This document shows, in pieces, positions 1-64,000 of a DNA stretch of 64,000 nucleotides. The notes below the pieces were generated by a model. That model was not told the origin of the DNA. It made no database searches and worked only from the letters and a program-made list of their open reading frames with translations. Origin of the DNA: Candidatus Rokuibacteriota bacterium (GTDB lineage Bacteria > Methylomirabilota > Methylomirabilia > Rokubacteriales > CSP1-6); assembly GCA_003220435.1 (NCBI GenBank), contig QHSL01000071.1, forward strand, positions 1 through 64,000, in the 5' to 3' direction. A program made the translations under genes and the position numbers. Numbering within the stretch: position 1 is the stretch's first letter; the number at the start of each line of letters is the position of its first letter.

Positions 1-855
1 GTCCCACTGCTCGGCGAAGTCGAGGAAGAGGACCCCGTTGGTCCGCGTGGCGACGAGCTTCAGCCCAGGCGTCCGCCGGACCTCTTCGGCCACCGGGCCC
101 GTCAGGAAGTACGCCACGTCCACCTCGCCGCGCTTGAGCGCGGCGGCGCGCGTCGTCTCGTCGGGGACGCTCCTGAAGATCAGGCGCTTGACGCTCGGCG
201 CCTTGCGCCAGTAGCCGTCGAACGCCTCGAGGACCAGCTCCACGCCTGGGGTGAAGCTGACGAACCGGTAGGGTCCGGCGCCGATCGGGGCCTTCTTGAA
301 GCCGTCCTCGCCGACGCTCTCGACGTACTTCTTTGGCACGATCCAGCCGGCGCCCGCCGCCGTCGTCCCGTAGAACGTCATGAAGTCGGGCCACGGCTCC
401 TTCAGGACGAACCTGACCCGGCGCGCGTCGACGACCTGCACCTCCTTGACTTTGTCCTTGAAGAGCTTTACCGCCCCACCGCGGTATCGCTCGAAGGAGA
501 ACTTCACGTCCTCGGCGGTGACGGGGTCGCCGTTGTGGAACCTGGCACCCTGGCGCAGGAGGAACTCGTAGCCGACGCCGTCGGAAGACACCGACCACGA
601 CTCCGCGAGGCACGGCGTGTTCAGACCCGCGGGCATCGGTTTCACCAGCGCATCGTGGAGAGCGTAGAGGATCTTGAACGGCGTCGCGACGGACTCCGTC
701 TCCGCGGGGTCGAGCCAGCGAGGCGCCAGGGTGACGTGGAACGCCCACACCATCTGGCCTTCCGGGGCCGCCTCGGCGGCTCTCACGTGAGCGCTGAACG
801 CCCAGATCGTGCACAGCAGGGCGACGGCGACAGTCGATCGGGCCGGAAGTCTCAT
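1..855 (-). CDS. ABC transporter substrate-binding protein, family 5 (partial)
   Basis: Periplasmic binding protein of the peptide/nickel/opine class (SBP_bac_5), which captures a solute for an ABC importer; the solute cannot be told from sequence. Only the N-terminal 285 codons are present and the frame leaves the left edge without a stop. Residues 1-26 look like a Sec signal peptide (MRLPARS, a hydrophobic core, then HVRA). The mature part has the class layout: a strand ending in RWLDPAETES, a LRQGARFHNGDPVTAEDV segment and GAGPYRFVSF. The ATG at 855 is preceded by GGAGGCGAGC at good spacing. The gene lies 53 bp downstream of a reductase gene on the same strand. No permease or ATPase for it is visible here; they may lie beyond position 1. 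Confidence 0.88.
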   Translation of the reverse strand, partial: MRLPARSTVAVALLCTIWAFSAHVRAAEAAPEGQMVWAFHVTLAPRWLDPAETESVATPFKILYALHDALVKPMPAGLNTPCLAESWSVSSDGVGYEFLLRQGARFHNGDPVTAEDVKFSFERYRGGAVKLFKDKVKEVQVVDARRVRFVLKEPWPDFMTFYGTTAAGAGWIVPKKYVESVGEDGFKKAPIGAGPYRFVSFTPGVELVLEAFDGYWRKAPSVKRLIFRSVPDETTRAAALKRGEVDVAYFLTGPVAEEVRRTPGLKLVATRTNGVLFLDFAEQWD

Positions 856-908
856 GCTCGCCTCCGGAGTCTCCGCGATGACGTTGTGAGTGGACCGGCG
901 TGGCCTGG

Positions 909-1961
909 TCAGACCCCCGCGCGCTTCAAGACGTGGCCGATATTTTGCGGATCGGGCTTACGGGTGCCGGCGTCGATCTCGCGGACCATCTCGACGGTCG
1001 CGACGGAGACCGGCGTGGCGACGCCGCACTCACGGCCGCGGGCGACCACGTGGCCGTTCATGTAGTCGATCTCGGTCGGGCGGCCCTTGGTCACGTCCTG
1101 ACCCATCGAGGCGCGCCAGTTGCGCCCGCCGGTGCCGGTCGGCGTCAGCTGCTTGTCGAACGCCTCGTACACGTCGCGGCGATCGGCGGCCGCCCACTGC
1201 TCGGCGGTGTTGCCGTTGAACTTGGGTATGCGGTAGCCGAGCGCCAGCCCGACCCGCGCCGACTCCGACGCGAGGTGGATCGTGATCGCGCGGCCGACCT
1301 CGCTGGAGGCGATGTCGAACGAGCCGAGCGTGGACATGCCCTGGACCGGGTTGCCCATCGCGTTGGCGCAGAGCTTGGACCACCGCTCGCCCCAGAGGTT
1401 GTCCGTCACCAGCGACCCGTCGACCACCGAGAGGATCTCGGCCAGCTCCTTGGCGCGCGGGGTGACGCGCCCGTCGTGCTCGCCCACGCGGAAGACGTCG
1501 TGGCCGGTGCCCTGGCCCTTCTCGGCGCCACGCTCGACCTGGCCGGGCTTCCACACCGCCACGCCGATCTTGGACATGATCAGGCCGAGCGAGCGCGACG
1601 CGCCGGCCACCGAGGCCACGATCGGGTCGGGCCAGCAGTTCTCGGAGGCGACGATGAACCCGTTGGGCGCGAGGTGCCGGAGGGCCAGCTGGGCCGCCCA
1701 CGCCGTGTCGTAGACCTTCATCGCGACGAAGGCGATCTCGAAGTCGCGCGGCAGCCGCTGCGACTCGTTGAGATGAAATGCCTTGGGATGCGCCTCGAAC
1801 GGATCGTGGGGCCCGGTGACCGAGATGCCCTTCTTGCGAATCGTCTCGACCTGCTCGGCCCACGGATCGACCATCGTCACGTCGTGGCCGGCCCGGGAAA
1901 GGAACGACCCGATGTAGCTTCCGATCGCGCCGGCGCCGACGAACAGGATCTTCTTGGCCAT
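909..1961 (-). CDS. 2-dehydropantoate 2-reductase family protein
   Basis: NAD(P)H-dependent oxidoreductase of the ApbA/PanE fold, 350 residues from the ATG at 1961. It opens with a Rossmann strand and glycine loop (ILFVGAGAIGSYIGSFLSRAG) and the C-terminal helical domain carries RWSKLCANAMGNPVQ, where the family's catalytic lysine and asparagine sit. The family reduces ketopantoate to pantoate, but soil genomes carry many paralogues of unknown substrate, and the neighbours (a solute-binding protein and a cytochrome) give no support for a pantothenate role. I chose the ATG at 1961 over an upstream in-frame ATG at 2006 because GGGAGGGTCGT sits directly before it and MAKKILFVG is the normal family start. 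Confidence 0.85.
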   Translation of the reverse strand: MAKKILFVGAGAIGSYIGSFLSRAGHDVTMVDPWAEQVETIRKKGISVTGPHDPFEAHPKAFHLNESQRLPRDFEIAFVAMKVYDTAWAAQLALRHLAPNGFIVASENCWPDPIVASVAGASRSLGLIMSKIGVAVWKPGQVERGAEKGQGTGHDVFRVGEHDGRVTPRAKELAEILSVVDGSLVTDNLWGERWSKLCANAMGNPVQGMSTLGSFDIASSEVGRAITIHLASESARVGLALGYRIPKFNGNTAEQWAAADRRDVYEAFDKQLTPTGTGGRNWRASMGQDVTKGRPTEIDYMNGHVVARGRECGVATPVSVATVEMVREIDAGTRKPDPQNIGHVLKRAGV

Positions 1962-2002
1962 ACGACCCTCCCGAGAGCGGGCGAACGCACGCCCGCGTGA
2001 GT

Positions 2003-3229
2003 TCACTTCGAGATCGTGACCAGCGTCACCTTATTCACCAGGCTGTTGGCGAGCACGAAGCCGCCGTCACGCGTGACGGAGGTGTTACGGACGATGTTGC
2101 CACCACCGGGAATGACCCAGCTCTGGAACTTCGCGGTCTTGGGGTCGAAGCGCACGACGGTGTTGGGCGTCGTGCCGGACTCGCTGTACCAGATGATGTC
2201 GTTGATCGCCGAGATGCCGTAGGGCTCCGACTTCGACCCGCTCGGCGACGGCCACTCCGTGACCTTGCCGGTCGCGGGATCCAGACGGCCCAGATAGCCA
2301 CGTGAGAAGTCGCTGTACCAGACGATGTCGTCGCTGGTCATGGCGATGCGACGCGGGCGAGATGCCGGGTCCGGCAAGACGTACTCGCGGATCTCGAGCG
2401 TCTTCGGATCGACGCTGCCGACGCGGTTGGTGCCGAACGCGACGTAGAACACCGTGCCCTTCGAGCTCACCGCCATGCCATACGGGCGTGACTTCGGCGT
2501 CGGCGGCGTCAGCAGCTTGATCTCGCCGGTCTTCGGGTCGAGCCGCCCCAGCCGGTTGGCATTTTGCGCCGTGAACCACAGGATGCCGCTCTGGTCGAAG
2601 ATCAGCGTGTGCGGATCCTTCACGTCCGGGTCTGGCATCTTGTACTCGGTCACGGCACCCGTTTTCGGATCGAGCTTGCCGATCAACGCTCCCGCATTGC
2701 CCGTGTACCAGATGCTGCCCGCCCGGTCCTCGTCGAGGCCATGGGGTCCGGAGTGCGGTGTCTTGAGGGGATACTCCTTGATCGCGCCGGTCTTTGGATC
2801 GACCCGGCCGAGCACGTTGGTCATCTGGCCCGTGTACCACAGCGCTCCGTCCGCCGTGGCGAGCGGATCGTGCGGCCGCGATCCGGGTGTGGGCACCTGC
2901 CACTCCTTGAAGGAAATCTTGACCGGTCCGGCCACCACCGCGCCGGCGGGCTTGGCCTTTTCCGGGAAGTTCTTGGTCAAGTACTCGGTGATCGTGGCGA
3001 CCTGATCGGGAGGCAGGGTGACGCCATGATTGGCCATCATCTGCATGACGGTGCGCCAGCCCGTTGGCGTGTACCCGGCGCCGAGGCGCGCGTAGAACGG
3101 ATGGCAGCTATTGCAGCTGGCGGCGACGACATCCTTGCCCCTTCCCTCGGGCAGCTCCTGGCTCCAGGCCGGGAGCGAGGAGCAGAGGAGCGCTGCCGCT
3201 ATCAGGCACGCAAGCGAGTTCTTCGACAT
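2003..3229 (-). CDS. Secreted monohaem cytochrome c / Vgb-like beta-propeller protein
   Basis: A 408-residue exported protein. Residues 1-24 are a signal peptide. A c-type haem site SCNSCH follows (Cys39, Cys42, His43), with a small helical cytochrome-like region to about residue 85. The remainder is a beta-propeller of repeats of about 42 residues with the recurring pattern GR-DPKTG...EY...P and IWY/ILWFT, as in the streptogramin B lyase (Vgb) family. Real virginiamycin lyases lack haem, so antibiotic inactivation is unlikely; a periplasmic redox or binding role is a better guess. The ATG at 3229 has GGAGGAACACG before it. It follows ctaG by 67 bp on the same strand and could be the last gene of the oxidase operon. 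Confidence 0.82.
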   Translation of the reverse strand: MSKNSLACLIAAALLCSSLPAWSQELPEGRGKDVVAASCNSCHPFYARLGAGYTPTGWRTVMQMMANHGVTLPPDQVATITEYLTKNFPEKAKPAGAVVAGPVKISFKEWQVPTPGSRPHDPLATADGALWYTGQMTNVLGRVDPKTGAIKEYPLKTPHSGPHGLDEDRAGSIWYTGNAGALIGKLDPKTGAVTEYKMPDPDVKDPHTLIFDQSGILWFTAQNANRLGRLDPKTGEIKLLTPPTPKSRPYGMAVSSKGTVFYVAFGTNRVGSVDPKTLEIREYVLPDPASRPRRIAMTSDDIVWYSDFSRGYLGRLDPATGKVTEWPSPSGSKSEPYGISAINDIIWYSESGTTPNTVVRFDPKTAKFQSWVIPGGGNIVRNTSVTRDGGFVLANSLVNKVTLVTISK

Positions 3230-3296
3230 CGTGTTCCTCCGTGATCCCGAGTGGTTTCTTTCCGCGGTCTGGCGCTCGATGCGCCCGAGGATCGTC

Positions 3297-4148
3297 TCAA
3301 AGACGGTCCGCGTCAAGTGCTCCTGCTCGATCAGGAGGCGTGGCTCGGTCCTGCGACGCGAGATAGCGCGCCATCAGGACGAGCACCGCGAGCATGTCCA
3401 CGGCGCCGCCGAGACCCCACATGACCAGGCCGCCCAGCGACTGATCCTCTACGCTCGCGTACGCGCGATACCACGGACTCGGGCTCGAGGCCAGGAGCAG
3501 TCCGAGCAGCCCTCCTTGGAGCGCCGCGAGCACGAGATAGGCCACGCGCGCTCCGTACGACGCGGGCGGCCTCAACCTCGGGTGCGGCTGGACGATCGGC
3601 CACCAGAAGACGACGGCGCTCGCGAAGAAGGCGAGATGCTCGACGTCGTGAATCACGCGATCGCCGACCGCGGCGTCGTAGGCGATCGGCAGATGCCAGA
3701 GCCAGATCACGAGCGCCCCGACGAGCCACGCGACGGGCAACCCCGTGAGCCGGAGCCCGAGCCGGCGGAGCGGCAGCGCCGGCCTGAGCAGGTGCCCGGC
3801 GGCGGCGCGCAGCGGTGAGGGGAGGACCCAGAGGAGCGCGGCGAACGGGTCCGCCAGCAACAGCAGCGGCGCCGCGACGGCGATCAGCAACAGGTGCTGG
3901 ACCATGTGCACCGCGAAGCTCGCATGAGCCATACGATCGAGCGGCGACAACAGCGCGACGGCCAGGCTCAGAACGCCGGCGCCCGCGGCGGCGAGACGCC
4001 AGCGCGACACCGGCTCTCCGCGGCGGGCCAGTCGCGACCAGCCGATCGCATAGGCGCCTGCCACGAGCACGAGAGTCGCCGCGACCTCCGGGCGCGCGTC
4101 CCAGGCGCTCGTCGTCAGGGTCCACTCGGCGGCCGGTCCGTGAGCCAT
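3297..4148 (-). CDS. ctaG: CtaG-family cytochrome c oxidase assembly protein
   Basis: Integral membrane protein of 283 residues with about seven hydrophobic segments, of the caa3-type CtaG family (PF09678), which helps copper-oxidase assembly in the cytoplasmic membrane. Family-type histidines are visible in MAHASFAVHMVQHLLL and in LWHLPIAYDAAVGDRVIHDVEH, followed by a WWPIV membrane segment. The start at 4148 gives MAHGPAAEW; the frame stays open upstream but that stretch is not hydrophobic and overlaps other genes. The gene is 14 bp downstream of a 34-residue membrane peptide gene and closes the cbb3 oxidase operon. CtaG is more usual with caa3 oxidases, so pairing with a cbb3 set is worth noting. 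Confidence 0.88.
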   Translation of the reverse strand: MAHGPAAEWTLTTSAWDARPEVAATLVLVAGAYAIGWSRLARRGEPVSRWRLAAAGAGVLSLAVALLSPLDRMAHASFAVHMVQHLLLIAVAAPLLLLADPFAALLWVLPSPLRAAAGHLLRPALPLRRLGLRLTGLPVAWLVGALVIWLWHLPIAYDAAVGDRVIHDVEHLAFFASAVVFWWPIVQPHPRLRPPASYGARVAYLVLAALQGGLLGLLLASSPSPWYRAYASVEDQSLGGLVMWGLGGAVDMLAVLVLMARYLASQDRATPPDRAGALDADRL

Positions 4149-4162
4149 GAGGCGCCCGGGCC

Positions 4163-4267
4163 CTAGACGAGCGCCAGCAGGCCGGCGAAGACGTTGAAGA
4201 GCGCGTCGAGGAGCAGGAAGACCAGGTTCAGCAGCGCGAGCAGGATCAGGACGTGCTCTGCGCGCAT
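4163..4267 (-). CDS. 34-residue hydrophobic peptide in the oxidase operon
   Basis: A very short gene that length filters would miss. It reads ATG at 4267 to TAG at 4163, giving 34 residues that begin MRAEHVLILLALLNLVF and continue through one hydrophobic helix containing LLLDALFNVFAGLL. A clear ribosome site, TAGGAGAACGCG, lies just before the ATG. It is 9 bp after the upstream 64-residue gene and 14 bp before ctaG, so it fits the operon with no slack. Single-helix subunits of 30-40 residues are common in haem-copper oxidases (for example CcoQ- or CcoH-like roles), so an accessory oxidase subunit is the natural guess. I do not recognise the sequence itself. Confidence 0.7.
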   Translation of the reverse strand: MRAEHVLILLALLNLVFLLLDALFNVFAGLLALV

Positions 4268-4276
4268 CGCGTTCTC

Positions 4277-4471
4277 CTACTGCCCCGCGCCCAGGCCGGG
4301 ACCGAGCCCGCCCCAGTGCCGGACGAGGTAGTAGACCCCCCACACCGCCAGCACCGCGTACACGACGAGGAGCCATCGGTTGACGATTCCGCGATAGACG
4401 CGGATCTCTCCCCCGGCGTACGTCTCGACCTCGCCGTATTTGGGATGACGCTCAGGTGTCTCGTCGGTCAT
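4277..4471 (-). CDS. Small membrane protein resembling the CcoP N-terminal anchor
   Basis: A 64-residue protein with one transmembrane helix (about residues 33-50, WLLVVYAVLAVWGVYYLV) after a polar N-terminus with PKYGEVETYAGGEIRVYRG. This layout resembles the FixP_N domain that anchors CcoP of cbb3 oxidases, but here it has no haem domain attached. The haem domains expected in CcoP are instead fused to the CcoO-type gene of the same operon. The start at 4471 has GAGGAGGCCGCGC before it and overlaps the upstream gene's end by 20 nt. The link to CcoP is an inference from layout and context; sequence similarity over so short a stretch is weak. Confidence 0.6.
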   Translation of the reverse strand: MTDETPERHPKYGEVETYAGGEIRVYRGIVNRWLLVVYAVLAVWGVYYLVRHWGGLGPGLGAGQ

Positions 4472-4640
4472 GCGCGGCCTCCTCGTCGCGGTGAGCTCCT
4501 TCCACGCGAAGGACCTGGTTCTTGATCGACTCCACGCCGCGGAACGCTCCGGTCGCGGCGCCCCAGCAGAAGGCGCAGAGCGCCGCCAGGCTCATCAACA
4601 GCGCCACCACGAACTCGCCCAGCGTCAGGTGCTCGATCAC
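4452..4640 (-). CDS. CcoS-like small membrane protein of the cbb3 oxidase operon
   Basis: A 62-residue protein with one membrane helix (about residues 9-28) followed by WGAATGAFRGVESIKNQVL. That pattern, a helix then a G-x-F-x-x-x-E/D segment, is like CcoS, the small factor needed to insert cofactors into cbb3 oxidase. It starts with GTG at 4640, which overlaps the stop of the upstream CcoO fusion as GTGA, so translation is probably coupled. It overlaps the next gene by 20 nt. The CcoS assignment rests on length, position and this short pattern; a CcoQ-type subunit is the alternative. Confidence 0.6.
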   Translation of the reverse strand: MIEHLTLGEFVVALLMSLAALCAFCWGAATGAFRGVESIKNQVLRVEGAHRDEEAAHDRRDT

Positions 4641-6289
4641 TCGCGGACTCCGGGATAGAGCACGCGCGGCCTGCCGCCCGGCTCGCCCGCGAGGCTCGCC
4701 GGCTTCGCCGGATCGAGGGCGAAGCGTGGATGATCGGCCGCGACCGCGGGCGAGTTGAGCTCGGCGCGGGCGGCGGCCGGCACGTCGAGCGGCTCACCGG
4801 TGAGAGGGTCGCGCCACGCCGAAAGCGAGAGCACGTAGTACGAGATCGCCCACCGCTCCTCGTCGCTCATCGAATCCGCGAACGAGGGCATGGGCGTGCC
4901 GTCGAGCCCCAACGTCATCGTGCGGTAGACGTCACGCGCGGTCGAGCCGCCCTTGAGCTGGCCGCGGCCGAAGTCGGTCGGGCGGATCGGGAACTTCGAG
5001 TCGTCGCTGAGGCTCGACGCCGATTCGCCGTCGCCTGTGCCGGTCTCGCCGTGGCACTGGGCACACTTGGCCTTCTGGTAGAGATCCTTGCCGCGCGTGA
5101 TCAGATCGGGCGTGGCCGTCGGCGGCTCGCCGATCACCACGGGCGGCTCCGGCTTGTCGTCCTTCCACCGGCTCGAGAACGTCTTGATGTACACGATGAC
5201 GGCCATCCGCTCCTTGTCGGGGATCTCGTGCCACGTGGGCATCGCGGTCCAGCGAACACCGCGCGTCACCGTGCGATAGAGATCGCCGTCGGTCGGCAGC
5301 GACCCCGAGGGCGTCGTCCTGAACTTGAACACGCCGAGCGTGAAGTCGCGGGGACGCGGTGAGAGGAAGGTCGCCGCCGGGCCGTTGCCGTCGCCCTTGG
5401 GTCCGTGGCAGCCGACGCAGCGGGCCTGATAGACGCTTCGGCCGAGCTCCACCAGATCCACGCTGGCCGGGATCGTCATGACCGACACGCTGACCGTCTG
5501 CGGCTCGAAGACCTCGCGCCACGCGCCGCGATTCGTGCCGAGCTTCTGGATGTACTTCACCAGCCCGACCAGCTCGGCCGACGGCAGCACGAGCGTGACC
5601 GCGCTCAGCGCGGGCGGCCGGTCGCCGAAGCCCTTGAGGTCGATCACGGGCGTACCGGCGAGCGGCCACCGGCCGTCGGACGGCGGCGGCACGAACGTCA
5701 CGCCGCTCGCATTGGGATAGAGGGGAATCGGCGTCTCCGCCTTCATCGTGAAGTAGGCGCGGAGCGCCAGCGACGGGGCGAGCGCCAGGCCGTCCTCGGC
5801 CTTCGTCACGGGAACGCGGACCTGGGCGTAGAGCCACTTGAAGCTCGGCATCACGGAGTCGGGGACCACGAGGCGAGGGTCCCAGTGATGGGCGTAGTGC
5901 CAGTCGTCGCCGTACTTGAGCCCGACGCGCGTCAGGTCGGGGCCGATGCGGCGCGTCGACAGCATGTGCGGAAGATCGAAGGCGTACTCGCCGGCTTCCG
6001 ACACTGGACCCCATCGAAGCTCCTCGCCGGCCACCGGCCGCACATACTGGCTGTGGCAGTACCAGCAGCCCTCGCGGATGTAGACGGCGCGGCCCACGCG
6101 CTCGAGCGGCGTGTAATCCGTGGCGTCGTGACGGATCCACTTGACGGCGCCGAGGTCGGTCCGCACGGCTCGGCTGACCTGACGCGAGCGCGACTCCGGG
6201 ATCATCGCCGGCAGGAAGCCCTGGACGAACATGGCGAGCGTCACGCAGGCGAAGCCGGCGCCCAACGCCAGAGAGCCGACCGACCTCAT
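4637..6289 (-). CDS. cbb3 oxidase CcoO fused to two cytochrome c domains
   Basis: A 550-residue three-haem protein. One N-terminal membrane helix (about residues 5-30) is followed by the CcoO signature GCWYCHSQYVRP, with haem site Cys75-Cys78-His79. Two more c-type haem domains follow: CVGCHGPKGDGNGP at 291-295 and CAQCHGETGTGDGE at 409-413, each with methionine-bearing stretches downstream (WTAMPTWH and GTPMPSFAD). In typical cbb3 oxidases CcoO carries one haem and a separate CcoP carries two; here the three are on one chain, so it would pass electrons to CcoN on its own. It starts with ATG at 6289, overlapping the ccoN stop as ATGA. Confidence 0.9.
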   Translation of the reverse strand: MRSVGSLALGAGFACVTLAMFVQGFLPAMIPESRSRQVSRAVRTDLGAVKWIRHDATDYTPLERVGRAVYIREGCWYCHSQYVRPVAGEELRWGPVSEAGEYAFDLPHMLSTRRIGPDLTRVGLKYGDDWHYAHHWDPRLVVPDSVMPSFKWLYAQVRVPVTKAEDGLALAPSLALRAYFTMKAETPIPLYPNASGVTFVPPPSDGRWPLAGTPVIDLKGFGDRPPALSAVTLVLPSAELVGLVKYIQKLGTNRGAWREVFEPQTVSVSVMTIPASVDLVELGRSVYQARCVGCHGPKGDGNGPAATFLSPRPRDFTLGVFKFRTTPSGSLPTDGDLYRTVTRGVRWTAMPTWHEIPDKERMAVIVYIKTFSSRWKDDKPEPPVVIGEPPTATPDLITRGKDLYQKAKCAQCHGETGTGDGESASSLSDDSKFPIRPTDFGRGQLKGGSTARDVYRTMTLGLDGTPMPSFADSMSDEERWAISYYVLSLSAWRDPLTGEPLDVPAAARAELNSPAVAADHPRFALDPAKPASLAGEPGGRPRVLYPGVRE

Positions 6290-7650
6290 CGCGCCCGGCT
6301 CTCCGTCGGGCTCGTGGCCAGCGACGTCTTCATGAGGGTGTAGACGAGCAGCGAGATCCCGACGTCCATCGAGATGCCGGTGAACGTGCGCAGCCACCAG
6401 TACGGCCGGATCGCATTGACGGAATGGACCCACTCCGTGCCGGCCATCAGCATGAAGCCCTGCTGGAGGCCCTGGGCTGCCAGCAGCACGCCCATGGTCG
6501 AGATGCCCAGCGTCACCAGCCAGAAGCCCCAGTTCCCGACGCGGAAGCTCCACAGCGGCGCGTCATCGGCCAGGCGCGGCCAGACGTAGAGCGTGCCGCC
6601 GATCGCCCACACCACGAACGTGCCGAACACCGTGAGGTGCGAGTGCGAGATGACGAAGTCGGTGAAGTGCGTCGGCTGCTGGATCGAGCGCAGCGCTTCG
6701 ACCGAGCCCTGGAAGCAGCCGACCAGGTAGATCACCGATCCCACGATGAGGAACTTGGCCGGTAGGTTCCGCGGGAACTCCTGCCAGCGGCCGATCATGG
6801 TCCCGAAGAAGTTCTGGAGCACCGTCCAGACCGGGATGATCAGCATCATCGAGGAGACGATCGCGATCGTCTCGGCCCAGTCGGCGATCGGCGAGTAGAG
6901 ATAGTGGTGGATGCCCACGAACGGGTAGAAGAACGCGAGCGACCAGAAGCCGATCAGCGACAGCTTGTGGCTGTAGATCGGGTTCCGCACGGCCGCTGGC
7001 AGGAAGTAGTAGATGAGGACGTAGCCCGCCGGCGTGATCCAGAGGCCGACCACGTAGTGGATGAAGAGGCCGTGCCACGCCGCGTTGTTGATGCCGGGGA
7101 TGTGATAGGGGCCGAGGATCAGCAGCACGAGGTTCACGTCGGTCCACACGAACGCGGCGATGAGGTACCAGAGCGACACGTAGAGGGGTCGCTCTCGCCG
7201 GGATCGGATCGTCATCAGGAACTGGACGGTGAGCTGAAGGAGCGCCAGGAGCGTCACGATGACGTTGACGAGCGGCAACTCGCCCGCCTCCCAGCCGCGA
7301 TTCCAGCCGAGCGCCAAGAGTATGACGACGACCGCCAGGTTCAGGTTCCACACCCACAGGAGCGCGTAGCTCCAGCGCTCCTGCCAGATGCGGACGCCGG
7401 TGAGCCGCGGGACGACGTAGTGGCAGAGCCCGATGAAGAGCGTCGAGAAGCCGCCCCAGATCACGCCGTTGACGTGGATCGGGCGGAGGCGTCCGAACGT
7501 GAGCCACGCGGTGTCGCCCAGGAACTCGGGATAGTTGAACTTGGTCGAGACGAGCACGCCGATGGACGGAAACAGCAGCAGCCAGGCCAGCCCCGACACC
7601 AGCCACTTGCGGACCAGGTCCGCGTTGATCAGGTCGTCGTTCTGCGTCAC
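6286..7650 (-). CDS. ccoN: cbb3-type cytochrome c oxidase catalytic subunit (CcoN)
   Basis: Haem-copper oxidase subunit I of 454 residues with about twelve membrane helices; it reduces oxygen to water at a haem b3-CuB centre. Ligand-type histidines are visible in LRPIHVNGVIWG, IGLCHYVV, AWHGLFIHYVVGLW, FVGIHHYLYSP and VISHSHLTVFG, the pattern of the cbb3 class. I place the start at GTG 7650; the frame is open upstream but has no ribosome site at useful distance. Instead TATCCT lies 6 nt before the GTG, suggesting a leaderless message. It is the first gene of the oxidase operon and is divergent from an ABC permease 58 bp away. Confidence 0.92.
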   Translation of the reverse strand: MTQNDDLINADLVRKWLVSGLAWLLLFPSIGVLVSTKFNYPEFLGDTAWLTFGRLRPIHVNGVIWGGFSTLFIGLCHYVVPRLTGVRIWQERWSYALLWVWNLNLAVVVILLALGWNRGWEAGELPLVNVIVTLLALLQLTVQFLMTIRSRRERPLYVSLWYLIAAFVWTDVNLVLLILGPYHIPGINNAAWHGLFIHYVVGLWITPAGYVLIYYFLPAAVRNPIYSHKLSLIGFWSLAFFYPFVGIHHYLYSPIADWAETIAIVSSMMLIIPVWTVLQNFFGTMIGRWQEFPRNLPAKFLIVGSVIYLVGCFQGSVEALRSIQQPTHFTDFVISHSHLTVFGTFVVWAIGGTLYVWPRLADDAPLWSFRVGNWGFWLVTLGISTMGVLLAAQGLQQGFMLMAGTEWVHSVNAIRPYWWLRTFTGISMDVGISLLVYTLMKTSLATSPTESRAR

Positions 7651-7656
7651 GGAGCG

Positions 7657-7662
7657 AGGATA
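7657..7662 (-). promoter_or_regulatory. Candidate -10 box for a leaderless ccoN message
   Basis: TATCCT on the minus strand ends 6 nt before the GTG of ccoN, so transcription would begin at or next to the start codon. No Shine-Dalgarno sequence fits this GTG (an AGGAGG is 17 nt away, too far). I see no convincing -35 box. Confidence 0.4.
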
Positions 7663-7695
7663 GCGCGCCTCCTGCGCTCCACCGCCATTCTCCGA

Positions 7696-7701
7696 TAGAA
7701 T
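7696..7701 (+). promoter_or_regulatory. Candidate -10 box, leaderless start of the permease gene
   Basis: TAGAAT followed by exactly 7 nt and then GTG at 7709, with no ribosome site between. The same hexamer recurs at the same distance at 8607 and, on the minus strand, before the Uma2 gene, which supports it as a real -10 element. The -35 region is not recognisable. Confidence 0.45.
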
Positions 7702-7708
7702 CGTCGCC

Positions 7709-8623
7709 GTGCGAGCGGAGCACGTCGTCATGGCGGGTGCGGTCCTGGCCCTGCTCGTTCTGGTGATGCTACCGCTGGCTTTCCTGGTCTGGGGCAGTGT
7801 GACCACCGGCGACGGCGTCACCCTCGCTCACTTCCGCGACGCGCTCAGCAGCCGGCTCTACCTGACCGCCCTCCGCAATTCGCTCGTCCTGGGCCTCTGG
7901 ACGGCGGTGTTGAGTATCGCCATCGGCCTGCCGCTTGCCTGGGTCGTGAGCCGGACGAACGCGCCGGCCCGGCGGTTCGTCCACCTGTCGGCGGTCGTGT
8001 CCTACCTCACGCCGCCGTTCCTGACGGATCGCGTTCGTGAACCTGTTCAGCCCGAACGCGGGCCTGGTCAACCGCTTCGTCCGCGACGTGCTCGGGCTGG
8101 ACGCGCTGACCTTCAACGTCTTCTCGATGGCCGGCCTCGTCCTCGTCACCGTGCCCCACACGTTCCCGTTCGTGTACCTGCTCACGGCGAGCGCCCTCGA
8201 GTCGGTCGACGCGTCCATGGAGGAGTCTACGTCCCGCTCGGGGTGCGCTCGGCCAACGCGGCGTTCCGCCAGATCGACCCGTCCCTGGAGGAGACCGCGC
8301 GGGTGACCGGCGCCGGGTGGCTGCGCACCTTCACGGCCGTCACGCTGCCGCTGGCGCGCCCGGGGCTCTTCGCCGGGTGGCTCCTCGTCTTCGTGCCGGC
8401 GCTCCAGGAGCTCTCCGCCTCGATCCTCCTCTTCAGCTCGGGCTCGATCACCCTCGCGGTCGCCGTCTACAACCTCTACGAGACCGGGGCGCTGGAGCCA
8501 GTGGCTGCTCTGGCCATCGTCACGATGCTGATCATCACCGCGGCGATCGCGCTCGCCGGCCGGCTCGGGCGGGGCTCGGCAAGTGTCCCGCGGCGGGGGA
8601 CCGGTCTAGAATCAGCCCAATGA
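7709..8623 (+). pseudogene. ABC transporter permease (iron/polyamine type), frame-disrupted and internally deleted
   Basis: Reads as a 304-codon open frame, but only its two ends make sense. Codons up to about 8030 encode the first half of an FbpB-type permease (helices and a SYLTPPFLT segment). From about 8030 to 8222 the true reading is in another frame: NLFSPNAGLVNRFV through FPFVYLLTASALESVDAS. At 8222 the original frame resumes with VPLGVRSANAAFRQIDPSLEE and LPLARPGLFAGWLLVF, which is the EAA loop of the second permease domain. Normal members have two full domains, about 560 residues. So roughly 250 residues between the first and second EAA loops are gone, and the frame changes twice. 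It heads a group that includes an intact ATPase gene at 9527. An assembly fault is the alternative to real decay. Confidence 0.82.
8607..8612 (+). promoter_or_regulatory. Candidate -10 box before a four-codon minigene
   Basis: TAGAAT, then 7 nt, then ATG at 8620. It lies inside the end of the permease frame. It has the same form and spacing as the box at 7696, and would give a message starting at the ATG of MKTL. Confidence 0.4.
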
Positions 8624-8634
8624 AGACACTCTGA
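8620..8634 (+). other. Possible four-codon leader minigene (MKTL)
   Basis: ATG at 8620 overlaps the permease stop (ATGA) and runs four codons to TGA at 8632. The GTG of the GNAT-Nudix gene follows one base later. A leaderless or coupled ribosome finishing here would be placed at that GTG, which has no ribosome site of its own. This is only an arrangement seen in the sequence; expression is not shown. Confidence 0.3.
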
Positions 8635-8635
8635 A

Positions 8636-9520
8636 GTGAACATCCGCGCGCTGCGCCCCTCCGATCGTCGCTGGGTCGCCGACGTGTTGACCGAGCACTT
8701 CGGCTCACCGCGAATCGTGTCCCGCGGTGTGCTGCACGACGGGCTTGTCCTGCCGGGGCTCGTGGCCGAGCAGGACAGCGCGCCGGTGGGGCTTCTGTTG
8801 CACCGCCTGGATCCCGATCAATGCGAGATCGTCGCGCTCATCGCCGTGCGTCGGCGCGAAGGAGTCGGCCGCCGCTTGATCGAAGCCGTGAGCGCGCTCG
8901 CGATCTCGGCCGGGAGCAACCGCCTCTGGCTCGCCACCACCAACGCCAATCGCGGCGCGCTCGAGTTCTATCGAGCGGTCGGCTGGAGCCAGGTGGCGGT
9001 TCACCGCGGGGCGATCCGCGAGGCGCGCCGTCTCAAACCCGAGATTCCACTCCATGACGCCGAGGGGATTCCAATCGAGGACGAGATCGAGCTCGAGCTC
9101 CGGCTGAAGCGGCGGTCGGACGCGGCGTTGCTCGAGTGCGTCACGTTCATGCTGGTGAGGAACCGGCACGTCCTGGCGGAGAAGCGAAAGCTGACCAAGC
9201 GCCTGGCTCCGGGAGCCATCGCGCTGCCCGGCGGGCACGTCGACGCGGGCGAGAGCCTCGAGCACGCGCTGCGCCGCGAGCTCGACGAAGAGCTCGGGAT
9301 CGTCGCCGAGCGCGTCCGCTACGTGTGCACGCTGCTGCATCTGGCCGAGGAGTTCCGCCGGCTGCACTACTACGCGGTGGAGAGCTGGCGGGGTGAAATC
9401 CTGAACCAGGAGGCGGACGAGCTCGTCTGGGTCCCGCTCGACGAGCCGCGTCTGCTCGATTTCGACGTGGACAGGACGGCGGTCAGGGAGTACCTGCGTG
9501 TCTACTCAGAGGGAACCTGA
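8636..9520 (+). CDS. GNAT acetyltransferase-Nudix hydrolase fusion
   Basis: A 294-residue cytoplasmic protein with two enzyme domains. Residues 1-125 are a GNAT N-acetyltransferase domain: the acetyl-CoA loop is VRRREGVGRRL (about 71-81), followed by NANRGALEFYRAVGW. Residues about 165-290 are a Nudix hydrolase domain with an intact Nudix box starting GGHVDAGESLEHALRREL and ending DEELGI (199-222), including the metal-binding glutamates. The Nudix substrate could be a nucleotide sugar, a dinucleotide or a damaged nucleotide; none can be chosen. The start is GTG at 8636, one base after the MKTL minigene. It sits between the broken permease and the intact ATPase, 6 bp before the latter. Confidence 0.88.
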   Translation: MNIRALRPSDRRWVADVLTEHFGSPRIVSRGVLHDGLVLPGLVAEQDSAPVGLLLHRLDPDQCEIVALIAVRRREGVGRRLIEAVSALAISAGSNRLWLATTNANRGALEFYRAVGWSQVAVHRGAIREARRLKPEIPLHDAEGIPIEDEIELELRLKRRSDAALLECVTFMLVRNRHVLAEKRKLTKRLAPGAIALPGGHVDAGESLEHALRRELDEELGIVAERVRYVCTLLHLAEEFRRLHYYAVESWRGEILNQEADELVWVPLDEPRLLDFDVDRTAVREYLRVYSEGT

Positions 9521-9526
9521 CGACCG

Positions 9527-10609
9527 ATGGCGGGGATCCGGATCGAGCGGGTGACGAAGCGCTTCGGCGCCGTCGCGGCCGTGCGCGATCTGAGCCTGGA
9601 GATCCACGACCACGAGTTCGTCACGCTCCTGGGCCCGAGCGGCTGCGGCAAGACCACGCTATTGAGAATGATCGCCGGCTTCGCGGCGCCCGACGAGGGC
9701 GCGATCCGAGTGGACGGCGTCGTCCTCTCGACACCTGCGAGCGTCATCCCTCCCGAGCGGCGCGGGATGGGTATGGTCTTCCAGAACTACGCCGTCTGGC
9801 CCCACAAGACCGTGTTCCAGAACGTCGCCTTCGGCCTCGAGGTGCGCAGGGTGGGCCGGACCGAGACGCGGTCGCGGGTGACGCGCGTGCTCGAGCTCGT
9901 CAACCTCGCGGGGCTGGAAGGACGCTTTCCGGGCCAGTTGAGCGGCGGCCAGCAGCAACAGGTGGCCCTGGCGCGGAGCCTGGTCGTGGAGCCGGGGATC
10001 CTGCTCCTCGACGAGCCGCTCTCGAACCTCGACGCGAAGCTCCGCGAGCGCATGCGCTGGGAGCTGAAGGAGCTGCAGCGGAGGACCGGCATCACGTTCG
10101 TCTACGTCACCCACGACCAGTCCGAGGCGATGGCGCTTTCCGACCGCATCGCCGTGATGCACCAGGGCGAGATCATGCAGCTCGGCGCCCCGCGCGTGGT
10201 CTACACGCGGCCCGCCAACCGCACCGTCGCTGACTTCATGGGCCTGGTCAACCTGATCCCGGCCAACGTCATCCGCGCCGCCGGCGACGAGAGCCTCGTG
10301 TCGGTTGGCGGCACGCATCCGGTCCCCGTCGCGCTCCCGGCGAGCGCGGCCGCCGGCCAGGCCGTGCACGTGGCGATCCGGCCGGAGAGCCTGAGGTTGA
10401 TCCCGTCGGCGTCCACGCCGGACGTTCAGGGGACGGTGCCGGCCAAGGTGGCGGAGGTGATGTTCCTCGGCAACATCGTGGATTGTCACGTGACGCTCGA
10501 CGACGGCACGCGCGTCTGCGTTCAGGCCGACCCGGGCGTCGTGCTCGAGGTGGGGCAGCCGGTCGGCGTACACTTCGACAGCCGTTCCAGCAGCGTGTTC
10601 GCGACCTGA
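9527..10609 (+). CDS. ABC transporter ATP-binding protein, FbpC/PotA type
   Basis: ATPase of an importer for iron(III), polyamines or similar, 360 residues. Walker A is GPSGCGKT (36-43), the Q-loop is MVFQNYAVW, the ABC signature LSGGQ is at 137-141, Walker B is LLLDE (158-162), and the switch histidine is in YVTHDQSEAMAL. The last 130 residues form a TOBE-type domain (AIRPESLRL). VFQNYAVWPHKTVFQNVAFGL is the subtype seen in FbpC and PotA relatives. All catalytic motifs are intact, although the permease gene two genes upstream is broken. This ATPase may serve another permease, or may be on its way to loss. Confidence 0.9.
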   Translation: MAGIRIERVTKRFGAVAAVRDLSLEIHDHEFVTLLGPSGCGKTTLLRMIAGFAAPDEGAIRVDGVVLSTPASVIPPERRGMGMVFQNYAVWPHKTVFQNVAFGLEVRRVGRTETRSRVTRVLELVNLAGLEGRFPGQLSGGQQQQVALARSLVVEPGILLLDEPLSNLDAKLRERMRWELKELQRRTGITFVYVTHDQSEAMALSDRIAVMHQGEIMQLGAPRVVYTRPANRTVADFMGLVNLIPANVIRAAGDESLVSVGGTHPVPVALPASAAAGQAVHVAIRPESLRLIPSASTPDVQGTVPAKVAEVMFLGNIVDCHVTLDDGTRVCVQADPGVVLEVGQPVGVHFDSRSSSVFAT

Positions 10610-10641
10610 GACGCGAGGCGAGCCGAGCGCCCGTCTTGTGG

Positions 10642-10666
10642 CAGAATCCGGCTAGGGGAGGCGACC
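10642..10666 (+). promoter_or_regulatory. Candidate promoter and ribosome site of the cupin gene
   Basis: CAGAAT at 10642-10647 with the expected start about 7 nt on, then GGGGAGGCGACC before the ATG at 10667. If so the 5' leader is about 12 nt and holds little more than the ribosome site. No clear -35 box. Confidence 0.35.
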
Positions 10667-11650
10667 ATGGCGGTGCAGACGACGCGGACGACGCGGACGG
10701 CCCACGAGATGGAAGAGTATTGCGCACGGTTGAGGGCGGCCGGGCTCGACGCCCCGTGGTCTCGGCCGGGGCCACTGATTCCGCCCAAGCCAACCGCGAC
10801 CCAGCCGCGCCACTGGCGGTGGCGCGACATCGAGCCGCTGCTGCGTGAGAGCAGCGAGTTCCTGAGCCCTCACCGCGGCGCCGAGCGGCGGGTGCTCCGG
10901 CTCCACAACCCGGGCGTCCCCGAGCGCACCGTGGCCCACAGCCTCGTCCTCGCGATCCAGTACCTGCTTCCGGGCGAAGTCGCGCCCGCGCATCGCCACT
11001 CGCCGACCGCGGTCAGGTTCATGCTCCACGGTGAAGGCGCCTTCACGACCGTCGACGGCCAGAAGTGCGCCATGAAGCCGGGGGATCTCGTGCTCACGCC
11101 GGGCATGGCGTGGCACGACCACGGCAACGAGGGCGGCGCGCCCGTCTACTGGATGGACATCCTCGACTGGCAGATCGTGCGCTTCCTCGAGAACCTGACG
11201 TTCGAGCCCTATCCCGACGACCAGCAGCCGGCGCTGCGGAGCCCCGGGCGCGACATCTATTTCCCGTGGAGCGAGACGTACGCGGCGCTGCTCCGGCGCG
11301 CCGAGCAGGCGCCCGATCCCTACGACGATGTCCTGCTCGAGTACCTCGATCCGGCGAGCAACTCGTCGCTCCGTCCGACTGTCGCGTGCTACCTCCAGCT
11401 CCTCCGTCCTGGGGTGCGCACTCGTGCCCATCGCGAGACGAGCTGCGCGGTCTATCGCGTGGTGCGGGGCCGGGGCGCCACGACCGTCGACGACCAGACC
11501 TTTGAGTGGGAGCCGGGAGACTTCTTCGTGATCCCGCCGCGGGCGCGCCACGCCCACGCGAATGCCGGGGCCGAGCCCGCGGTGCTCTTCACCGCGCAGG
11601 ACGTCCCGCTGCTCAAGCTGCTCAGGCTCTATCAGATGGAGCCGGCGTAG
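10667..11650 (+). CDS. Bicupin dioxygenase, gentisate 1,2-dioxygenase-like
   Basis: A 327-residue protein with two cupin barrels. The first carries the iron-site pattern PAHRHSPTAVRFMLHGEGAFT and a later MAWHDHGNEG histidine, matching gentisate 1,2-dioxygenase and 1-hydroxy-2-naphthoate dioxygenase, which open an aromatic ring with iron(II) and oxygen. The second cupin (RTRAHRETSCAVYRVVRGRG and PPRARHAHANAG) also keeps histidines. A strong ribosome site precedes the ATG at 10667. The next gene, 12 bp on, is an amidohydrolase; amidohydrolase_2 enzymes often act as decarboxylases in aromatic breakdown, so the pair could act in one route. The exact substrate is not determined. Confidence 0.85.
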   Translation: MAVQTTRTTRTAHEMEEYCARLRAAGLDAPWSRPGPLIPPKPTATQPRHWRWRDIEPLLRESSEFLSPHRGAERRVLRLHNPGVPERTVAHSLVLAIQYLLPGEVAPAHRHSPTAVRFMLHGEGAFTTVDGQKCAMKPGDLVLTPGMAWHDHGNEGGAPVYWMDILDWQIVRFLENLTFEPYPDDQQPALRSPGRDIYFPWSETYAALLRRAEQAPDPYDDVLLEYLDPASNSSLRPTVACYLQLLRPGVRTRAHRETSCAVYRVVRGRGATTVDDQTFEWEPGDFFVIPPRARHAHANAGAEPAVLFTAQDVPLLKLLRLYQMEPA

Positions 11651-11662
11651 AGGAGGACTTCC

Positions 11663-12886
11663 ATGGCACGCGCGGGTTACCGGATATTCGATGCCGACAC
11701 CCACATCATCGAGGCTGCGGAACCGATCGAGGCCTATCTCTCGGCCGGTGACAAGGCCAAGCTGGCTTCCCTCGGACCTCTGATCGGGCGGGTCCCGGGC
11801 AAAGGCGGGGTGTCCCGGTATCGCGTCGGCAAGCGCCCCGAGCTCAATCGCCTCCTCGGATCTCGCGACAGCGTGCCTCCGGCCGACTCGATCGCCCGCG
11901 GCCTCAAGGACGGCGGGACGCCGTGGGACGTTCGATGGCAGGGGCCGCCGTTCCCCGACGACCGCGTGAACTTCGACTCGCACGCACGCATCAGGGACAT
12001 GGACATCGAGGGCGTCGACGTGAACATGGTCCTGCCGTCGGGAGGGCTCGCGGCGTTCAGCGGCCTCGATGACGTCGGGGTCGAGATGATGATGTACCAG
12101 GCGTATCACCGCTTCCTCAAGGAATACTGCACGCCGTACCCGGACCGGCTCACGAGCGTCCTCCACGTGACGGTCCGCGACGTTCCCGGATCCGTCGCCG
12201 AGATCCGCCGCTGCGGCAAGGAGACGTGGCCGGTCGGCGTCTTCCCGGTGTGCCCGCCCGGGATGACCCTCGACGATCCTGACTGGAATCCCATCTGGGC
12301 CGCGGCGCAGGAACACGACCTCACCGTGGTGATCCATTCCTTCACGATGTCGATCCCGTATCCGCCGGGCATGTGGGACAACTGGAACAACATGTTCCTG
12401 GTGCGCTCCGCCAGCCACGTGTGGAACGCCCAGCGCAACATGGCCGCGCTCATCGGCTCCGGCGTGTTCGACCGGTTTCCCGAGCTCCGCTTGACCTCGC
12501 TGGAGTGCGGTCACGGGTGGCTCGCGTTCTGGGCTTCGCGACTCGACGAGCAGGCCGAGATGAGCCAGCACGCGCTGCCGCGCCTCAAGCGGAAGCCGAG
12601 CGAGTACATCCGCGGGCCACAATATTTCCAGAGCATCCAGCTGCACGAGGGCGAGCTGTCGCTGCGCCAGGCCATCGAGGCCATCGGCGAGGACACGCTG
12701 ATGTTCGCGACGGACTACCCGCACTCGGAGAGCTGGTTCCCGAAGTCGGTCGACGCGGTGCTGAAGTGGACGACGATTCCGGAGAGCGCCCGGCGCAAGC
12801 TCCTGTGGGAGAACGCCGTCCACTGCTACCGGCGCTATAGCGGCTACAAGTCTGCGGTCGTCGAGCCGGCAACCGCGGCTCGCTGA
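11663..12886 (+). CDS. Amidohydrolase_2 family metal-dependent hydrolase or decarboxylase
   Basis: TIM-barrel enzyme of 407 residues (PF04909). It starts with the family opening YRIFDADTHIIE, whose acidic and histidine residues hold the metal, and has VVIHSF, LECGHGWLAFW and FATDYPHSESW in order, the last giving the catalytic aspartate. Members hydrolyse C-N bonds or decarboxylate aromatic acids such as gamma-resorcylate or ACMS. GAGGAGGACTTCC precedes the ATG at 11663, 12 bp after the cupin dioxygenase stop, so the two are co-transcribed. A role in aromatic degradation is an inference from that pairing. Confidence 0.87.
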   Translation: MARAGYRIFDADTHIIEAAEPIEAYLSAGDKAKLASLGPLIGRVPGKGGVSRYRVGKRPELNRLLGSRDSVPPADSIARGLKDGGTPWDVRWQGPPFPDDRVNFDSHARIRDMDIEGVDVNMVLPSGGLAAFSGLDDVGVEMMMYQAYHRFLKEYCTPYPDRLTSVLHVTVRDVPGSVAEIRRCGKETWPVGVFPVCPPGMTLDDPDWNPIWAAAQEHDLTVVIHSFTMSIPYPPGMWDNWNNMFLVRSASHVWNAQRNMAALIGSGVFDRFPELRLTSLECGHGWLAFWASRLDEQAEMSQHALPRLKRKPSEYIRGPQYFQSIQLHEGELSLRQAIEAIGEDTLMFATDYPHSESWFPKSVDAVLKWTTIPESARRKLLWENAVHCYRRYSGYKSAVVEPATAAR

Positions 12887-12941
12887 CCGGCGGATCCAGG
12901 ACCGGCGACTTCGGAGACCGGGGGGCCCGGAGACCGTCCCG

Positions 12942-13028
12942 CTACTTGGCGGTGATCCAGCCCGCGATACGCTCGACCACCTGACGCTCGATCCCGTTGT
13001 AGCCGTGATACGCGAAGGCCTCAGACAC
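12942..13028 (-). pseudogene. C-terminal fragment of a lost enzyme gene
   Basis: Reading to TAG at 12942, the minus strand gives VSEAFAYHGYNGIERQVV followed by ERIAGWITAK and stop; the frame is closed by a stop at 13041. This looks like the amphipathic tail of an enzyme, perhaps an alpha/beta hydrolase, rather than a whole gene. It overlaps the end of the downstream-reading MDR gene by 8 nt, so the rest was presumably removed when that gene arrived or by deletion. Family assignment is tentative. Confidence 0.4.
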
Positions 13029-14085
13029 GAATGACGACCTTCAGGGCGTTGTCGGTCCGCGCCGTGTAGGCGTGGAACGCGTCGTTGATCTCGTCGAGCC
13101 TGAAGTGGTGGGTGATGATCGGGTCGGCCAGGATCTTGCCCGCGCTCATGAGCGCGAGCGAGCGCCCGCAGTTCATCCCGCCTTCGCCGCGCGCCGCGTA
13201 GATGCGCACGTTCGAGCGCACGGCCAGGTTCATGTCGACCTGGATGGGGCCCGTGTACCAGGCGACCACGCCGATGCGGCCTCCGCGCTTGACGTTCTCC
13301 AGCGCCTCCTGCATCGACGTGGGCCCGCCCGCGCACTCCAGCACCGCGTCGGCACCGTGGCCCCCGGTGATCTGGCGCACGCGCTCGGCGAGGTTCTCGT
13401 TGCGCACGTTGATCGTGACGTCGGCGCCCAGCGTTTTACCGACGGCCAGGCGCGAGTCGCGGGTCCCGGTCAAGATCACACGCGCGGCGCCGAGGGCCTT
13501 GCAGAGCTGGACGGCGATGAGCCCGATGGGGCCGGGGCCCTGCACGAGCACGGTCTCGCCGGCGACGTAGCCGCCCATCAGGTCGATCGCCCAGAGGGGC
13601 GAGGCCGCCGTGGTCACCATGCACGCCTGCTCGAAGGTCAGGTTGTCGGGCAACCGATAGAGGGTGTTGATGTGGTTCACGGCGTACTCGGCGAAGCCGC
13701 CGTCGCAGGTGAGGCCCTTGGCGCGATGGCCCTTCGAGACGTCGCCGTAGTTCAGGCACGACGTGTACCAGCCCTTGATGCAGTTCTCGCATCGCTCGCA
13801 GCCCTTGTGCACCTCGACCGCGACGCGGTCGCCCACCTGGAACTCGTCGACGCCGGGCCCGAGCGCGGCCACCGTGCCCGCGTACTCGTGACCCATCACG
13901 AACTGGCCGGCGGGCTGGCCCTGGAGCGTGCGGTGGAGCACCTTCACGTCGGTGCCGCAGATCGACGCGACCTCGACCTTCAGTCTCACTTCGCCCGGGC
14001 CCGGCTCGGGCCGGGGCCAGGGCTGGACGCGCATGTCGTCGGCTCCGTGCAGGACGACGGCTTTCATGTCGGCGGACGTCGGCAT
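13021..14085 (-). CDS. Zinc-dependent medium-chain alcohol dehydrogenase
   Basis: MDR-superfamily dehydrogenase of 354 residues that oxidises an alcohol or polyol with NAD(P). The catalytic zinc site is seen in ICGTD and GHEYAGT, the structural zinc site in CERCENCIKGWYTSC, and the nucleotide loop in VQGPGPIGLIAVQL. The sequence is closest in feel to sorbitol/threonine dehydrogenase-like members, but the substrate is open. GGGAGGTTCCCC precedes the ATG at 14085. It is divergent from an alpha/beta hydrolase gene 50 bp away. A second in-frame ATG (MKAVVL) six codons in is the other possible start. Confidence 0.88.
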   Translation of the reverse strand: MPTSADMKAVVLHGADDMRVQPWPRPEPGPGEVRLKVEVASICGTDVKVLHRTLQGQPAGQFVMGHEYAGTVAALGPGVDEFQVGDRVAVEVHKGCERCENCIKGWYTSCLNYGDVSKGHRAKGLTCDGGFAEYAVNHINTLYRLPDNLTFEQACMVTTAASPLWAIDLMGGYVAGETVLVQGPGPIGLIAVQLCKALGAARVILTGTRDSRLAVGKTLGADVTINVRNENLAERVRQITGGHGADAVLECAGGPTSMQEALENVKRGGRIGVVAWYTGPIQVDMNLAVRSNVRIYAARGEGGMNCGRSLALMSAGKILADPIITHHFRLDEINDAFHAYTARTDNALKVVIRV

Positions 14086-14135
14086 GGGGAACCTCCCGCC
14101 TGGACGGTATCATAGGGCCCGCGAGGACAAAGCCC

Positions 14136-15053
14136 ATGACCGCGGAACCCAGCATCGTTGGACGCGAGCACTGGACCCACAAGGCCGACATCCGGCTCTT
14201 CCTCTGGGAAAAGGCGGCGGGTGCTTCGGCGGGGCCGCGCGGCACCGTCCTCTTCGTCCACGGCTCGTCGATGGCCTCGACGCCCACCTTCGATCTTCAG
14301 GTGCCCGGGCGAACGGATTCCTCCGCGATGGATCACTTCGCGCGGCTCGGATACGACACGTGGTGCGTGGACATGGAGGGCTACGGCCGCTCCGACAAGC
14401 ATCGCGCGATCAACTCGGACATCGCCACCGGGGCCGACGATCTCGAGGCGGCGACGGACTACATTCGCTCGGTTCGCGGAGTCGAATCGTTCCTGACGTA
14501 CGGCATCTCGTCCGGCGCGCTGCGCGCGGCCCTCTTCGCCCAGCGGCATCCCGAGCGCGTGCGGCGCCTGGCGCTCGACGCGTTCGTGTGGACGGGGCAG
14601 GGAAGCCCCACGCTGGCCGAGCGCACGAAGCGCCTGCCCGAATACCGGAGCAAGCACCGCCGCCCGATCGACCGCGCCTTCGTGCGCAGCATCTTCACGC
14701 GCGATCATCCGGGGACGGCCGACGACGAGACCGTTGCGGCCTTCGCCGACGCGATCCTGGCCCTGGACGACTCCGTGCCAACCGGCACCTACGTGGACAT
14801 GTGCGCGCACCTTCCGCTCGTGGACCCGGCCCGCATCACCGCGCCGACGATCATCATGCGCGTCCAGTACGACTGCATCGCGAGCTTCGAAGACCTCGTC
14901 GAGTTTTTCAGGCTGCTTCCGAACCCGGACAAGCAGTTCGCCGTCATGCCCGGGATCGCCCACGCGAGCTTCCAGCAGAAGAACTACCGGATCCCGTACC
15001 ACATCCTGCACAGCTTCTTCAGCCAGCCCGCCCCGATCTACCGGGGGGACTGA
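14136..15053 (+). CDS. Alpha/beta hydrolase fold protein
   Basis: A 305-residue cytoplasmic hydrolase. The oxyanion strand is VLFVHGSSMAS, the nucleophile elbow is GISSG (serine in YGISSGALRAALF), a late acidic residue lies near MRVQYDCIASFED and the histidine is in PGIAHASFQQ. Substrate unknown; the family covers esterases, C-C hydrolases and haloalkane dehalogenases. A TATCAT box about 25 nt upstream and GAGGACAAAGCCC before the ATG suggest its own promoter and ribosome site. It is divergent from the MDR dehydrogenase and is followed after 20 bp by the remnant of a binding-protein gene. Confidence 0.87.
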   Translation: MTAEPSIVGREHWTHKADIRLFLWEKAAGASAGPRGTVLFVHGSSMASTPTFDLQVPGRTDSSAMDHFARLGYDTWCVDMEGYGRSDKHRAINSDIATGADDLEAATDYIRSVRGVESFLTYGISSGALRAALFAQRHPERVRRLALDAFVWTGQGSPTLAERTKRLPEYRSKHRRPIDRAFVRSIFTRDHPGTADDETVAAFADAILALDDSVPTGTYVDMCAHLPLVDPARITAPTIIMRVQYDCIASFEDLVEFFRLLPNPDKQFAVMPGIAHASFQQKNYRIPYHILHSFFSQPAPIYRGD

Positions 15054-15073
15054 GCGATACGAGGGAGGACCGA

Positions 15074-15279
15074 GTGACTCGGACGCTGACGATTGCCTGC
15101 GTCGCCCTGCTCCTGCTGGCCGCCACCGCGAGCGCCCAGACGACGCCGTTCACGCCCGATCCCGTCGATCTCGCCGCCGCCAAGAAGGAGGGCGGCGTCA
15201 CCTGGTACACCTCGACTACGACCAGATCGAGAAGGATGCCAAGAGCCTCAAGGCCCGGTTCAACGAGATCTTCCAGTAG
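15074..15279 (+). pseudogene. Iron-type ABC substrate-binding protein gene with most of its middle deleted
   Basis: A GTG at 15074, after GGGAGGACCGA, starts a signal peptide (VTRTLTIACVALLLLAATA, ending SAQ) and the typical mature opening AAKKEGGVTWYTS of an Fbp-type binding protein. Within a few codons the text jumps to the family's C-terminal end in a different frame: DYDQIEKDAKSLKARF, then NEIFQ and TAG at 15277. About 300 residues are therefore missing between roughly 15205 and 15215, and the join is out of frame. The product would have no binding lobes. It is a clear gene remnant, or a local assembly deletion. Confidence 0.85.
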
Positions 15280-15281
15280 GG

Positions 15282-15309
15282 GAGAGGGGCGACGGGCGCC
15301 GCCCCTCTC
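15282..15309. terminator. Hairpin between converging genes
   Basis: A perfect 10-bp stem, GAGAGGGGCG (15282-15291) and CGCCCCTCTC (15300-15309), with an 8-nt loop. It lies 2 bp after the remnant's stop and 6 bp before the stop of the opposing cyclase gene, so it could end transcription both ways. No T run follows on either strand, so it is not a classical intrinsic terminator. Confidence 0.5.
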
Positions 15310-15315
15310 GTCACC

Positions 15316-16275
15316 TCAGCGAATCGCGATCGGCGCCACGCTCGCGCCCGTGAACCCCTGCAGCTTCAGCGGCTGCATCACGAAGGCGAACTCGTGTACG
15401 CGCTTGGCCACGAGCTCGTCGAGCTTCAGGTTCTCGAGCAGGTGGATCCCGTTGACCACCAGCATGATCTGGTGGACCGGCAGCGAGACCTCCTTGTCCG
15501 GGTTCGGATTGACTTCGACCGGCACGTTGTCGGCGCCGACCAGCATCGGATCCTGCTTGGCGATCCACTCGGCCGCCGGCGCGCCGATGCCCGGGCCGCT
15601 TCGCATGTAGCGGGCGTTGTCCTTGCCCCACAGCTTGCCCCAGCCCGTGTGGATGATGACCGCGTCGCCGGGCTGAAGTTTCTGGTTCTGTCGCTGCAGC
15701 GCCGCTTCGAGATCGGCCACCGTGATCTCATAGGTATCGCCCAGCATGTCGACGCCCTTCAGGCCGGCGACGTCGATCAGCACTCCGCGCGTGATCAACG
15801 AGCCCACCTTCTCGATGCCGACTTTGGTGAAACCGGTGCGCGTCGAGATCTCGTCGAGCTTGTAACAATTGTAGACCTTGTCCTCGATGGTCTGATGGGC
15901 GAAGCCGTCGAGCTGAGTGCCCACCTGACCGATCTCGCTGAACAGCACTTCCTCGTTGCTCCCGCGGCGGTTGGACTGCGGGTTCATGAAGGTGCGCTTG
16001 ACGTGGACGTCGAAGCGCCGGGTCGCCGACATCGGCATCGTCGCCGAGAGGACGTGGCCGAGCTCGACGACTTCCCCGGTGCGCACGAGCTTCATCGCCT
16101 TGAGCACCGAGTCGGGCTTCATGTGGTTGGCCGATCCGCGCTCGTCGCCGGCGCCCCACTTCGAGGGACACCGCTGGCTCTCGGCAGGCGGCCGCCAGCT
16201 CGGGCCCTGAGCCGCCGCCGTCGAAAGACCGAGCGCCGCCGCGATCACCGCCAGACCGATGACGATACGTCGCAT
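15316..16275 (-). CDS. Exported cyclase-family (kynurenine formamidase-like) hydrolase, variant metal site
   Basis: A 319-residue protein of the cyclase family (PF04199), metal-dependent amide or ester hydrolases. Residues 1-22 form a signal peptide ending TAAAQ, so it acts in the periplasm. The family motif HxGTHxDxPxH appears as QVGTQLDGFAH: the last histidine and the aspartate are kept, but two of the metal-binding histidines are glutamines. Later conserved parts such as VIIHTGWGKLW are intact. It may use a different metal arrangement or be non-catalytic. AAAGGAGGCGGGT gives a strong ribosome site at the ATG 16275. It is 25 bp downstream of an MBL hydrolase gene and probably shares its message. 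Confidence 0.85.
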   Translation of the reverse strand: MRRIVIGLAVIAAALGLSTAAAQGPSWRPPAESQRCPSKWGAGDERGSANHMKPDSVLKAMKLVRTGEVVELGHVLSATMPMSATRRFDVHVKRTFMNPQSNRRGSNEEVLFSEIGQVGTQLDGFAHQTIEDKVYNCYKLDEISTRTGFTKVGIEKVGSLITRGVLIDVAGLKGVDMLGDTYEITVADLEAALQRQNQKLQPGDAVIIHTGWGKLWGKDNARYMRSGPGIGAPAAEWIAKQDPMLVGADNVPVEVNPNPDKEVSLPVHQIMLVVNGIHLLENLKLDELVAKRVHEFAFVMQPLKLQGFTGASVAPIAIR

Positions 16276-16300
16276 ACCCGCCTCCTTTGGTGGTTGGACG

Positions 16301-17056
16301 TCAGGCGATTTTGATGATTCCGGGCTCCACCTGCTTGAACCGGTCGGCCACCTGCGGATCGTGGCCGGCGACCACGAGCTTGGTCGAGCCGGCGAGCGCG
16401 TCGATCGTCTCGAAGGCCGTCAGCATCTCCGGCAGGCTCGTGATGATCTGCACGGGCTGGCGCGTCTCGACGTTGTGATAGAAGTGCGACGCATCGGAGG
16501 TGAGCACGACGGGCCCACGTTTCGTTTCGACCGTGACGATCTGCAAGCCCGCGGTGTGGCCGCCGACCCGGTGGACGCGGATGCCCGGCCACACCTGCTG
16601 GTCGCCCTCGACGATCCGGATCTTGTTCGCATAGTTCAGCGTCACCAGATGCGCCAGAGCGTCGACGTTGGCCGAGCCGCGAAAGGCCGGTGTCCGCCCG
16701 AACGGCCCCGTCCAGAACGCGACCTCGGCGCCCTGGATCCAGAACTCGGCGTTCGGGAACAGGCTGTGGCCGGCCCAGTGGTCGTAGTGCAGATGCGTGA
16801 TCAGCGAGATCGGCACGTCGGCGGCCTTGACGCCGGCGCGCTCGACCATCGCCGCCGGGCTCACGTAGTTGCGGATCCCGCGGGCGCGCGCGTCGTCGTC
16901 GAGGAATCCGGTGTCGACCAGGAGCGGGTGCGGTCCACCGAGAATCAGCCACACGAAGTAGTCGAGCGTGAGCTTCTCGTGCGAAGACTCGCGATAGAAG
17001 AACTGGCATTTCGTCGTATCCCGCTCCGCGTACTTGAGCGCCAGGATCTCGTACAT
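16301..17056 (-). CDS. Metallo-beta-lactamase-fold hydrolase, AHL-lactonase-like
   Basis: A 251-residue cytoplasmic MBL-fold enzyme. The dinuclear metal motif is HLHYDHWAG, followed by VGGHTAGLQIV and LTSDASHFYHN, the order seen in the N-acylhomoserine lactonase group. The family also holds other lactonases and esterases, so quorum quenching is only one possibility. GGGAGGTCACTTC precedes the ATG at 17056. It is the first gene of a pair with the exported cyclase and is divergent from the UROD-family gene. Confidence 0.85.
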   Translation of the reverse strand: MYEILALKYAERDTTKCQFFYRESSHEKLTLDYFVWLILGGPHPLLVDTGFLDDDARARGIRNYVSPAAMVERAGVKAADVPISLITHLHYDHWAGHSLFPNAEFWIQGAEVAFWTGPFGRTPAFRGSANVDALAHLVTLNYANKIRIVEGDQQVWPGIRVHRVGGHTAGLQIVTVETKRGPVVLTSDASHFYHNVETRQPVQIITSLPEMLTAFETIDALAGSTKLVVAGHDPQVADRFKQVEPGIIKIA

Positions 17057-17100
17057 GAAGTGACCTCCCGGCCGGGAACTGTACTATGATCGCCCGACAT

Positions 17101-18081
17101 ATGACCAGCCGTGAGCGGGTCATGGCGGCGCTGCGGGGCGAGCGGGTGGACCGCGTGCCGGTGAGTCTCTGGCTGCACAACTTCGCCACCGAGAATTCGG
17201 CCGAGACGCTCGCCGCCGAGACCCTGCGGCTGGCTCGCCGCTTCGAGTGGGACTTCCTGAAGCCACAGAGCCGGGCCCAGTGCTTCGCCCAGATGTGGGG
17301 GCTTCGCTATGCGCCGTCGCACGAGCGGGCCACACCGTACACCGTGACCCACGCGCCGCTGGCGACCGCGGCGGATCTGAAGCGGCTCGAGCCCACCGAT
17401 GCACGATCCGGCGCGCTCGGCGAGCAGCTCCGGGCGCTCGAGATCATCCGCAAGGCCGTCGGGCCGGACACGCCGATCATCTGGACCGTGTTCTCGCCGC
17501 TGATGGTCCTGCCGTTTCTGCTGCCCGGCGGACGCGCCCAGGCGGTGTCGCTGATGCGCGCGGATCCAACGGCGGCGGACCACGCGCTGGACGCGATGGC
17601 GGTGACGCTCGCGGCCTACGCGCGCGGCGCCATCGCATCGGGCGCCGACGGCCTCTTCTACGCCACGAACATGGCGACCCGCGAGCTGTCGACCGTCCAA
17701 GAGTGCCGCCGCTTCCAGCGGCCGTACGATCTGCGGATTCTGCACGAGGTGGAACGCGCCCCCTTCAACCTGCTTCACGTCTGCGGCGCGGGCGTGCTCT
17801 TCGACGAGTTCGTCGACTATCCGGCGACGGCGTTCAGCTGGGCCACGGTGGCCAGCAACCCTTCGCTGAGCGAAGTCCATCGGCGCACCGGCCGCGCTGT
17901 GGTCGGCGGGTTGCCGGCCAAACCCGAGATCGCGAGCCTGTCGCCGAAGGAGATCGAGGCCCGCGGCCGTCGCGCGAGCGCCGAGATGAGTGGGCGCTAT
18001 CTCCTGCTCGGTCCCGACTGCTCGATCAACCCCGACACACCCGACGACGTGATGGACGCGGCCATCGCCGCGACCCGCTGA
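17101..18081 (+). CDS. Uroporphyrinogen decarboxylase superfamily protein (not HemE)
   Basis: A 326-residue (beta/alpha)8-barrel of the UROD/MtaA superfamily, which includes haem-pathway decarboxylases and corrinoid methyltransferases. It starts MTSRERVMAALRGERVDRVP, usual for the superfamily, but the substrate-binding RQAGR loop of HemE is absent, so it is unlikely to make coproporphyrinogen. FNLLHVCGAG and FSWATVASNPSLSE follow the barrel pattern. I chose ATG 17101 over ATG 17086 by family alignment. No ribosome site is present; TATGAT at 17085-17090 may be a -10 box giving a leader of only a few bases. Its stop abuts the stop of the opposing monooxygenase gene with no base between. Confidence 0.82.
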   Translation: MTSRERVMAALRGERVDRVPVSLWLHNFATENSAETLAAETLRLARRFEWDFLKPQSRAQCFAQMWGLRYAPSHERATPYTVTHAPLATAADLKRLEPTDARSGALGEQLRALEIIRKAVGPDTPIIWTVFSPLMVLPFLLPGGRAQAVSLMRADPTAADHALDAMAVTLAAYARGAIASGADGLFYATNMATRELSTVQECRRFQRPYDLRILHEVERAPFNLLHVCGAGVLFDEFVDYPATAFSWATVASNPSLSEVHRRTGRAVVGGLPAKPEIASLSPKEIEARGRRASAEMSGRYLLLGPDCSINPDTPDDVMDAAIAATR

Positions 18082-19284
18082 CTACATCGTCGGCGAGCTG
18101 AACTCCCCGCCGAGCACGACCAGCCCCCACGGCCACGCCTGCGCGTCCCAGCTGAAGCCGATGTGGGCGGCGAGCGCGTGCTGGTCGCGGAAGAGGCGCT
18201 GGATCGGGTAGCGGTCGTAGATGCCGTTGGCGCCGGCGAGCGCGTGGAGCGTGTCGACGGTCTCGGTGCAGAGCTCCATCGCGTAGGCCACGTTGCGCTT
18301 GAAGCGCAGCTTCTCCTCGATCGTCGGCGCGCGGTGGGACTTCGCGATCCGCTCGGCCTCCAGGCAATCCGACCTGATGATCAGGCGCGCCGCGTCCACC
18401 TTCGCGCCGGCGGCGGCCACGCGGAGCTGCACCGCCTGAAAGTCGCGCATGCGCATCGCCGTGTAGTTCGTGGATCGCTCGCGGATGGCCTCGATGGTGA
18501 GCTCGAGCGCGGCCTGGGCGTTGCCGACGCCGGCGCCCGCCAGGCAGTGCGAGCCGAGGGCCGCGAGCGGCACGCGAAACATCGGGTTGTCGGTGACGCG
18601 CGCGCCCGGGAACTCGCCGCCGCCGCGTATCAGGTACATGGAGAGCGCGCGGTGCTCGGGGACGAAGACGTCGGTGGCCCGCACCGATTTGGAGCCGGTG
18701 CTGCGCATGCCGAGCACGTTCCAGTCGTCGACGACCTCGTATTCACCCCGCGGGACCAGGCACATGCGGTGATCGACGACGCGATCGCCGTCGCGGACGA
18801 TCACCGCCAGCATGTTCCAATCGGACGGGTCGACGCCGCTCGAGAAGTTCCAGAAGCCGCTGATGACGAAGCCGCCCTCCACGCGCCGCCCGCGGCCCTG
18901 GGGAAAGGCGATGCCCGAGGCGATCACCGCGTCGGGGTTCTTGCTCCACACCTCTTCCTGGGCGCGCTCGTCGTAGAGCGCCAGCATCCAGTGGTGGACA
19001 CCCAGGTTCGCGACGTTCCATCCGGTCGAGGCGCAGCCCCGGGCGATCTCGGCCGGAACGTCGAACAGCGCGACGAACTCGAGCTCCATGCCGCCCCAGC
19101 GCCGGGGTTGGTGGAACCGGAGCAGGCCGGTGCGGTGGAGGTCCTCGATCGTCTCCCGGGGCATCTCGCGCCCGACCTCGGCGGCCGCGGCGCGCTCGCG
19201 CAGGACGGGTACCAGCGCCCGGGCCCGACGCATCGCCTCGTCGTAGTCGACGTGGGCGAAGCTCGCGCCGGGGCGTTCGCTCAC
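18082..19284 (-). CDS. Flavin-dependent monooxygenase, HsaA/HpaB-like (acyl-CoA dehydrogenase fold)
   Basis: A 400-residue protein with the acyl-CoA dehydrogenase fold but of the oxygenase branch, whose members hydroxylate phenols using reduced flavin from a partner reductase (HsaA in steroid breakdown, C2 of p-hydroxyphenylacetate hydroxylase). Typical stretches are RWGGMELEF, GFWNFSSGVDPSDW, VLGMRSTGSKSV and LHALAGANGIYDRYP. Its 5' end overlaps the VOC gene by 4 nt, and a flavin reductase gene is divergently placed 120 bp beyond, so oxygenase, reductase and ring-cleavage-type enzyme are grouped. The true substrate is unknown; a plain acyl-CoA dehydrogenase is less likely because the set has its own reductase. 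Confidence 0.83.
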   Translation of the reverse strand: MSERPGASFAHVDYDEAMRRARALVPVLRERAAAAEVGREMPRETIEDLHRTGLLRFHQPRRWGGMELEFVALFDVPAEIARGCASTGWNVANLGVHHWMLALYDERAQEEVWSKNPDAVIASGIAFPQGRGRRVEGGFVISGFWNFSSGVDPSDWNMLAVIVRDGDRVVDHRMCLVPRGEYEVVDDWNVLGMRSTGSKSVRATDVFVPEHRALSMYLIRGGGEFPGARVTDNPMFRVPLAALGSHCLAGAGVGNAQAALELTIEAIRERSTNYTAMRMRDFQAVQLRVAAAGAKVDAARLIIRSDCLEAERIAKSHRAPTIEEKLRFKRNVAYAMELCTETVDTLHALAGANGIYDRYPIQRLFRDQHALAAHIGFSWDAQAWPWGLVVLGGEFSSPTM

Positions 19285-19754
19285 CCGCGCATCCCGGCGG
19301 CCTGGGGCATGTTCGAATAGTCCTCGCCGCCCCAGTCCTTCACGTCCTTGAGCCCGAAGAAGTTCAGCTCGATCGTGAGGCCGTTCGGGTCCTTGATGAA
19401 GATCTGGTACAGGTCGAACTCCGGCAGCGAGCGCGGCTGGAAGTCGATCCCGCGGGCCCGCAGGCGGCGGATGAAGTCGCCCGGCTCGCTCGCCAGGAAC
19501 GCGATGTGGTCGACGACGCCGGCGTGGTCCGTCGCCGCGTTCTTCGGCGTGCCCAGGTAGTACATATCCGCGTTGTCGATGCCATCCGGCCCCATGTGCA
19601 CCTGGATCTTGCCGTTCACGCCGAGCCAGTAGCCCGGAAACGGGAAGCTCGGGCGCGGCATGACTTGGAAGCCGAGCACCTCGCAGTAGAAGTTCTTGGT
19701 CTGCTCGAGGTTGTTCGCGCGGATGAAGTAGTGGTTGAGCTCCGTCAGCGGCAT
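19281..19754 (-). CDS. VOC-family protein, extradiol dioxygenase-like
   Basis: A 157-residue single-module vicinal-oxygen-chelate protein. Metal-ligand positions are filled: His8 (ELNHYFIR), His83 (VVDHIAF) and Glu129 (LTIELNF), the 2-His-1-carboxylate set of extradiol dioxygenases and glyoxalases. Being short (one module pair) it could be a small dioxygenase, an isomerase or a binding protein. GGGGAGGATGCC precedes the ATG at 19754. It is translated just before the flavin monooxygenase (4-nt overlap), so cleavage of the hydroxylated product is a reasonable but untested role. Confidence 0.82.
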   Translation of the reverse strand: MPLTELNHYFIRANNLEQTKNFYCEVLGFQVMPRPSFPFPGYWLGVNGKIQVHMGPDGIDNADMYYLGTPKNAATDHAGVVDHIAFLASEPGDFIRRLRARGIDFQPRSLPEFDLYQIFIKDPNGLTIELNFFGLKDVKDWGGEDYSNMPQAAGMRG

Positions 19755-19873
19755 GGCATCCTCCCCGGCGCGCGCGCCGTCTTTCCGCGATGGTACTTGA
19801 AAATCCTTCGGCTCCGCAAAGTGTGGACCGGAGCCGTCATCCGCCGTATCCTCCCGGGCGGGAGGAGAAACTC

Positions 19874-20377
19874 ATGGACCCGAACGTCAAGAAGACCACG
19901 CTGCGAATGATTCCCTACGGCCTCTACGTCCTGACCTCGGGGCATGCGGATGGCCGCGTCGCGGCCGGCACCGTCAACTGGGTGACCCAGGTCGCGTTCG
20001 AGCCGCCGCTGGTCGTCGTCGGCGTGAAGACCGATTCCCACAACCATCCGCTCATCAAGGAAACCAAGGCCTTCGCCCTCAACGTCCTCGGCAAGGGCCA
20101 GCAGGCGCTCGCCTACACGTTCTTCAAGCCCGCTGAGAAGAAGGGCGACACGATCTCCGGCGAGCCATTCCGTCCGGGCAAGACCGGGGCGCCGATCCTG
20201 GCCAGCACGCCCGCGTTCATCGAGTGCACGCTCGAGACGACGGTCGAGATGGGCGATCACTCGATCTTCGTGGGCAAGGTGGTCGAGGTCGGGCTCAGCA
20301 AGACGCCGGACGGACGGGCCGACGACGCCACGCTGTGGCTGAAGGAGCTCGGCGACAAGGTCTTCTACGGCGGCTAG
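19874..20377 (+). CDS. Flavin reductase-like protein
   Basis: A 167-residue protein of the split-barrel flavin reductase family (DIM6/NTAB), which reduces FMN or FAD with NAD(P)H and supplies it to an oxygenase. It shows MIPYGLYVLTSGHADGRVAA, NWVTQVAFEPPLV and KAFALNVLGKGQQAL, as expected. The ATG at 19874 follows GGGAGGAGAAACTC; TATCCT at about 19847 is a possible -10 box. It is divergent from the VOC/monooxygenase pair, and is the natural electron donor for that monooxygenase. Confidence 0.87.
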   Translation: MDPNVKKTTLRMIPYGLYVLTSGHADGRVAAGTVNWVTQVAFEPPLVVVGVKTDSHNHPLIKETKAFALNVLGKGQQALAYTFFKPAEKKGDTISGEPFRPGKTGAPILASTPAFIECTLETTVEMGDHSIFVGKVVEVGLSKTPDGRADDATLWLKELGDKVFYGG

Positions 20378-20392
20378 GCACCGCCGTCCAGG

Positions 20393-21085
20393 CTAGCGTC
20401 GCGCGCGTACCGTCGCCGGACCCCAGTAGGACGACTGGCCGGCGGTGGTCAGCTCCTGAACAACGTAGTAGTACTCCGTGCCGGGAACGACGGCCGCGTC
20501 GACGAACGTGTAGAGGTGGTCGTCGGTTGGGGCCCCGGGAATCAGGGCGTCGTTGACCTGGACGAAGTCGGTGCCCCAGCCGACGCTCCGCAGAATATGA
20601 AAGCCGGCCCGATCGCTCCGGGCGTCGACCTTCCATCCCACGACCACCCGCCCGCGCTCGGCAGTCGCGCCGACGAACCGGGCGGGCGCCGTCCCGGATG
20701 AGTTCACGATCACCGTTCCGACCATGCCGAACGACCGGTGCGGGATGCAGTGGTAGGGGAACTCTCCCGGCGCGGTGAACGTGAACTCGAACGACTCCCC
20801 CGGCCCGAGCCACTGCGAGGGAAAGGTGCCGGAGTTGAAGCCGGACCGACGAGCGAGCGGACTGTCGGCGGTCGCGGTATGGGGCTGGGTCGACGAGATA
20901 TTGGTCCACCGGACCGTGTCGCCCGCCACGATCGTGATCTGGGCGGGGAAAAAGGTCAGGCTGTTCGTCATCTCCACTTGCCAGGTCGTCTGGGCGCTGG
21001 CGACATTCGGGCCGACGAGACCAAGGAGCATGGCGGCCACGACCGTCGCCCCCGTTCGCAACCCCCGCGAGCGCGACCGGCTCAT
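20393..21085 (-). CDS. Exported cupredoxin with a C-terminal beta domain
   Basis: A 230-residue exported protein. After a signal peptide ending VASAQ, residues about 33-125 are a plastocyanin-type blue copper domain with ligands visible in QPHTATAD (His) and YHCIPHRSFGM (Cys, His, Met). The last 100 residues (GRVVVGWKVDARSDRAGFHI, then PGTEYYYVVQEL) look like a fibronectin III-type domain, of unknown partner. It would carry electrons or bind copper in the periplasm. The start lies 2 bp after the stop of the upstream MBL-fold gene, so the two form an operon. Confidence 0.85.
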   Translation of the reverse strand: MSRSRSRGLRTGATVVAAMLLGLVGPNVASAQTTWQVEMTNSLTFFPAQITIVAGDTVRWTNISSTQPHTATADSPLARRSGFNSGTFPSQWLGPGESFEFTFTAPGEFPYHCIPHRSFGMVGTVIVNSSGTAPARFVGATAERGRVVVGWKVDARSDRAGFHILRSVGWGTDFVQVNDALIPGAPTDDHLYTFVDAAVVPGTEYYYVVQELTTAGQSSYWGPATVRARR

Positions 21086-21087
21086 CG

Positions 21088-22530
21088 TCACCGGCCGATG
21101 CTCTTGTGCAGCTCCGCCAGCGGCACGATCCGGCCGTGCAGCGGCAAGATCTGATCGACGGCCAGCGTGAGCCGCGTGATGTTGTCCGCCAGGCTTACCC
21201 AGGTCGGGTTCACGCCCGTCGGTGCGGGCGCGTTCGGCGCCGGCGGCGTGTACACGTCCGCCTCGATCAGGAGCCTCTCCTTGGGGAGATGCACCATGAC
21301 GAGCCCGGCATGGTGGACGTTGTCGGTGATCTGGTGGATGTCCACCGTGCGGGTCCCGTCCGTCAGGGCACGGCGAGCCCCCGTGCCTTCGACCGTGCCC
21401 TTCTTGCCCGACTTCGCCAGCCGGTCGGGATTCACGGTGGACGGCGCGGACAGCGTCTTCTCGAGGAACGCCTTGTTCGCGTCGTGGGCGATGACCGTCA
21501 CGCCCTCCGCCGCGATGGCCCTGAGCCCGCCGGAGTGATCGAAGTGGTGGTGGCTGGCGATCACGTACTTGAGCGGTTTGCTCGAGAGCTTCTTGACCTC
21601 CCCGAGCACGGCCGCAGCCCGGTCGTCGTTGATCGGGCTTTCGACGAGGATGACGTGATCCTTCATCTCGATCACCACGCTGTGGTGGGTGCCTCCCGTC
21701 ACGTACCAGACCCCGTCGGCCACCATCTGGCTCGTCACGCGGGCGTAGGGGCTCGGCGTGTTGAGAATCGGCTCGGGGATCGTGATGTTCACGGCCGTGT
21801 TGGGCTGCACGTCGCTCACCGTCAGGTCGAGCGCGGAGTGCCCGCCGATCGTCTGCCGGATCTTCATCGGGAACTTCACGCCGCCGAAATCCTTGTACTC
21901 CGAGTAGCGGATCTCGACCGGCATGTCGCCGAGCACGGCGTTCGGGACGACCGCGTCGATTCGCTCGACCAGGTTCTGGCCGTCGACGGTCACCCGGACC
22001 CGGAAGCGTCCGGGCACGGTGAACGAGATCGTGTTGCCCTGGACCGTCGCGTTGCTCGCGCTCGCCATCTTGATAACGCCGTGGGGTGTGGTCCACAGCT
22101 GGAGTTGCCGATCGAGGAGCGCGACGGGCGCCGGCGCGGCGGTTTCGCCGACCACGTTCCAGGCAAAGTCGCCGCGCGTCACGAATTCCTGGCGCTGCTC
22201 GCCGCCGGGCGCCAGTCCGCCGGCTCCGCCCCCGCGCTGCGGATTTTCGCCCAGCGTCCGCACCAGCAGGTCCCGGATAGAGGCGGTCTCGTAGCTCACG
22301 GTGCGCGTGTAGCTCTTGGCGACGAACCGGGGCCACGGAAGGTCCGGCGCATAGTTCTGGCCGACCTGAAAGTTCACGCCGTTGCCGGAGTACTGGATCG
22401 ACTTGACGCTGCCCGCGCCCATCGCCTTGGCAACGGCGTCGAGGGCCACGCGGCTGTCTTGCGCGTCGCCGGCCAGGGGTGAAAGGGTCACGAGGATGGC
22501 CATCAGGATCATGGTGAGGAGTCGGCGCAT
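21088..22530 (-). CDS. Exported metallo-beta-lactamase-fold hydrolase
   Basis: A 480-residue exported protein. Residues 1-24 are a signal peptide. About 250 residues of beta-rich N-terminal region (with a Gly-rich stretch near 110) precede an MBL domain with the metal motif SHHHFDHSGG, the later NVHHAGLVMVHLP and the closing ILPLHGRIVP. Fold and location suggest a periplasmic hydrolase; the N-terminal part is larger than in simple MBL enzymes and I do not recognise it. AGGAGGTCCCA precedes the ATG at 22530. It is followed directly by the cupredoxin gene, suggesting a shared redox or copper-linked task that remains unknown. Confidence 0.8.
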   Translation of the reverse strand: MRRLLTMILMAILVTLSPLAGDAQDSRVALDAVAKAMGAGSVKSIQYSGNGVNFQVGQNYAPDLPWPRFVAKSYTRTVSYETASIRDLLVRTLGENPQRGGGAGGLAPGGEQRQEFVTRGDFAWNVVGETAAPAPVALLDRQLQLWTTPHGVIKMASASNATVQGNTISFTVPGRFRVRVTVDGQNLVERIDAVVPNAVLGDMPVEIRYSEYKDFGGVKFPMKIRQTIGGHSALDLTVSDVQPNTAVNITIPEPILNTPSPYARVTSQMVADGVWYVTGGTHHSVVIEMKDHVILVESPINDDRAAAVLGEVKKLSSKPLKYVIASHHHFDHSGGLRAIAAEGVTVIAHDANKAFLEKTLSAPSTVNPDRLAKSGKKGTVEGTGARRALTDGTRTVDIHQITDNVHHAGLVMVHLPKERLLIEADVYTPPAPNAPAPTGVNPTWVSLADNITRLTLAVDQILPLHGRIVPLAELHKSIGR

Positions 22531-22655
22531 TGGGACCTCCTGGACGGTCGGCTCGGGCGGTCGGGATGCTAGCAGCGGTCGTGGCTGGCGTCAAACGCCC
22601 GAAGCGCGTAGAGTCCCTGCGAGGTTCATCTCGATCGCAGAGAAAGGAGCACACC

Positions 22656-22988
22656 GTGAGCACCCAGCCAGCCCCATCCACGGCCCGTGAGGTGGTGCGC
22701 CCGGTCGCGCCGAAGCTGATCGACCTGAGCGAAAAGGTCCTGTTCGGCGACGTCTGGGAGCGCCCGGGACTGTCCAAGCGCGACCGGAGCCTGATCACGG
22801 TCGCCGCGCTGACCGCCATGTACCGCACCGACCAGCTGGCCGGCCACCTCGAGCGCGCGCTGGCCAACGGCGTCACCCGCGAGGAGATCGGCGAGCTCAT
22901 CACGCATCTGGCGTTCTACGCCGGCTGGCCCAACGCGATGACCGCGGGCTCGATCGCGCGACGGGTCTTCGACGCGAGGAAGCCATGA
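22656..22988 (+). CDS. Carboxymuconolactone decarboxylase family protein
   Basis: A 110-residue all-helical protein of the CMD family, with RDRSLITVAALTAM, LAGHLERALANGV and HLAFYAGWPNAMTA in the expected order. The AhpD-type CxxC is absent, so it is the decarboxylase-like rather than the peroxidase-like branch. True CMD removes carbon dioxide from gamma-carboxymuconolactone in protocatechuate breakdown. It starts at GTG 22656 after AGAAAGGAGCACACC and overlaps the following dehydrogenase gene as ATGA. Confidence 0.88.
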   Translation: MSTQPAPSTAREVVRPVAPKLIDLSEKVLFGDVWERPGLSKRDRSLITVAALTAMYRTDQLAGHLERALANGVTREEIGELITHLAFYAGWPNAMTAGSIARRVFDARKP

Positions 22989-23926
22989 AGATCGGCTTCA
23001 TCGGGCTCGGCACCATGGGGCGCCACATGGCGTCCAACTTGATGAAGGGCGGCCACCAGCTCGTGGTCAACGACGTGCGGCGCGAAGCGGCGGCGCCCCA
23101 CGTGCAGGCGGGCGCCGTGTGGGCCGACACGCCCCGCGCGGTGGCCGAGGCGACCGACGTCGTGTTCACGTCACTGCCTGGCCCGCCGGAGGTGGAGTCG
23201 GTCGCGCTCGGCGAGCAGGGCCTCGGCGCCGGGCTCGCGGCCGGCAAGACGTACTTCGACCTCTCGACCAACTCCCCGGCGCTCGTGCGGAAGATCCACG
23301 AGGTGTTCAAACGCCGCGGCATCCACATGCTCGACGCGCCGGTGAGCGGCGGCCCGCGGGGCGCCGAGAGCCGGAAGCTCGCGCTCTGGGTCGGCGGCGA
23401 CGAGGAGATCTTCAACAAGCACCGGCCGGTGCTCGACGCGATCGGCGATCAGCCGTACTACGTCGGGCCGATCGGCGCCGGGTCGGTGGCGAAGCTCGTC
23501 CACAACTGCGCGGGCTACATCGTGCAGACCGCGCTGGCCGAGGTCTTCACGATGGGCGTCAAGGCCGGCGTCGATCCGCTGGCGCTGTGGAAGGCGGTGC
23601 GCCAGGGGGCGGGCGGCCGGCGCCGCACGTTCGACGGCCTGGTCGATCAGTTCCTGCCGAGCAAGTTCGAGCCGCCGGCGTTCGCGCTTCGCCTGGCCCA
23701 CAAGGACGTGACGCTGGCGACCGCGCTCGGCCGCGAGCACAAGGTGCCCATGCGGCTCGCCAACATCACGCTCGAGGAGATGACCGAAGCCATGAACCGC
23801 GGGTGGGCCGAGCGCGACTCCCGGGTCGCGATGCTCCTGCAGGAGGAGCGGGCGGGCGTGGAGATCCGCGTGGCCGAAAAGCTGCTGCGGGAGGTGCTGG
23901 ACGCCGACCGCGGCGGAGCCCGCTGA
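22985..23926 (+). CDS. 3-hydroxyisobutyrate dehydrogenase family oxidoreductase
   Basis: A 313-residue beta-hydroxyacid dehydrogenase. The N-terminal Rossmann motif is GFIGLGTMGRHMASNLMKGG, the substrate loop is DAPVSGGPRGAE, and the catalytic lysine is in GSVAKLVHNCAG. The family oxidises 3-hydroxyisobutyrate, tartronate semialdehyde and similar acids with NAD(P). Its ATG overlaps the CMD stop by 4 nt, so the pair is co-translated. The substrate cannot be fixed from sequence. Confidence 0.88.
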   Translation: MKIGFIGLGTMGRHMASNLMKGGHQLVVNDVRREAAAPHVQAGAVWADTPRAVAEATDVVFTSLPGPPEVESVALGEQGLGAGLAAGKTYFDLSTNSPALVRKIHEVFKRRGIHMLDAPVSGGPRGAESRKLALWVGGDEEIFNKHRPVLDAIGDQPYYVGPIGAGSVAKLVHNCAGYIVQTALAEVFTMGVKAGVDPLALWKAVRQGAGGRRRTFDGLVDQFLPSKFEPPAFALRLAHKDVTLATALGREHKVPMRLANITLEEMTEAMNRGWAERDSRVAMLLQEERAGVEIRVAEKLLREVLDADRGGAR

Positions 23927-23944
23927 GGCGGAAGGCGTGCCGCC
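23927..23944. terminator. Weak hairpin between converging genes
   Basis: GGCGG (23927-23931) and CCGCC (23940-23944) pair around an 8-nt loop in the 21-bp gap between the converging dehydrogenase and malate synthase genes. The stem is short and no T run follows, so termination here is only possible. Confidence 0.25.
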
Positions 23945-23947
23945 GCG

Positions 23948-25615
23948 TCAGAACGCGTCGGGCTCGGCGGCGATCCGCTCGAGCTCGGCGCGGGTGTAGG
24001 CGCCGAGGCTCCGGAAGTTCAGCTCCGTGTAGTTCTTGATCCAGCGCATCGCGATCCTGGTCGCCTTGCGATAGCGCTCGTGCGTCTCGCCGCCCTGGCG
24101 GCGGGCGACGATGTCGGCGAGCTCTTCGTTCAGCAGCCGCCTCACCAGTACCTCGTCGTGGTCCGCGCCGCTCTTGGCGTCGCGCGCGTGGTGGAGGATG
24201 CGCTGAGCGATCTGGGCGACCGACATGCGGCCCGTCGCCAGGTCCTCCATCAACGCGGGATGAATGCCGGGCTTGCCCTCGAGGCTGTCGATGCCCTTGG
24301 CGCCGCGCCCGGCGAGCCAGCCCTCGACGTACTCGATCAGCATTCGCGCGTTGCGCCGGGTGCCCTCGACCGTGATCGGGCCCGCGGGCACGTTGATGAC
24401 GATCGGATAGTTGTCGGGGTTCGCCATCTGCGCCGTCGGCTTCCAGCCCGCTCCGATCAGCGTCTTGAACGGATCGCCCGCCACCTTCATGTGGAAGATG
24501 TGGGCGACCCAGGCGCGGATGAAGCCCTGCTCGGCCTCCCACTGCTTGTCGGCGCGGATCGCCTCGGCGGCGGCCCGGTTGACGTCGGGGTCCGGGTTCG
24601 GGAGTGCGGTCGCCATGCCGCCGATCGGCACCGCGCCCCGCTTCAGGCTGATCGCCACCAGCCGCCGGAAGATGTTGGCCAGGAACGGCGTCGTCTTGAT
24701 GTCCACGCCGAACCGGTCCGGCCACACCTGAGCCGGGTCGGTCATGACGAACTCGAAGATCGAGGCCTTGAGATCCCAGCGGGCGGCGTTGAGCCCCGCC
24801 GCGTAGGGACCGAGCTCGTAGAGCATCTCCTCCATCTCGTAGACACACGGCAGCGACTCGACGAGCACGACGGCGCGGATCGTCGCCGGCTCCAGAAACG
24901 GCAGGTGCCGGCGGCTCAGGTCGAACAGGTCGCGATACCAGCGCGCCTCGGCAGCGGCCTCCAGCTTCGGCAGATAGAAGTAGATGCCCTGGCCACGGTC
25001 GGCCTGGGCGCGGCCGGCGTAGAAGAGCGTCAGCGCGGTGCCGAGGAGCGCCGCGTTGACGGGCTGGCCATCGATGGCGACGTCGGGCTCGTCGAGGTGG
25101 AGGCCGCGCTCGCGGTGCATGAAGAACGGCAGCTCGCCGTCGGCGATCGCGTAGGTGCGGCTCCGCTGGGAGTCCACGAAGGTCAGCTCGCGGTTCACCG
25201 CGGCCAGCCGGTTGTGGGCGGCGCGGACGGTGTCGACGAGGCGATGCCCGCCGGAGTCCTCGTCGTCGTCCAGATCGCCGGCCGCGCGCTCGCCCTCGGG
25301 GCCGGGGTTGAGCGCGTTGATGAACATCGACGTGATCGAGCAGGGGCCCGAGATCTCGATGCCGGGCTTCTTGAGATCGTCCGGCACCGGCGGGACCCGC
25401 CACGTACCGGAATTGGCCTCGCTCGGGGGCGGGTGAGTGGGCAGCGTCTGCTGCTTCAGCGCGCGCTCCAGCACCGCGAGCCGCCGCTTCCGCAAATCGC
25501 GTGCGGTGCGATCGAGACGGTCGTGGAGTCGCGTCAGGTACTCGCAGAACGGGGGTGTGAAGAGCGCGGCCGCCCCTTCCACCGGGGCGAATTCGACTCG
25601 AGTCGGCATGCGCAT
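23948..25615 (-). CDS. aceB: Malate synthase (form A type)
   Basis: A 555-residue enzyme that joins glyoxylate and acetyl-CoA to malate, the second step of the glyoxylate shunt. Family motifs are seen in order: GIYFYLPKLEAAAEARWYRD, LVESLPCVYEMEEMLYEL, GLNAARWDL and HPALMEDLATGRMS, the last holding the catalytic aspartate; length matches the A form. Isocitrate lyase is not in the window. There is no ribosome site. Starts at 25615 (MRMPTR) or 25609 (MPTR) are both possible; a TTGACA on this strand at 25643-25648 would place transcription start close to either ATG. Confidence 0.9.
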   Translation of the reverse strand: MRMPTRVEFAPVEGAAALFTPPFCEYLTRLHDRLDRTARDLRKRRLAVLERALKQQTLPTHPPPSEANSGTWRVPPVPDDLKKPGIEISGPCSITSMFINALNPGPEGERAAGDLDDDEDSGGHRLVDTVRAAHNRLAAVNRELTFVDSQRSRTYAIADGELPFFMHRERGLHLDEPDVAIDGQPVNAALLGTALTLFYAGRAQADRGQGIYFYLPKLEAAAEARWYRDLFDLSRRHLPFLEPATIRAVVLVESLPCVYEMEEMLYELGPYAAGLNAARWDLKASIFEFVMTDPAQVWPDRFGVDIKTTPFLANIFRRLVAISLKRGAVPIGGMATALPNPDPDVNRAAAEAIRADKQWEAEQGFIRAWVAHIFHMKVAGDPFKTLIGAGWKPTAQMANPDNYPIVINVPAGPITVEGTRRNARMLIEYVEGWLAGRGAKGIDSLEGKPGIHPALMEDLATGRMSVAQIAQRILHHARDAKSGADHDEVLVRRLLNEELADIVARRQGGETHERYRKATRIAMRWIKNYTELNFRSLGAYTRAELERIAAEPDAF

Positions 25616-25674
25616 GTCACGTTTGCATGGCGTGCGCGCGGCTGTCAATGGCAGAATGCCGACGTTCGACGCCG

Positions 25675-26082
25675 ATGAGCCGACGATTCCGTGGGATGGG
25701 GAAGGGCCGCAAGACCCGTCGCGCCCTCGAGCGTGGCGGCGCCGGTCCGGCACAGCAGATCAACGAGGCGGTGGCGGACTGGCCGAGCGTGCGCATCACG
25801 CCCATGTTCGGGCGTTGGGGCTATTTCGTCGGCGAGACGCTCTTCGCCTGTTTTCCCCTGCGCCAGAAGGAGCGCGATCTCTGGGTCCGGTTGACCCCGG
25901 ACGATCAGCGCCGCGCGCTCGTCGACACGCGAATTCGCCCGCACCGGCGCTTCTCGCGCCGGGGGTGGGTCGAGCTCGACGTCGAGGGCGCCGAGGATCT
26001 GGGCCGCGCCGTCCGCTGGCTCCGGCGGGCGTACGCCGCGGCCACGCGCCGGCCGCCCGACGCGACGGCCGCCGACCGCTAG
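25675..26082 (+). CDS. TfoX N-terminal domain / YjbR-like protein
   Basis: A small basic protein of about 135 residues with a TfoX_N-like core: ITPMFGRWGYFVGETLFACF, then LWVRLTPDDQR and GWVELDVEG. Such domains occur in competence regulators but also in many stand-alone proteins of unknown role (DUF1801/YjbR-like relatives). The start is unsure: ATG at 25675 or 25696 are likeliest, with no good ribosome site; CAGAAT at about 25652 may be a -10 box. Its stop shares the bases CTAG with the stop of the opposing transporter gene. Confidence 0.68.
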   Translation: MSRRFRGMGKGRKTRRALERGGAGPAQQINEAVADWPSVRITPMFGRWGYFVGETLFACFPLRQKERDLWVRLTPDDQRRALVDTRIRPHRRFSRRGWVELDVEGAEDLGRAVRWLRRAYAAATRRPPDATAADR

Positions 26083-27461
26083 GAGGTCGTTGACGCCGGC
26101 AACGCCGCCGCCTCCGCGCGCGCCAGCGCCTCGATCCGATCGATCTTCACCAGCGGAACCAGGACCCAGGCGAGCGCCGTCATCGCAGCCCCGATGTAGA
26201 CCAGCGGCGTGTAGCCGACCGCGTCGTAGAGGCGGGCGCCCACGTTCTGCGAGAGCTGCTGCCCGATGTTAAAGACCGACATGAGGGCGGCGAAGAACGT
26301 CGCCTCGACGTGGCGCGGGCAGGCCTTCGCGGCGAGGTCGAGGAACGCGAGCTGGGTGATCATGCCGATGGCGCCCCAGGTGGTGTCGATGATCAGGGCA
26401 GAGGTCGCGTCGCGGTAGGCGAGGTAGGCCAGCGTCCCGGCGACGCCCGCGGCGATCGAGAGGTTGACGATGTGTTTGAGTCGCATGCGCCGCGAGAGCG
26501 GCGCGTAGACGGCGGCGCCGACCACGCCGGCCACGGCGGCCAGCGCCGCCAGCCGGCCGATGAACTGCTGGCTGAAGCCCAGCGTGTCGGTCTGATAATA
26601 GAGGAAGGCCGGGCCGAACGACGGGCTGAACCAGAAGAAGAAGATGAACCCCGCCACGATCCACACCTCCCGTCCGCCCGCCGCCGCGCGGATCGCCTTC
26701 CACGTCTCCACGAACGCCGCCCGGTCGAAGCGAGCCGGCGCCTCGTGGACGAAGGACGCGCCCATGCCCAGGGAAATGAGCGGGAAGCACGCCGCCAGCA
26801 GCAGGGCGGCGCCCAGGCTGCGGGTCTCCGCGAGGTGGCCGCCGAGCTCACCCACCGCCACCGACGCGAGCGTGATGCACGCCCACTGGACCGACTGGAA
26901 CGCGCCCGTCAGACCGCGGGGCCGGCCGTTCTCGACCATCATCGCGTCCGTCAACACATCGGTGAACGCCAGACCGAGCGCCATCAGCGTGAAGAGCCAG
27001 ACGCCCTCGACGAGCGTGAAGCTGACGGGCCCGCCCAGGACGAGCGCGAGCGGCTTCCCGCCGATCTCGGTCCAGGGGACGGACACTCGAAATTCCCCCA
27101 GGGGGAGGGTGAACGTCGTGATCTGCCCGTCGACGATCCAACCGCCCCAGGCCAGCGCGAGACCGGCGACGCCCGCCAGCGTTGAGGTGATCAGGAAGTA
27201 GCTCTGCCGCCGCCGTCCGAAGAGCGGCACGAAGTCCGACAGGAGCCCGTACACGGGCTTGATGACCCAGGGGATCAGCGTGATCAGGAAGAAGTCGGCG
27301 GCCTGGCCCGCGCTGAGGCCGCGGTCCTTGAGGATGATCGTGATCGCCTGATTGGGCAGGTACCACATGCCCTGCGCGAAGTAGACGACGCCGAACAGGA
27401 GGGCGAGGCGCTTGGCGTCGGCGGTCTTGAACGGGTTGAGCCGTGCCAGCAGGGCCAGCAT
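26079..27461 (-). CDS. Folate/biopterin transporter family (BT1-like) MFS protein
   Basis: A 460-residue membrane protein with about twelve helices. The N-terminal region has LLFGVVYFAQGMWYLP and WVIKPVYGLLSDFVPLFGRR, hallmarks of the FBT/BT1 branch of the major facilitator superfamily, with GLAFTDVLTDAMMVENGR in helix 4-5. Known members carry folates or biopterin; bacterial ones are largely untested. It starts at ATG 27461 without a ribosome site but with TATCAT 8 nt upstream, a probable leaderless start. It is divergent from a molybdopterin enzyme gene only 30 bp away, and pterin-linked function of the two is a loose suggestion. Confidence 0.82.
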   Translation of the reverse strand: MLALLARLNPFKTADAKRLALLFGVVYFAQGMWYLPNQAITIILKDRGLSAGQAADFFLITLIPWVIKPVYGLLSDFVPLFGRRRQSYFLITSTLAGVAGLALAWGGWIVDGQITTFTLPLGEFRVSVPWTEIGGKPLALVLGGPVSFTLVEGVWLFTLMALGLAFTDVLTDAMMVENGRPRGLTGAFQSVQWACITLASVAVGELGGHLAETRSLGAALLLAACFPLISLGMGASFVHEAPARFDRAAFVETWKAIRAAAGGREVWIVAGFIFFFWFSPSFGPAFLYYQTDTLGFSQQFIGRLAALAAVAGVVGAAVYAPLSRRMRLKHIVNLSIAAGVAGTLAYLAYRDATSALIIDTTWGAIGMITQLAFLDLAAKACPRHVEATFFAALMSVFNIGQQLSQNVGARLYDAVGYTPLVYIGAAMTALAWVLVPLVKIDRIEALARAEAAALPASTTS

Positions 27462-27469
27462 GCGCGGTC

Positions 27470-27475
27470 ATGATA
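27470..27475 (-). promoter_or_regulatory. Candidate -10 box in a 30-bp divergent gap
   Basis: TATCAT on the minus strand, 8 nt before the ATG of the transporter gene. The gap to the plus-strand ATG at 27492 is just 30 bp and holds no ribosome site for either gene, so both messages must be leaderless or nearly so, with overlapping promoters. Confidence 0.4.
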
Positions 27476-27491
27476 CCTTTGTTCGCGGTCC

Positions 27492-29531
27492 ATGTTGTCG
27501 GTTTGTCCTCACGATTGTCCCTCGTGCTGCAGCCTCGTCGTCACCGTCGAGGCCGGCCGGCTCACGTCGGTCACCGGCAACCCCGAGCACCCGTTCACCC
27601 GCGGCGTGATCTGCGGCAAGGTGCGCGAGTACGCCGAGCGCGTCCATTCGCCGCTGCGCGTCTTGACGCCGCTGCGCCGCGTCGGGCCGAAGGGGGCCGG
27701 CGAGTTCGCGGCGATCTCGTGGGGCGAGGCGGTCGACACGATCGCCGCCCGGTGGCGGGACATCATCGCGACCGACAGCGCCGAGGCGCTCCTGCCGTTC
27801 TCGTACGCGGGCTCGATGGGCCAGGTCCAGTACTTCGCGGGTCATCCGCTCTTCCACGCGCTCGGCGCGAGCCGTCTCGATCGCTCGATCTGCATCTCGA
27901 CTGCGTACGCGGGCTGGCGGGCGACGGTCGGTGCGGTCACCGGCAACGACTCCGAGCAGATGGTCGGCGCGGAGCTCGTGATCCTGTGGGGCGTCAACGC
28001 GTCGTACTCGACCATCAACGTCATGACGCTCGTCAAGGAGGCCCGAGCCCGCGGGGCGTACGTCGTGGCGATCGACCCCTACCGGACGCCCACCGCTCAG
28101 CAGGCGGACGAGCACCTGATGGTCCGTCCCGGCACCGACGCGGCGCTGGCCCTGGCGATCATGCACGTGCTGGTCGCCGAAGGGACGGTCGACCGCGATT
28201 ACATCGCGCGTGCAACGCTCGGCTTCGAGCGGCTCGCCGAGCACCTGGCGGCCTACGCACCGGCGGCGGTCGCGCCGATCGTGGGGCTGGACGCCGACGT
28301 GATCGTGCGGCTGGCGCGCCGCTACGGCCAAACGAAACGGACGTTCATCCGGATCGGCATCGGCATCTCGCGCCACGACAACGGCGCGATGACCTGCCGG
28401 ACGCTCGCGTGCCTGCCCGCCCTCACCGGCGCCTACGCGGATCCGCACGGCGGCGCCCTGCTCTCCACCGGCGGCGCGTACGGCTTCGACTACTCAGTGC
28501 TCGAGCGCCCCGACCTCATGCCGTCGCCGGCGCCGCGCACGATCAACATGATCCAGCTGGGACGGGCCCTGACCGATCCGGGGATGGCTCCGCCCGTGCG
28601 CGGGCTCTACGTCTACAGCTCGAACCCCGCGGCGGTGTGTCCGAACCAGACACTCGTTCTAAAAGGGCTCGCCCGGGAGGACCTGTTCACGGTGGTTCAC
28701 GAGCAGGTGATGACGGATACCGCGCACTACGCCGACGTCGTGCTCCCGGCGACGACCTCGATGGAGCACCTCGACCTCTATCGCTCGTTCGGCCAGCTGA
28801 CATTGCAGCTCGCGCAGCCCGTCCTGCCGCCGCAGGGCGAGGCCAAGTCGAACTGGGAGACGTGCGGGCTCCTGGCTCGTGCGATGGGCGTCGCGCAGGC
28901 GCACTACGCCAAGGGCGACGAAGGGCTCATCCGAGAGTTCCTGGCGAAGGGCGACGCGAGCGTGCGGTCCATCACGTGGGAGCAGCTGGCGCGCGACGGC
29001 TGGGCGCGGGTCGCGCTGCCGCGCCCCTACCGGCCGTTCGCCGACGGCGCGCCGACGCCGTCAGGGAAGGTCGAGTTCTATTCGGCGTGGCTGGAGCGCC
29101 ACGGTCTGCCGGCGCTGCCGACGTACGTGCCGCTGGCGGAGGGTCCGGCCCGCCGCGACCTCACGGCGCGGTTCCCGCTCCAGTGCATCGTGCCCCCGAA
29201 CCGCTTCTTCCTGAACTCCTCGTTCAGCCAGTCGGCGCTGCTGCGGCGGCGTCAGGGAACGGCGACCGCGATGCTCGCCCCGCCCGACGCCGCCGCGCGC
29301 GGTATCGGCGAGGGCGACACCGTGCTGGTCGAGAGCGCACGTGGCTCGGCACGCTTCGTCGCGCGAATCACCGACGCGACACGACCGGGCGTGGTGGTCA
29401 TCGAGGGGATCTGGTGGCATCGCTTCCAGCCCGGCGGCCGCGGCGTCAACGTGCTCACGAGCGACCGCGTCGCCGACCTGGGCGGCGGGCCCGTGTTCCA
29501 CTCCAACCTCGTCGAAATTCGCAAAGCCTAG
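27492..29531 (+). CDS. Molybdopterin-dependent oxidoreductase with a [4Fe-4S] site
   Basis: A 679-residue member of the DMSO reductase superfamily (Mo or W bis-MGD). The N-terminus supplies a [4Fe-4S] cluster: CPHDCPSCC (Cys5, Cys9, Cys12/13) and VICGK (Cys41). Pterin-binding segments include WGVNASYSTINV, AIDPYRTP, YVYSSNPAAVCPN and a C-terminal beta barrel with GEGDTVLVES. There is no Tat signal, so it is cytoplasmic. The region where other members place Cys, Sec or Ser on the metal reads STAYAGWRATVG, with no obvious such residue in the usual phase, so the metal ligand and reaction are unclear. Starts at ATG 27492 without a ribosome site. Confidence 0.87.
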   Translation: MLSVCPHDCPSCCSLVVTVEAGRLTSVTGNPEHPFTRGVICGKVREYAERVHSPLRVLTPLRRVGPKGAGEFAAISWGEAVDTIAARWRDIIATDSAEALLPFSYAGSMGQVQYFAGHPLFHALGASRLDRSICISTAYAGWRATVGAVTGNDSEQMVGAELVILWGVNASYSTINVMTLVKEARARGAYVVAIDPYRTPTAQQADEHLMVRPGTDAALALAIMHVLVAEGTVDRDYIARATLGFERLAEHLAAYAPAAVAPIVGLDADVIVRLARRYGQTKRTFIRIGIGISRHDNGAMTCRTLACLPALTGAYADPHGGALLSTGGAYGFDYSVLERPDLMPSPAPRTINMIQLGRALTDPGMAPPVRGLYVYSSNPAAVCPNQTLVLKGLAREDLFTVVHEQVMTDTAHYADVVLPATTSMEHLDLYRSFGQLTLQLAQPVLPPQGEAKSNWETCGLLARAMGVAQAHYAKGDEGLIREFLAKGDASVRSITWEQLARDGWARVALPRPYRPFADGAPTPSGKVEFYSAWLERHGLPALPTYVPLAEGPARRDLTARFPLQCIVPPNRFFLNSSFSQSALLRRRQGTATAMLAPPDAAARGIGEGDTVLVESARGSARFVARITDATRPGVVVIEGIWWHRFQPGGRGVNVLTSDRVADLGGGPVFHSNLVEIRKA

Positions 29532-29535
29532 CTTC

Positions 29536-29700
29536 GACGTCGCCGGCGTGCCGACGGCGGGGAAGGGGTCGCGCGACCACGCGGCGCGCGTCCGCATGCC
29601 CCGGGGTGGCTGGGCTCCATCATGCGCTTCGCGTCCGTCACTGCTTGGAGGGAACGGGTCTCGTCGACCCCTTCCCCGCCATCGGCACGCCGGCGACGTC
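29536..29700. repeat. Inverted repeat, two 36-bp arms around a 93-bp centre
   Basis: The left arm 29536-29571 and the right arm 29665-29700 are inverted copies matching at 35 of 36 positions (the one difference is at 29555). The arms begin GACGTCGCCGGCGTGCCGA and end GGGGAAGGGGTCG. The whole lies in the 190-bp gap between the converging molybdopterin and hpnN genes. The arms are longer than normal terminator stems and are not followed by T runs. The centre holds no credible gene. It could be a miniature transposon-like element or a long bidirectional hairpin. Confidence 0.75.
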
Positions 29701-29721
29701 AGCCGGGCGTCTGCATCGGTG

Positions 29722-32496
29722 TTAGCGGTCGAGGTCGCGGGTGGCGGGCTCGAGTAGAGGCGGCTCGGCGCCGAAGCGGGGTGCGGGCGCCGGGGCCCGG
29801 CGCGCCATCGTCTGGAGAAGGACGGGGAGGACGATCAGCGACGCCAGGAGGCTCGTGGCGGTGCCGAGCGTCAGCAGGAGGCCGAGGCCGAAGATGCCGC
29901 GGTGATCGGCGACCATGAGGCTGCCGAACCCGGCGATCGTGGTGAGACCGTTGACCAGCACCGCGGTCATCGTCGAGCGCGCGATCAGCGGCCCGCCGTG
30001 GTCGCGGCCCTCCATGAAGCGCATCACGATGTTCAGGCCGTACTCCGCCGCCGCGCCCAGGATCAGCGGGAGCCCGAAGACGTTGCCCATGTTGAACTTG
30101 AGATCGAAGAAGTACATGAGCCCGAAGGCCCACATCATGCCCAGGCCGAGCGGCAGGAGGGCCAGCAGCGTCTCGCGGATCCGGCGCAGCGTGAGCGCCG
30201 TCGCGATCGTGACGAGCAGGATCGCGTAGATCGTGCCCTGCTGATAGGCGCGCTCCATCAGATGCAGCGCCTCGTACGTGATGACGGGCGTTCCGGTCAC
30301 GTCGGGGTCGACCGATCGGAGCTCGCTGATGAAGCGGCGGGAGCCCTTGCGGTCCCAGATGTCCACCGCCGGGTGGATCTGCAGGAGAAACCGTCCGCCG
30401 TCGCTCACGAACTTGGCCCGGAACTCCGCGGGGACGTCGGCGAGCCCGATCGGTCGGGGCGCGAGGTTCGACTGCAGCCGCTGGAAGCTCCGCACGAAGT
30501 CGCGGTAGACCTGGTTCTGGAGATGGGTGAGCGCTGGCTCGCTCACCTGCGGATCCGCCTGGCGGAGCTTCAGGACGAGCCGCATGATGTCCTCGGCCAC
30601 CAGCCGGAGCTTGGCCTGGACTTCGCCCTCCGGCGCCTCGTTGGCGGCGATGGTGAAGCGACGCTTGAGCATCTCGAGCGCGGCGATGAGCCTCGGCAGG
30701 TCCACCGACGTCGGGCGTCCCACCCGGACGGACCCGACCAGCGGCGCGAAGTCCCCGATGATCTTCAGCTTGGCGAGCTGGTCGTCCGGGATGAGCAGCA
30801 GCACCGAGTCCACTTCGGAGACGCTGCCCAGCGCGCGGAAGGCGGCTTGCTTGCGCTGGAGCTCCTCGAGCGAGTCGGCGCTGGCGAGCGCGGTGAACCC
30901 GGAGCGCCCCGCCGTCGCGAGGATGCGCTTCTCCCACACGACGGACTCCGTGCCGAACGCCTGGAGGTTGAGCAGGTTGTAGTCGAACTGGACGTACCGG
31001 AGCCCCCACGCCGAGACCGCGGTCAGCGCGACCGCCATGAGCGCCACCGTCTTCGGGTAGGCGACCAGCCGTTCCACGAACGGCACGTGGATGCGCTCCA
31101 GCGCGAGCGCGCGTGGGATCGCGCCGACCGGCCGGGTCGCGTGTCGCCGATCGACCAGGACGAGCATCGCCGGGAAGACCGTCATCATCGCCAGCCACGC
31201 GAACATGATCGCGGTTCCCGCGATGAATCCGAGCTCGCGCACGCCGCGGAAATCCGTGAGCCACAGCACGTAGAACGTGCCGGCGGCCGTCACCGCGCCC
31301 AGCAGCATGCCGGGCCCGCTGCGGGCGGCGGTGATCTCGATCGCCTCGCGGAGGTTCCGGCCGAGGAAGAGCTCCTCTTCATAGCGAAAGAGAAAGTAGA
31401 TGCCGTAGTCGATCCCGATCCCGATCACGATCGAGATGAACATCACCGAGAACAGCGAGAGGTGCCCGATGACGAGGGTCGCGACGCCGATCGACCAGCA
31501 GAGGCTCGCGACCAGCACGAGGAGCATCAGCAAAGGCTTGCCGACCCTCAAGAACGCGACAAGCAGAAGGACCAGCGTGAGCGCGAACGCGATGATGGTC
31601 GCCCGCTCGCTGTCGCGGAACGCCGCGACCATCTCGTCGTTCTGGAGCGCGGGTTTGCCGGTCACGCCGACCTGCACGTCGGGGAAGTCACGCTTCAGCG
31701 ACGCGATCACCGCCCGGACGCCCTCGATGGCGCGCTGGTCGCCGGTGAAGCTCCCGCGCTCGGTCTCGGGCTCGGCCAGGATGAAGAGCAGCCGCTGGTC
31801 CTCCGACAGGAAATAGCCGGCGCCGGGGCTCTCGGCGCCCTCGACCGCGAAGAGGGTGCCGAACGGGGAGCGGTACGGCGCCGGCCGATCGAGGCGCGAC
31901 GCGATCTGGGCCACCAGGTCCTGCACGAACTTGAGATCGGAGGCGCCCTTGCCTTCGGAGAGCCCGAGGTCGATGAAATTGGCGACGAAGGCGTTGGCGA
32001 TCTGGGTCGCCATGCCGTCGGCGAGCTGATCGAGAGTCGGGCGGGCCGCGAACGCCTCCATGAACTCCTGATAGTCGAAGATCGCCTCGCGGATCTTGGC
32101 GAGCCGCTCCTTCGGGAGGTAGAGGAGGCCCCGGCCCTCGAACAGCTTGGGGTCGATGCGATAGGAGATCCGTGTCAGCGGAACGCCGCTGGCGTACAGG
32201 CGGCGGACGAGACGCGTCGCGTAGACCGTCGCTTCGGTCAGGGAGGGCGCCTCGACCACGATCGCGATGCTGTCGAGGTCACCGAACTCACTGTCGTACT
32301 GGGTGTAGCGCTCGACGTACGGACGGCCGGGCGGCAGCAGCGCACGAGTGGAAGTCGAGAAGGTGAGGGTGGTCAGCGCGTAGACGAGCGAGGCCCCGGC
32401 GAGGGCCAACGCGACGGCCACGGTGAGGGCGGGGCGCGCACAGGCGAGCCGCACCAGCCACCGCAGCGGTCGCCCGATCCGTGTCGCGAGCGACAC
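29722..32496 (-). CDS. hpnN: Hopanoid transporter HpnN, RND superfamily
   Basis: A 924-residue MMPL/RND-type membrane transporter with two sets of helices (about 25-45 and 250-450, then 475-495 and 735-900) separated by large extracytoplasmic loops, the HpnN layout. HpnN moves hopanoids toward the outer membrane. Sterol-sensing-like segments such as SIVIGIGIDYGIYFLFRY and LILGAAAEYGLNIVMRFMEG are visible; the latter acid-rich helix 10 is typical of the family. It starts at GTG 32496, the base right after the inositol-phosphate synthase stop. It is the last gene of the minus-strand hopanoid/Mla operon. Confidence 0.88.
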   Translation of the reverse strand: MSLATRIGRPLRWLVRLACARPALTVAVALALAGASLVYALTTLTFSTSTRALLPPGRPYVERYTQYDSEFGDLDSIAIVVEAPSLTEATVYATRLVRRLYASGVPLTRISYRIDPKLFEGRGLLYLPKERLAKIREAIFDYQEFMEAFAARPTLDQLADGMATQIANAFVANFIDLGLSEGKGASDLKFVQDLVAQIASRLDRPAPYRSPFGTLFAVEGAESPGAGYFLSEDQRLLFILAEPETERGSFTGDQRAIEGVRAVIASLKRDFPDVQVGVTGKPALQNDEMVAAFRDSERATIIAFALTLVLLLVAFLRVGKPLLMLLVLVASLCWSIGVATLVIGHLSLFSVMFISIVIGIGIDYGIYFLFRYEEELFLGRNLREAIEITAARSGPGMLLGAVTAAGTFYVLWLTDFRGVRELGFIAGTAIMFAWLAMMTVFPAMLVLVDRRHATRPVGAIPRALALERIHVPFVERLVAYPKTVALMAVALTAVSAWGLRYVQFDYNLLNLQAFGTESVVWEKRILATAGRSGFTALASADSLEELQRKQAAFRALGSVSEVDSVLLLIPDDQLAKLKIIGDFAPLVGSVRVGRPTSVDLPRLIAALEMLKRRFTIAANEAPEGEVQAKLRLVAEDIMRLVLKLRQADPQVSEPALTHLQNQVYRDFVRSFQRLQSNLAPRPIGLADVPAEFRAKFVSDGGRFLLQIHPAVDIWDRKGSRRFISELRSVDPDVTGTPVITYEALHLMERAYQQGTIYAILLVTIATALTLRRIRETLLALLPLGLGMMWAFGLMYFFDLKFNMGNVFGLPLILGAAAEYGLNIVMRFMEGRDHGGPLIARSTMTAVLVNGLTTIAGFGSLMVADHRGIFGLGLLLTLGTATSLLASLIVLPVLLQTMARRAPAPAPRFGAEPPLLEPATRDLDR

Positions 32497-33570
32497 CTAC
32501 TCGTCGCCGGCGATGAACCGCTCGAGCCGCCCGCGAGCGGTCTCGTCCGTCCACTGCTCCGGCGGCGATTTCATCAGATACGCCGACGGAGCGAGGAGGG
32601 CGCCCTTGATCCCGCGGTCGAGCGCGATCCGGCAGGCACGGATCGCGTCGATGACGACGCCGGCGGAGTTGGGGGAGTCCCAGACCTCGAGCTTGAGCTC
32701 GACGTTGATCGGCTGGTCGCCGAAGCCGCTGCCCTCGAGGCGGATGTGCGCCCACTTGCGGTCGGCCAGCCAGGGCACGTAGTCGCTGGGGCCGATGTGA
32801 ACCGCCTCGGTCGGCAACTCGTGGCTGAGCTGGGATCGTACGGCGTCCGTCTTGGAGATCTTTTTCGACACGAGCCGGTCGCGCTCGAGCATGTTGTAGA
32901 AGTCGGTGTTGCCGCCGAAGTTGAGCTGGCTCGTCCGGTCGAGGCGCACCCCGCGGTTCATGAAGAGGTTCGTGAGCACGCGATGGATGATGGTGGCGCC
33001 GACCTGCGACTTGACGTCGTCGCCGACCAGCGGCAACCCGCGTTCCTCGAAGCGGCGGCGCCAGTAGGCCTCGCGCGCGATGAACACCGGGATGCAGTTG
33101 ACGAACGCGCAGCCGGCGTCCAGCACCTGCTCGACGTACCACTTCGTCGCCATCTCGCTGCCCACCGGCAGGAAGTTGACGACGACGTTGGTGGCGGTGT
33201 CCTTCAGGATCCCGGAGATGTCGGCGGTGGCGCCCGGCGCCTTTTTGATCATCTGCGCCAGGTAGTGGCCGAGGCCGTCGTGCGTCATCCCGCGGTGCAC
33301 CGGCACACCGAGCGGCTTCACCGCGGCGAAGCGCACGGTGTTGTTCGGCTCCTGGAAGATCGCCTCCGAGAGATCGCGCCCGACCTTGCGCTCGTCGATG
33401 TCGAACGCCGCCGAGAACTCGATGTCGCGGACGTGGTAGCCACCGAGCCGCGTGTGCATGAGGCCGGGGATGAACCGGTCGTCGGGGGCGTCGCGATAGT
33501 AATGGACGCCCTGGACGAGCGCCGACGCGCAGTTCCCAACGCCAATGATGGCGACTCTTACGGGTTCCAC
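32497..33570 (-). CDS. ino1: Myo-inositol-1-phosphate synthase
   Basis: A 357-residue NAD-dependent enzyme that turns glucose 6-phosphate into inositol 3-phosphate. Seen: the NAD loop [12 protein letters not shown], the family's [12 protein letters not shown], the lysine-rich [10 protein letters not shown] region with catalytic lysines, and [19 protein letters not shown]. It starts at GTG 33570 after GGGAGGAGTCC. An 84-bp gap with a possible TAGACT -10 box separates it from the ThDP gene upstream, so hpnN and this gene may also have their own promoter. Its presence between hopanoid genes suggests an inositol-derived head group or phosphoinositide linked to hopanoid membranes; that is inference. 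Confidence 0.9.
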
Positions 33571-33654
33571 GGACTCCTCCCTGGAACGGTGTTCACTTGG
33601 ACACCAATCTGTGCAGTCGCGTCAGTCTAACACACGCGTCGACGCGGCCTTGCG

Positions 33655-34821
33655 TCACGCGCGCAGCGCGCGACGGAACCGGTCCCGGATGACGGCCGGC
33701 GGGTGAGGGATTCGCGGGACCGTCGCCTCTACCGCGGTGACCTTGACGAGGATGAAGTGCGGTCCGCGCGTGCCGAGCGCCGATCGCAGCGCCGCGGCGA
33801 TCGCGGGCGGCGTCGTCACCGCCGTCGCCGTGCGATAGCCGGCGCCGCGCGCGAGCCGATCGAGCCGCACCTCGCGGGACGGCGAGGCTTGGCCGCCGGT
33901 CGAGCCGTAGACCTCGTTGTCGAACACCAGGTGGACGAAGTTCTGCGGCCCGAGGCTGCCGACCATGGCCAGCGTCCCCAGGCCCATCAAGAGGTTGCCG
34001 TCGCCGTCGAAGACGACGCTCGCGCGCGCCGGCCGGACCAGCGCGAGCCCGAGCCCGATCGCGGCCGCCAGCCCCATCGAGCCGATCATGTAGAAGTTCT
34101 GCGGCCGGTCCGCCGTCGCGAAGGACTCACGGCACACGTACCCGTTGGCGTGGATCACCGGCGCGTCGCCGAGCTCCTTGACGGCGACCGCGAGCGCCTC
34201 CTGGCGGGAGATCACTCCGTGCAGGATCTCTGGATCGGAGCCGGCGGCCCCGGTCCGGCGGTTCTCCGCCGCATCACGGTCGGCCCGGCGCGCGCTCGCG
34301 GCACCGTCCGCCACGACACCGTCGGACGCTCCGGTCGCGACGACGCCCGGCGGAACGAGGATCGCGACCGGCGCTTCACGCGCGTCCATCTCTCGGCGCG
34401 CCCAGGCCAGCAGCTCGTCCGCCGAGTCCGATCCGAGGATCCGGTGGGGAATGCGCAGGAGATCGAGGAGGCTCGGCGAGATCTCGCCCATCAGGAGGTG
34501 CTCGGGCGCGTCCTGGCCGGCGAAGCCCCGCCATGTGACGATCAGCAGCGCCGGGAACCCGTACATGAGCGACAGCGACGCGAGCGCGTTGAGGCTCGTG
34601 CCGAGCCCCGAGTTCTGCATCACTACGACCGGGCGGCGCCCGCCGAGCCAGGCGCCGGCCGCGAGCCCGACCGCGGCGTCCTCGCGCACCGCCGCGACGT
34701 AGGGGTCGCGCCGGCGGCGCTCCAGCGCCGTGATGAGGGTCTCGACGAGCGAGCAGGGGACGCCGGTGAAGAAGTCGAAGCCGTGTCGGTCGAGAAGGGC
34801 TGCGAGCTCGGCGCCGGACAC
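33655..34821 (-). CDS. ThDP-dependent phosphonopyruvate/sulfopyruvate decarboxylase-type protein
   Basis: A 388-residue thiamine-diphosphate enzyme. The pyrimidine-binding half has FFTGVPCSLVETL, an activating glutamate in AVREDAAVGLAAGAWLGG and VVMQNSGLGTSLNALASL; a low-complexity linker (about 165-205) leads to the diphosphate-binding half with FDGDGNLLMGLGTLAMVG and FDNEVYGSTGGQ. The nearest families are phosphonopyruvate decarboxylase and fused sulfopyruvate decarboxylase; the GVPCS form leans to the latter. No PEP mutase or sulfolactate gene is in view, so the true 3-substituted pyruvate is open. It starts at GTG 34821, 10 bp after mlaC, with GGAGTA as ribosome site. Confidence 0.8.
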   Translation of the reverse strand: MSGAELAALLDRHGFDFFTGVPCSLVETLITALERRRRDPYVAAVREDAAVGLAAGAWLGGRRPVVVMQNSGLGTSLNALASLSLMYGFPALLIVTWRGFAGQDAPEHLLMGEISPSLLDLLRIPHRILGSDSADELLAWARREMDAREAPVAILVPPGVVATGASDGVVADGAASARRADRDAAENRRTGAAGSDPEILHGVISRQEALAVAVKELGDAPVIHANGYVCRESFATADRPQNFYMIGSMGLAAAIGLGLALVRPARASVVFDGDGNLLMGLGTLAMVGSLGPQNFVHLVFDNEVYGSTGGQASPSREVRLDRLARGAGYRTATAVTTPPAIAAALRSALGTRGPHFILVKVTAVEATVPRIPHPPAVIRDRFRRALRA

Positions 34822-34831
34822 TACTCCGGGC

Positions 34832-35473
34832 TCACCGCCGCGAGGTCCGCCGGTGCTTCTCCTCCTCGAGGAACTCCTCCTGCTTCGTCTTCATCTTCTT
34901 CACCAGCTCCTGGTACGACGAGGTCGTGATGATCTTGTTGAACTGGGTCCGGTAGTTCGCGATGAGGCTGACGCCCTCGATGACGACGTCGTAGACGAGC
35001 CACTTGTCGCCCTTGCGGAGCATCCGGTAGTCGATGGGGATGTCGGTCCCCTGCTTGGTCACGAGGCGGGTGCGGACGATGGCGTTCTCGATCTCGATGG
35101 ACTCGCCCGTGAACTGGATCCGCTCACCGCCGTAGAGCTCGATCTTCGAGATGTACGAGCGCTCCAGGAGGTCCGAGAAGAGCTGGACGAACTCCTCGCG
35201 CTCGGTGGGCGTCCGGGTCGACCAGTGCCGGGCGAGCGAGCGCTTCGCGGTCTCCGAGAAGTCGAAGATGTCGTTGGCGACCTGCCGCACCGCCGTCCGC
35301 CGATCCTTCTGCTTGCCCTCTTTCTTCAGCTCCGGATCCTCGAGGATCTTGAGGACCCGATCGATCTGGGACTTGAGCTGATCGGTCGGGGCGCCGGCCC
35401 ACACCGGGCTCGGGCCGATCACGATGGGCAGGACGAGCGTGATGAGCGCGAGGGCGCGGCCGACGTGAGCCAT
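34832..35473 (-). CDS. MlaC/HpnM-family periplasmic lipid carrier
   Basis: A 213-residue exported protein of the MlaC/Ttg2D family (PF05494). Residues 1-26 are a signal peptide ending VWAG. The mature part has DFSETAKRSLARHW, FVQLFSDLLERSYI, IDYRMLRKGDKWLVYDVVIEGVS (read as strands of the lipid pocket) and NYRTQFNKII. MlaC shuttles lipids between the inner-membrane MlaFED complex and the outer membrane; the hopanoid-linked version is called HpnM. With squalene-hopene cyclase and HpnN in the same operon, hopanoid carriage is likely. The C-terminus is unusually basic and charged (KKMKTKQEEFLEEEKHRR). Confidence 0.88.
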   Translation of the reverse strand: MAHVGRALALITLVLPIVIGPSPVWAGAPTDQLKSQIDRVLKILEDPELKKEGKQKDRRTAVRQVANDIFDFSETAKRSLARHWSTRTPTEREEFVQLFSDLLERSYISKIELYGGERIQFTGESIEIENAIVRTRLVTKQGTDIPIDYRMLRKGDKWLVYDVVIEGVSLIANYRTQFNKIITTSSYQELVKKMKTKQEEFLEEEKHRRTSRR

Positions 35474-35483
35474 CGACGACCTC

Positions 35484-35924
35484 CTAGATCTTGCCGAAGA
35501 TGTACTTCGACAGCAGCTCTTCGAAATCCACCGGGGCTTCGACTTCGCGGATCTTGCCGTTGGGGCCGATGATCTTCTCGGACCCGCCCGGGCTGATGCG
35601 TACGTACCGCTCGCCGATGAGCCCCTTGGTCTTGATCGACGCGATCGAATCCTCCTGGAGCTTGACGCCGGACTGCAGCCGGACCGTGACCCGCGCCTGA
35701 TAGTCGACCAGGCCGATTTTCTCGACCCGCCCGATCTCGACGCCCGCGATCTCCACGCTGGAGCCGGCCTTCAACCCCCCGACCGACGGGAAGTCGACGG
35801 TGACCACGTAGCCCCGGCCGCCCAGGAACGACACCCGGCCGAGCTGGACCGAAAGATACCCCATCGCCAGGATGCCAAGGAAGACGAAGATCCCCACCGC
35901 GATGTTCACGCGCGTGCGCTCCAT
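35484..35924 (-). CDS. mlaD: MlaD-family inner-membrane lipid-binding protein
   Basis: A 146-residue protein with one N-terminal membrane helix (about 8-27) and a single MCE domain: VTVDFPSVGGLKAGSSVEIAG, VGRVEKIG-type strand, DSIASIKTKGLIGERYV and a closing amphipathic VDFEELLSKYIFG. MlaD forms a hexameric ring on the MlaFE transporter through which lipid passes. I placed the start at ATG 35924 (MERTRVNIAVG), the usual family start, with GGAGGGAGAC upstream. It lies 16 bp after mlaF. Confidence 0.9.
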   Translation of the reverse strand: MERTRVNIAVGIFVFLGILAMGYLSVQLGRVSFLGGRGYVVTVDFPSVGGLKAGSSVEIAGVEIGRVEKIGLVDYQARVTVRLQSGVKLQEDSIASIKTKGLIGERYVRISPGGSEKIIGPNGKIREVEAPVDFEELLSKYIFGKI

Positions 35925-35940
35925 CAGTCTCCCTCCGCCA

Positions 35941-36684
35941 TCAGTGTCCCTCCGAATTGTCGGGCTCGCCACGGATGAACTGGCGCACGACCCGGTTGGC
36001 CGAGGCCTGGATCGCCGCCGGCGGCCCCACCTCCACGATGCGACCCTCGTGCAGCATGGCCACCGTGTCGGCGATCTCGAAGATCTCGGGGATCTCGTGG
36101 CTCACCATGAGCGCGGTGAACCGGAACCGGCGATGGAGATCGAGAATCAGATGATGGATGGTGTTGACGAGCACCGGGTCGAGGCCCGTCGTCGGCTCGT
36201 CGAAGAAGATGATCTCCGGCTCGGTCACCAGCGCCCGCGCGATCGCCACGCGCTTGCGCATGCCGCCGGAAATCTCGGCCGGGAACTTCGCGCCCACGCC
36301 CTCGAGCCCCACCTGGCCCAGCGCGGCCTCGACGCGCTTGGCGATCTCGTCGGTCGGCATCCGGAGCTTCTCGCGGAGCGGGAACGCGACGTTGTCGGCG
36401 CAGGACATCGAGTCGAACAGCGCCCCGCCCTGGAACACGACGCCGTAGCGCCGCCGAATCCCGTCGAGCGCGCGCCCCGTCAGGTGCGTGATCTCGACAC
36501 CGTCCACGAGGACGCGGCCGGCGTCCGGGCGCAAGAGGCCGATGAGGTGCTTGAGGAAGACCGACTTGCCGCCGCCGCTGCGGCCGATGATGACCGTGAT
36601 CGAGCCGGTGGCCACCTCGAGGTCGAGGTCGCGCAGCACCGGCTGCCGGCCGAACGACTTCCGCAGGCCTTCGACTTTGATCAC
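35941..36684 (-). CDS. mlaF: MlaF-family ABC ATPase of the lipid transporter
   Basis: A 247-residue ATPase. Walker A is GRSGGGKS (34-41), the Q-loop is GVVFQGGALFDSM, the signature is ISGGMRKRVAIARAL, and Walker B is IIFFDEPTTGLDP, all as in MlaF. It powers MlaE. The start is GTG 36684, which overlaps the stop of a preceding minigene as GTGA; GAGGCGAGCCT gives a ribosome site inside that minigene. A TTG at 36762 would add 26 residues in frame, but that extension is just the translated 44-bp repeat and is unlikely. Confidence 0.88.
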   Translation of the reverse strand: MIKVEGLRKSFGRQPVLRDLDLEVATGSITVIIGRSGGGKSVFLKHLIGLLRPDAGRVLVDGVEITHLTGRALDGIRRRYGVVFQGGALFDSMSCADNVAFPLREKLRMPTDEIAKRVEAALGQVGLEGVGAKFPAEISGGMRKRVAIARALVTEPEIIFFDEPTTGLDPVLVNTIHHLILDLHRRFRFTALMVSHEIPEIFEIADTVAMLHEGRIVEVGPPAAIQASANRVVRQFIRGEPDNSEGH

Positions 36685-36768
36685 AGGCTCGCCTCGCCTC
36701 CGGCTGCGGCTCGCACAACCATCATCACAGGCTCGCCTCGCCTCCGGCTGCGGCTCGCACAACCATCA
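36681..36768. repeat. Perfect tandem duplication of a 44-bp unit between mlaE and mlaF
   Basis: Positions 36681-36724 and 36725-36768 are identical over all 44 bases, and the next four bases begin a third copy. On the coding (minus) strand each unit carries a ribosome site (GGAGGCGAGGCGAGCC) and an open frame reading (M)MVVRAAAGGEASL then TGA. The first minigene's stop overlaps the second's start (TGATG), and the second's stop overlaps the mlaF GTG. The whole mlaE-mlaF gap consists of this repeat. Expression of the minigenes is not shown. Confidence 0.9.
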
Positions 36769-36771
36769 TCA

Positions 36772-37566
36772 CTAGGGGAGGATCGAGCCCATGAAGTAGT
36801 CCCAGACGAGGATCAGCACCGACGAGAGGACGACCGCCTGGGTCGTCGCGCGCGCCACTCCCTCGGCGCCGTGGCCCACGTTGAAGCCCTTGTACGTGCA
36901 GACCCACGTCACGACGACGCCGAACGAGACGGACTTCCAGAACCCGGTCATGATGTCCTTCATATCCACGAACGTCTGCATCTCGCCGAAGTACGTGCCC
37001 GGCGAGAGGCCGAGCAGCTCGACCCCCACCAGGTACCCGCCGAAGATCCCGACGACGTCGAAGATCGCGGTCATCAGCGGGAACGTCACCAGGCCGGCCA
37101 GGATCGAAGGCGCGACCAGGTAGCGCATCGGGTTCAGCGCCATGACGGTCAGCGCGTCGATCTGCTCGGTGATGCGCATGATGCCGATCTCGGCGGTGAG
37201 CGCCGAGCCCGCGCGGCCGGTGACCATGAGCGCGGCCAGCACCGGGCCGAGCTCGCGGATCAACGACAGCGCGACGGCTGGCCCCAGGAACGCCTCGGAG
37301 CCGAACCGGACGAGCGTCAGGTAGACCTGCAGCCCAAGCACCATCCCGGTGAACGCGCCGGTGAGGAGGATGATCAGGAGCGATCGGTAGCCGATGTAGT
37401 TGATGCGATCGACGAACGCGCGGACTTTGAACGGCGGCGTCGCGATCGCGATCAGCGCTTCGACGAAGAAGGTCCCGAACCGGCCGAGCGAATCGACGGC
37501 AGAGATGGTCCAGCCACCGACGGCGTCGAACGGGCGCAGCGCCGGTGAGAGCGACCGATCAGCCAT
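36772..37566 (-). CDS. mlaE: MlaE-family lipid ABC transporter permease
   Basis: A 264-residue membrane permease of the MlaE family with five or six helices: YIGYRSLLIILLTGAFTG, then the conserved SLIRELGPVLAALMVTGRAG and EIGIMRITEQIDALTVM segments, and late helices near VVVTWVCTYKGF. It is the inner-membrane core of the MlaFEDB lipid transporter. Its start ATG 37566 overlaps the end of the squalene-hopene cyclase gene by 8 nt, so cyclase and transporter are made together. Confidence 0.92.
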   Translation of the reverse strand: MADRSLSPALRPFDAVGGWTISAVDSLGRFGTFFVEALIAIATPPFKVRAFVDRINYIGYRSLLIILLTGAFTGMVLGLQVYLTLVRFGSEAFLGPAVALSLIRELGPVLAALMVTGRAGSALTAEIGIMRITEQIDALTVMALNPMRYLVAPSILAGLVTFPLMTAIFDVVGIFGGYLVGVELLGLSPGTYFGEMQTFVDMKDIMTGFWKSVSFGVVVTWVCTYKGFNVGHGAEGVARATTQAVVLSSVLILVWDYFMGSILP

Positions 37567-39460
37567 GCGCGCGGCGGTAGATTCCCAGCGCCCAGAGCGG
37601 GAAGTACTTCGCGTACAGATGGTACTTCAGATAGAACACGCGCGGGAACCCGGTGCCGTTCCAGAGCGCGTCCTCCCACGAGCCGTCGGGGTGCTGCGTT
37701 CTGAGCAGATACTCAACGCCGCGCGCCACGGTGGTTCCGGATGTGCGCCCGGCCGCGAAGAGGCCGAGCAGCGCCCAGGCGGTCTGGCTCGGCGTCGACT
37801 CGCCGGCGCCGGCGAACGCGTAGTCATCGTAACTCTCGCAGGTCTCGCCCCAGCCGCCGTCCTTGTTCTGATGGCGCTCGAGCCAGCGGACCGCGCGCTG
37901 CACGTACTCGTGACGGGGGTCCTCGCCGATGGCCGCCAGCCCGCGCAGCACGGACCACGTGCCGTAGACGTAGTTCACGCCCCAGCGTCCGTACCACGGC
38001 CCGTCGTGGCGCTGCGTGTTGCGCAGGAACTGGATCGCGCGCTGGACCGGCTCCAGGTCCTTGCTGTGGCCGAGCGTACCCAGCAGCTCGAGCCCGCGTC
38101 CGGTCAGGTCCTCGGTCGACGGATCGAGCAGAGCGCCGTGATCGGCGAACGGGATGTGGTTGAGGTAGAGACGATTGTTGTCGGCGTCGAACGAGGCCCA
38201 CCCGCCGTCCTGCCCCTGCATGCCGAGGAACCAGCCGAGGCCGCGCTCCTTGGCCGCCTGCGCGGTGGTGTCGTCGAGCCCGCGAATCTTCTCGAGCGCC
38301 ATCACCACCATGGCGGTGTCGTCGAGGTCCGGATAGAAGTCGTTGCCGTACTGGAACGCCCACCCGCCCGGCTGCACGTGCGGCCGCTTCACCTGCCAGT
38401 CGCCGGGCACCAGTACCTGCCGGTCGATCATCCACTCGCCGGCGCGCTGCAGCTCGCGATGGTCTGGTGGGAGCCCGCTCTCGATCAGTGCGTTGACCGC
38501 GAGGGCGGTGTCCCACACCGGCGACGGGCAGGGTTGATAGTGGAGCTCGTCGCCGTTCTCGACCGCGAGCGCCTCGATCTCCTTGAGCTGCCCCGACACG
38601 AGCGGGTGATCGTCCGGGTAGCCGAGCAGCCGCATGGCGAGGATCGAGTTGGCCATCGCGGGATAGATCCCGCCCAGGCCACCCGGGACCGCGAGTCGCT
38701 CCTCGAGCCACACCCGCGCCGCCTCGATCGCGCGCTTGCGCAGCGGGCGCACCGAGAAGCGCTCCCAGATCTTGAGCCCGTCGTCCACCGCGATGAAGAA
38801 GCTCTTCCAGAAGAGTCCCCGCCAGGTGAAGGGCTCGGGCACGCGCGGGAAGCGGAGGCTCGTCCGCTCACGCGGCTGCGGCCACAGCTCGTCGAGGGCC
38901 AGGCGCGGCGGCAGCCACTTCACCGGCTTGCGGTCCATGAGGATGAGCAGCGGCACCACCACCGTGCGCGACCAGTACGAGATCTCGTAGATGTTGAACA
39001 GGAAGAACGGCGCCGGCAGCAGCATGATCTCCGCCGGCATCGTCGGCACGCCGTTCCAGTCGTACTCGCCGAACAGCGCCAGCTGGATCTTGGTGAAGAC
39101 GTCGGCTTTCGCCGGCCCGCCCATCTCGCGGATCCGCTCTCGGGCCGCCGTCATCGCCGGGTCGCTGACGGTCACCCCGGCCAGCTTCATGGCGAAATAC
39201 GCCTTGATCGTCGCCGACAGGTTGGCCGGGCCGGCCTCGAAGAGGTTCCAGCCGCCGTCGGGAAGCTGCCGCCTTCGCAAGTACCGGACGGCCCGCACCT
39301 CGCGGTCGTGGTTGACCCGGTCGAGCAGATGGCCGAGGAGCAGGAACTCGGAAGTGATCGTCGTGTTGGCTTCGAGCTGGCCAACCCAGTGGCCGTCAGG
39401 GGCCTGGAGGCCGAGCAGATGCACCTGGGCGCGCGCGATCGCGTCGTGCAGGTCCCTCAC
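37559..39460 (-). CDS. shc: Squalene-hopene cyclase
   Basis: A 633-residue monotopic membrane enzyme that cyclises squalene to hopene/hopanol in one step. The proton-donating DxDD motif is DLDD at 378-381 in a YPDLDDTAMV context. Several QW repeats are visible (for example PDGGWNLFEAG, GQDGGWASFD, NKDGGWGETCESY, PDGSWEDALWNG), and the C-terminal FYLKYHLYAKYFPLWAL is typical. Length equals well-studied family members (about 630). It begins with GTG 39460 with no ribosome site; TACCAT 7 nt upstream marks a likely leaderless start. It is the first gene of the minus-strand operon. Confidence 0.95.
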   Translation of the reverse strand: MRDLHDAIARAQVHLLGLQAPDGHWVGQLEANTTITSEFLLLGHLLDRVNHDREVRAVRYLRRRQLPDGGWNLFEAGPANLSATIKAYFAMKLAGVTVSDPAMTAARERIREMGGPAKADVFTKIQLALFGEYDWNGVPTMPAEIMLLPAPFFLFNIYEISYWSRTVVVPLLILMDRKPVKWLPPRLALDELWPQPRERTSLRFPRVPEPFTWRGLFWKSFFIAVDDGLKIWERFSVRPLRKRAIEAARVWLEERLAVPGGLGGIYPAMANSILAMRLLGYPDDHPLVSGQLKEIEALAVENGDELHYQPCPSPVWDTALAVNALIESGLPPDHRELQRAGEWMIDRQVLVPGDWQVKRPHVQPGGWAFQYGNDFYPDLDDTAMVVMALEKIRGLDDTTAQAAKERGLGWFLGMQGQDGGWASFDADNNRLYLNHIPFADHGALLDPSTEDLTGRGLELLGTLGHSKDLEPVQRAIQFLRNTQRHDGPWYGRWGVNYVYGTWSVLRGLAAIGEDPRHEYVQRAVRWLERHQNKDGGWGETCESYDDYAFAGAGESTPSQTAWALLGLFAAGRTSGTTVARGVEYLLRTQHPDGSWEDALWNGTGFPRVFYLKYHLYAKYFPLWALGIYRRAHG

Positions 39461-39467
39461 GGCCGTG

Positions 39468-39473
39468 ATGGTA
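39468..39473 (-). promoter_or_regulatory. Candidate -10 box for the squalene-hopene cyclase operon
   Basis: TACCAT on the minus strand, exactly 7 nt before the GTG of shc, with no ribosome site between, so the operon message is probably leaderless. The 44-bp gap to the divergent plus-strand operon must hold both promoters; TAACAT at about 39472-39477 is a possible -10 for the plus side. Confidence 0.4.
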
Positions 39474-39504
39474 ACATGCGGACTCGACGACGGAAACTTA
39501 ACGA

Positions 39505-40245
39505 ATGGATCTTGTCGTCGGCACGCTGGCGCTGCGCCCGTATGTATTCGTGTTTCTGGCGCTGTTCCTGCTGGCGGGGGCGGTCGATCTCGGCTGGCGG
39601 CGCACCCTGGGGTTCGGCGGCTGTGTCTGGCCGGTGGCCTGGCTCTCGGAATTCTCGTCGACGCGGACCGGCGTCCCGTTCGGGTATTACCAGTACACCG
39701 GGCTGACGTGCGGCCGCGAGCTCTATATCGCCGACATTCCCTTCGTCGACGCCCTGTCCTTCACCTTCCTCGCTTACGCGGCGTTCTGCCTCGCGCGCGC
39801 CGCGCTCGCCGGCCGCGAGCCGATCGGGTGGACGACGGCGATCGTCGCCGGTGTGCTGATGATGGCGCTCGACGTCGTGATCGACCCCCTCGCGGTGCGC
39901 GGCGACCGGTGGTTCCTCGGGCGATTGTTCGCGTACGCGACCCCTGGCATCTACTTCGGGGTGCCGCTCTCGAACTTCCTCGGGTGGGTCATCGTCGGTG
40001 CCGTCGGGGTCGGCGTGTATCTTTTTCTCGCGCCGGATGGGGGTGGGCGGAGGGTCTGGCCAGGAGTGGCGTTATACTACGGCGTGCTCGGCTTCAACCT
40101 CGGCGTTACGATGTGGATCGGTGAGTGGTTCATGGCCGCAGGGGGCGCGGTGCTTCACCTCGCGATTGCCGCGGCCATCTGGCGCATCCAACGAACAGTG
40201 GTGACGCAAGGAAGTCCGGAGAACCGAGGAGCTCAACGCGCATGA
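39505..40245 (+). CDS. Carotenoid biosynthesis protein, CruF-like
   Basis: A 246-residue membrane protein with about seven helices of the PF04240 family, which includes CruF, the hydratase that adds water to the ends of carotenoids such as gamma-carotene or bisanhydrobacterioruberin. The conserved EFSSTRTGVPFGYYQYT and TFLAYAAFC, DPLAVRGDRWFL and GIYFGVPLSNFLGW parts are clear. In a hopanoid operon it might hydrate a polyprene or hopene double bond, or colour-linked carotenoids may be co-made; no other carotenoid gene is in the window. It starts at ATG 39505 and overlaps hpnH by 4 nt. Confidence 0.82.
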   Translation: MDLVVGTLALRPYVFVFLALFLLAGAVDLGWRRTLGFGGCVWPVAWLSEFSSTRTGVPFGYYQYTGLTCGRELYIADIPFVDALSFTFLAYAAFCLARAALAGREPIGWTTAIVAGVLMMALDVVIDPLAVRGDRWFLGRLFAYATPGIYFGVPLSNFLGWVIVGAVGVGVYLFLAPDGGGRRVWPGVALYYGVLGFNLGVTMWIGEWFMAAGGAVLHLAIAAAIWRIQRTVVTQGSPENRGAQRA

Positions 40246-41264
40246 GTGTTCCGCTGTCTCAGATGTGGGCGGTCGCGTCCTACGTCCTCCGTCAGAAGCT
40301 GGCCGGTCGCGAGCGATACCCGCTGGTGCTCATGCTCGAGCCGCTCTTCCGGTGCAACCTCGCCTGCGCCGGCTGCGGCAAGATTCAGTACCCGGCGCAG
40401 ATTCTCAGGAAGCACCTGACGGTCGAGCAGTGCCTGGCGGCGGTCGACGAGTGCGGCGCGCCGGTCGTGTCGATTCCCGGCGGCGAGCCGCTCATGTACC
40501 CGCACATCGGGCCCCTGGTGAAGGCGCTGGTGGCTCGCCGGAAGTACGTCTACCTGTGCACCAACGCCATCCTCTTGAAGGAGAAGCTGGAGGCCGGCCT
40601 CTTCGAGCCCTCCAAGTACTTCTCGCTCAGCATCCACCTCGACGGCCTCCAGGAGGCACACGACGAGGCGGTGTGCCGCGACGGGGTCTACGTCGACGCG
40701 GTCGAGGGGATCAAGGCGGCGCTCAGTCGCGGCTTCCGGGTGACCACGAACTCGACGCTCTTCGACGGCGCCAACGCGCTCCGGATGCGCGAGTTCTTCG
40801 ACACGATGATGGATCTGGGTGTGGAAGGCATGATGATCTCCCCCGGCTACAGCTACTCCAAGGCGCCGGACCAGGAGCACTTCCTCCGGACCCAGCGCGC
40901 CCACGACCTGTTCTCCACGCTGCTGTCGAACCCGAAGCGTCGGTGGAAGTTCAACCAGTCGCCGCTGTTCCTGCAGTTCCTCATGGGCAAGCGCGACTTC
41001 GAGTGCACCCCCTGGGGCAACCCGACCTACAACGTGTTCGGCTGGCAGCGCCCCTGCTACCTGCTGCAGGAGGGCTATGCCGCGACGTTCAGGGAGCTGA
41101 TGGAGACCACCCGCTGGGAGAATTACGGGCGGCGGAGCGGCAACGAGAAGTGTCGCGACTGCATGGTGCACTGCGGGTACGAGCCCTCGGCGGTCCACCA
41201 CACGTTCGCCTCGTGGCGCGGCTTCCGCGACACCGTGCAGGCCACCGTCACCGGACGGTACTGA
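40242..41264 (+). CDS. hpnH: Adenosylhopane synthase HpnH (radical SAM)
   Basis: A 340-residue radical SAM enzyme. It joins the 5'-deoxyadenosyl group of SAM to diploptene to give adenosylhopane, the first C35 hopanoid. The [4Fe-4S] cluster site is CNLACAGC (Cys38, Cys42, Cys45). SIPGGEPLMYPHI is the SAM-binding region, and the C-terminal CxxC-rich part (CRDCMVHCGYEPSA) is typical of HpnH. The ATG at 40242 overlaps the preceding gene's stop as ATGA. Confidence 0.94.
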   Translation: MSVPLSQMWAVASYVLRQKLAGRERYPLVLMLEPLFRCNLACAGCGKIQYPAQILRKHLTVEQCLAAVDECGAPVVSIPGGEPLMYPHIGPLVKALVARRKYVYLCTNAILLKEKLEAGLFEPSKYFSLSIHLDGLQEAHDEAVCRDGVYVDAVEGIKAALSRGFRVTTNSTLFDGANALRMREFFDTMMDLGVEGMMISPGYSYSKAPDQEHFLRTQRAHDLFSTLLSNPKRRWKFNQSPLFLQFLMGKRDFECTPWGNPTYNVFGWQRPCYLLQEGYAATFRELMETTRWENYGRRSGNEKCRDCMVHCGYEPSAVHHTFASWRGFRDTVQATVTGRY

Positions 41265-41280
41265 CGCCGGAGGTCAGGGC

Positions 41281-41595
41281 GTGCTCCTCGACGAGGTCAT
41301 CGACAAAGCGTTCGACTACCGTGGCAACGTCACCGTGGTGAAGACCGACGGGTCCGAGACGGTCGGGTACCTCTTCAATCGCAACCGCGACGCCGCGGCG
41401 CCCTTCGTGCAGATGTTCGACCTGGACGGCGCCGGCCCGATCTCCATCCCGTACTCCGACATCCGCACGATCCGGTTTACCGGGCGCGACGCCGCGGCCG
41501 GCAACTCCTACGCCGCGTGGCTTCGCGCCAAGGAAGCGAAGGCCGCGCAGCACCCCGAGAAGGGTTCCGACCCTACGCCGTCCAGGGGCGCGTGA
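41281..41595 (+). CDS. Small conserved-looking protein of unknown function between hpnH and hpnG
   Basis: A 104-residue soluble protein, not recognised. It has alternating hydrophobic residues (NVTVVKTDGSETVGYLFNRN, APFVQMFDLDGAG, ISIPYSDIRTIRF) that suggest a small beta barrel, then a charged helical tail (AWLRAKEAKAAQHPEK). It has a good ribosome site (GGAGGTCAGGGC) before GTG 41281, and its stop overlaps the hpnG GTG as GTGA. Tight placement between two enzymes of one pathway suggests a role in C35 hopanoid formation, for example as partner of HpnH or HpnG, but nothing in the sequence shows which. Confidence 0.75.
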   Translation: MLLDEVIDKAFDYRGNVTVVKTDGSETVGYLFNRNRDAAAPFVQMFDLDGAGPISIPYSDIRTIRFTGRDAAAGNSYAAWLRAKEAKAAQHPEKGSDPTPSRGA

Positions 41596-42266
41596 CACGC
41601 GTCCTGGTCGTGACCGCGGTCGAGCTCGAAACCCGCGCTTTGGCCCGACATCTCGGCCTCGGCCGCGTCGGCAGCCCTGACTGGTCCCACTTCCAGGGCG
41701 GCGCCCTCGAGCTGATGTGCGCGGGCCCGCGCGCCGCCCACCTGGCGTCCCGCGCGGCCGGAATCGCGCCGGGCACGCTCGTGATCTCGGCGGGCGTCTG
41801 CGGCGCGCTCTCGCCCGACCTCGCCGAAGGCGACCTGGTCGTGCCGGAGGCCGTCGTGCGTTCGGCGGCCGAGCGCCGCGCGACGGCCGCGCTGCCCCCT
41901 CTGCGGCGCGCCGGAACGCTCGTCACGGTGGACGCCGTCGTGACGACGCCGGAGGCGAAGACGCGGCTCTGGATCGAGACCGGGGCGCTCGCCTGCGACA
42001 TGGAGTCCGCGCCGATTCTCGAGTGGGCCGCGGCCCGGGGGCTCGCCGGGGGTGTCGTCCGCGCGGTCTCCGATTCGGCGAGTCGGGGCGTCCCCGCCGA
42101 CCTGGCCGCGGTGGTGGAGCCCGACGGGCGGGTGAGGACCACGCGGGCGGTGCGCGTCGTCCTGTCCCGCCCGCGCGCGATCGCCGACGCGATGGCGCTG
42201 CGAAGCGGAACCACCGTCGCGCTGAAATCCGTCGCCGCCGCCCTGGCCAGGCTCGCCCGTGGCTGA
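41592..42266 (+). CDS. hpnG: Hopanoid nucleoside phosphorylase HpnG
   Basis: A 224-residue enzyme of the purine nucleoside phosphorylase/MTA nucleosidase fold. HpnG removes adenine from adenosylhopane to give ribosylhopane or its phosphate. Visible are VLVVTAVELETRALARHL, the ISAGVCGALSPDLAEGDLVV phosphate/ribose loop and ACDMESAPILEWA with the purine-site Met-Glu. Its GTG at 41592 overlaps the upstream stop (GTGA) and its end overlaps hpnA by 8 nt. Confidence 0.9.
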   Translation: MTRVLVVTAVELETRALARHLGLGRVGSPDWSHFQGGALELMCAGPRAAHLASRAAGIAPGTLVISAGVCGALSPDLAEGDLVVPEAVVRSAAERRATAALPPLRRAGTLVTVDAVVTTPEAKTRLWIETGALACDMESAPILEWAAARGLAGGVVRAVSDSASRGVPADLAAVVEPDGRVRTTRAVRVVLSRPRAIADAMALRSGTTVALKSVAAALARLARG

Positions 42267-43266
42267 CACGCTCGTCACCGGCGGAACCGGCTTCGTGGGC
42301 GCCAACGTCGTCCGCGAGCTGCTGCGCGAAGGCGCCCTGGTCCGTGTGCTGGCGCGGCCGCGCGGCGATCGGCGGGCGATCGCCGGGCTGGCGATCGAAG
42401 TGTGCGAGGGCGATCTCGGCGATCCCGCGTCGCTCCGGCGCGCCGTCCAGGGCGTGCGCACCGTGTTTCACGTCGCGGCCGATTACCGGCTGTGGGCGCG
42501 CCACCCGGACGAGCTCCACCGGGTCAACGTCGAAGGCACCCGCGCCATGCTCCAGGCCGCCGGCGACGCGGGTGCGCGCCGCGTGGTGTATACGTCGACC
42601 GTCGGCGCGCTGGGAATCCCGAGCGACGGCGCCCCGGGAACCGAGACGACGCCCGTCACGCTCGCGGACATGGTGGGGCCGTACAAGACCTCCAAGTTCC
42701 TCGCCGAGCAGGTCGCGCTCGGCTTCGCACTGAAGGGGCTTCCCCTCGTGATCGTGAATCCGTCGGCGCCGATCGGGCCGTGGGACGTGAAGCCGACGCC
42801 GACCGGGCAGATGATCGTCAACTTCCTCCAGGGGAAGATGTTCGCCACGCTCGACACCGGGCTCAACCTGATCCACGTGCGCGACGTCGCCCGCGGCCAT
42901 CTGCTCGCGGCCGAGCGCGGCCGTGTCGGCGAGAAGTACATCCTCGGCAACCAGGACCTCACGCTCGCCCAGATCGGCGGGCTGCTGGCCGAAACCACCG
43001 GGGGCCGCGCGCCGCGCCTCCGGATCCCCTACGCGGTGGCGTGGCTCGCCGCCGGGTGTATGGAGGCGGCGGCGCGCGTCACCGGCGGCCCGCCGCGGGT
43101 GTCGCTGACCGCGGTGCGCATGGCGCGGAAGCACATGTACTTCAGCGCCGCCAAGGCCGTGCGCGAGCTCGGTCTCCCGCAGACCGATGTGCGCGAGGCG
43201 TTGCGCGACGCGACCGACTGGTTCGTCGAGCGCGGCTACGTGGCGCGCGCCCGGAAGACCGCGTGA
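42259..43266 (+). CDS. hpnA: Hopanoid-associated sugar epimerase HpnA
   Basis: A 335-residue extended SDR (NAD-dependent epimerase/dehydratase). The dinucleotide loop is TGGTGFVGANVV and the active-site pair is YKTSK in VGPYKTSKFLAEQ, with FHVAADYRLWARHP and NPSAPIGPWDVKPTPTG typical of HpnA. Its exact reaction in hopanoid assembly is not settled in the literature I know. It starts at GTG 42259 inside the end of hpnG and overlaps hpnD by 4 nt. Confidence 0.92.
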   Translation: MADTLVTGGTGFVGANVVRELLREGALVRVLARPRGDRRAIAGLAIEVCEGDLGDPASLRRAVQGVRTVFHVAADYRLWARHPDELHRVNVEGTRAMLQAAGDAGARRVVYTSTVGALGIPSDGAPGTETTPVTLADMVGPYKTSKFLAEQVALGFALKGLPLVIVNPSAPIGPWDVKPTPTGQMIVNFLQGKMFATLDTGLNLIHVRDVARGHLLAAERGRVGEKYILGNQDLTLAQIGGLLAETTGGRAPRLRIPYAVAWLAAGCMEAAARVTGGPPRVSLTAVRMARKHMYFSAAKAVRELGLPQTDVREALRDATDWFVERGYVARARKTA

Positions 43267-44147
43267 TCGGACACCTCACCGCGCGGCTGACGCGCAAGAG
43301 CCGCTCGAACTTCTACTACGCGTTTCTCGCGCTGCCCAAGGTCCGCCGGGACGCGCTGTACGCCGTGTACGCCTTCTGCCGCACCGTGGACGACGTGGCC
43401 GATCTCGCGGGCGAGCGCGGCGCCGATGCCGCCGAGCAGCGGCAGGAGCTCGCCCGCTGGCGCCGGGACGTGGCCCTGTGCTTCGAGCACGAGGGCGTCC
43501 CCATGCATCCCATCGCGCGTGCCCTCCGCGACGCCGTGCGCGCCTTCGCGATTCCCCGCGACGCGCTCCTGGCGATCATCGACGGGGTCGAGATGGACCT
43601 CGATCGGGTCAGGTACGAGACGGCGGCCGACCTCTATCCGTATTGCTACCGGGTCGCCTCCGCGGTCGGTCTCTGCTGCATCGAGATCTTCGGCTACACG
43701 GATCCGCGCGCACGCGACTACGCCGTGAAGCTCGGCACCGCGCTCCAGATCACGAACATCATCCGGGACGTCGGCGCCGACGCCCGCGCCGGGCGCGTGT
43801 ACGTGCCGCAGGACGACATGAGGCGGTTCGGCGTGACCGAGGACGATCTGCGCGCCGGGCGGCACAGCGAGCAGTTCGTCCGGCTGATGAGCCATCAAGC
43901 CGATCGGGCGCGTCAGTTCTACCGGGCCGCTCGCGAGAGCTTTCCCACCGTGGACGCGCGCTCGCTGGTGCCGGCGGAGATCATGGGGCGGATCTACCTG
44001 GCCCTGCTCGAGGAGATCGAGGCGCGCCGGTTCCAGGTCTTCGGCGATCGCATCACCCTGCCGGCCACGCGCAAGGTCGCGATCGCGTTTCGCTGCTGGG
44101 CGGCGGCGCGCCTCGGCCACGCCGCCGTCAGTGTGTGGGCGGCGTGA
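43263..44147 (+). CDS. hpnD: Presqualene diphosphate synthase HpnD
   Basis: A 294-residue all-helical prenyl synthase that condenses two farnesyl diphosphates to presqualene diphosphate. It opens with SRSNFYYAFLALPKVRRDAL and has both aspartate motifs, DDVAD (in FCRTVDDVADLAG) and RDVGAD (in NIIRDVGADARAGRVYVPQ). SNFYYAF and CIEIFGY mark HpnD rather than HpnC. HpnC and HpnE, which usually complete squalene formation, are not in this window. It starts at GTG 43263 (GTGA overlap) and its end overlaps the first MDR gene. Confidence 0.92.
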   Translation: MIGHLTARLTRKSRSNFYYAFLALPKVRRDALYAVYAFCRTVDDVADLAGERGADAAEQRQELARWRRDVALCFEHEGVPMHPIARALRDAVRAFAIPRDALLAIIDGVEMDLDRVRYETAADLYPYCYRVASAVGLCCIEIFGYTDPRARDYAVKLGTALQITNIIRDVGADARAGRVYVPQDDMRRFGVTEDDLRAGRHSEQFVRLMSHQADRARQFYRAARESFPTVDARSLVPAEIMGRIYLALLEEIEARRFQVFGDRITLPATRKVAIAFRCWAAARLGHAAVSVWAA

Positions 44148-45154
44148 AGGCCGCCGTCTACCGCGGCGGCGGCCGGCTCGTCGCCGAGGACTGGCCGACG
44201 CCCACGATCGGCGACGGCGAGATCCTCCTGCGCCTGAAGGGCTGCGGCCTCTGCGGCTCCGACATCGCGAAGATCGCCGACCCCGCGACGCGCGTGCCCG
44301 CGATCTTCGGCCACGAGGTCGTGGGCGAGGTGACGGCCCTCGGCGCCGGCGTGACCGGCTACGCCGTCGGTGACCGGGTGGTGGCGGCGCACCACGTGCC
44401 GTGCGGCGGCTGCCACTACTGCCGGCGCGGCAGCGAGTCCATGTGCGCGGCGTTCCGGACGTCGAACCTCGACCCGGGCGGGTTCGCGGAGTACGTGCGC
44501 GTCCCGGCACCCAACGTGCTTCACGCAACGTTCCGCGTCCCGCCGCACGTCGGGGACGAGGCGGCGTCGTTCGTCGAGCCGCTGGGCTGCTGCCTGCGCG
44601 CGGTGCGACGGGCGCGCGTCGATCCGGGCGACACGGCCGTCGTCGTGGGTCTGGGCTCGATCGGCTGCCTCTTCGTCCAGCTCCTCACGCGCGCCGGTGC
44701 GGCCGTCGTCGGCTGCGACCCGCTCGCGGACCGCGCCGAGCTCGCCGTCCGGCTCGGCGCCGCAGTCGCCGGCCCGCCCGACGCGGCGCGGCGGGCCCAG
44801 CACGAGCTGAGCGGAGGCCGCGGGGCCGATCTGGTCGTCGTCACCGGCGGCGGCGCCGACGTGCTGCCGTGGGCGGCCGAGAGCCTTCGTGACGGGGGCA
44901 CCGTCCACTACTTCGCAGGCGGCGGCGGCGCCGCGCTCCCGCTGCGGCTCGAAGCGCTGTATCACCGTGAGCTCACGATCACGGCGACCTACTCGTCGTC
45001 CCCGGCCGACCTGGCGGAGGCGTTCCGCCTCATCGAGACCGGCGCGGTCGACGTCGGCCGCCTCTTCACGCACCGTGTGCCGCTCGAGCGCCTCGCCAGC
45101 GGCGTCGACCTGATGCGACGGCGCGAGGCGCTCAAGGTGTACGTCACACCGTGA
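44144..45154 (+). CDS. Zinc MDR dehydrogenase in the hopanoid operon, first of two
   Basis: A 336-residue zinc-dependent medium-chain dehydrogenase. The catalytic zinc site is seen in GLCGSD and GHEVVGEV, the structural zinc cysteines in CGGCHYCRRGSESMC and the cofactor loop in VVGLGSIGCLFVQL. It resembles polyol (sorbitol/threitol-type) dehydrogenases. It begins at GTG 44144, overlapping hpnD by 4 nt, and overlaps the second MDR gene by 4 nt. Ribosylhopane is an aldose whose reduction gives bacteriohopanetetrol; a polyol-type MDR made together with HpnG and HpnA is a good candidate for that step. This is inference. Confidence 0.85.
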   Translation: MKAAVYRGGGRLVAEDWPTPTIGDGEILLRLKGCGLCGSDIAKIADPATRVPAIFGHEVVGEVTALGAGVTGYAVGDRVVAAHHVPCGGCHYCRRGSESMCAAFRTSNLDPGGFAEYVRVPAPNVLHATFRVPPHVGDEAASFVEPLGCCLRAVRRARVDPGDTAVVVGLGSIGCLFVQLLTRAGAAVVGCDPLADRAELAVRLGAAVAGPPDAARRAQHELSGGRGADLVVVTGGGADVLPWAAESLRDGGTVHYFAGGGGAALPLRLEALYHRELTITATYSSSPADLAEAFRLIETGAVDVGRLFTHRVPLERLASGVDLMRRREALKVYVTP

Positions 45155-46173
45155 GGGCGATGGTCTTCCACGGCCCGGGCGATCTGCGCCGAGAGGAGCT
45201 CCCGGTGCCCGCGCCGGCGCCGGGCGAGATCGTCCTGCGTATCGACGCCGCGCTGACGTGCGGCACCGACGTGAAGACGCTCCGGCGCGGGCACCCGGTG
45301 ATGATCCCGAAGGTGCCGACCGTGTTCGGCCACGAGTTCGCGGGCACCGTGACCGCCGTGGGCTCGGGCGTCGCCCAGTTCCGCGAGGGCGATCGGGTGG
45401 TCGCGGCCAACTCGGCGCCGTGCGGCGGCTGCCCGTCGTGTGTCGCCGGGCGGCCCAACCTCTGCGAAGATTTGTTGTTCGTCAACGGCGCGTACGGGGA
45501 GTTCATCGCGCTGCCGCCCCGCCTCGTCGCGCGCAACGTCGTGCCGCTGGGGCCATCGCTCCCGGCCTCGCGCGCGGCCTTTGCCGAGCCGCTGGCGTGC
45601 GCGCTGCTGGCGGTCGAGCGCGCCCGGATCGAGGCGGGCCAGACCGTGGTCGTGCTCGGCCACGGTCCGCTCGGCTGCCTGCTCGGTATGCTCGCGGCGT
45701 CGCGCCAGGCGCGGGTCGTCATGGTCGGCAAGGCCGGATGGCGATTCGATCGACTGCGGAGGCTCGAGTTCGCGCGCTGGCTGGACGCCACCGCCGGCAA
45801 CGTCGTCGAGGCCGTGCGCGCCGCCAACGGTGGGCGGGGTGCCGACGTGGTGGTGGACGCCACCGGGCGGCCGGAGGTGTGGGAGCAGGCCGTGGATGCG
45901 GTGGGACGCGGAGGCACCGTGGTATTCTTCGGCGGCTGCGCGCCCGGAACGTCGATCCGCCTCGATACGCGGCGGACGCATTACGAGGAGCTGACGCTCC
46001 TCGGCGCCTTCCACCACACGCCGGCGACGATCCGGCGAGCGGTCGATGCGCTGGCGTCGGGCGTGCTGGTGCCGGACGAGCTCATCAGCCACCGGATGGC
46101 GCTCGAGGAGGTCGGGCGGGCGCTGGAGCTCATGGCGAAAGGAGAGGCCCTCAAGGTGCTGATCGAATCGTGA
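45151..46173 (+). CDS. Zinc MDR dehydrogenase in the hopanoid operon, second of two
   Basis: A 340-residue paralogue of the preceding gene, well diverged. Catalytic zinc: LTCGTDVK and GHEFAGTV; structural zinc: CGGCPSCVAGRPNLC; cofactor loop: VVLGHGPLGCLLGML. The stretch after the cofactor loop (AGWRFDRLRRLEFARWLDA) differs from the usual D/E-containing strand end, so NADP rather than NAD is possible. It starts at GTG 45151 and overlaps its neighbours by 4 nt on both sides. Whether the two MDR proteins form a heteromer or act in sequence on the hopanoid side chain is unknown. Confidence 0.85.
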   Translation: MRAMVFHGPGDLRREELPVPAPAPGEIVLRIDAALTCGTDVKTLRRGHPVMIPKVPTVFGHEFAGTVTAVGSGVAQFREGDRVVAANSAPCGGCPSCVAGRPNLCEDLLFVNGAYGEFIALPPRLVARNVVPLGPSLPASRAAFAEPLACALLAVERARIEAGQTVVVLGHGPLGCLLGMLAASRQARVVMVGKAGWRFDRLRRLEFARWLDATAGNVVEAVRAANGGRGADVVVDATGRPEVWEQAVDAVGRGGTVVFFGGCAPGTSIRLDTRRTHYEELTLLGAFHHTPATIRRAVDALASGVLVPDELISHRMALEEVGRALELMAKGEALKVLIES

Positions 46174-46775
46174 TCCCTCGATCCTGTCTCGTCGTGATCG
46201 CGACGGTACTGATCCTCGCTACCCTCGCCCCGCCGGCCGCCTCATTCGACTCCGCCACGGTGTTCGCGAAGGGCACGTACGTGATCTCGGCGGAAGGCGT
46301 CTACGGCCAGCAGGTCAACCTCGAGAGCGTGGCCCACCAGAGCGACATCGACTTCTGGGGCCTCGGCCTCCGCGCGTCGATCCTGCCGTTAGGGCCCACC
46401 GGCCCCGGCGTCGTCAGGGGCTCGCTCGAGGTGGGCCTGGAGCCGTACTACCAGCACTACGTCGACCCACAGTCCGCGTTCTGGGCCGGGCTCAGTCTCG
46501 TGCTCCGGTACCATCTCCTGTCCCTCGGGCGCTTCGTTCCTTACGCAGAGGTGGCCGGCGGCGCGGGCGCCACCGACCTGAAGGTGAAGGAGATCGCCTC
46601 CGACTTCTCGTTCGTAGTCTGGGGCGGCGTCGGCGCGTCGCTGTTCGTCACCGACCATACGGCGATCTACGCCGGTTACCGGCTCGAGCACAACTCCAAC
46701 GGCAACATCGAGCAGCCGAACCGAGGCTTCGAGTCGCACATCGGTGTGCTCGGCGTGTCATACTATTTCCGATGA
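46170..46775 (+). CDS. PagL-like lipid A 3-O-deacylase / acyloxyacyl hydrolase
   Basis: A 201-residue outer-membrane beta barrel. A signal peptide (about 1-25, ending PPAAS) precedes alternating strands and a C-terminal aromatic end (GVSYYFR). The PagL-family active site is visible as RLEHNSNGNIEQPNRG, in which the histidine and the serine two residues later are the catalytic pair. Such enzymes trim an acyl chain from lipid A in the outer membrane. It starts with GTG 46170, overlapping the second MDR gene by 4 nt, so outer-membrane LPS remodelling is tied to hopanoid production. Confidence 0.82.
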   Translation: MIPRSCLVVIATVLILATLAPPAASFDSATVFAKGTYVISAEGVYGQQVNLESVAHQSDIDFWGLGLRASILPLGPTGPGVVRGSLEVGLEPYYQHYVDPQSAFWAGLSLVLRYHLLSLGRFVPYAEVAGGAGATDLKVKEIASDFSFVVWGGVGASLFVTDHTAIYAGYRLEHNSNGNIEQPNRGFESHIGVLGVSYYFR

Positions 46776-46804
46776 CGCTGTCGCCCGACGAGGAGCCACC
46801 AGCG

Positions 46805-47797
46805 ATGAAAGCCCCTATCTCCGAAATATTGTTAGCCGGCCCGCGCGGCTTCTGCGCGGGCGTCGAGCGGGCGATCGACATCGTCGAGCTGGCGCTGTCG
46901 GTGTGCCGGCCGCCCGTCTACGTCCGCCGCGAGATCGTCCACAACCGCCTTGTCGTCGAGACGCTCCGGACGCAGGGCGCGATCTTCGTGGACGAGCTGG
47001 ACGAGGTGCCGGACAACGCCACCGTGATCTTCAGCGCCCACGGGATCTCGCCGGAGGTCCGCAACGAGGCGGCTCGGCGCGGCCTCCGCGTGATCGACGC
47101 GACGTGCCCGCTGGTGACCAAGGTCCATCTCGAGGCGATCCGCTACGCGCGCGAGGGCTACTCGATCGTGCTCATCGGCCACGAGGATCACGACGAGGTC
47201 ATCGGCACGCTCGGCGAGGCGCCGGACCGCATCTTCGTCATCTGCGACGTGGACGAGGTCGCGAAGCTCGAGGTCCCGAACCCGAGCAAGATCGCCTATC
47301 TCACGCAGACCACGCTCTCGGTGGACGACACCCGCGACGTGATCGATGCCCTGCGCCGCAAGTTCCCGAAGATCGTCGGCCCGTCGCGCAACGACATCTG
47401 CTACGCGACCCAGAACCGCCAGGCCGCGGTGAAGCGCCTGGCCAACGACGTCGACGTCCTGCTGGTGATCGGCTCGGCCAACAGCTCCAACGCGATCCGG
47501 CTCGTGGAGGTGGCCCAGACCGCGGGCACCGCGGCTTACCTGATCAACGACGTCGGCGACATCCGGGGCGAGTGGCTCGACAGCGCCCATCGCGTCGGCA
47601 TCACCGCCGGCGCCTCGACGCCGGAGATCCTCGTGACGCAGACGGTGGAAGCGTTGCGGCAGCAGGGGGTCGCGGTGCGCGAAGTCCACGTGGTCGAGGA
47701 GGACGTCCGGTTCGCGCTCCCGCAGGAGCTCGCGCGCATGGCCGAGGAGCGCGGGATGACCCTGCCGGCGCGGACGGCGATGCGCCAGACTATTTAG
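46805..47797 (+). CDS. ispH: 4-hydroxy-3-methylbut-2-enyl diphosphate reductase (IspH)
   Basis: A 330-residue iron-sulfur enzyme, last step of the MEP route, giving IPP and DMAPP. The three cluster cysteines are Cys17 (GPRGFCAGVERA), Cys101 (DATCPLVTKVH) and Cys199 (NDICYATQNRQ), and SANSSNAIRL and GASTPEILV are present. I chose ATG 46805 because GAGGAG lies 9 nt before it; an ATG at 46772 overlapping the previous stop as ATGA would add 11 residues. It is the last gene of the plus-strand hopanoid operon and supplies its precursors. Confidence 0.93.
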   Translation: MKAPISEILLAGPRGFCAGVERAIDIVELALSVCRPPVYVRREIVHNRLVVETLRTQGAIFVDELDEVPDNATVIFSAHGISPEVRNEAARRGLRVIDATCPLVTKVHLEAIRYAREGYSIVLIGHEDHDEVIGTLGEAPDRIFVICDVDEVAKLEVPNPSKIAYLTQTTLSVDDTRDVIDALRRKFPKIVGPSRNDICYATQNRQAAVKRLANDVDVLLVIGSANSSNAIRLVEVAQTAGTAAYLINDVGDIRGEWLDSAHRVGITAGASTPEILVTQTVEALRQQGVAVREVHVVEEDVRFALPQELARMAEERGMTLPARTAMRQTI

Positions 47798-47799
47798 AT

Positions 47800-47821
47800 G
47801 GGGGGCCTCGACGGGCCCCCC
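47800..47821 (+). terminator. GC hairpin after the hopanoid operon
   Basis: GGGGGGCC (47800-47807) pairs perfectly with GGCCCCCC (47814-47821) around a 6-nt loop, 3 bp after the ispH stop. An A rather than T run follows, so it may need Rho or act as an end-protecting hairpin. It overlaps the first of two diverged direct repeats. Confidence 0.5.
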
Positions 47822-47930
47822 AAGCCCCCCGTGCTCGGACGCGCCGCGGCGGAGCCGTGGCGCGCCTCGATGTCGCGTCTCGTGCTGGCGGGCCTCGAAG
47901 GGCCCCAAGCCCTCCGCGCTCGGTAGCGCC
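47804..47930. repeat. Two diverged direct repeats in the gap after ispH
   Basis: 47804-47845 and 47891-47930 are related copies of about 40 bp (both begin GGCCTCGA-GGGCCCC and end GCTCGG-GCGCC with small changes). Each includes a short GGCC hairpin. They fill most of the 141-bp gap between ispH and the converging Uma2 gene. They could be remains of a REP-type element. Confidence 0.5.
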
Positions 47931-47938
47931 AGGGCGGG

Positions 47939-48502
47939 TCAGCCGAGCAGGTCGTCTACCCCTACCATGACGTCCGGGAACGCGAGGCTGGCGAGCGGCT
48001 CGCCACGGACGAGGGTGCGGACGGCGCGGTAGCGGCGGCCCGCCGGCTCGCGGTGCACCTCGAGCCGCTGGCTCACGAGGTCGCACATCCAGGTCTCCCG
48101 CACCCCGGCCCGTGCATAGAGCGGAATCCGCACCCGGCGCTCCAGCCGCACGCTCGTGTCCGCAACTTCGATGAGGAGCAGCACGTCCGCCGCGGCCGGG
48201 TGGGACGTCGTGTAGAAATCGTCGCGCGGACGCAGCAGCATCACATCGGGCTGCAGCTCGGAGTCCTCCTTCGGGAACCGCACCGGGTTCTGGACGCGCA
48301 CGATCGCCCGCTCGCCGAGACGCGAGGTCCACAGCCGGGTGAGCCGATCGACCGTGCCGGCGTGACGCGCTCCGATCGGTTCCCGCACGACGATGTGACC
48401 GGCGATCAGCTCGAGCCGCTCGTCGTCGGCGAGAATGCCGGTCTCGCCCATCCGCTGATATTCGTCCACGGTGAATCGCCGCCGTTGAAGAACCTCGCTC
48501 AT
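47939..48502 (-). CDS. Uma2-family restriction-endonuclease-fold protein
   Basis: A 187-residue PD-(D/E)xK-fold protein of the Uma2 family (PF05685), common in cyanobacteria and soil bacteria, with nuclease fold but unknown role. It shows DDERLELIAGHIVVREPIG, LQPDVMLLRPRDD, a LLLIEVADTSV strand with the catalytic E-x-A-type residue and IPLYARAGVRETWM. The ATG at 48502 follows GAGGCGTAGTCG; TAGAAT at 48522-48527 makes a promoter with a 12-nt leader. It stands alone between the hopanoid and envelope regions. Confidence 0.85.
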   Translation of the reverse strand: MSEVLQRRRFTVDEYQRMGETGILADDERLELIAGHIVVREPIGARHAGTVDRLTRLWTSRLGERAIVRVQNPVRFPKEDSELQPDVMLLRPRDDFYTTSHPAAADVLLLIEVADTSVRLERRVRIPLYARAGVRETWMCDLVSQRLEVHREPAGRRYRAVRTLVRGEPLASLAFPDVMVGVDDLLG

Positions 48503-48521
48503 CGACTACGCCTCCGCGCAC

Positions 48522-48527
48522 ATTCTA
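48522..48527 (-). promoter_or_regulatory. Candidate -10 box of the Uma2 gene
   Basis: TAGAAT on the minus strand; 7 nt later would be the transcript start, just ahead of GAGGCGTAGTCG and the ATG at 48502. Same hexamer as at 7696 and 8607. The rest of the 119-bp gap upstream shows nothing else. Confidence 0.4.
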
Positions 48528-48621
48528 CGCTGCGGCGCGGGGCGATCAGTGTGTCGATTCGGAGACGTAAGACGGGCGTCAGCCGGTGGAACGGATCGCA
48601 GCGGTGGCCGGCGAGACGTCG

Positions 48622-49239
48622 TCAAGCGTGATTCTTCACCGCGTGATAGCCCCGCCACATCTCTCGAAGGTTGCCGTAAAGCCACAAACCGGGAACGGTC
48701 GGGAGGAGGGCGGCGACCAGCAACTCCTTCGCGAGCACCAGACCCGTGCCGACGAACACCAGAAAGAAAGCGACGAGCGCGGTGACGATGCCCAGCACCA
48801 TCATCCGTTCGCCTCGCGTCGCGGTGCCGCGGACAAGCGATTCCATCGAGATGTAGGCATGCCTGGCGCGGAGCATCTTGACCTTCGAGGCGCCGGTGGG
48901 CGACGGGGCACTCGGCCACGCGCCCAGCACCTGGGGTACGGTGACGACCTTGCCCTCGCGACGATCGGGCGAACCGCGTCGAAGGGTGTAGATGGTCATT
49001 GCGATCAGATCCGTCACCAGCACGGTCACGGCGAGAATCAGAATGGCCCAACCGACTGCGGCAGCGATCTCGACCGCGCGACCGTAGCCAGGGGATGCCG
49101 AGATCGCCTGCTGCAGAAGGGCGCCCGCGACGAGCACCACCAGAGTAAGCACCCAGAACACGAACAGGCGCCCTGCGCGCCGGAAGAAAAACACGAGGAA
49201 CGCGACGACGGCAAGAGCCCAGAGCGCGACCCAGGCCAT
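48622..49239 (-). CDS. Membrane protein of unknown function
   Basis: A 205-residue protein, not recognised, with about five hydrophobic helices: two at residues 1-42, one near 55-80 (AAVGWAILILAVTVLVTDLI), and two near the C-terminus (about 148-185), around a basic central loop (TLRRGSPDRREGK and KVKMLRARHAYI). It is the last gene of the minus-strand envelope run and lies 15 bp after another unknown membrane protein. GGGGAGGCAACCCG precedes the ATG at 49239. Confidence 0.78.
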   Translation of the reverse strand: MAWVALWALAVVAFLVFFFRRAGRLFVFWVLTLVVLVAGALLQQAISASPGYGRAVEIAAAVGWAILILAVTVLVTDLIAMTIYTLRRGSPDRREGKVVTVPQVLGAWPSAPSPTGASKVKMLRARHAYISMESLVRGTATRGERMMVLGIVTALVAFFLVFVGTGLVLAKELLVAALLPTVPGLWLYGNLREMWRGYHAVKNHA

Positions 49240-49254
49240 CGGGTTGCCTCCCCC

Positions 49255-49806
49255 TTACGCGCGAAGGAGCGCGTCGGTGAGCCGGACGATCGCGTAGACC
49301 ATCGTGGCCGCGAGCAAGAGCTTCACTGACGAGGGCCGGAACAGCACCATGAGCAGAGAGAACATGCCGAAGATCGTCATCGTCCCACCGACGGTGATCA
49401 CGAGCTTTCGCCGCATGTCCCCGTCGCTCCACAGCGTCCCAGAGCGCCAGGCGTCCTTCAGCTCGCGCAGCGGCCACTCCATCGGCGGATCGATCTGCCG
49501 GCCCCGGCGCCAGCCCTTGAACCACGCGGTGGAAGCGATCGGGCCGGGGCTCAGGATCTGCGTGCGTGCCGAGAGTCGGTCGAGCTCCGAATCCGACATC
49601 GGGCGGCCGTACTCGGCGCCAACGATCACCGCGCCGCCGAGGAGAACGAGGAACCCCACGACCGACACCCCCAGAGTGAGCGGGAACAGCCAGGGGCGGC
49701 TCTGGTCGATCCAGTAGGCGAACGTCTTGACGAGAGGTATCTCGCCGACTGCAATCAGCGCGACGATTCCCCCGAGCAGCTTCGCCCACTCGAGCGCGGT
49801 GTTCAT
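49255..49806 (-). CDS. Membrane protein of unknown function
   Basis: A 183-residue protein, not recognised, with two hydrophobic helices in the first 65 residues, a polar central domain (about 70-130: MSDSELDRLSARTQIL, GWRRGRQIDPPMEWPLRELK) and two more helices near the C-terminus. It starts at ATG 49806, 9 bp after the OmpA-type gene, without a clear ribosome site, so translation is probably coupled. Its placement suggests work with the OmpA protein and lipoprotein upstream. Confidence 0.76.
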   Translation of the reverse strand: MNTALEWAKLLGGIVALIAVGEIPLVKTFAYWIDQSRPWLFPLTLGVSVVGFLVLLGGAVIVGAEYGRPMSDSELDRLSARTQILSPGPIASTAWFKGWRRGRQIDPPMEWPLRELKDAWRSGTLWSDGDMRRKLVITVGGTMTIFGMFSLLMVLFRPSSVKLLLAATMVYAIVRLTDALLRA

Positions 49807-49815
49807 GGCCGCGCG

Positions 49816-50397
49816 CTATTTCTTGACGACGATCTCGACCCGTCGATTCTTCTGTCGCCCCTCCGGATCGTCGGAGCCGTCGGGTCGGGTGTTCGAGACG
49901 ACCGGCTTCTTCGCGCCGAGACCGTGAGTGGCGAACTTGATGTCGTTGAGCCCTTCCCGGCTCACCAGCCAGTCACGGACGGAGCCGGCCCGCCGCTCCG
50001 AGAGCTTCTGGTTATAGGCGTCCGTCCCCTTGGCGTCGGTGTGGCCCTCGACCTCGACGGTCCCCTTGGCTTTCTCCCGGATGAGCGCCGCCGCCTTCTT
50101 GAGCACTTGCTGGGCTTCCGGCTTGATGTCCGCCTTGTCGAAGTCGAAGAGCACGTCCGCGGCCAGCTCGATACGGATCTCGACGGCGGTTTCTTTGACG
50201 TGCAGGTCCTGGATCGTGCCGGCGAGATCCTCGACTCGGCTGACCAGCGTACGGACGTCGGCTTGGACCTTGGACCGGTCGACCCGAGTGTCCTCGGTGA
50301 TCGCGCCTTTCGAGTCGGCGGCGCTCGTCGCGCCCGGCGACCACCCCAGCAACGACGCGAGCACCAGCGGCGCGAGCGCGCTCCAGGGGCGGCTCAT
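49816..50397 (-). CDS. OmpA-family peptidoglycan-binding outer-membrane protein
   Basis: A 193-residue exported protein. After a signal peptide (about 1-27, ending TSAA) and a coiled segment (DRSKVQADVRTLVSRVEDLA), residues 85-193 are an OmpA C-terminal domain: VLFDFDKADIKPEAQQVL, VEVEGHTDAKGTDAYNQKLS, RRAGSVRDWLV and KNRRVEIVV. This domain grips peptidoglycan. No beta barrel precedes it. The ATG at 50397 overlaps the lipoprotein stop as ATGA. Confidence 0.9.
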   Translation of the reverse strand: MSRPWSALAPLVLASLLGWSPGATSAADSKGAITEDTRVDRSKVQADVRTLVSRVEDLAGTIQDLHVKETAVEIRIELAADVLFDFDKADIKPEAQQVLKKAAALIREKAKGTVEVEGHTDAKGTDAYNQKLSERRAGSVRDWLVSREGLNDIKFATHGLGAKKPVVSNTRPDGSDDPEGRQKNRRVEIVVKK

Positions 50398-50993
50398 CGC
50401 GAGAGCGGCAGCTTCTCGAAGGGTGCGACGTCGGGCACCACGAGATTGACGACAGCCACGCTGTCCGGCGGAGCGGGGAACTTGAACCAAACCACCGCCC
50501 GGCTGGCCGGCCCGACGGGAACGGGGTCGACGCCGAAGCCGGTTTCGGTTCCCATCTTGCCGCGCGCCACCGGCGCCGCGATCCACGCGCCCTGGCTGTC
50601 CTTCAACACGTGGTACTTCTTCTTCTCGGTCTCCGAGATGAAGTACACGTCGTCCAGCGCGAACGGCTTCAGCGCCACCTTCTCCTTGCCGTTGTTCCGG
50701 TAGGCGAGCGTGACGGTGAGTATCCCTTCCTGGATGTTCGCCTTGACCAGATCGACTTCGACGTCTCCGACCATGGCCATCTGGGTCTGGATCGCTCTCG
50801 CGCCCGATGGCGCCGGCGCCGCCGCGGTCGCCGGCGCAGCCTGAGGCGCCGGCCCGGGGGTGGCCGGCGGCGCGGCCGCGGCCGGCGGAGGCGCGGGCGC
50901 CTTCGCAACTTCGTTCTGGTTGCAGCCCATGAGCATCATTCCGGTCGCCAACATCAACACCCCGGCTCCCAGACAGAAATCTATCCTCAGCAT
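50394..50993 (-). CDS. Lipoprotein with a Pro/Ala linker, unknown function
   Basis: A 199-residue protein. The N-terminus is a lipoprotein signal with lipobox LMGC (Cys24). A low-complexity Ala/Pro stretch follows (about 30-67), then a beta-rich domain with VDLVKANIQEGILTVTLAYR and ALDDVYFISETEKKKYHVL, which resembles small immunoglobulin-like domains of secreted proteins. It starts at ATG 50993. It is coupled to the OmpA gene by a 4-nt overlap, suggesting a shared envelope complex. Confidence 0.8.
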   Translation of the reverse strand: MLRIDFCLGAGVLMLATGMMLMGCNQNEVAKAPAPPPAAAAPPATPGPAPQAAPATAAAPAPSGARAIQTQMAMVGDVEVDLVKANIQEGILTVTLAYRNNGKEKVALKPFALDDVYFISETEKKKYHVLKDSQGAWIAAPVARGKMGTETGFGVDPVPVGPASRAVVWFKFPAPPDSVAVVNLVVPDVAPFEKLPLSR

Positions 50994-51037
50994 GTCCCTC
51001 GTCCTCCATTTTCCTCCGCGGCGAATTGCCGCGGCTC

Positions 51038-52156
51038 TCATCTGCTCGCCGCCTGCATGGACGCCGGGCAGTTCGGGATGTAGCCGTCGGTCCCGCCGAA
51101 CTGCCGACTCCAGCGATGCTCGGGGTTCAGGGCACCCGAGGTCTTCGCGAAGAAGTTCTGGTTTTTCGCCATCAGCTCGAACACCGGCTTGAGCGGGGCG
51201 AGCTCCTTGGCCAGGGTCTTCTGACCGAGCACTCCGGCCGACCTGACGAGCTTGTCGAAGCCGTTGGCGAGCTTCTCCGAGCTGCATCCGGCGCCGTTGA
51301 TCTCGTCCACAGCGTCGCGGAAGTCGCTGAGCGCGTTCAGGCTCCCGAGCAGCTCCTGACAGGTGTTTCCGGCCTTGATGACGCTCCCGAGGACGCTCGA
51401 CAGCTGCTTGAACCCCGTGAGCGTGTCTTCGAACGCCGAGCGCAGGGCCTCGTCCCGTGCCGCCTTATTCCGGGACACCTGGGCCAGGAACTGAGTCACG
51501 TTCACCGCGCGGTCGGCGCCGAGCTTCATCTGCGTCAGCATGGTCGTGTCCGGACACAGCCGATGCTGCCCGGCTGCCGCCTGACTGGGCGCCGGGCATC
51601 TCAGCGTGCCGGCAAGGTAGCCGAGATTGGCCATCACGCGCTCGATCGCGGAGGCGTCGTCACAGCGCTCCCTCTCTCCTGGACGCGGCGGGTAGTTCGT
51701 GATCGCGAAGGCGCAGCTCGTCGTGTCGGGGAACAGCGACCGGTCGCTCACGGTCTTCAGGCCGAAGCGATCGCGGTGGATCTGGCCGATCAGCGGGATC
51801 GTGAGCTTGTATGCGCCGTACTGCGGGGCGACGTTGAACCGACAGGCCAGCTCCTTGTTGGAGAGTCGACCGAAGAGCGGGTCGAAATCGGCCGTGAACT
51901 TTGCGAGGGACCCGCGGTCCGGTGAACCGCCGGCGAGGATCAACTGCTGGAGCGCGGCGATCGTTCGGCAGGCGCTCGAGACTTCACATTTCTGGTCCGT
52001 CGCCACCTGGGCCACTTGCCAGGGGCGTCCGAGCTGAGCCAGAGCGCCCGCGAGTGAGCACGCCTGGCCGAGCCCGGCGCCTTGCTGGGCGAGTGCCGGG
52101 CCATTCATGAGGACGATCATCGGGAGCCCGAGCAGAAGCACCACACGTCTCGTCAT
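51038..52156 (-). CDS. Exported cysteine-rich protein of unknown function
   Basis: A 372-residue protein, not recognised. Residues 1-23 are a signal peptide (ending ALAQQ). The mature part is mostly helical and has eleven cysteines spread along its length (for example QACSLAG, DQKCEVSSACRT, ERCDD, LRCPA, NTCQELL, GAGCSS, PNCPAS), so disulfides in the periplasm are likely. GGAGGGAGAC precedes the ATG at 52156. It lies between the lipoprotein and a larger exported protein in the envelope run. Confidence 0.78.
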   Translation of the reverse strand: MTRRVVLLLGLPMIVLMNGPALAQQGAGLGQACSLAGALAQLGRPWQVAQVATDQKCEVSSACRTIAALQQLILAGGSPDRGSLAKFTADFDPLFGRLSNKELACRFNVAPQYGAYKLTIPLIGQIHRDRFGLKTVSDRSLFPDTTSCAFAITNYPPRPGERERCDDASAIERVMANLGYLAGTLRCPAPSQAAAGQHRLCPDTTMLTQMKLGADRAVNVTQFLAQVSRNKAARDEALRSAFEDTLTGFKQLSSVLGSVIKAGNTCQELLGSLNALSDFRDAVDEINGAGCSSEKLANGFDKLVRSAGVLGQKTLAKELAPLKPVFELMAKNQNFFAKTSGALNPEHRWSRQFGGTDGYIPNCPASMQAASR

Positions 52157-52184
52157 GTCTCCCTCCAGCGTCGCAGTGCTGCGT

Positions 52185-54047
52185 TCACTTCGGACACGGC
52201 GCGCTCGCCGCGCCCGGCTTGCCCGGTTGGGCGGCGGCCAGCGCGCCCACTGGAAACGATCCGAGCTTCTGTCTCACGACCTGGCTCTGGCCCTTGACGG
52301 TGGCGTTCTTCACGGCCGAGTCCGCGCCCGGCAGCTCCGGGCGCAGGAACTCGACGAGGTACCGGAGATTGATCCCGCCGTACACGTCGGCCGAGAGCCC
52401 CGCGGCGGCGGCGGTGGCGCTGGCCGGGCGCGTGCTGATGCAGTCGGCGCGAGCGGCGCCTCGAAAGTCGGCGGTCACGTACACTTCAGGCCCGACCCGG
52501 GCCGCCAGCGCGCCGAGATTGACGTCCAGTCGAAGCGCCGGGAATACCGAGGGCGTGATCGTCACGCGGCCCTGCGCACTCAACTGAAGCTCGTGGGTGG
52601 ATGGGCGAGATCCCGGCACCACCGTCGGCTCGCCGTTCTGCCGGCAGCCGTGGCCGTCGCACGTGAAGTTCAGCGGAATCGCCTGCTCGTCCTCCATCCG
52701 CAGCCGGGCATCCAGCAGGCCGACCGCGTCGATCGCCACCTGGCCTTCGTACTCGAGGCCGATGTCGAACTCGACGGGAACCTCGCCGACCATGATCACG
52801 ATCGGCGGCACGATCTGAACGGGCGCCGCCGGGAACGGCATCGGGATGCTCTTGTGGAAGGCGCCCCTCGCGTGCAGCTCCAGATCCACGGCGCTTCCCA
52901 CGGTCAGCGTCCCGTTGATGGAAACGCTCTTCGGGCGCACCCAGGCCGGGAACGCCGTGACGACGAACGCGCACGGGATGACGAACGCCGCGATCTCGAC
53001 GTCCGCTTTCAGATCGATCCGACGCAATGCGATCCGGGCGCGGCCGGAAACCCGCCCGTCCTTGCCCGAAAGGTCGATGGGAAGATCCGCTGACACGCTG
53101 AGACCCGAGACGCTGACTCGCCGGGGGCCGCTGGCAAGCGTCTGGTCGGCGAAGCACTTGAGCGCCAGGTCCTCTGTCATCTTCAGATCTCGGCCGACCT
53201 CGCGCGCGAGGTGCTTCCACTCGTCGTCGGCCTGGCGGCGCAGGGCGTCGGCCTGCTTGGCGACTTCGCCCTCGGCGTGCTTGACGGCTTCGTCGGCGCA
53301 GTGCACGGAGATGCTGTGACACCCACTGTGGCTTCCGCCGCCTCCCTTGTGCTTCAGACTCTCGGGGACGGTGTGCGTCTTGGCCCACGCCTCGACGAGC
53401 TTGCGGTTGACGACGTAGTGCGCGACCTCGTCCGGCCGGAGCGTCCGGGCGTGGGCCAGAAGAAATTGCTTCGCCGTGTCGGGCAGCCCCTGGGCCCCTT
53501 CGATACCCTTGACGCCACGCAGGTGGAGCACCTCGATGTCGGTGGGCTTGCCGTCGATCGTGGTGGTCAGGCGCCGTGACTCCCAGTGAGTCTCCCGGCG
53601 CAGGACAGTGCGCGCCGGCGGGCCGGCGAGAATCGAAATCTTCGGCAGGGCGACGCCCGGCCCCCCCGCGGCGGCGTTCGCGGGAGGGCCACCGGAGAGC
53701 CCGGGCCTGGACGTCTTCGGGAGGGCGGACGACGAGGCGCTCAGGATCGTGCAGCAGACGGCGCCGCCTATGGAGACTTGCTTGCTGTCGAAGTTCGCCG
53801 AGACGGGCTGGCCCACCTTGAGCGTGAACAGCAGCAGAGAGTCCTTCACCGCGAACTGAAAGGCCCGCCCGGTCGCCGACTCGTGCGCGGTGACGACTGC
53901 CGCACCAGTGTCGATGCTCGTGATCCGGCAGCAAGACTCGGCCGCCGTCGCGCCGGGCGCCGACCCCACGAACAGCAGAGCGCAGAGCGCCAGGAGTGCC
54001 GAGGAGAGCGCCGCGGTCGTCGCGCCCGGACGAGCCCGTCTGGTCAT
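52185..54047 (-). CDS. Large exported protein of unknown function with a paired-cysteine domain
   Basis: A 620-residue protein, not recognised as a whole. A signal peptide (about 1-35) is followed by a domain of about 70 residues bounded by ESCCRITSID and AVCCTILSA, with AVVTAHESATGRAFQF between; the two CC pairs suggest disulfides. Then come a Pro/Gly linker, a helical segment with basic and histidine-rich parts (KHKGGGGSHSGCHSISVH, VKHAEGEVAKQADALRR) and a long beta-rich second half (VSVSGLSVSADLPIDLSGKD, VEFDIGLEYEGQVAIDAV). The layout suggests a surface or periplasmic adhesive or lipid-handling protein. It starts at ATG 54047, 22 bp after its upstream neighbour. Confidence 0.78.
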   Translation of the reverse strand: MTRRARPGATTAALSSALLALCALLFVGSAPGATAAESCCRITSIDTGAAVVTAHESATGRAFQFAVKDSLLLFTLKVGQPVSANFDSKQVSIGGAVCCTILSASSSALPKTSRPGLSGGPPANAAAGGPGVALPKISILAGPPARTVLRRETHWESRRLTTTIDGKPTDIEVLHLRGVKGIEGAQGLPDTAKQFLLAHARTLRPDEVAHYVVNRKLVEAWAKTHTVPESLKHKGGGGSHSGCHSISVHCADEAVKHAEGEVAKQADALRRQADDEWKHLAREVGRDLKMTEDLALKCFADQTLASGPRRVSVSGLSVSADLPIDLSGKDGRVSGRARIALRRIDLKADVEIAAFVIPCAFVVTAFPAWVRPKSVSINGTLTVGSAVDLELHARGAFHKSIPMPFPAAPVQIVPPIVIMVGEVPVEFDIGLEYEGQVAIDAVGLLDARLRMEDEQAIPLNFTCDGHGCRQNGEPTVVPGSRPSTHELQLSAQGRVTITPSVFPALRLDVNLGALAARVGPEVYVTADFRGAARADCISTRPASATAAAAGLSADVYGGINLRYLVEFLRPELPGADSAVKNATVKGQSQVVRQKLGSFPVGALAAAQPGKPGAASAPCPK

Positions 54048-54069
54048 CGATTGGTCCCCATCGCTCCGG

Positions 54070-54933
54070 CTAGCGGGCCGCGTGGGACTTTTGCCGGGCG
54101 GCGATGAGCTTCAGGACGGTCTCGCGCTTCATGCTGTAGTCCTTCGGCATGTTGAAGCCAACGCGGTCGACGAACTTCACGCCGGCGGCGGCGACCTGCA
54201 CGACGTACTGGTCGACTAGCTCCGGCGGGAACCCGGCCTGCTGGATCTGCGCCTTCAGCTGGTTGACCTGCTCGACGCACTTCTGCGAGAGGCCCTGAAG
54301 CTCCTTGTGCAGCGCCGCCGCGGCGCGGTCGTCGAGGATCTTCTTCGGGTCGGTCGTTTTGGATTGTGCTCCGGTCGGCGCGCCGGCGCCCGCCGATGCC
54401 GTCGCGCTCGTGGCCTGATTCGATGCGTTCAGGATCGCCTGCTCGCACTCCTTGATCGTTCGCTTGAGCTCGGTGGAAACGCTCGGCGGCAGCGAGAACT
54501 GGGGGCGGCCGCCACCCGGGAGGTTGGCGCCGAGCAGCGCGGCCGCGGCCGCGGTGTTGAAGCTGTTGTTGAAGTGGTTCTGCCCCGCGGTGATGTACTG
54601 GGCGCACACCAGCGACGGGTTGCCGAGGGTCCAGCTCAGGAAGTCGTACAGCTCGCCCTCGGCGCGGCTGGTGTCGGCTGCGTTCGTCAGCTCGGCGATC
54701 TTCCAGTGGGTCTTCGCGTAGCCCACCGTGTCCCGCGCGATCTTCCGCTGCACCTTCGTGTCGCCCTGGGCGCACTCGGCGGAGCGCCCGGGATGAGTCG
54801 CCGCGTTCTCGGCGCCCTTGACCGCCCCCTCGGCGCTCTTCTCGGCTTTCTTGAAGATGTCGTCGGCGAAGGACGGCCCGCACGTGAGCATCGTGAGAAC
54901 GGAAAGCGTCGTCACCACCACGGTTCGATACAT
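54070..54933 (-). CDS. Exported helical protein of unknown function
   Basis: A 287-residue protein, not recognised. Residues 1-23 are a signal peptide ending SFAD. The mature part is mostly helical, with several cysteines (SAECAQG, LVCAQY, KECEQAI, KCVEQV) and a small low-complexity Ala/Thr stretch near 170-190. AAAGGGAGGGTGCC gives a strong ribosome site at ATG 54933. It is in the same run as the two other unknown exported proteins, with similar export and cysteine use, so they may form a complex. Confidence 0.78.
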   Translation of the reverse strand: MYRTVVVTTLSVLTMLTCGPSFADDIFKKAEKSAEGAVKGAENAATHPGRSAECAQGDTKVQRKIARDTVGYAKTHWKIAELTNAADTSRAEGELYDFLSWTLGNPSLVCAQYITAGQNHFNNSFNTAAAAALLGANLPGGGRPQFSLPPSVSTELKRTIKECEQAILNASNQATSATASAGAGAPTGAQSKTTDPKKILDDRAAAALHKELQGLSQKCVEQVNQLKAQIQQAGFPPELVDQYVVQVAAAGVKFVDRVGFNMPKDYSMKRETVLKLIAARQKSHAAR

Positions 54934-54976
54934 GGCACCCTCCCTTTAGGAATCTCGAACCACCTGTTTTGGATCG

Positions 54977-55171
54977 CTACCTCTTGCTCGTGAACCCCGC
55001 GCTTCGCGACACCTCGCCGGTGCCGCCCGGCGTCAACCTGGAGGCGCCGGCATCGCCAGAGCTCGGCGCGCGCATCGCGTGTCGCATGACGGCGGCGAGC
55101 GCCCTCACGACGAGCCAGAACATCGCGTAGAGAGTGAACATCGTCGTCACGATCGCCAGCCCTCGGCCCAT
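54977..55171 (-). CDS. Small single-helix membrane protein
   Basis: A 64-residue protein with one N-terminal helix (IVTTMFTLYAMFWLVVRALA) and a Ser/Gly/Thr-rich polar tail ending in RSAGFTSKR. GAGGAGGGACGCGC precedes the ATG at 55171. It lies 43 bp upstream of the exported helical protein and 26 bp after the M48 protease gene. Function unknown; being short and basic-tailed it is somewhat less sure than its neighbours. Confidence 0.6.
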   Translation of the reverse strand: MGRGLAIVTTMFTLYAMFWLVVRALAAVMRHAMRAPSSGDAGASRLTPGGTGEVSRSAGFTSKR

Positions 55172-55197
55172 GCGCGTCCCTCCTCGCCGAATGCGCC

Positions 55198-56433
55198 CTA
55201 CCGGCGCTGGAGCTGCCGGATGGCCGCCTGGATCTGCCCCGCGTCGTCCGAGTTCGGCGCGAGCGTCACGTAGCGGGTGAGCGCATCGACGGCCTTCGCG
55301 CTCTCGCCCTGGCGGCTATAGGCGAGGCCGAGCTCCCGGTACGCGGGGGCGTACGATGGATTGGCCGCGGTCGCGCTGACGAGGTGCGCGATGGCCCCGT
55401 CGAGTGCTTCGCGGCCCGTGCCCGTGTCCAGCGTGATCTTGCCGAGGTAGTAGTGAGGCCGGGGATCCGCGGCATCCGCGCGGGCCGCCTTCTCGAACAT
55501 CGCCCGCGCTCCGTCGAGCCGCCGCTGGTTGTAGTCGATTATGCCGAGGGCGACGACGATGGATCGGGTGCGCTGCCGAAACTCGTCCGTATCGACGACG
55601 GGCGAGCGGCCCGAGGTCGAGTCGGCATACTTGTCCTTGACGAGCTGGGTCGTGCGCTCGATTCGCGCCGTGTTGGTCGGATGGTTCTCCCAGAAGAAGT
55701 TCTTGAGCGCCGAGGAGTCCCCGTATTCCTTGAGCAGCACACCGAAGGTGCGAGGGGCCTCGCGCGGGTCGTAGCCGGCGCGGGTCATGTACTCGAGACC
55801 GACCTCGTCCGCCTCGGTTTCCAGGCCACGGCCGTGACCGTTGACCGCCGCGTTCATCGAGTAGTCGTAGGCCTTCTGGAGCGCCTCGGCCGGCAGCCGC
55901 GCGGAGGACGTGGCCTTGGCGCCCAGCTGCCCGATGACCTGCAGCCCGTAGGCCGCCTCGATCCCTCGCGGCACGTGGCGCTCGGTCACGTGCGCGATCT
56001 CGTGGGCGAGCACCATCGCGAGCTGCGCCTCGTTGTCGACGCGGCCCAGGAGGCCGGCGTGCACGTAGAGCAGGCCACCGCCGAAGGTGAACGCGTTGAT
56101 GCTCCCGTTCTTGACGATCCGCACCCGGTAAGCGAAGGGCCGGGGCCTGGCGACCGCGACGAGGCGCTGCGCGATGCCGCCGACGTAGCCCTCGAGCAGC
56201 ACGTCGTTCCACATCTCGTTCTCGGCCTCGAACTTCTTGGCGCTCTCCAGCGCCATTTGCTGCTCTTCACGGTCGCCGAGGCTGGGTCGTTCGACGACGG
56301 CTCTGGTGAGCGTCTCGAGCGTGGAGCCGGCGCTGCCCTTCAGCATCGCGACCTGCTCCGCGCACGCGGTCATCAGGATCAGCGAACACGTGCAGCCCAC
56401 CGCCAGCGCGACACATTGCCTGAGCGCAAACAT
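55198..56433 (-). CDS. M48-family lipoprotein metalloprotease with TPR region
   Basis: A 411-residue periplasmic protease of the BepA/LoiP-like M48 group. Lipobox MTAC gives Cys24. The zinc motif is HEIAH (144-148, in VLAHEIAHVTERHVP), with the third ligand in ETEADEVGLEY. Residues about 300-411 are TPR-like helices (FEKAARADAADPRPHYYLGK, AYRELGLAYSRQGESAKAV). BepA-type enzymes clear stalled outer-membrane proteins. GGGAGGCCGAG precedes the ATG at 56433. Its place in the envelope run points to quality control of the neighbouring exported proteins. Confidence 0.9.
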   Translation of the reverse strand: MFALRQCVALAVGCTCSLILMTACAEQVAMLKGSAGSTLETLTRAVVERPSLGDREEQQMALESAKKFEAENEMWNDVLLEGYVGGIAQRLVAVARPRPFAYRVRIVKNGSINAFTFGGGLLYVHAGLLGRVDNEAQLAMVLAHEIAHVTERHVPRGIEAAYGLQVIGQLGAKATSSARLPAEALQKAYDYSMNAAVNGHGRGLETEADEVGLEYMTRAGYDPREAPRTFGVLLKEYGDSSALKNFFWENHPTNTARIERTTQLVKDKYADSTSGRSPVVDTDEFRQRTRSIVVALGIIDYNQRRLDGARAMFEKAARADAADPRPHYYLGKITLDTGTGREALDGAIAHLVSATAANPSYAPAYRELGLAYSRQGESAKAVDALTRYVTLAPNSDDAGQIQAAIRQLQRR

Positions 56434-56447
56434 CTCGGCCTCCCGAC

Positions 56448-57917
56448 CTACTGGTCGTTCTCGAGCGACTGATCGCCGCGGTCCTCGCCAATCTTTCGCG
56501 GAGGCGCGGCCTTGTGGGTCGCCTGTGAGTCCTTGGCGCCCGGCAGGGGGGCGCTCCCTTTTCGCAGCGTGAACGTGATGGGCGCGATCGGGTTCTGCTG
56601 CAGCCCGACGGTCTTCGTCTCCCCGCGAAATCCGCGCGCGGTCGCCGTCACCTCGTGTTGACCCGGCTTCACGTTCTCCAGCTTGAAGACGCCGAGGTGG
56701 TCGGCTTCCGTGGTGGTCTCGCCGATGGCGACCTTCGCGCCCTGAACCGGCCGGCCGCTCTGGTCGACCACGCGACCGGTCAGCGTCAGGAGCGGGCCCT
56801 TCGTCGGCGTGGTCTTCTTGGCGTCCCACCATTGCCCGGGGATAGATCCGGACGGCGGCGTCTTCGGTCCCGCGCCCTTGGACGTTTGCCACCAGGGAGG
56901 CTGATCGCCGCCCGAGCCCGGCTTGGTCGGCGGGGCGCCTGAAGCCGTCGTACCGGTCGTGGCCGCTCCAGGCTTCGGCGCTGTCGTCGTGGTCGCCGTC
57001 GTGACAGGGACGGCGGCCGACGTCGTCGCGCTCGGTCGTGCCGTCTGCGATGAGACCGGGGTGGCGGGCGTTGCGGGCGCGGTGTCCTGAGACGTCGGAG
57101 CGCCTGGCGGCGACGTCGGACCGTCAGAGGGTGCCGTTGCCGAGGGCATCATGCTGCTGGTGGATCCGGAGGAGCTGCCAGATGAGTCGGACCCACGCGC
57201 GGACTGGTCCTTCTTACGCCCGAGCGAATCCGCGAGCTTCGTGACGGCGTCGAGGATGCCGGCCATTGGCGACGCAGTCGCCGCACCGCCGTCGGCCGGC
57301 GCCGCGGTTCCGCTCGCGCTCTGGTCAGGGACGACCCCCTCGCGCACGCGCGGCTCGGCTGGGAGAGGCGGACTGGACGCCGCGGGGCTGTCGATCGAAG
57401 GCCCGGGCTGCGCCGGGGAGCCGTCGAGCTGGTCGGCCAGCATCGCGATCTCTCGATCGAGCTCCCCCGTGTAGCAAGCGCCCTTCTTGATCACCGCATC
57501 CCGTCTGGTCAAGGTCGATTTCAGCTGACCCACGACGGGCGCCACCGAGGCGTCGCGCGGCTCGTCCAACCTCGCTCGCAGCTGGCTGAAGCGATCGTCC
57601 TGTCCGGGTACCGGGCAGAGCACGACGGCGTCGTCCTCGCTCGCGACGGTACCCGGGGCGAGGCGGACGAGGGCCTTGCCCTCGCGAACATCCGTGACGA
57701 CGCCCTGCCCGGTCTCGCGGCGCTCGCCGTCGCCGTGCACGAAGCCGAGCCTGGTCCCGCGCTGCGCGCCCTCGATCTCGCGCAGATCCACGACGACACC
57801 CTCCGGACGAACGGCGAGCACCACACCCTCCTGCGCGGCAACCGGCGCGGGCGCGCAGAGGGCGAGGATGCCCGAGACGATCCAGGCCAGGACCGTTGAC
57901 GGCAGCTTCTGTGCCAT
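56448..57917 (-). CDS. Exported protein with disordered linker and carboxypeptidase-regulatory-like domain
   Basis: A 489-residue protein. After a signal peptide (about 1-29, ending VAAQ), residues 30-100 form a small beta domain (GVVLAVRPEGVVVDLREIEG, RETGQGVVTDVREGKALVRL). A long Ser/Thr/Pro/Gly-rich linker (about 175-365) follows, then a CarboxypepD_reg domain (LTLTGRVVDQSGRPVQGAKV through QHEVTATARGFRG, about 373-445). Such domains occur in surface and TonB-linked proteins. I chose ATG 57917; a GTG at 57926 overlapping the SDR stop as GTGA is the other start. It lies 14 bp before the M48 gene. Confidence 0.82.
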   Translation of the reverse strand: MAQKLPSTVLAWIVSGILALCAPAPVAAQEGVVLAVRPEGVVVDLREIEGAQRGTRLGFVHGDGERRETGQGVVTDVREGKALVRLAPGTVASEDDAVVLCPVPGQDDRFSQLRARLDEPRDASVAPVVGQLKSTLTRRDAVIKKGACYTGELDREIAMLADQLDGSPAQPGPSIDSPAASSPPLPAEPRVREGVVPDQSASGTAAPADGGAATASPMAGILDAVTKLADSLGRKKDQSARGSDSSGSSSGSTSSMMPSATAPSDGPTSPPGAPTSQDTAPATPATPVSSQTARPSATTSAAVPVTTATTTTAPKPGAATTGTTASGAPPTKPGSGGDQPPWWQTSKGAGPKTPPSGSIPGQWWDAKKTTPTKGPLLTLTGRVVDQSGRPVQGAKVAIGETTTEADHLGVFKLENVKPGQHEVTATARGFRGETKTVGLQQNPIAPITFTLRKGSAPLPGAKDSQATHKAAPPRKIGEDRGDQSLENDQ

Positions 57918-57922
57918 GGCGC

Positions 57923-58900
57923 TCACCCGCGCTGGATTTCCAGCGGCATCAGCGTGTCGACGAGCGAGGCGCCGCCGTCAGCGTGGACGAGCTGGCCCGT
58001 GATCCAGCCGGCATCGGGAGAGCACAGCAGCGCCAACGCGTTGCCGATGTCGGCCGGCGTGCCCATGCGGCCCATCGGGGTCCAGCCGGCGGCGTGCCAA
58101 TCGCGGCCGATCTTCTGCGCCTCGGTCGGCAGGCCGTTGAAGACGCTGTCGTCGGTGAGCCCGGGGCTGAGCGAGTTCACTGTGATCCCGCGCGGCGCGA
58201 GCGCGACGGCGAAGTAGCGCACGAGCGACTCCATCGCCGCTTTCGCCGCGCCCATCGCGACCCACGGCTGCCAGGTGCCCTTCTGGGCGCCGGGCGCGTA
58301 GGTGACAGCGACGATCCGGCCGCCGGCGGCCATCATCGGCGCCGCCTGCTGGACGCCGACCAGGAACGCCTTGGCCTGTGAGTCGATCGCCTGGTCCCAG
58401 GCCTCGAGTGAGATCTCCATCGGCTTCTGGTAGAACTGCGCCAGCTCCGGCCGGGCATTCGCCACGAAGATGTCGAGTGTCCCGAACTGCTGCTTGACCT
58501 GGCCGAGCATCCGCCTCACATCGTCCACGCGGGAGACGTCGGCCTGTACCAGAAAACCGTCCGCGCCATGCTTGCGCACGCGCTCGAGCGTTTCCTTGGC
58601 GGCGACCTCGTTGACGTAGTAGTGGATGGCGACCCGGGCGCCGGCCTCCGCCAGCTTCAGCGCGATGCCCCGCCCGATGCCCCGCGATCCCCCGGTGACC
58701 AGCGCGTGCTTGCCCTTCAGTGACATGAGTTCCTCCCTGGCGATGGCCGCCGCGATCACCGCGGCGACGTCCTCGGCCCCCTCGATCGGCTCCTTCTGCC
58801 CCGTCCTCACTCGCTCGACCACGCCGCGGAACCCGCCCTCGCCCTTCGGGAACATCCGCACGATGAAGGTCAAGGGGCGATCCGCGCCGCGCTGCTCCAT
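57923..58900 (-). CDS. SDR oxidoreductase with an N-terminal small domain
   Basis: A 325-residue reading from ATG 58900. Residues about 59-325 are a classical SDR, close to FabG-like enoyl/ketoacyl reductases: cofactor motif TGGSRGIGRGIALKL, VSRVDDVRRML, and C-terminal GWITGQLVHADGG. The usual YxxxK active-site tyrosine region reads WVAMGAAKAAMESLVRY, with the lysine present but no tyrosine four residues before it. The first 58 residues (PLTFIVRMFPKGEGGFRGVV, RTGQKEPIEGAEDVAAVI) look like a separate small domain. An internal ATG at 58726 has its own GGGAGGAACTC, so a stand-alone SDR of 267 residues may also be made. It is the first gene of the envelope run. Confidence 0.82.
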   Translation of the reverse strand: MEQRGADRPLTFIVRMFPKGEGGFRGVVERVRTGQKEPIEGAEDVAAVIAAAIAREELMSLKGKHALVTGGSRGIGRGIALKLAEAGARVAIHYYVNEVAAKETLERVRKHGADGFLVQADVSRVDDVRRMLGQVKQQFGTLDIFVANARPELAQFYQKPMEISLEAWDQAIDSQAKAFLVGVQQAAPMMAAGGRIVAVTYAPGAQKGTWQPWVAMGAAKAAMESLVRYFAVALAPRGITVNSLSPGLTDDSVFNGLPTEAQKIGRDWHAAGWTPMGRMGTPADIGNALALLCSPDAGWITGQLVHADGGASLVDTLMPLEIQRG

Positions 58901-58992
58901 GCGAGCGTTTTCGCATCCGGGGCGTTCAAGATCCGTAGAGGTGAGCGTCAAAAGTCGCGTCAAAAGTGCTATGGTCGTGAGCCACCGGCCTC

Positions 58993-61900
58993 ATGGCGAA
59001 GCTCAACCTCGCGCTCCTCGGCGGCTTCCAGGCCCGGCTCGAGGCCGGTGCCGCCCTCGTTCTGCCCACCCGCAAGTCCCAGGCGCTGCTCGCCTATCTC
59101 GCGCTGCCGTCCGGGCAGTCGCATCCCCGCGACAAGCTGGCGGCGTTGCTCTGGGGCGGCATCCGCGAGGAGTCGGCGCGGGCGAGCCTCCGGCAGGCGC
59201 TGTTCTCCCTGCGCCGCGCGCTCGGCGAGGATGCGTCCGCCGTGCTGCGACAGGAGGGCGACCTGGTGGCGTTGAACCCGGTCGCGGTCGAGGTGGACGT
59301 TGCGAACTTCGAGAGCGCGGTGGCCCTCGAAACGACGGAATCGCTGGTCCGAGCGGTGGATCTGTATTGCGGCGATCTGCTGGCAGGTCTCGGTGTCGAC
59401 GAGACGCCATTCGAGGAGTGGCTCATCGGGGAGCGCGAACGGCTGCGCGAGCTGGCGCTCGAGGCGCTAGCGAAGCTACTGGCAAGCCAGCGGCGCGCAG
59501 GCGCGACGGCCGCTGCAGTCGGGACGGCGCTGCGCCTGCTGACGCTCGACCCCTTGCAGGAAGCCGTGCACCGCACGCTGATGCGGCTGTACGCCGACCT
59601 CGGACGACGTGGTGCCGCGCTCCGCCAGTACCAGCAGTGCGTCACGGTGCTTCAGCGGGAGCTCGGGACGGCGCCAGAGGCGGAGACGAAGCAGTTGTAT
59701 CAGGAGATCCTGCAACGGCGTCCCTCCGTTGCCATCGTCGAAACGATGGAGGACGTCCGCATCGACGAGGCAAGCGCGAGCCCCGGCATGCTGGTCGGCC
59801 GCGACGCCGAGCTCGGCACGCTTCGCGCGTTGCTCGACGAGGCTACGGCGGGGTCTGTGCGCATGGTGGCGCTCGTCGGCGACGCCGGAATAGGGAAGAG
59901 CCGCCTGGCGAACGCGCTCACGGCAGCGGCGCGGGCGAGGCGAGCGCGCGCCATCGTCGGGCGCTGCTACGAGAACGAGCGCATGCTGCCCTTCGCCCCG
60001 TGGATCGACGCGTTCCGCTCTGCGCGTCTGACTCCCGACGATGCGGACCTTCGCGTGCTGGAGCCCGTCTGGCGGGCCGAGCTGGCACGGCTGCTGCCCG
60101 AGCTCGCTCCGCCGGACCTCCTACACTCCGACGACCGCACGCGACTCTTCGAAGCGGTCAGCCGGCTCGTCGAAGCACTCGCCGTGCGACGCCCGCTCGT
60201 GATCCTCCTCGAGGACGTGCACTGGGCCGACGACGCCAGCATGGGATTGCTCGGCTACGTACGACGCCACCTGCACGGCGCGCGCGTGCTGATCGCGGTC
60301 ACCGCGAGAGCGGAGGAGCTCGCGGAGACCGCGGTGGTGCGGCAGGCTCTGGAGGATCTTCAAGACCAGCAGCGTCTCGTGAAGCTGGCGCTTGCGCCAT
60401 TGGATCGGAAAGACACGCTCGCGCTCGTCCACGCAACGGCTCGCACGGGCAGCGACCCGTCGACGTGGGAGCGACTCGGCGAGGACATCTGGACCGCGAG
60501 CGAGGGCAACCCCTTCATGGTCGTCGAAACCATCCGGGCGCTCGAGCAGGGCGCCGGTGGCGCCGTCCCACACCCACTCCCGCTCCCCGAGAAGGTGCGG
60601 CACGTGATCTCGCGGCGCGTGGAACGGCTGGGACACCACGCGCGCGAGCTCACCGTCGTCGCCGCCGTGATCGGTCGCGCCTTCGATTTTCCCGTCCTCC
60701 AGCAGGCCGCCGGTCTCGGAGAAGCGGACGCCGCGGCCGCGGTCGAGGAGCTGGTGCGCCGACGCGTGCTGCACGGCGTGGGCGAGCGGTTCGACTTCAC
60801 GCACGACCGGATCCGCGAAGTCGCGTACGACGCGTTGCTGATGCCACGACGGAGGCTCCTTCACCGCCGCGTCGCGGAGGCGATCGAGGCCTTCGTCGGG
60901 GTCGACCGCGATCCTCATGCGCTCGCGCTCGCTCGGCACTATCGGGAGGCCGGCGTCTGGGACAAGGCGGTGGCGTCCTTCCGCCAGGCCGGCGCGTACG
61001 CCATGGCGCGCGCCGGGTACCGGGAAGCGGTGGCCTGCCTGGAGCTGGCGCTCGAGGCCTTGGGCCACGTTGCGGGCGGACGCGAGACGACCGAGATCGC
61101 GGTCGACGTCCGTCTGGAGCTGCGAACCGCGCTCTACCCGCTGGGGGAATTCGGACGGACGCTCGCGTACCTGCGCGAGGCCCAACCGCTGGCCGAACAG
61201 CTGCACGACGATCGACGGCTGGGGCGGGTCTCGGCGTACCTGTGCGTCGCGTTGCGACGTCTCGGCGACTTCGAAGGCGCGATCGAGGCCGGAGAACGGA
61301 CGCTCTCCCGCGCCGCAGCGATCGACGACCTCCCTCTTCAGGTCGCCACGACGCTCTACCTTGCCCAGGCCCTCTGGTTCTCCGGCGCCGGTCATCGCGC
61401 GGTCGAGGTGTTCCGGAGGAACGTCACCGCGCTCACCAGCGACCAGCTCCGCCAGCGATTCGGGACTCCGGGGTACCCGGGGGTGTTCTCGATGACGGAC
61501 ATGGCGACCGTCCTCGCGGAGCGAGGAGAGCTCGACGAGGCGAAGAGCATTGGTGCGCAGGGGCTCGCGGTGGCCGAAGAGCTCGCTCATCCATTCACCA
61601 CGATCGCCGCGTGCCTTGCGATGGCCAGTGTATCGATCGCCGCCGGTGAGTTCGCGGAGGCTATAACTCGACTCGAACGGGCGCGGTCCTTGTGCGACGG
61701 CGGCGACTTTCCCGTCCAGCGCGTCTCCATGCTGGCGCGACTCGGGTATGCGTACGTCCGGAGTGGACGGCTCGTCGACGGCCTCGCGCTGCTGGAGGGG
61801 GCCGCCGAGCACGTCGATCGCATCGATGGATTCTGGCGGCCGACGCTGCTCGGCTGGCTCAGCGAAGGGTATCTCCTCGCCGGGCGCGTAGAGGATGCCG

Positions 61901-62232
61901 CGCAGGTCGCCGACCGAGCGCAGACGCTCACGCCCGGGAACGCCCCGAACGTTCGGGCGTCGATGCTTCGGCTCGGGGCGGAGGTCGCGTCGCACGGCGC
62001 CCAGGCAGACGTGGAGCGCGCGGCGGGACTGTATCGTGAGGCCGCTGTGCTCGCCGACGCCCTCGACCTTCGTCTGCTGCGCGCGCACTGCCATCTCGGA
62101 CTCGGTCGGCTGTATCGCTCGGCCGGCGATCCGGGAGGGCGCGCGGAACTCTCCGCGGCCGTCGACGCCTTTCGGTCGATGGGGGTCGCGTACTGGTTGT
62201 CGATCGCGCAATCCGAGCTCTTGAGCGCGTGA
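58993..62232 (+). CDS. BTAD-type giant transcriptional activator with AAA and TPR domains
   Basis: A 1079-residue cytoplasmic regulator. Residues about 1-95 are a winged-helix region (LALLGGFQARLE, RDKLAALLWGGIREESARAS), 100-245 a bacterial activator domain (BTAD) with LYCGDLLAGLGVDETPFEEW and RTLMRLYADLGRRGAALRQY, then an NTPase domain with Walker A GDAGIGKS (296-303) and Walker B LVILLEDVHWADD, and a TPR-rich C-terminal half (about 650-1079). This is the layout of SARP/MalT-like regulators; no LuxR helix-turn-helix is at the end. TATGGT at 58970-58975 may be its -10 box. It is divergent from the SDR and followed 4 bp later by a paralogue. Confidence 0.87.
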   Translation: MAKLNLALLGGFQARLEAGAALVLPTRKSQALLAYLALPSGQSHPRDKLAALLWGGIREESARASLRQALFSLRRALGEDASAVLRQEGDLVALNPVAVEVDVANFESAVALETTESLVRAVDLYCGDLLAGLGVDETPFEEWLIGERERLRELALEALAKLLASQRRAGATAAAVGTALRLLTLDPLQEAVHRTLMRLYADLGRRGAALRQYQQCVTVLQRELGTAPEAETKQLYQEILQRRPSVAIVETMEDVRIDEASASPGMLVGRDAELGTLRALLDEATAGSVRMVALVGDAGIGKSRLANALTAAARARRARAIVGRCYENERMLPFAPWIDAFRSARLTPDDADLRVLEPVWRAELARLLPELAPPDLLHSDDRTRLFEAVSRLVEALAVRRPLVILLEDVHWADDASMGLLGYVRRHLHGARVLIAVTARAEELAETAVVRQALEDLQDQQRLVKLALAPLDRKDTLALVHATARTGSDPSTWERLGEDIWTASEGNPFMVVETIRALEQGAGGAVPHPLPLPEKVRHVISRRVERLGHHARELTVVAAVIGRAFDFPVLQQAAGLGEADAAAAVEELVRRRVLHGVGERFDFTHDRIREVAYDALLMPRRRLLHRRVAEAIEAFVGVDRDPHALALARHYREAGVWDKAVASFRQAGAYAMARAGYREAVACLELALEALGHVAGGRETTEIAVDVRLELRTALYPLGEFGRTLAYLREAQPLAEQLHDDRRLGRVSAYLCVALRRLGDFEGAIEAGERTLSRAAAIDDLPLQVATTLYLAQALWFSGAGHRAVEVFRRNVTALTSDQLRQRFGTPGYPGVFSMTDMATVLAERGELDEAKSIGAQGLAVAEELAHPFTTIAACLAMASVSIAAGEFAEAITRLERARSLCDGGDFPVQRVSMLARLGYAYVRSGRLVDGLALLEGAAEHVDRIDGFWRPTLLGWLSEGYLLAGRVEDAAQVADRAQTLTPGNAPNVRASMLRLGAEVASHGAQADVERAAGLYREAAVLADALDLRLLRAHCHLGLGRLYRSAGDPGGRAELSAAVDAFRSMGVAYWLSIAQSELLSA

Positions 62233-62236
62233 CGGG

Positions 62237-64000
62237 ATGCTGCGTCTTCATCTGACGCTTCTCGGCGGCTTTCAGGCCCGACGTGGGTCCGGGGACGCCG
62301 TTGCCCTGCCCACGCGCAAGGCGCAGGCGCTCCTGGCCTACCTCGCGCTGCCACTCGGCCGAGCCCATCCCCGGGACAAGCTTGCATCGGTCCTCTGGGG
62401 CGGCATCCGCGAGGAATCCGCGCGGGCGAGTCTGCGGCAGGCGTTGTTCTCTCTCCGCCGAGCGCTGGGCGGAGAGGCATCCGCCGTGCTGCGACAGGAA
62501 GGCGACCTGGTGGCGTTGAGCCCGGCGGCGGTTGAAGTCGACGTCGCCGACTTCGAGCGCGCGGTGGCTACGGGGAGCGCCGAATCATTGGCGCGGGCGG
62601 CGGAGCTGTACCGCGGCGATCTGCTGGCCGGCCTCGGTGTCGACGAGACGCCGTTCGAAGAGTGGCTGCTGGGCGAGCGCGAGCGGCTGCGCGAGCTGGC
62701 GCTGGAAGGGCTGGCGAAGTTGCTGGCCCAGCAGCGCAAGGACGGAATGCTGGAGCCGGCGGTTCAGACAGCGCTGCGGCTGCTGATGCTAGACCCGCTG
62801 CAGGAGCCGGTGCACCGGACGCTGATGCGGCTCTATGCGCAGCTGGAGCGGCGCGGGGCGGCGCTCCGGCAATACCAGCAGTGCGTGAGCGTGATGCAGC
62901 GCGAGCTCGGCGTGGAGCCCCAGGCCGAGACGAAGGCGTTGTACCAGGAGATCCTCCGCGAGCGGCCTCGGCGGGCACGGCCGGACTCCGCGACGGAGCG
63001 CGGGGAGCTGTCGCAAGTGGTCGAGCACGGCGCGCTTGGCGCTACCGCCGAGACCGAGTTGATCGGGCGGACGGCGGACGTGGAACAGCTTTGTCGGACC
63101 CTCGACGCTGCGATCGCCGGCGCCGGGCGTGTCGTGGCGGTGCTGGGTGAGGGCGGCATCGGCAAGAGTCGTCTGGTCTCCGAGCTCGGAGGCGTCGCCG
63201 CCGGCCGGGGCATGACGGTCCTGCTCGGGCGTTCGTACGAGTCGGAGCAGATCCTGCCGTTCGGGCCATGGGTCGACGCGATGCGCGCGGGCCGCATCGC
63301 GGCCGACGCGGAGCTGCTCGCGCGCCTGGGCCCAACGCTGCGACCGGAGCTGGCGAGGCTGTTGCCCGAGATCGGCGACGCTCCGGCCGCGGGTAGCGGG
63401 GCGACCGATGCCCGCCTCGTCTTCGAGAGCGTCGCCCAGCTGATCACTCAGCTCGCTGAGCGTCGCCCGGTGCTGGTGGTGCTCGAGGACCTCCACTGGG
63501 CCGACGAGACCAGTGCGCGGCTGCTCGCCTTCGCCGGTCGCCGGCTCGCCGGCAGCCGGGTGGTTCTGATCGCCACCGCGCGCGAGGAAGAGATGGTCGA
63601 CGCGCCCGCGCTGCGGCGGGCGATCGACGATCTCCAGCGTGAGGACCGCGTGACGACCCTGGCGTTGCGGCCCCTGTCACGCCCGGACACGCTGGCGCTC
63701 GTCCGCGCCTTCGCGCGGCTCGGCGACGAGGCGGAGCTCGAACGGGTCGGCGAGCGCGCCTGGGCCGCGAGCGAGGGGAACCCCTTCGTCGCGGTCGAGA
63801 CGGTGCGCGCTCATGCCGACAACGCCTGGGTCGCTCACGAGGGAGGGCTCGCGCTCTCCGAGCGTGTCCGCGAGATCGTGGGCCGGCGTCTCGAGCGCCT
63901 GTCCGAGCGCGGACAGTCGCTTGCCGCCGTGGCGGCGGTGATCGGGCGAGAGTTCGAGTTCACGCTGCTCCAGCGGGCGGCGGGGCTCGAGGGCGAAGAG
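62237..64000 (+). CDS. Second BTAD-type giant activator, paralogue of the preceding gene (partial)
   Basis: An open frame of 588 codons from ATG 62237 that leaves the right edge without a stop. It repeats the plan of the previous gene: LTLLGGFQARRG, RDKLASVLWGGIREESARAS, a BTAD region with LYRGDLLAGLGVDETPFEEW and HRTLMRLYAQLERRGAALRQ, Walker A GEGGIGKS and Walker B VLVVLEDLHWADE, then SEGNPFVAVETVR. The first 240 residues are very close to its neighbour and the NTPase part is more diverged, which shows a tandem duplication. It starts 4 bp after the neighbour's stop, so the two are co-transcribed. Confidence 0.86.
   Translation, partial: MLRLHLTLLGGFQARRGSGDAVALPTRKAQALLAYLALPLGRAHPRDKLASVLWGGIREESARASLRQALFSLRRALGGEASAVLRQEGDLVALSPAAVEVDVADFERAVATGSAESLARAAELYRGDLLAGLGVDETPFEEWLLGERERLRELALEGLAKLLAQQRKDGMLEPAVQTALRLLMLDPLQEPVHRTLMRLYAQLERRGAALRQYQQCVSVMQRELGVEPQAETKALYQEILRERPRRARPDSATERGELSQVVEHGALGATAETELIGRTADVEQLCRTLDAAIAGAGRVVAVLGEGGIGKSRLVSELGGVAAGRGMTVLLGRSYESEQILPFGPWVDAMRAGRIAADAELLARLGPTLRPELARLLPEIGDAPAAGSGATDARLVFESVAQLITQLAERRPVLVVLEDLHWADETSARLLAFAGRRLAGSRVVLIATAREEEMVDAPALRRAIDDLQREDRVTTLALRPLSRPDTLALVRAFARLGDEAELERVGERAWAASEGNPFVAVETVRAHADNAWVAHEGGLALSERVREIVGRRLERLSERGQSLAAVAAVIGREFEFTLLQRAAGLEGEE

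Follow-up and report, generated by a model that had tools for sequence, protein, structure and literature searches.

A conserved gene for a 34-residue membrane peptide, p34, accompanies one clade of cbb3-type oxidases

A short frame lying within an operon for a haem-copper oxidase is, close to certainly, a genuine gene, here called p34, which co-occurs with one oxidase clade spanning several phyla and whose reading frame is under purifying selection. On the best reading of these data p34 would encode a new minor subunit, or a dedicated assembly subunit, of that clade, and of the two the former is the likelier.

The p34 gene and its operon

The operon occupies the minus strand of the window, by which we mean the whole stretch of 64,000 nucleotides that was analysed (contig C57 of a 5.4 Mb genome, G000), and its genes follow one another in the order CcoN-like, CcoO fusion, p62, p64, p34 and CtaG:

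6286-7650, minus strand: CcoN-like catalytic subunit of a C-family haem-copper oxidase, GTG start (PF00115, 6.5e-69; 3mk7_A, E 3.2e-48)
4637-6289, minus strand: CcoO fused to two C-terminal cytochrome c domains (PF02433, 5e-44; PF13442, 6.8e-24, two stretches)
4452-4640, minus strand: p62, CcoS-like, 62 residues, GTG start (TIGR00847 ccoS, E 0.0015, under the cut-off; PF03597 FixS, E 0.049)
4277-4471, minus strand: p64, CcoP membrane-anchor-like (FixP_N-like), 64 residues (PF14715, E 0.012, under the curated cut-off)
4274-4279, minus strand: TAGGAG ribosome site, read in the sequence, sharing its TAG with the p64 stop codon
4163-4267, minus strand: p34, gene for a predicted single-helix membrane protein of 34 residues (ATG to TAG frame, homologues, omega 0.225)
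3297-4148, minus strand: CtaG, caa3-type assembly factor, next downstream of p34 (PF09678, 6.6e-53)

The first-pass annotation had placed a frame at 4163-4267, with gaps of 9 and 14 bp on its two sides and TAGGAG ahead of its ATG, and it was correct in each of these particulars: the frame reads on the minus strand as 34 codons beginning with ATG and closed by TAG, 9 bp separate it from the end of p64 (4277) and 14 bp from the ATG of CtaG (4148), and TAGGAG is found at 4279-4274. The TAG of this motif doubles as the stop codon of p64, so that the ribosome site reaches back into the upstream gene; AGTAGGAG precedes the p34 start in seven of the nine copies from the same genus. A frame of this size would by itself be unsurprising, because the DNA is GC-rich and short frames are common in it (the ORF listing holds 88 of at least 25 aa in 9.5 kb of the window), and it is conservation that decides.

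The catalytic subunit matches solved cbb3 subunits (9g6b, E 1.6e-49; 3mk7, E 3.2e-48). Its H59, H198, H248, H249, H336 and H338, which we take to include the ligands, align with His residues of P. stutzeri CcoN, its Y242, at the place of the catalytic Tyr, aligns with Y251 of that protein, and none of these positions varies among the 16 sequences that make up our CcoN alignment, A1. With 205.8 bits it does not reach the TIGR00780 ccoN equivalog cut-off of 583, and judged by its sequence it belongs to a divergent clade of the C-family (cbb3-type). Q314 of the same protein is also invariant in the 16 A1 sequences, and the phmmer alignment pairs it with E323 of P. stutzeri CcoN. Beside the operon, an ABC-type permease-like gene at 7709-8623 on the plus strand has shifted frames around 8030-8240; it is either a pseudogene or the product of an assembly error.

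Three CXXCH motifs can be read from the translation of the CcoO fusion (4637-6289), and CcoP appears to have been dismantled in this clade, its c-type haem domains having been joined to CcoO while p64 would be what is left of the anchor. PF14715 (FixP_N) matches 12 of the 16 aligned p64 members at E 1 or better (best 5e-5), and comparison of p64 by hhalign with the second helix of Pseudomonas CcoP returned P 1e-4 and a probability of 57.8. Searches of the PDB gave no significant CcoP match for the p64 material (8smr_G at E 0.35), and with the p64 profile a photosystem II chain (E 0.68) outranked CcoP 9g83_v (E 1.1), so that the link between p64 and CcoP rests on the Pfam matches and hhalign. 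p34, together with a second tiny gene, p30, in most relatives, would complete a set of tiny helices.

Conservation, distribution and selection

The survey of the window's family, in which 57 genomes were searched with CcoN and 28 regions were fetched from 27 relatives, yielded 30 copies of the operon in 28 genomes, counting the window and the two copies in each of G020 and G078. A p34 homologue of 32-36 residues stands directly behind p64 in 29 of the 30, with in-frame starts that comprise 19 ATG, 8 GTG and 2 CTG. The sole exception is the operon of G018 (L067, which appears as L101 in the collection scan below), and since this genome has the clade operon without p34, the peptide is not strictly essential. 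The first-pass annotation had named loss of the frame or of its start in relatives as grounds for refutation, and p34 withstood this test: frame, start, position and amino-acid pattern are kept both in the family and far beyond it. It had also suggested searching beside ctaG, but p34 goes with the oxidase genes and with p64, and not with ctaG. The latter was not found in one family copy (L061b) and matched only partially in another (L065), so that a position between p64 and ctaG fails to describe these two. G020 has two copies of the oxidase operon (L061 at G020:C22), and G078 (L064, L065) has three CcoN places, one of them cut by a contig end.

A further p34 copy, of 31 residues and likewise behind p64, occurs in another family of the class (G046). 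Across the phylum (95 genomes), the p34 profile gave strong matches, at E 6.8e-8 or better, in 28 genomes, namely 27 of the 28 that have the same CcoN clade (E below 1e-200) and G002, whose oxidase operon is cut at a contig end; most of these copies were already in the profile, and the informative part of the search is the absence of p34 elsewhere. The remaining five matches in the phylum, at E 0.002-0.09, fall in frames of 161-658 residues.

More widely, a collection of genome contigs was scanned with the CcoN alignment, and the best 80 of 123 candidate loci were retained. They divide into an inner clade of 65 loci with a CcoN identity of at least 60% and an outer one of 15 loci at 53-56%, the latter from Nitrospira, Manganitrophus, Acidobacteria and others. 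Five inner-clade contigs end too early, and the 60 that are covered comprise 21 from the window's family and 39 from outside it. Among these best 80 of 123 candidates, p34 is present in 59 of the 60 covered inner-clade loci, a figure that describes the oxidase-linked set because the loci were found via CcoN (free-standing p34 was sought in the phylum genomes only), and in 58 of the 60 it lies within 400 nt behind p64; in L136, p34 and p30 are displaced by about 0.85 kb further on, and in L131 the match is weak (E 0.011). From the 15 outer-clade loci of the same best 80 of 123 it is absent throughout, no frame there matching better than E 4.4.

Some sequences in the profile used for this count had come from these very loci at an earlier stage, and a held-out test was therefore made, in which a profile of the 29 family copies alone was run against 11394 six-frame frames from 42 other loci. 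Of the 40 loci that have p64, 36 gave their best match no more than 400 nt behind it. As to the other four, the copy in L136 is the displaced one (E 4.7e-6), the contig of L124 ends, and L121 and L131 were missed, it taking the wider profile to recover their copies. Matches at E below 1 numbered 35 in the expected place, with the displaced one of L136 in addition; no false match came before E 4.0. By record title, the taxa of the p34 clade include Sinorhizobium, Bradyrhizobium, Mesorhizobium, Cupriavidus, Thiocapsa, SAR324, Gemmatimonadetes and Tectomicrobia/Entotheonella, and the proteobacterial titles in the scan include Alpha-, Beta-, Gamma- and Deltaproteobacteria.

The comparison of synonymous with nonsynonymous change, likewise proposed at the outset, reveals purifying selection in two sets of sequences. 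First, an MG codon model fitted on the CcoO-protein tree to the 29 family copies (32 codons) gave an omega of 0.225, with lnL -1749.8 as against -1823.0 when omega was fixed at 1; Fitch steps per site were 4.88, 2.78 and 6.12 at codon positions 1-3, and none of 20000 within-codon permutations was as extreme in its third-position excess. Second, 36 copies from outside the family, analysed on their own CcoN tree, gave an omega of 0.217 (lnL -2609.9 vs -2721.4) and Fitch steps per site of 8.53, 4.17 and 11.7, again with 0 of 20000 permutations as extreme; these copies were picked by profile, which favours conserved ones, and one of them (L088) belongs to the same class as the window. The pooled NG86 pN/pS of p34, a simpler measure, is less favourable to this reading, at only 0.66 within the genus and 0.75 for the 29 copies together; the codon-model test took its place.

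The predicted helix and its possible role

In the 66 aligned members p34 is 30-40 residues long (median 34). AlphaFold2, given the peptide alone, predicts one helix from residue 3 to 33 at a mean pLDDT of 93.1, and conservation is concentrated at L18 (66 of 66), N25 (61), N14 (59) and D/E21 (55). The conservation moment is maximal at 100 degrees, with 11 of 20000 shuffles as large, and on the predicted helix N14, L18, E/D21 and N25 make one stripe. Such a conserved polar stripe in a membrane helix suggests packing against another protein. R or K is found among the first eight residues in 65 of the 66 rows and among the last eight in 21; the basic end of a membrane helix stays inside according to the positive-inside rule, by which the N-terminus of p34 is probably inside as well. 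That the sequence matches no known family, as had been remarked at first sight, is borne out by the searches of Pfam and NCBIfam, which gave weak matches of one p34 member each (best E 0.031 and 0.024), and of the PDB, in which the p34 profile drew no chain at an E value of up to 10, power being low for a profile of 33 positions.

The idea of a separate gene for a peptide of the minor-oxidase type thus gains support from conservation within and outside the family and from co-occurrence with the clade, and from these we infer its subunit status. p34 is probably a minor subunit of a distinct clade of cbb3-type oxygen reductases, which would stabilise or assemble the complex through its conserved stripe. 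Its translation from the oxidase mRNA would depend on re-initiation or on coupling where p64 ends. The product would span the membrane as a single helix, and this helix, docked on the CcoN/CcoO/p64 core via the N14-L18-E/D21-N25 stripe, would aid the assembly or stability of the complex.

Alternatively, p34 could be a dedicated assembly or copper/haem-insertion helper of the kind of CcoS or CcoH that stays outside the finished enzyme, a tentative possibility that draws on the CcoS-like gene and CtaG among its neighbours and on the SCO, hemA, TauE/SafE and P-type ATPase genes added in rhizobial clusters. However, p34 has no conserved Cys, His or Met beyond its start Met, and permanent packing fits the fixed helix stripe at least as well. 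More doubtful still is a further-reaching form of the subunit reading, in which p34 would be a hallmark functional subunit whose buried E/D21, flanked by N14 and N25, takes part in a proton or O2 route or in gating, and not in packing alone; in this form, too, CcoP would have been dismantled.

That p34 is a diverged version of a small oxidase subunit already named, namely CcoM, CcoQ/FixQ or subunit IIa, we consider improbable, even though it is of the same size class and predicted to form a single helix. CcoM, the small subunit of the C-family enzyme of P. stutzeri (PDB 5djq, chain N), comes closest in length, with 36 residues as against 34. ccoM lies outside the oxidase operon, whereas p34 is encoded inside it, and the basic end is the C-terminus in CcoM and the N-terminus in p34. 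Resemblance to CcoM was found to be unsupported by the PDB search, in which 5djq_N was present in the set and unmatched by the p34 profile at E 10, and by profile comparison, in which no similarity was detected (hhalign probability 0.1), helices this short affording low power in both. CcoQ/FixQ (PF05545) is, like p34, a small protein encoded among cbb3 genes, and forms a single helix, but PF05545 matches 0 of the 66 p34 members at E 1. Subunit IIa of the ba3-type oxidases has 34 residues and one helix in Thermus, and its gene is easily missed in oxidase operons; it belongs, however, to the B-family and not to the C-family.

More improbable still is that p34 is a regulatory or leader peptide of little importance in its sequence, which would couple p64 to the next gene. 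The spacing is tight, and 11 of the 29 copies begin inside p64, with an overlap of 4 nt, yet selection acts at the amino-acid level in two sets of sequences, the intramembrane Asn, Glu/Asp and Leu are kept, and the downstream genes vary between lineages. A chance open frame in GC-rich DNA, for which the abundance of frames of this length in the window might speak, is refuted by conservation, selection and co-occurrence.

Two small proteins named in PMC10117765 can be likened to p34 by description. SEP20 of Sinorhizobium meliloti is small, has a predicted helix and is encoded in a cytochrome oxidase operon, and its presence was shown by a Western blot and a single matching peptide; it differs from p34 in lying between ctaB and ctaG of the ctaCDBGE cluster, which is another operon. 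CydX is required by the cytochrome bd terminal oxidase, an enzyme unrelated to the one discussed here. Among the matches listed, titles and abstract openings on cbb3 oxidases and small subunits describe neither p34 nor p30.

The second tiny gene and the rhizobial plasmids

p30 (in L053, for example, at 3575-3664) encodes a hydrophobic peptide of about 30 residues, and in most relatives, some of them from other phyla, it comes after p34; its M1 and W22 are invariant in 43 aligned sequences. Of the 30 family copies, 21 have it whole, three have it in altered form (shortened in L054, without the usual start in L055, cut short in L060) and six lack it, including the window, which has no p30 at 4149-4162, the position behind p34. 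Elsewhere in the window's genome the search for p30 gave nothing convincing, its best match (E 1.8) lying in a frame of 283 residues. At the chosen position and threshold p30 is found in 49 of the 60 covered inner-clade loci (of the best 80 of 123 candidates), to which L136 is to be added, and in four loci (L112, L113, L132 and L143) it shares a single open frame with p64. PF05545 (CcoQ/FixQ) weakly matches one of the 43 p30 members (E 0.32). The proposal to derive p30 from the first helix of the two-helix Pseudomonas CcoP, as a piece come loose, was dropped: profile comparison gave a non-significant P of 0.14, and the order contradicts it too, p30 coming after p64 in the fusions.

p34 and p30 are tied to one oxidase clade, members of which, such as Sinorhizobium, Bradyrhizobium and Cupriavidus, can be cultivated. 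Genes as short as p34 tend to be passed over in annotation. Small genes missed in this way are a theme of PMC10433244 and PMC10117765. In three plasmid records, two from Sinorhizobium meliloti and one from Phyllobacterium, the p34 frame falls in an unannotated gap, and since p34 is unlisted in these three plasmid annotations, whose gene table is incomplete, the subunit list of the oxidase clade may be incomplete as well. When plasmids were searched by tblastn with the S. meliloti p34 as query, nothing was returned, not even its own record, though the frame is present there, which reflects the limit of 30-residue queries.

A 40-residue "hypothetical protein" occupies the position of p30 in two of the three plasmid stretches; the p30 profile matches L171 weakly (E 0.34) and leaves L170 unmatched at E 1. 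For ctaG there was no match in the rhizobial loci, nor is it listed in the three annotated stretches, where TauE/SafE and P-type ATPase genes take its place and SCO, hemA and groEL genes are listed besides. The oxidase clade is found on pSymA of S. meliloti and on other large rhizobial plasmids, 38 plasmid records having been matched and three loci (L170, L171 and L172) examined.

Follow-up and report, generated by a model that had tools for sequence, protein, structure and literature searches.

The mlaE-mlaF junction

The gap between the mlaE and mlaF genes of a Candidatus Rokuibacteriota genome (contig QHSL01000071.1, assembly GCA_003220435.1) raises the question of why a spacer between two operon genes should consist of an exactly repeated minigene, and whether this arrangement is particular to the locus. 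In the window, by which we mean the whole 64,000-nucleotide stretch of DNA analysed, genes for MlaE and an ABC ATPase are followed by those for MlaD and MlaC (Pfam). The gap on the minus strand is made up of two letter-identical 44-mers (36768-36725 and 36724-36681), and TRF reports a period of 44 bp with 2.1 copies and a 100% match at 36680-36772. The preliminary description, which had the gap filled by two identical 44-bp units, is thus accurate to the letter in both the TRF result and the sequence.

The mlaE stop codon is TAG (36774-36772, minus strand) and the mlaF start codon is GTG (36684-36682, minus strand). Both units encode the same 14-codon open reading frame, MMVVRAAAGGEASL and a stop, and the chain is interlocked throughout: TAGTGATG lies just past mlaE, GTGATG joins the first minigene to the second, and GTGA leads into mlaF. 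Each unit also contains GAGG 7 nt upstream of the next start. GAGG matches the standard anti-Shine-Dalgarno sequence, and the Shine-Dalgarno call rests on that standard because no 16S gene was found in this assembly. The features are as follows.

36772..37566, minus strand: mlaE (permease), the upstream gene; Pfam PF02405, E 2.4e-80
36725..36769, minus strand: minigene 1, translated as MMVVRAAAGGEASL and a stop; starts right past the mlaE stop (TAGTGATG), and its TGA overlaps the minigene 2 start (GTGATG)
36725..36768, minus strand: unit A, 44 bp, on the mlaE side; TRF and core match
36732..36758, minus strand: conserved core of unit A; core match
36736..36739, minus strand: GAGG of unit A, Shine-Dalgarno-like and 7 nt upstream of the minigene 2 GTG
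36681..36725, minus strand: minigene 2, translated as MMVVRAAAGGEASL and a stop; its TGA overlaps the mlaF start codon (GTGA)
36681..36724, minus strand: unit B, 44 bp, on the mlaF side; identical to unit A and holding the core GCGAGCCGCAGCCGGAGGCGAGGCGAG
36688..36714, minus strand: conserved core of unit B; core match; small predicted hairpin, GCC-GGA-GGC inside GCC/GGC (fold z -0.72)
36692..36695, minus strand: GAGG of unit B, Shine-Dalgarno-like and 7 nt upstream of the mlaF GTG
35941..36684, minus strand: mlaF (ABC ATPase), the downstream gene, with a GTG start; Pfam PF00005, E 3.9e-31; the start, GTGATCAAAGTC, is homologous in relatives

A dispersed repeat of Rokubacteriales

The core is not a chance match, because dinucleotide shuffles of the window give an expected count of 0. 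A sequence search of the whole genome returned about 20 matches to the region, most of them on other contigs, and a pattern search allowing up to 3 mismatches in the core, the basis of all copy counts here, found 20 copies; the reversed control pattern found 0. Some relatives carry up to about 70 copies by pattern. Matches by sequence occur in 29 of 59 relatives, and 42 of the 57 genomes of the same family have the core by pattern. Within the phylum the core is restricted to this family, apart from a single match in another family of the order, and pattern searches found it in 0 of 35 genomes from other orders of the class. A scan of public genomes recovered at least 80 loci and, among the matches listed, all are from Rokubacteria metagenome-assembled genomes.

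The junctions that carry the element are functionally unrelated and include hisB-hisH, a carboxyltransferase-mutase pair and ispD, among others. The 44-bp unit is therefore one of a family of dispersed, mobile-looking repeats in Rokubacteriales (Methylomirabilota), a group of uncultured soil bacteria, and the earlier picture of a local tandem duplication peculiar to mlaF does not hold. Our search of the literature, which was not exhaustive, turned up no description of such repeats in Rokubacteria. Carriage by phages or viruses was considered and rejected, since the 2.9 million viral contigs searched contained 0 exact matches to the core.

We propose that the two units are tandem copies of a mobile-looking Rokubacteriales repeat that occupies overlapping stop and start codons (RTGA) and acts as a portable, MIRU-like coupling minigene. 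On the sequence patterns described below, we put the probability of this reading at about 0.8.

Filled and empty junctions

MlaE orthologues were located in 54 of the 57 family genomes and their mlaE-mlaF junctions were read. Many genomes have a bare 4-nt overlap, CC-GTGA-TC. In others, one unit (G034, G003), two (G000, the genome studied here), three (G025) or four or more (G013) lie between two RTGA motifs. Variation in copy number, which the preliminary description had only anticipated, is thus real, with 0, 1, 2, 3 and 4+ units at the same junction among relatives, and the minigene frame at this junction is kept in relatives. The G013 array (L199, L030) is interrupted by a run of N and holds at least four units. 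The same mla gene pair is present without the element in 41 of the 54 relatives, so the element is dispensable for the mla operon.

The hisB-hisH junction behaves similarly. The gap is -4 in G005, G009, G013, G034, G078 and others, exactly +40 in seven genomes, which equals one 44-bp unit, 84 in both G000 and its sister G003, and 192 in G011. On a tree built from MlaE, MlaF and HisB, the two junctions require at least 7 and 8 changes of state, and the sister pairs G005/G006, G020/G078 and G025/G062 (support 0.87-1.0) differ in element state. Some empty junctions, for example in G005, could be precise losses by slippage between direct repeats. Across 141 arrays, array size ranges from 1 to 7 units, with the variation seen between species.

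Short-form elements are also found nested inside the loop of the long form (G032:C22:2515-2578, G032:C124:17139-17232 and L089), as if one element had inserted into the other. Presence and absence between sisters, the unrelated junctions and this nesting all point to mobility, so far as genome comparison can indicate it. Mobilization of the REP/RAYT kind was rejected as a candidate, since the main carriers (G000, all of genus g1, G011, G032 and G025) have no Y1/RAYT transposase gene (PF01797).

Coupling architecture across the family

The 141 arrays were analysed with gene calls from a codon-position GC heuristic as distinct from curated annotation. Where the flanking genes are co-directional, 98 arrays are in the sense orientation and 5 in the antisense orientation (83 and 5 if the aberrant g9 type is left out). 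The start of the next gene is exactly 3 nt past the core in 62 arrays, and 59 of these 62 starts read NTGA; the minigene TGA therefore overlaps the downstream start. About 45% of the other arrays are without an exact +3 start, as called by the gene-finding heuristic. On the upstream side, the stop of the preceding gene mostly ends at -10, -7, -13 or -1 relative to the core. This distance equals 2 mod 3 for 38 of 54 (p 4e-8, a value that overstates independence because the copies are kin by descent), and 44 of 54 have an in-frame start codon at that stop. Tandem repeat periods (44, 41, 50 bp and so on) are likewise 2 mod 3 in 27 of 34, again among copies related by descent.

In 64 of 75 distinct element sequences the frame meets no stop before the TGA within the next start, and it survives length changes of +6, +15, +18, +21 and +24 nt. 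The encoded peptide varies while the frame persists (RAAAGGEASL, RAAGRRGAGAPPSEASL and RSRSTARSRRRSVCEASL are among the variants), for which reason a conserved functional peptide was rejected. The same combination makes a peptide-based version of the translation-sensing leader suggested for this locus unlikely. In G069, of genus g10, the element arms are mostly read in another frame, yet the frame runs open as far as the overlapping TGA at 14 of 14 examined sites. Inspection by eye shows that several of these sites (L343-L348, L363) have ATG or GTG 6-8 nt past a TANNNT box, and this genus apparently uses the element as a standard leaderless first-cistron minigene. A sigma-70 scan of one site found no full promoter.

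Taken as architecture, coupling by minigenes with their own Shine-Dalgarno-like sites is well supported: the arrangement at mlaE-mlaF (TAGTGATG, GTGATG and GTGA, with GAGG at 7 nt) agrees with that seen over the family. Coupling is not universal for the core sequence, because the g9-type genomes carry the core inside 60-bp repeats of which 1 of 29 is start-coupled. In GWC2_70_16/GWA2_70_23-like genomes (L046, L057, L078, L080, L086), 60-bp repeats that hold the core, mostly not start-coupled, have CGAGC-GNA/GNRA-GCGAG hairpins. The core is also found there within a larger intergenic element that contains GTACGTTGAGCGC and is mostly not start-coupled.

Hairpin structure

Longer versions of the element exchange the inner GCC-GNA-GGC for other hairpins. 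In an alignment of 30 long-form sequences, a 15-pair hairpin has 94.7% of cells paired and 48 double-change cells, compared with 13.4 in shuffled alignments. Covariation is 0.336 versus 0.101 for shuffled alignments and at most 0.069 for slid controls, RNAalifold agrees with the hairpin, and the inner stem exchanges GC/CG/AT and AT/GC/CG/TA pairs. Such compensatory changes show selection on the hairpin, or copying through it, whether as RNA or as single-stranded DNA. The short 44-bp form has a small hairpin of the same plan, the stability of which does not exceed that of shuffled sequence (z -0.72). Since single-unit RNA folds are mostly not significant alone, the structural claim rests on the covariation of the long form. 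A known RNA family was rejected as an identity for the element, with 0 Rfam matches at the gathering score in five loci that represent the short, long and g9-type forms. The genome studied here also has long-form elements with GC-rich hairpins at gene starts (L351-L355; contigs C104, C17, C32, C118 and C135), and the long-form period in C104 is 65 bp.

Proposed mechanism and alternatives

We suggest that ribosomes finishing mlaE would re-initiate on the first minigene, open its hairpin and end at the RTGA, from where they would re-initiate first on the following minigene and lastly on mlaF. In this way the two genes would stay coupled despite the insertion, with coupling handed on along the chain of units, and unit number may shift when the direct repeats slip or recombine unequally. 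We favour the interpretation that the element is tolerated because coupling is preserved, with occasional use as a leader in genus g10.

The alternative that survives best, although we consider it improbable, is a purely selfish, REP-like structured repeat whose frame and coupling merely filter the insertions that persist, with the minigene never or rarely translated. The patchy distribution, the nested short-in-long copies (such as G032:C22:2515), the covarying hairpin and the non-coupled relatives in g9-type genomes would all fit such a repeat. However, the frame is kept over many length variants and in two different reading frames, the Shine-Dalgarno spacing and NTGA position are fixed, and no RAYT/Y1 transposase occurs in the main carriers. 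Moreover, a filter on frame implies that ribosomes traverse the insert, which argues against an untranslated repeat.

Less probable still is that the array is an adaptive tuning module kept at this junction by selection, where unit number would determine the MlaE:MlaF ratio or the leader would respond to translation. The minigenes are coupled and have their own Shine-Dalgarno-like sites, their copy number differs among species, and the G069 element is the first cistron past -10-like boxes. For M. tuberculosis, a correlation is reported between the length of the MIRU-VNTR tract upstream of fpg1 and the mRNA level, which was higher with longer tracts (PMC2734929). On the other hand, 41 of 54 relatives manage with the mla gene pair alone, the element appears and disappears between sister species, and it occupies functionally unrelated junctions with a peptide that is not conserved. 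The units may tune the MlaE:MlaF ratio, but our proposal of a tolerated coupling minigene accounts for the sequence data without such tuning.

Duplication of a single unit during assembly deserves mention in view of a fragmented assembly (147 contigs) and the identity of the units, but multi-unit arrays of the same architecture recur in independent assemblies, including the 84-nt hisB-hisH gap in both G000 and G003. That other species carry 1 to 4+ units at this junction makes a pure artefact very unlikely. A simple local tandem duplication of the mlaE-mlaF junction, like the 17-bp one next door at mlaF-mlaD (35921-35954), is contradicted as the origin of the unit, and is the least credible of these readings, by the presence of the unit at many other junctions and genomes and of single units at the same junction in relatives, although duplication still accounts for the increase from one unit to two.

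Comparison with MIRUs and other short repeats

Until now, the layout in which a mini-gene links a stop to a start has been known from mycobacteria, in their MIRU repeats. Typing of tuberculosis has long relied on MIRUs, whose spread and effects on expression are unsettled. One review (PMC12548453) describes mycobacterial interspersed repetitive units, after Supply et al. (1997), as mobile open reading frames coupled at -4 spacing. They are 40-100 bp long, occur at 41 loci and vary in copy number, and MIRU-VNTR length correlates with fpg1 mRNA in M. tuberculosis (PMC2734929); at senX3-regX3 there are three identical 77-bp units (PMC4213456).

Both kinds of element are short, intergenic, dispersed and mobile-looking, and both insert at gene start codons, leaving filled and nearly bare junctions in different species. 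Both have a frame coupled downstream at -4 spacing (NTGA; here in 59 of 62 canonical starts, including hisB-hisH and mlaE-mlaF), and both form tandem arrays of variable copy number, which in our case is 1 to 7 units between species. They differ in host phylum and in unit length (44 bp, also 41, 50 and 65 bp, versus 53-77 bp for the MIRU units in the example). The Rokubacterial element also has a covarying inner hairpin, and one genus uses it, in addition, as an apparently leaderless first cistron. We therefore call the Rokubacterial element MIRU-like rather than a MIRU, the likeness being one of architecture as opposed to sequence alignment.

Other systems share some of these features. The ORF-11 and ORF-17 frames at attI1 of class 1 integrons are short, have their own Shine-Dalgarno sequence and boost the downstream gene by coupling with a peptide that matters little, but they are a fixed part of a recombination site, one per integron, and form no dispersed family at NTGA junctions (PMC8876359). 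In bicistronic designs and natural leader frames, a short frame brings ribosomes to a nearby start and can remove structure, but these are engineered or single-locus and belong to no insertion-type repeat family (PMC12548453, PMC4833913). REP/RAYT palindromes are also short, dispersed hairpin repeats, whereas the Rokubacterial element sits at coupled starts in sense orientation and its main carriers are without a RAYT (Y1) gene. The enterobacterial RU-1, RU-2 and RU-3 elements are small mobile repeats with open frames, but they are 103-168 bp long and MITE-like, with frames fused into proteins and no coupled stop-start minigenes (PMC2759123).

The duplication at mlaE-mlaF is thus real and the finding more general than first stated. 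We consider the chances about even that the element represents an independent, non-homologous family of mobile coupling minigenes in a second phylum: hairpin-bearing, targeting overlapping stop-start codons, recreating coupled overlaps on both sides, spreading through operons of whole genera and serving as a leaderless first cistron in one genus. If so, elements of the MIRU type would no longer be a peculiarity of mycobacteria but would form a general category, either of genome parasites or of expression modules. With a second family that follows MIRU insertion logic in an unrelated phylum, the filled and empty orthologous junctions over a family of 24 genera would be natural replicates, allowing a comparative reading of insertion boundaries, target rule, frame filter and copy-number effect. 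As a naturally occurring analogue of engineered bicistronic leaders, the element could also provide a ready collection of parts for reporters.

The unrelated 17-bp tandem duplication at the mlaF-mlaD junction (35921-35954, minus strand) creates a second coupled minigene, MAEGD and a stop (35941-35924), between TGATG and TGATG. Many other relatives have a bare TGATG at this junction. In the sister genome G003 the 17-bp duplication is present, with both the start and the stop of its minigene mutated.
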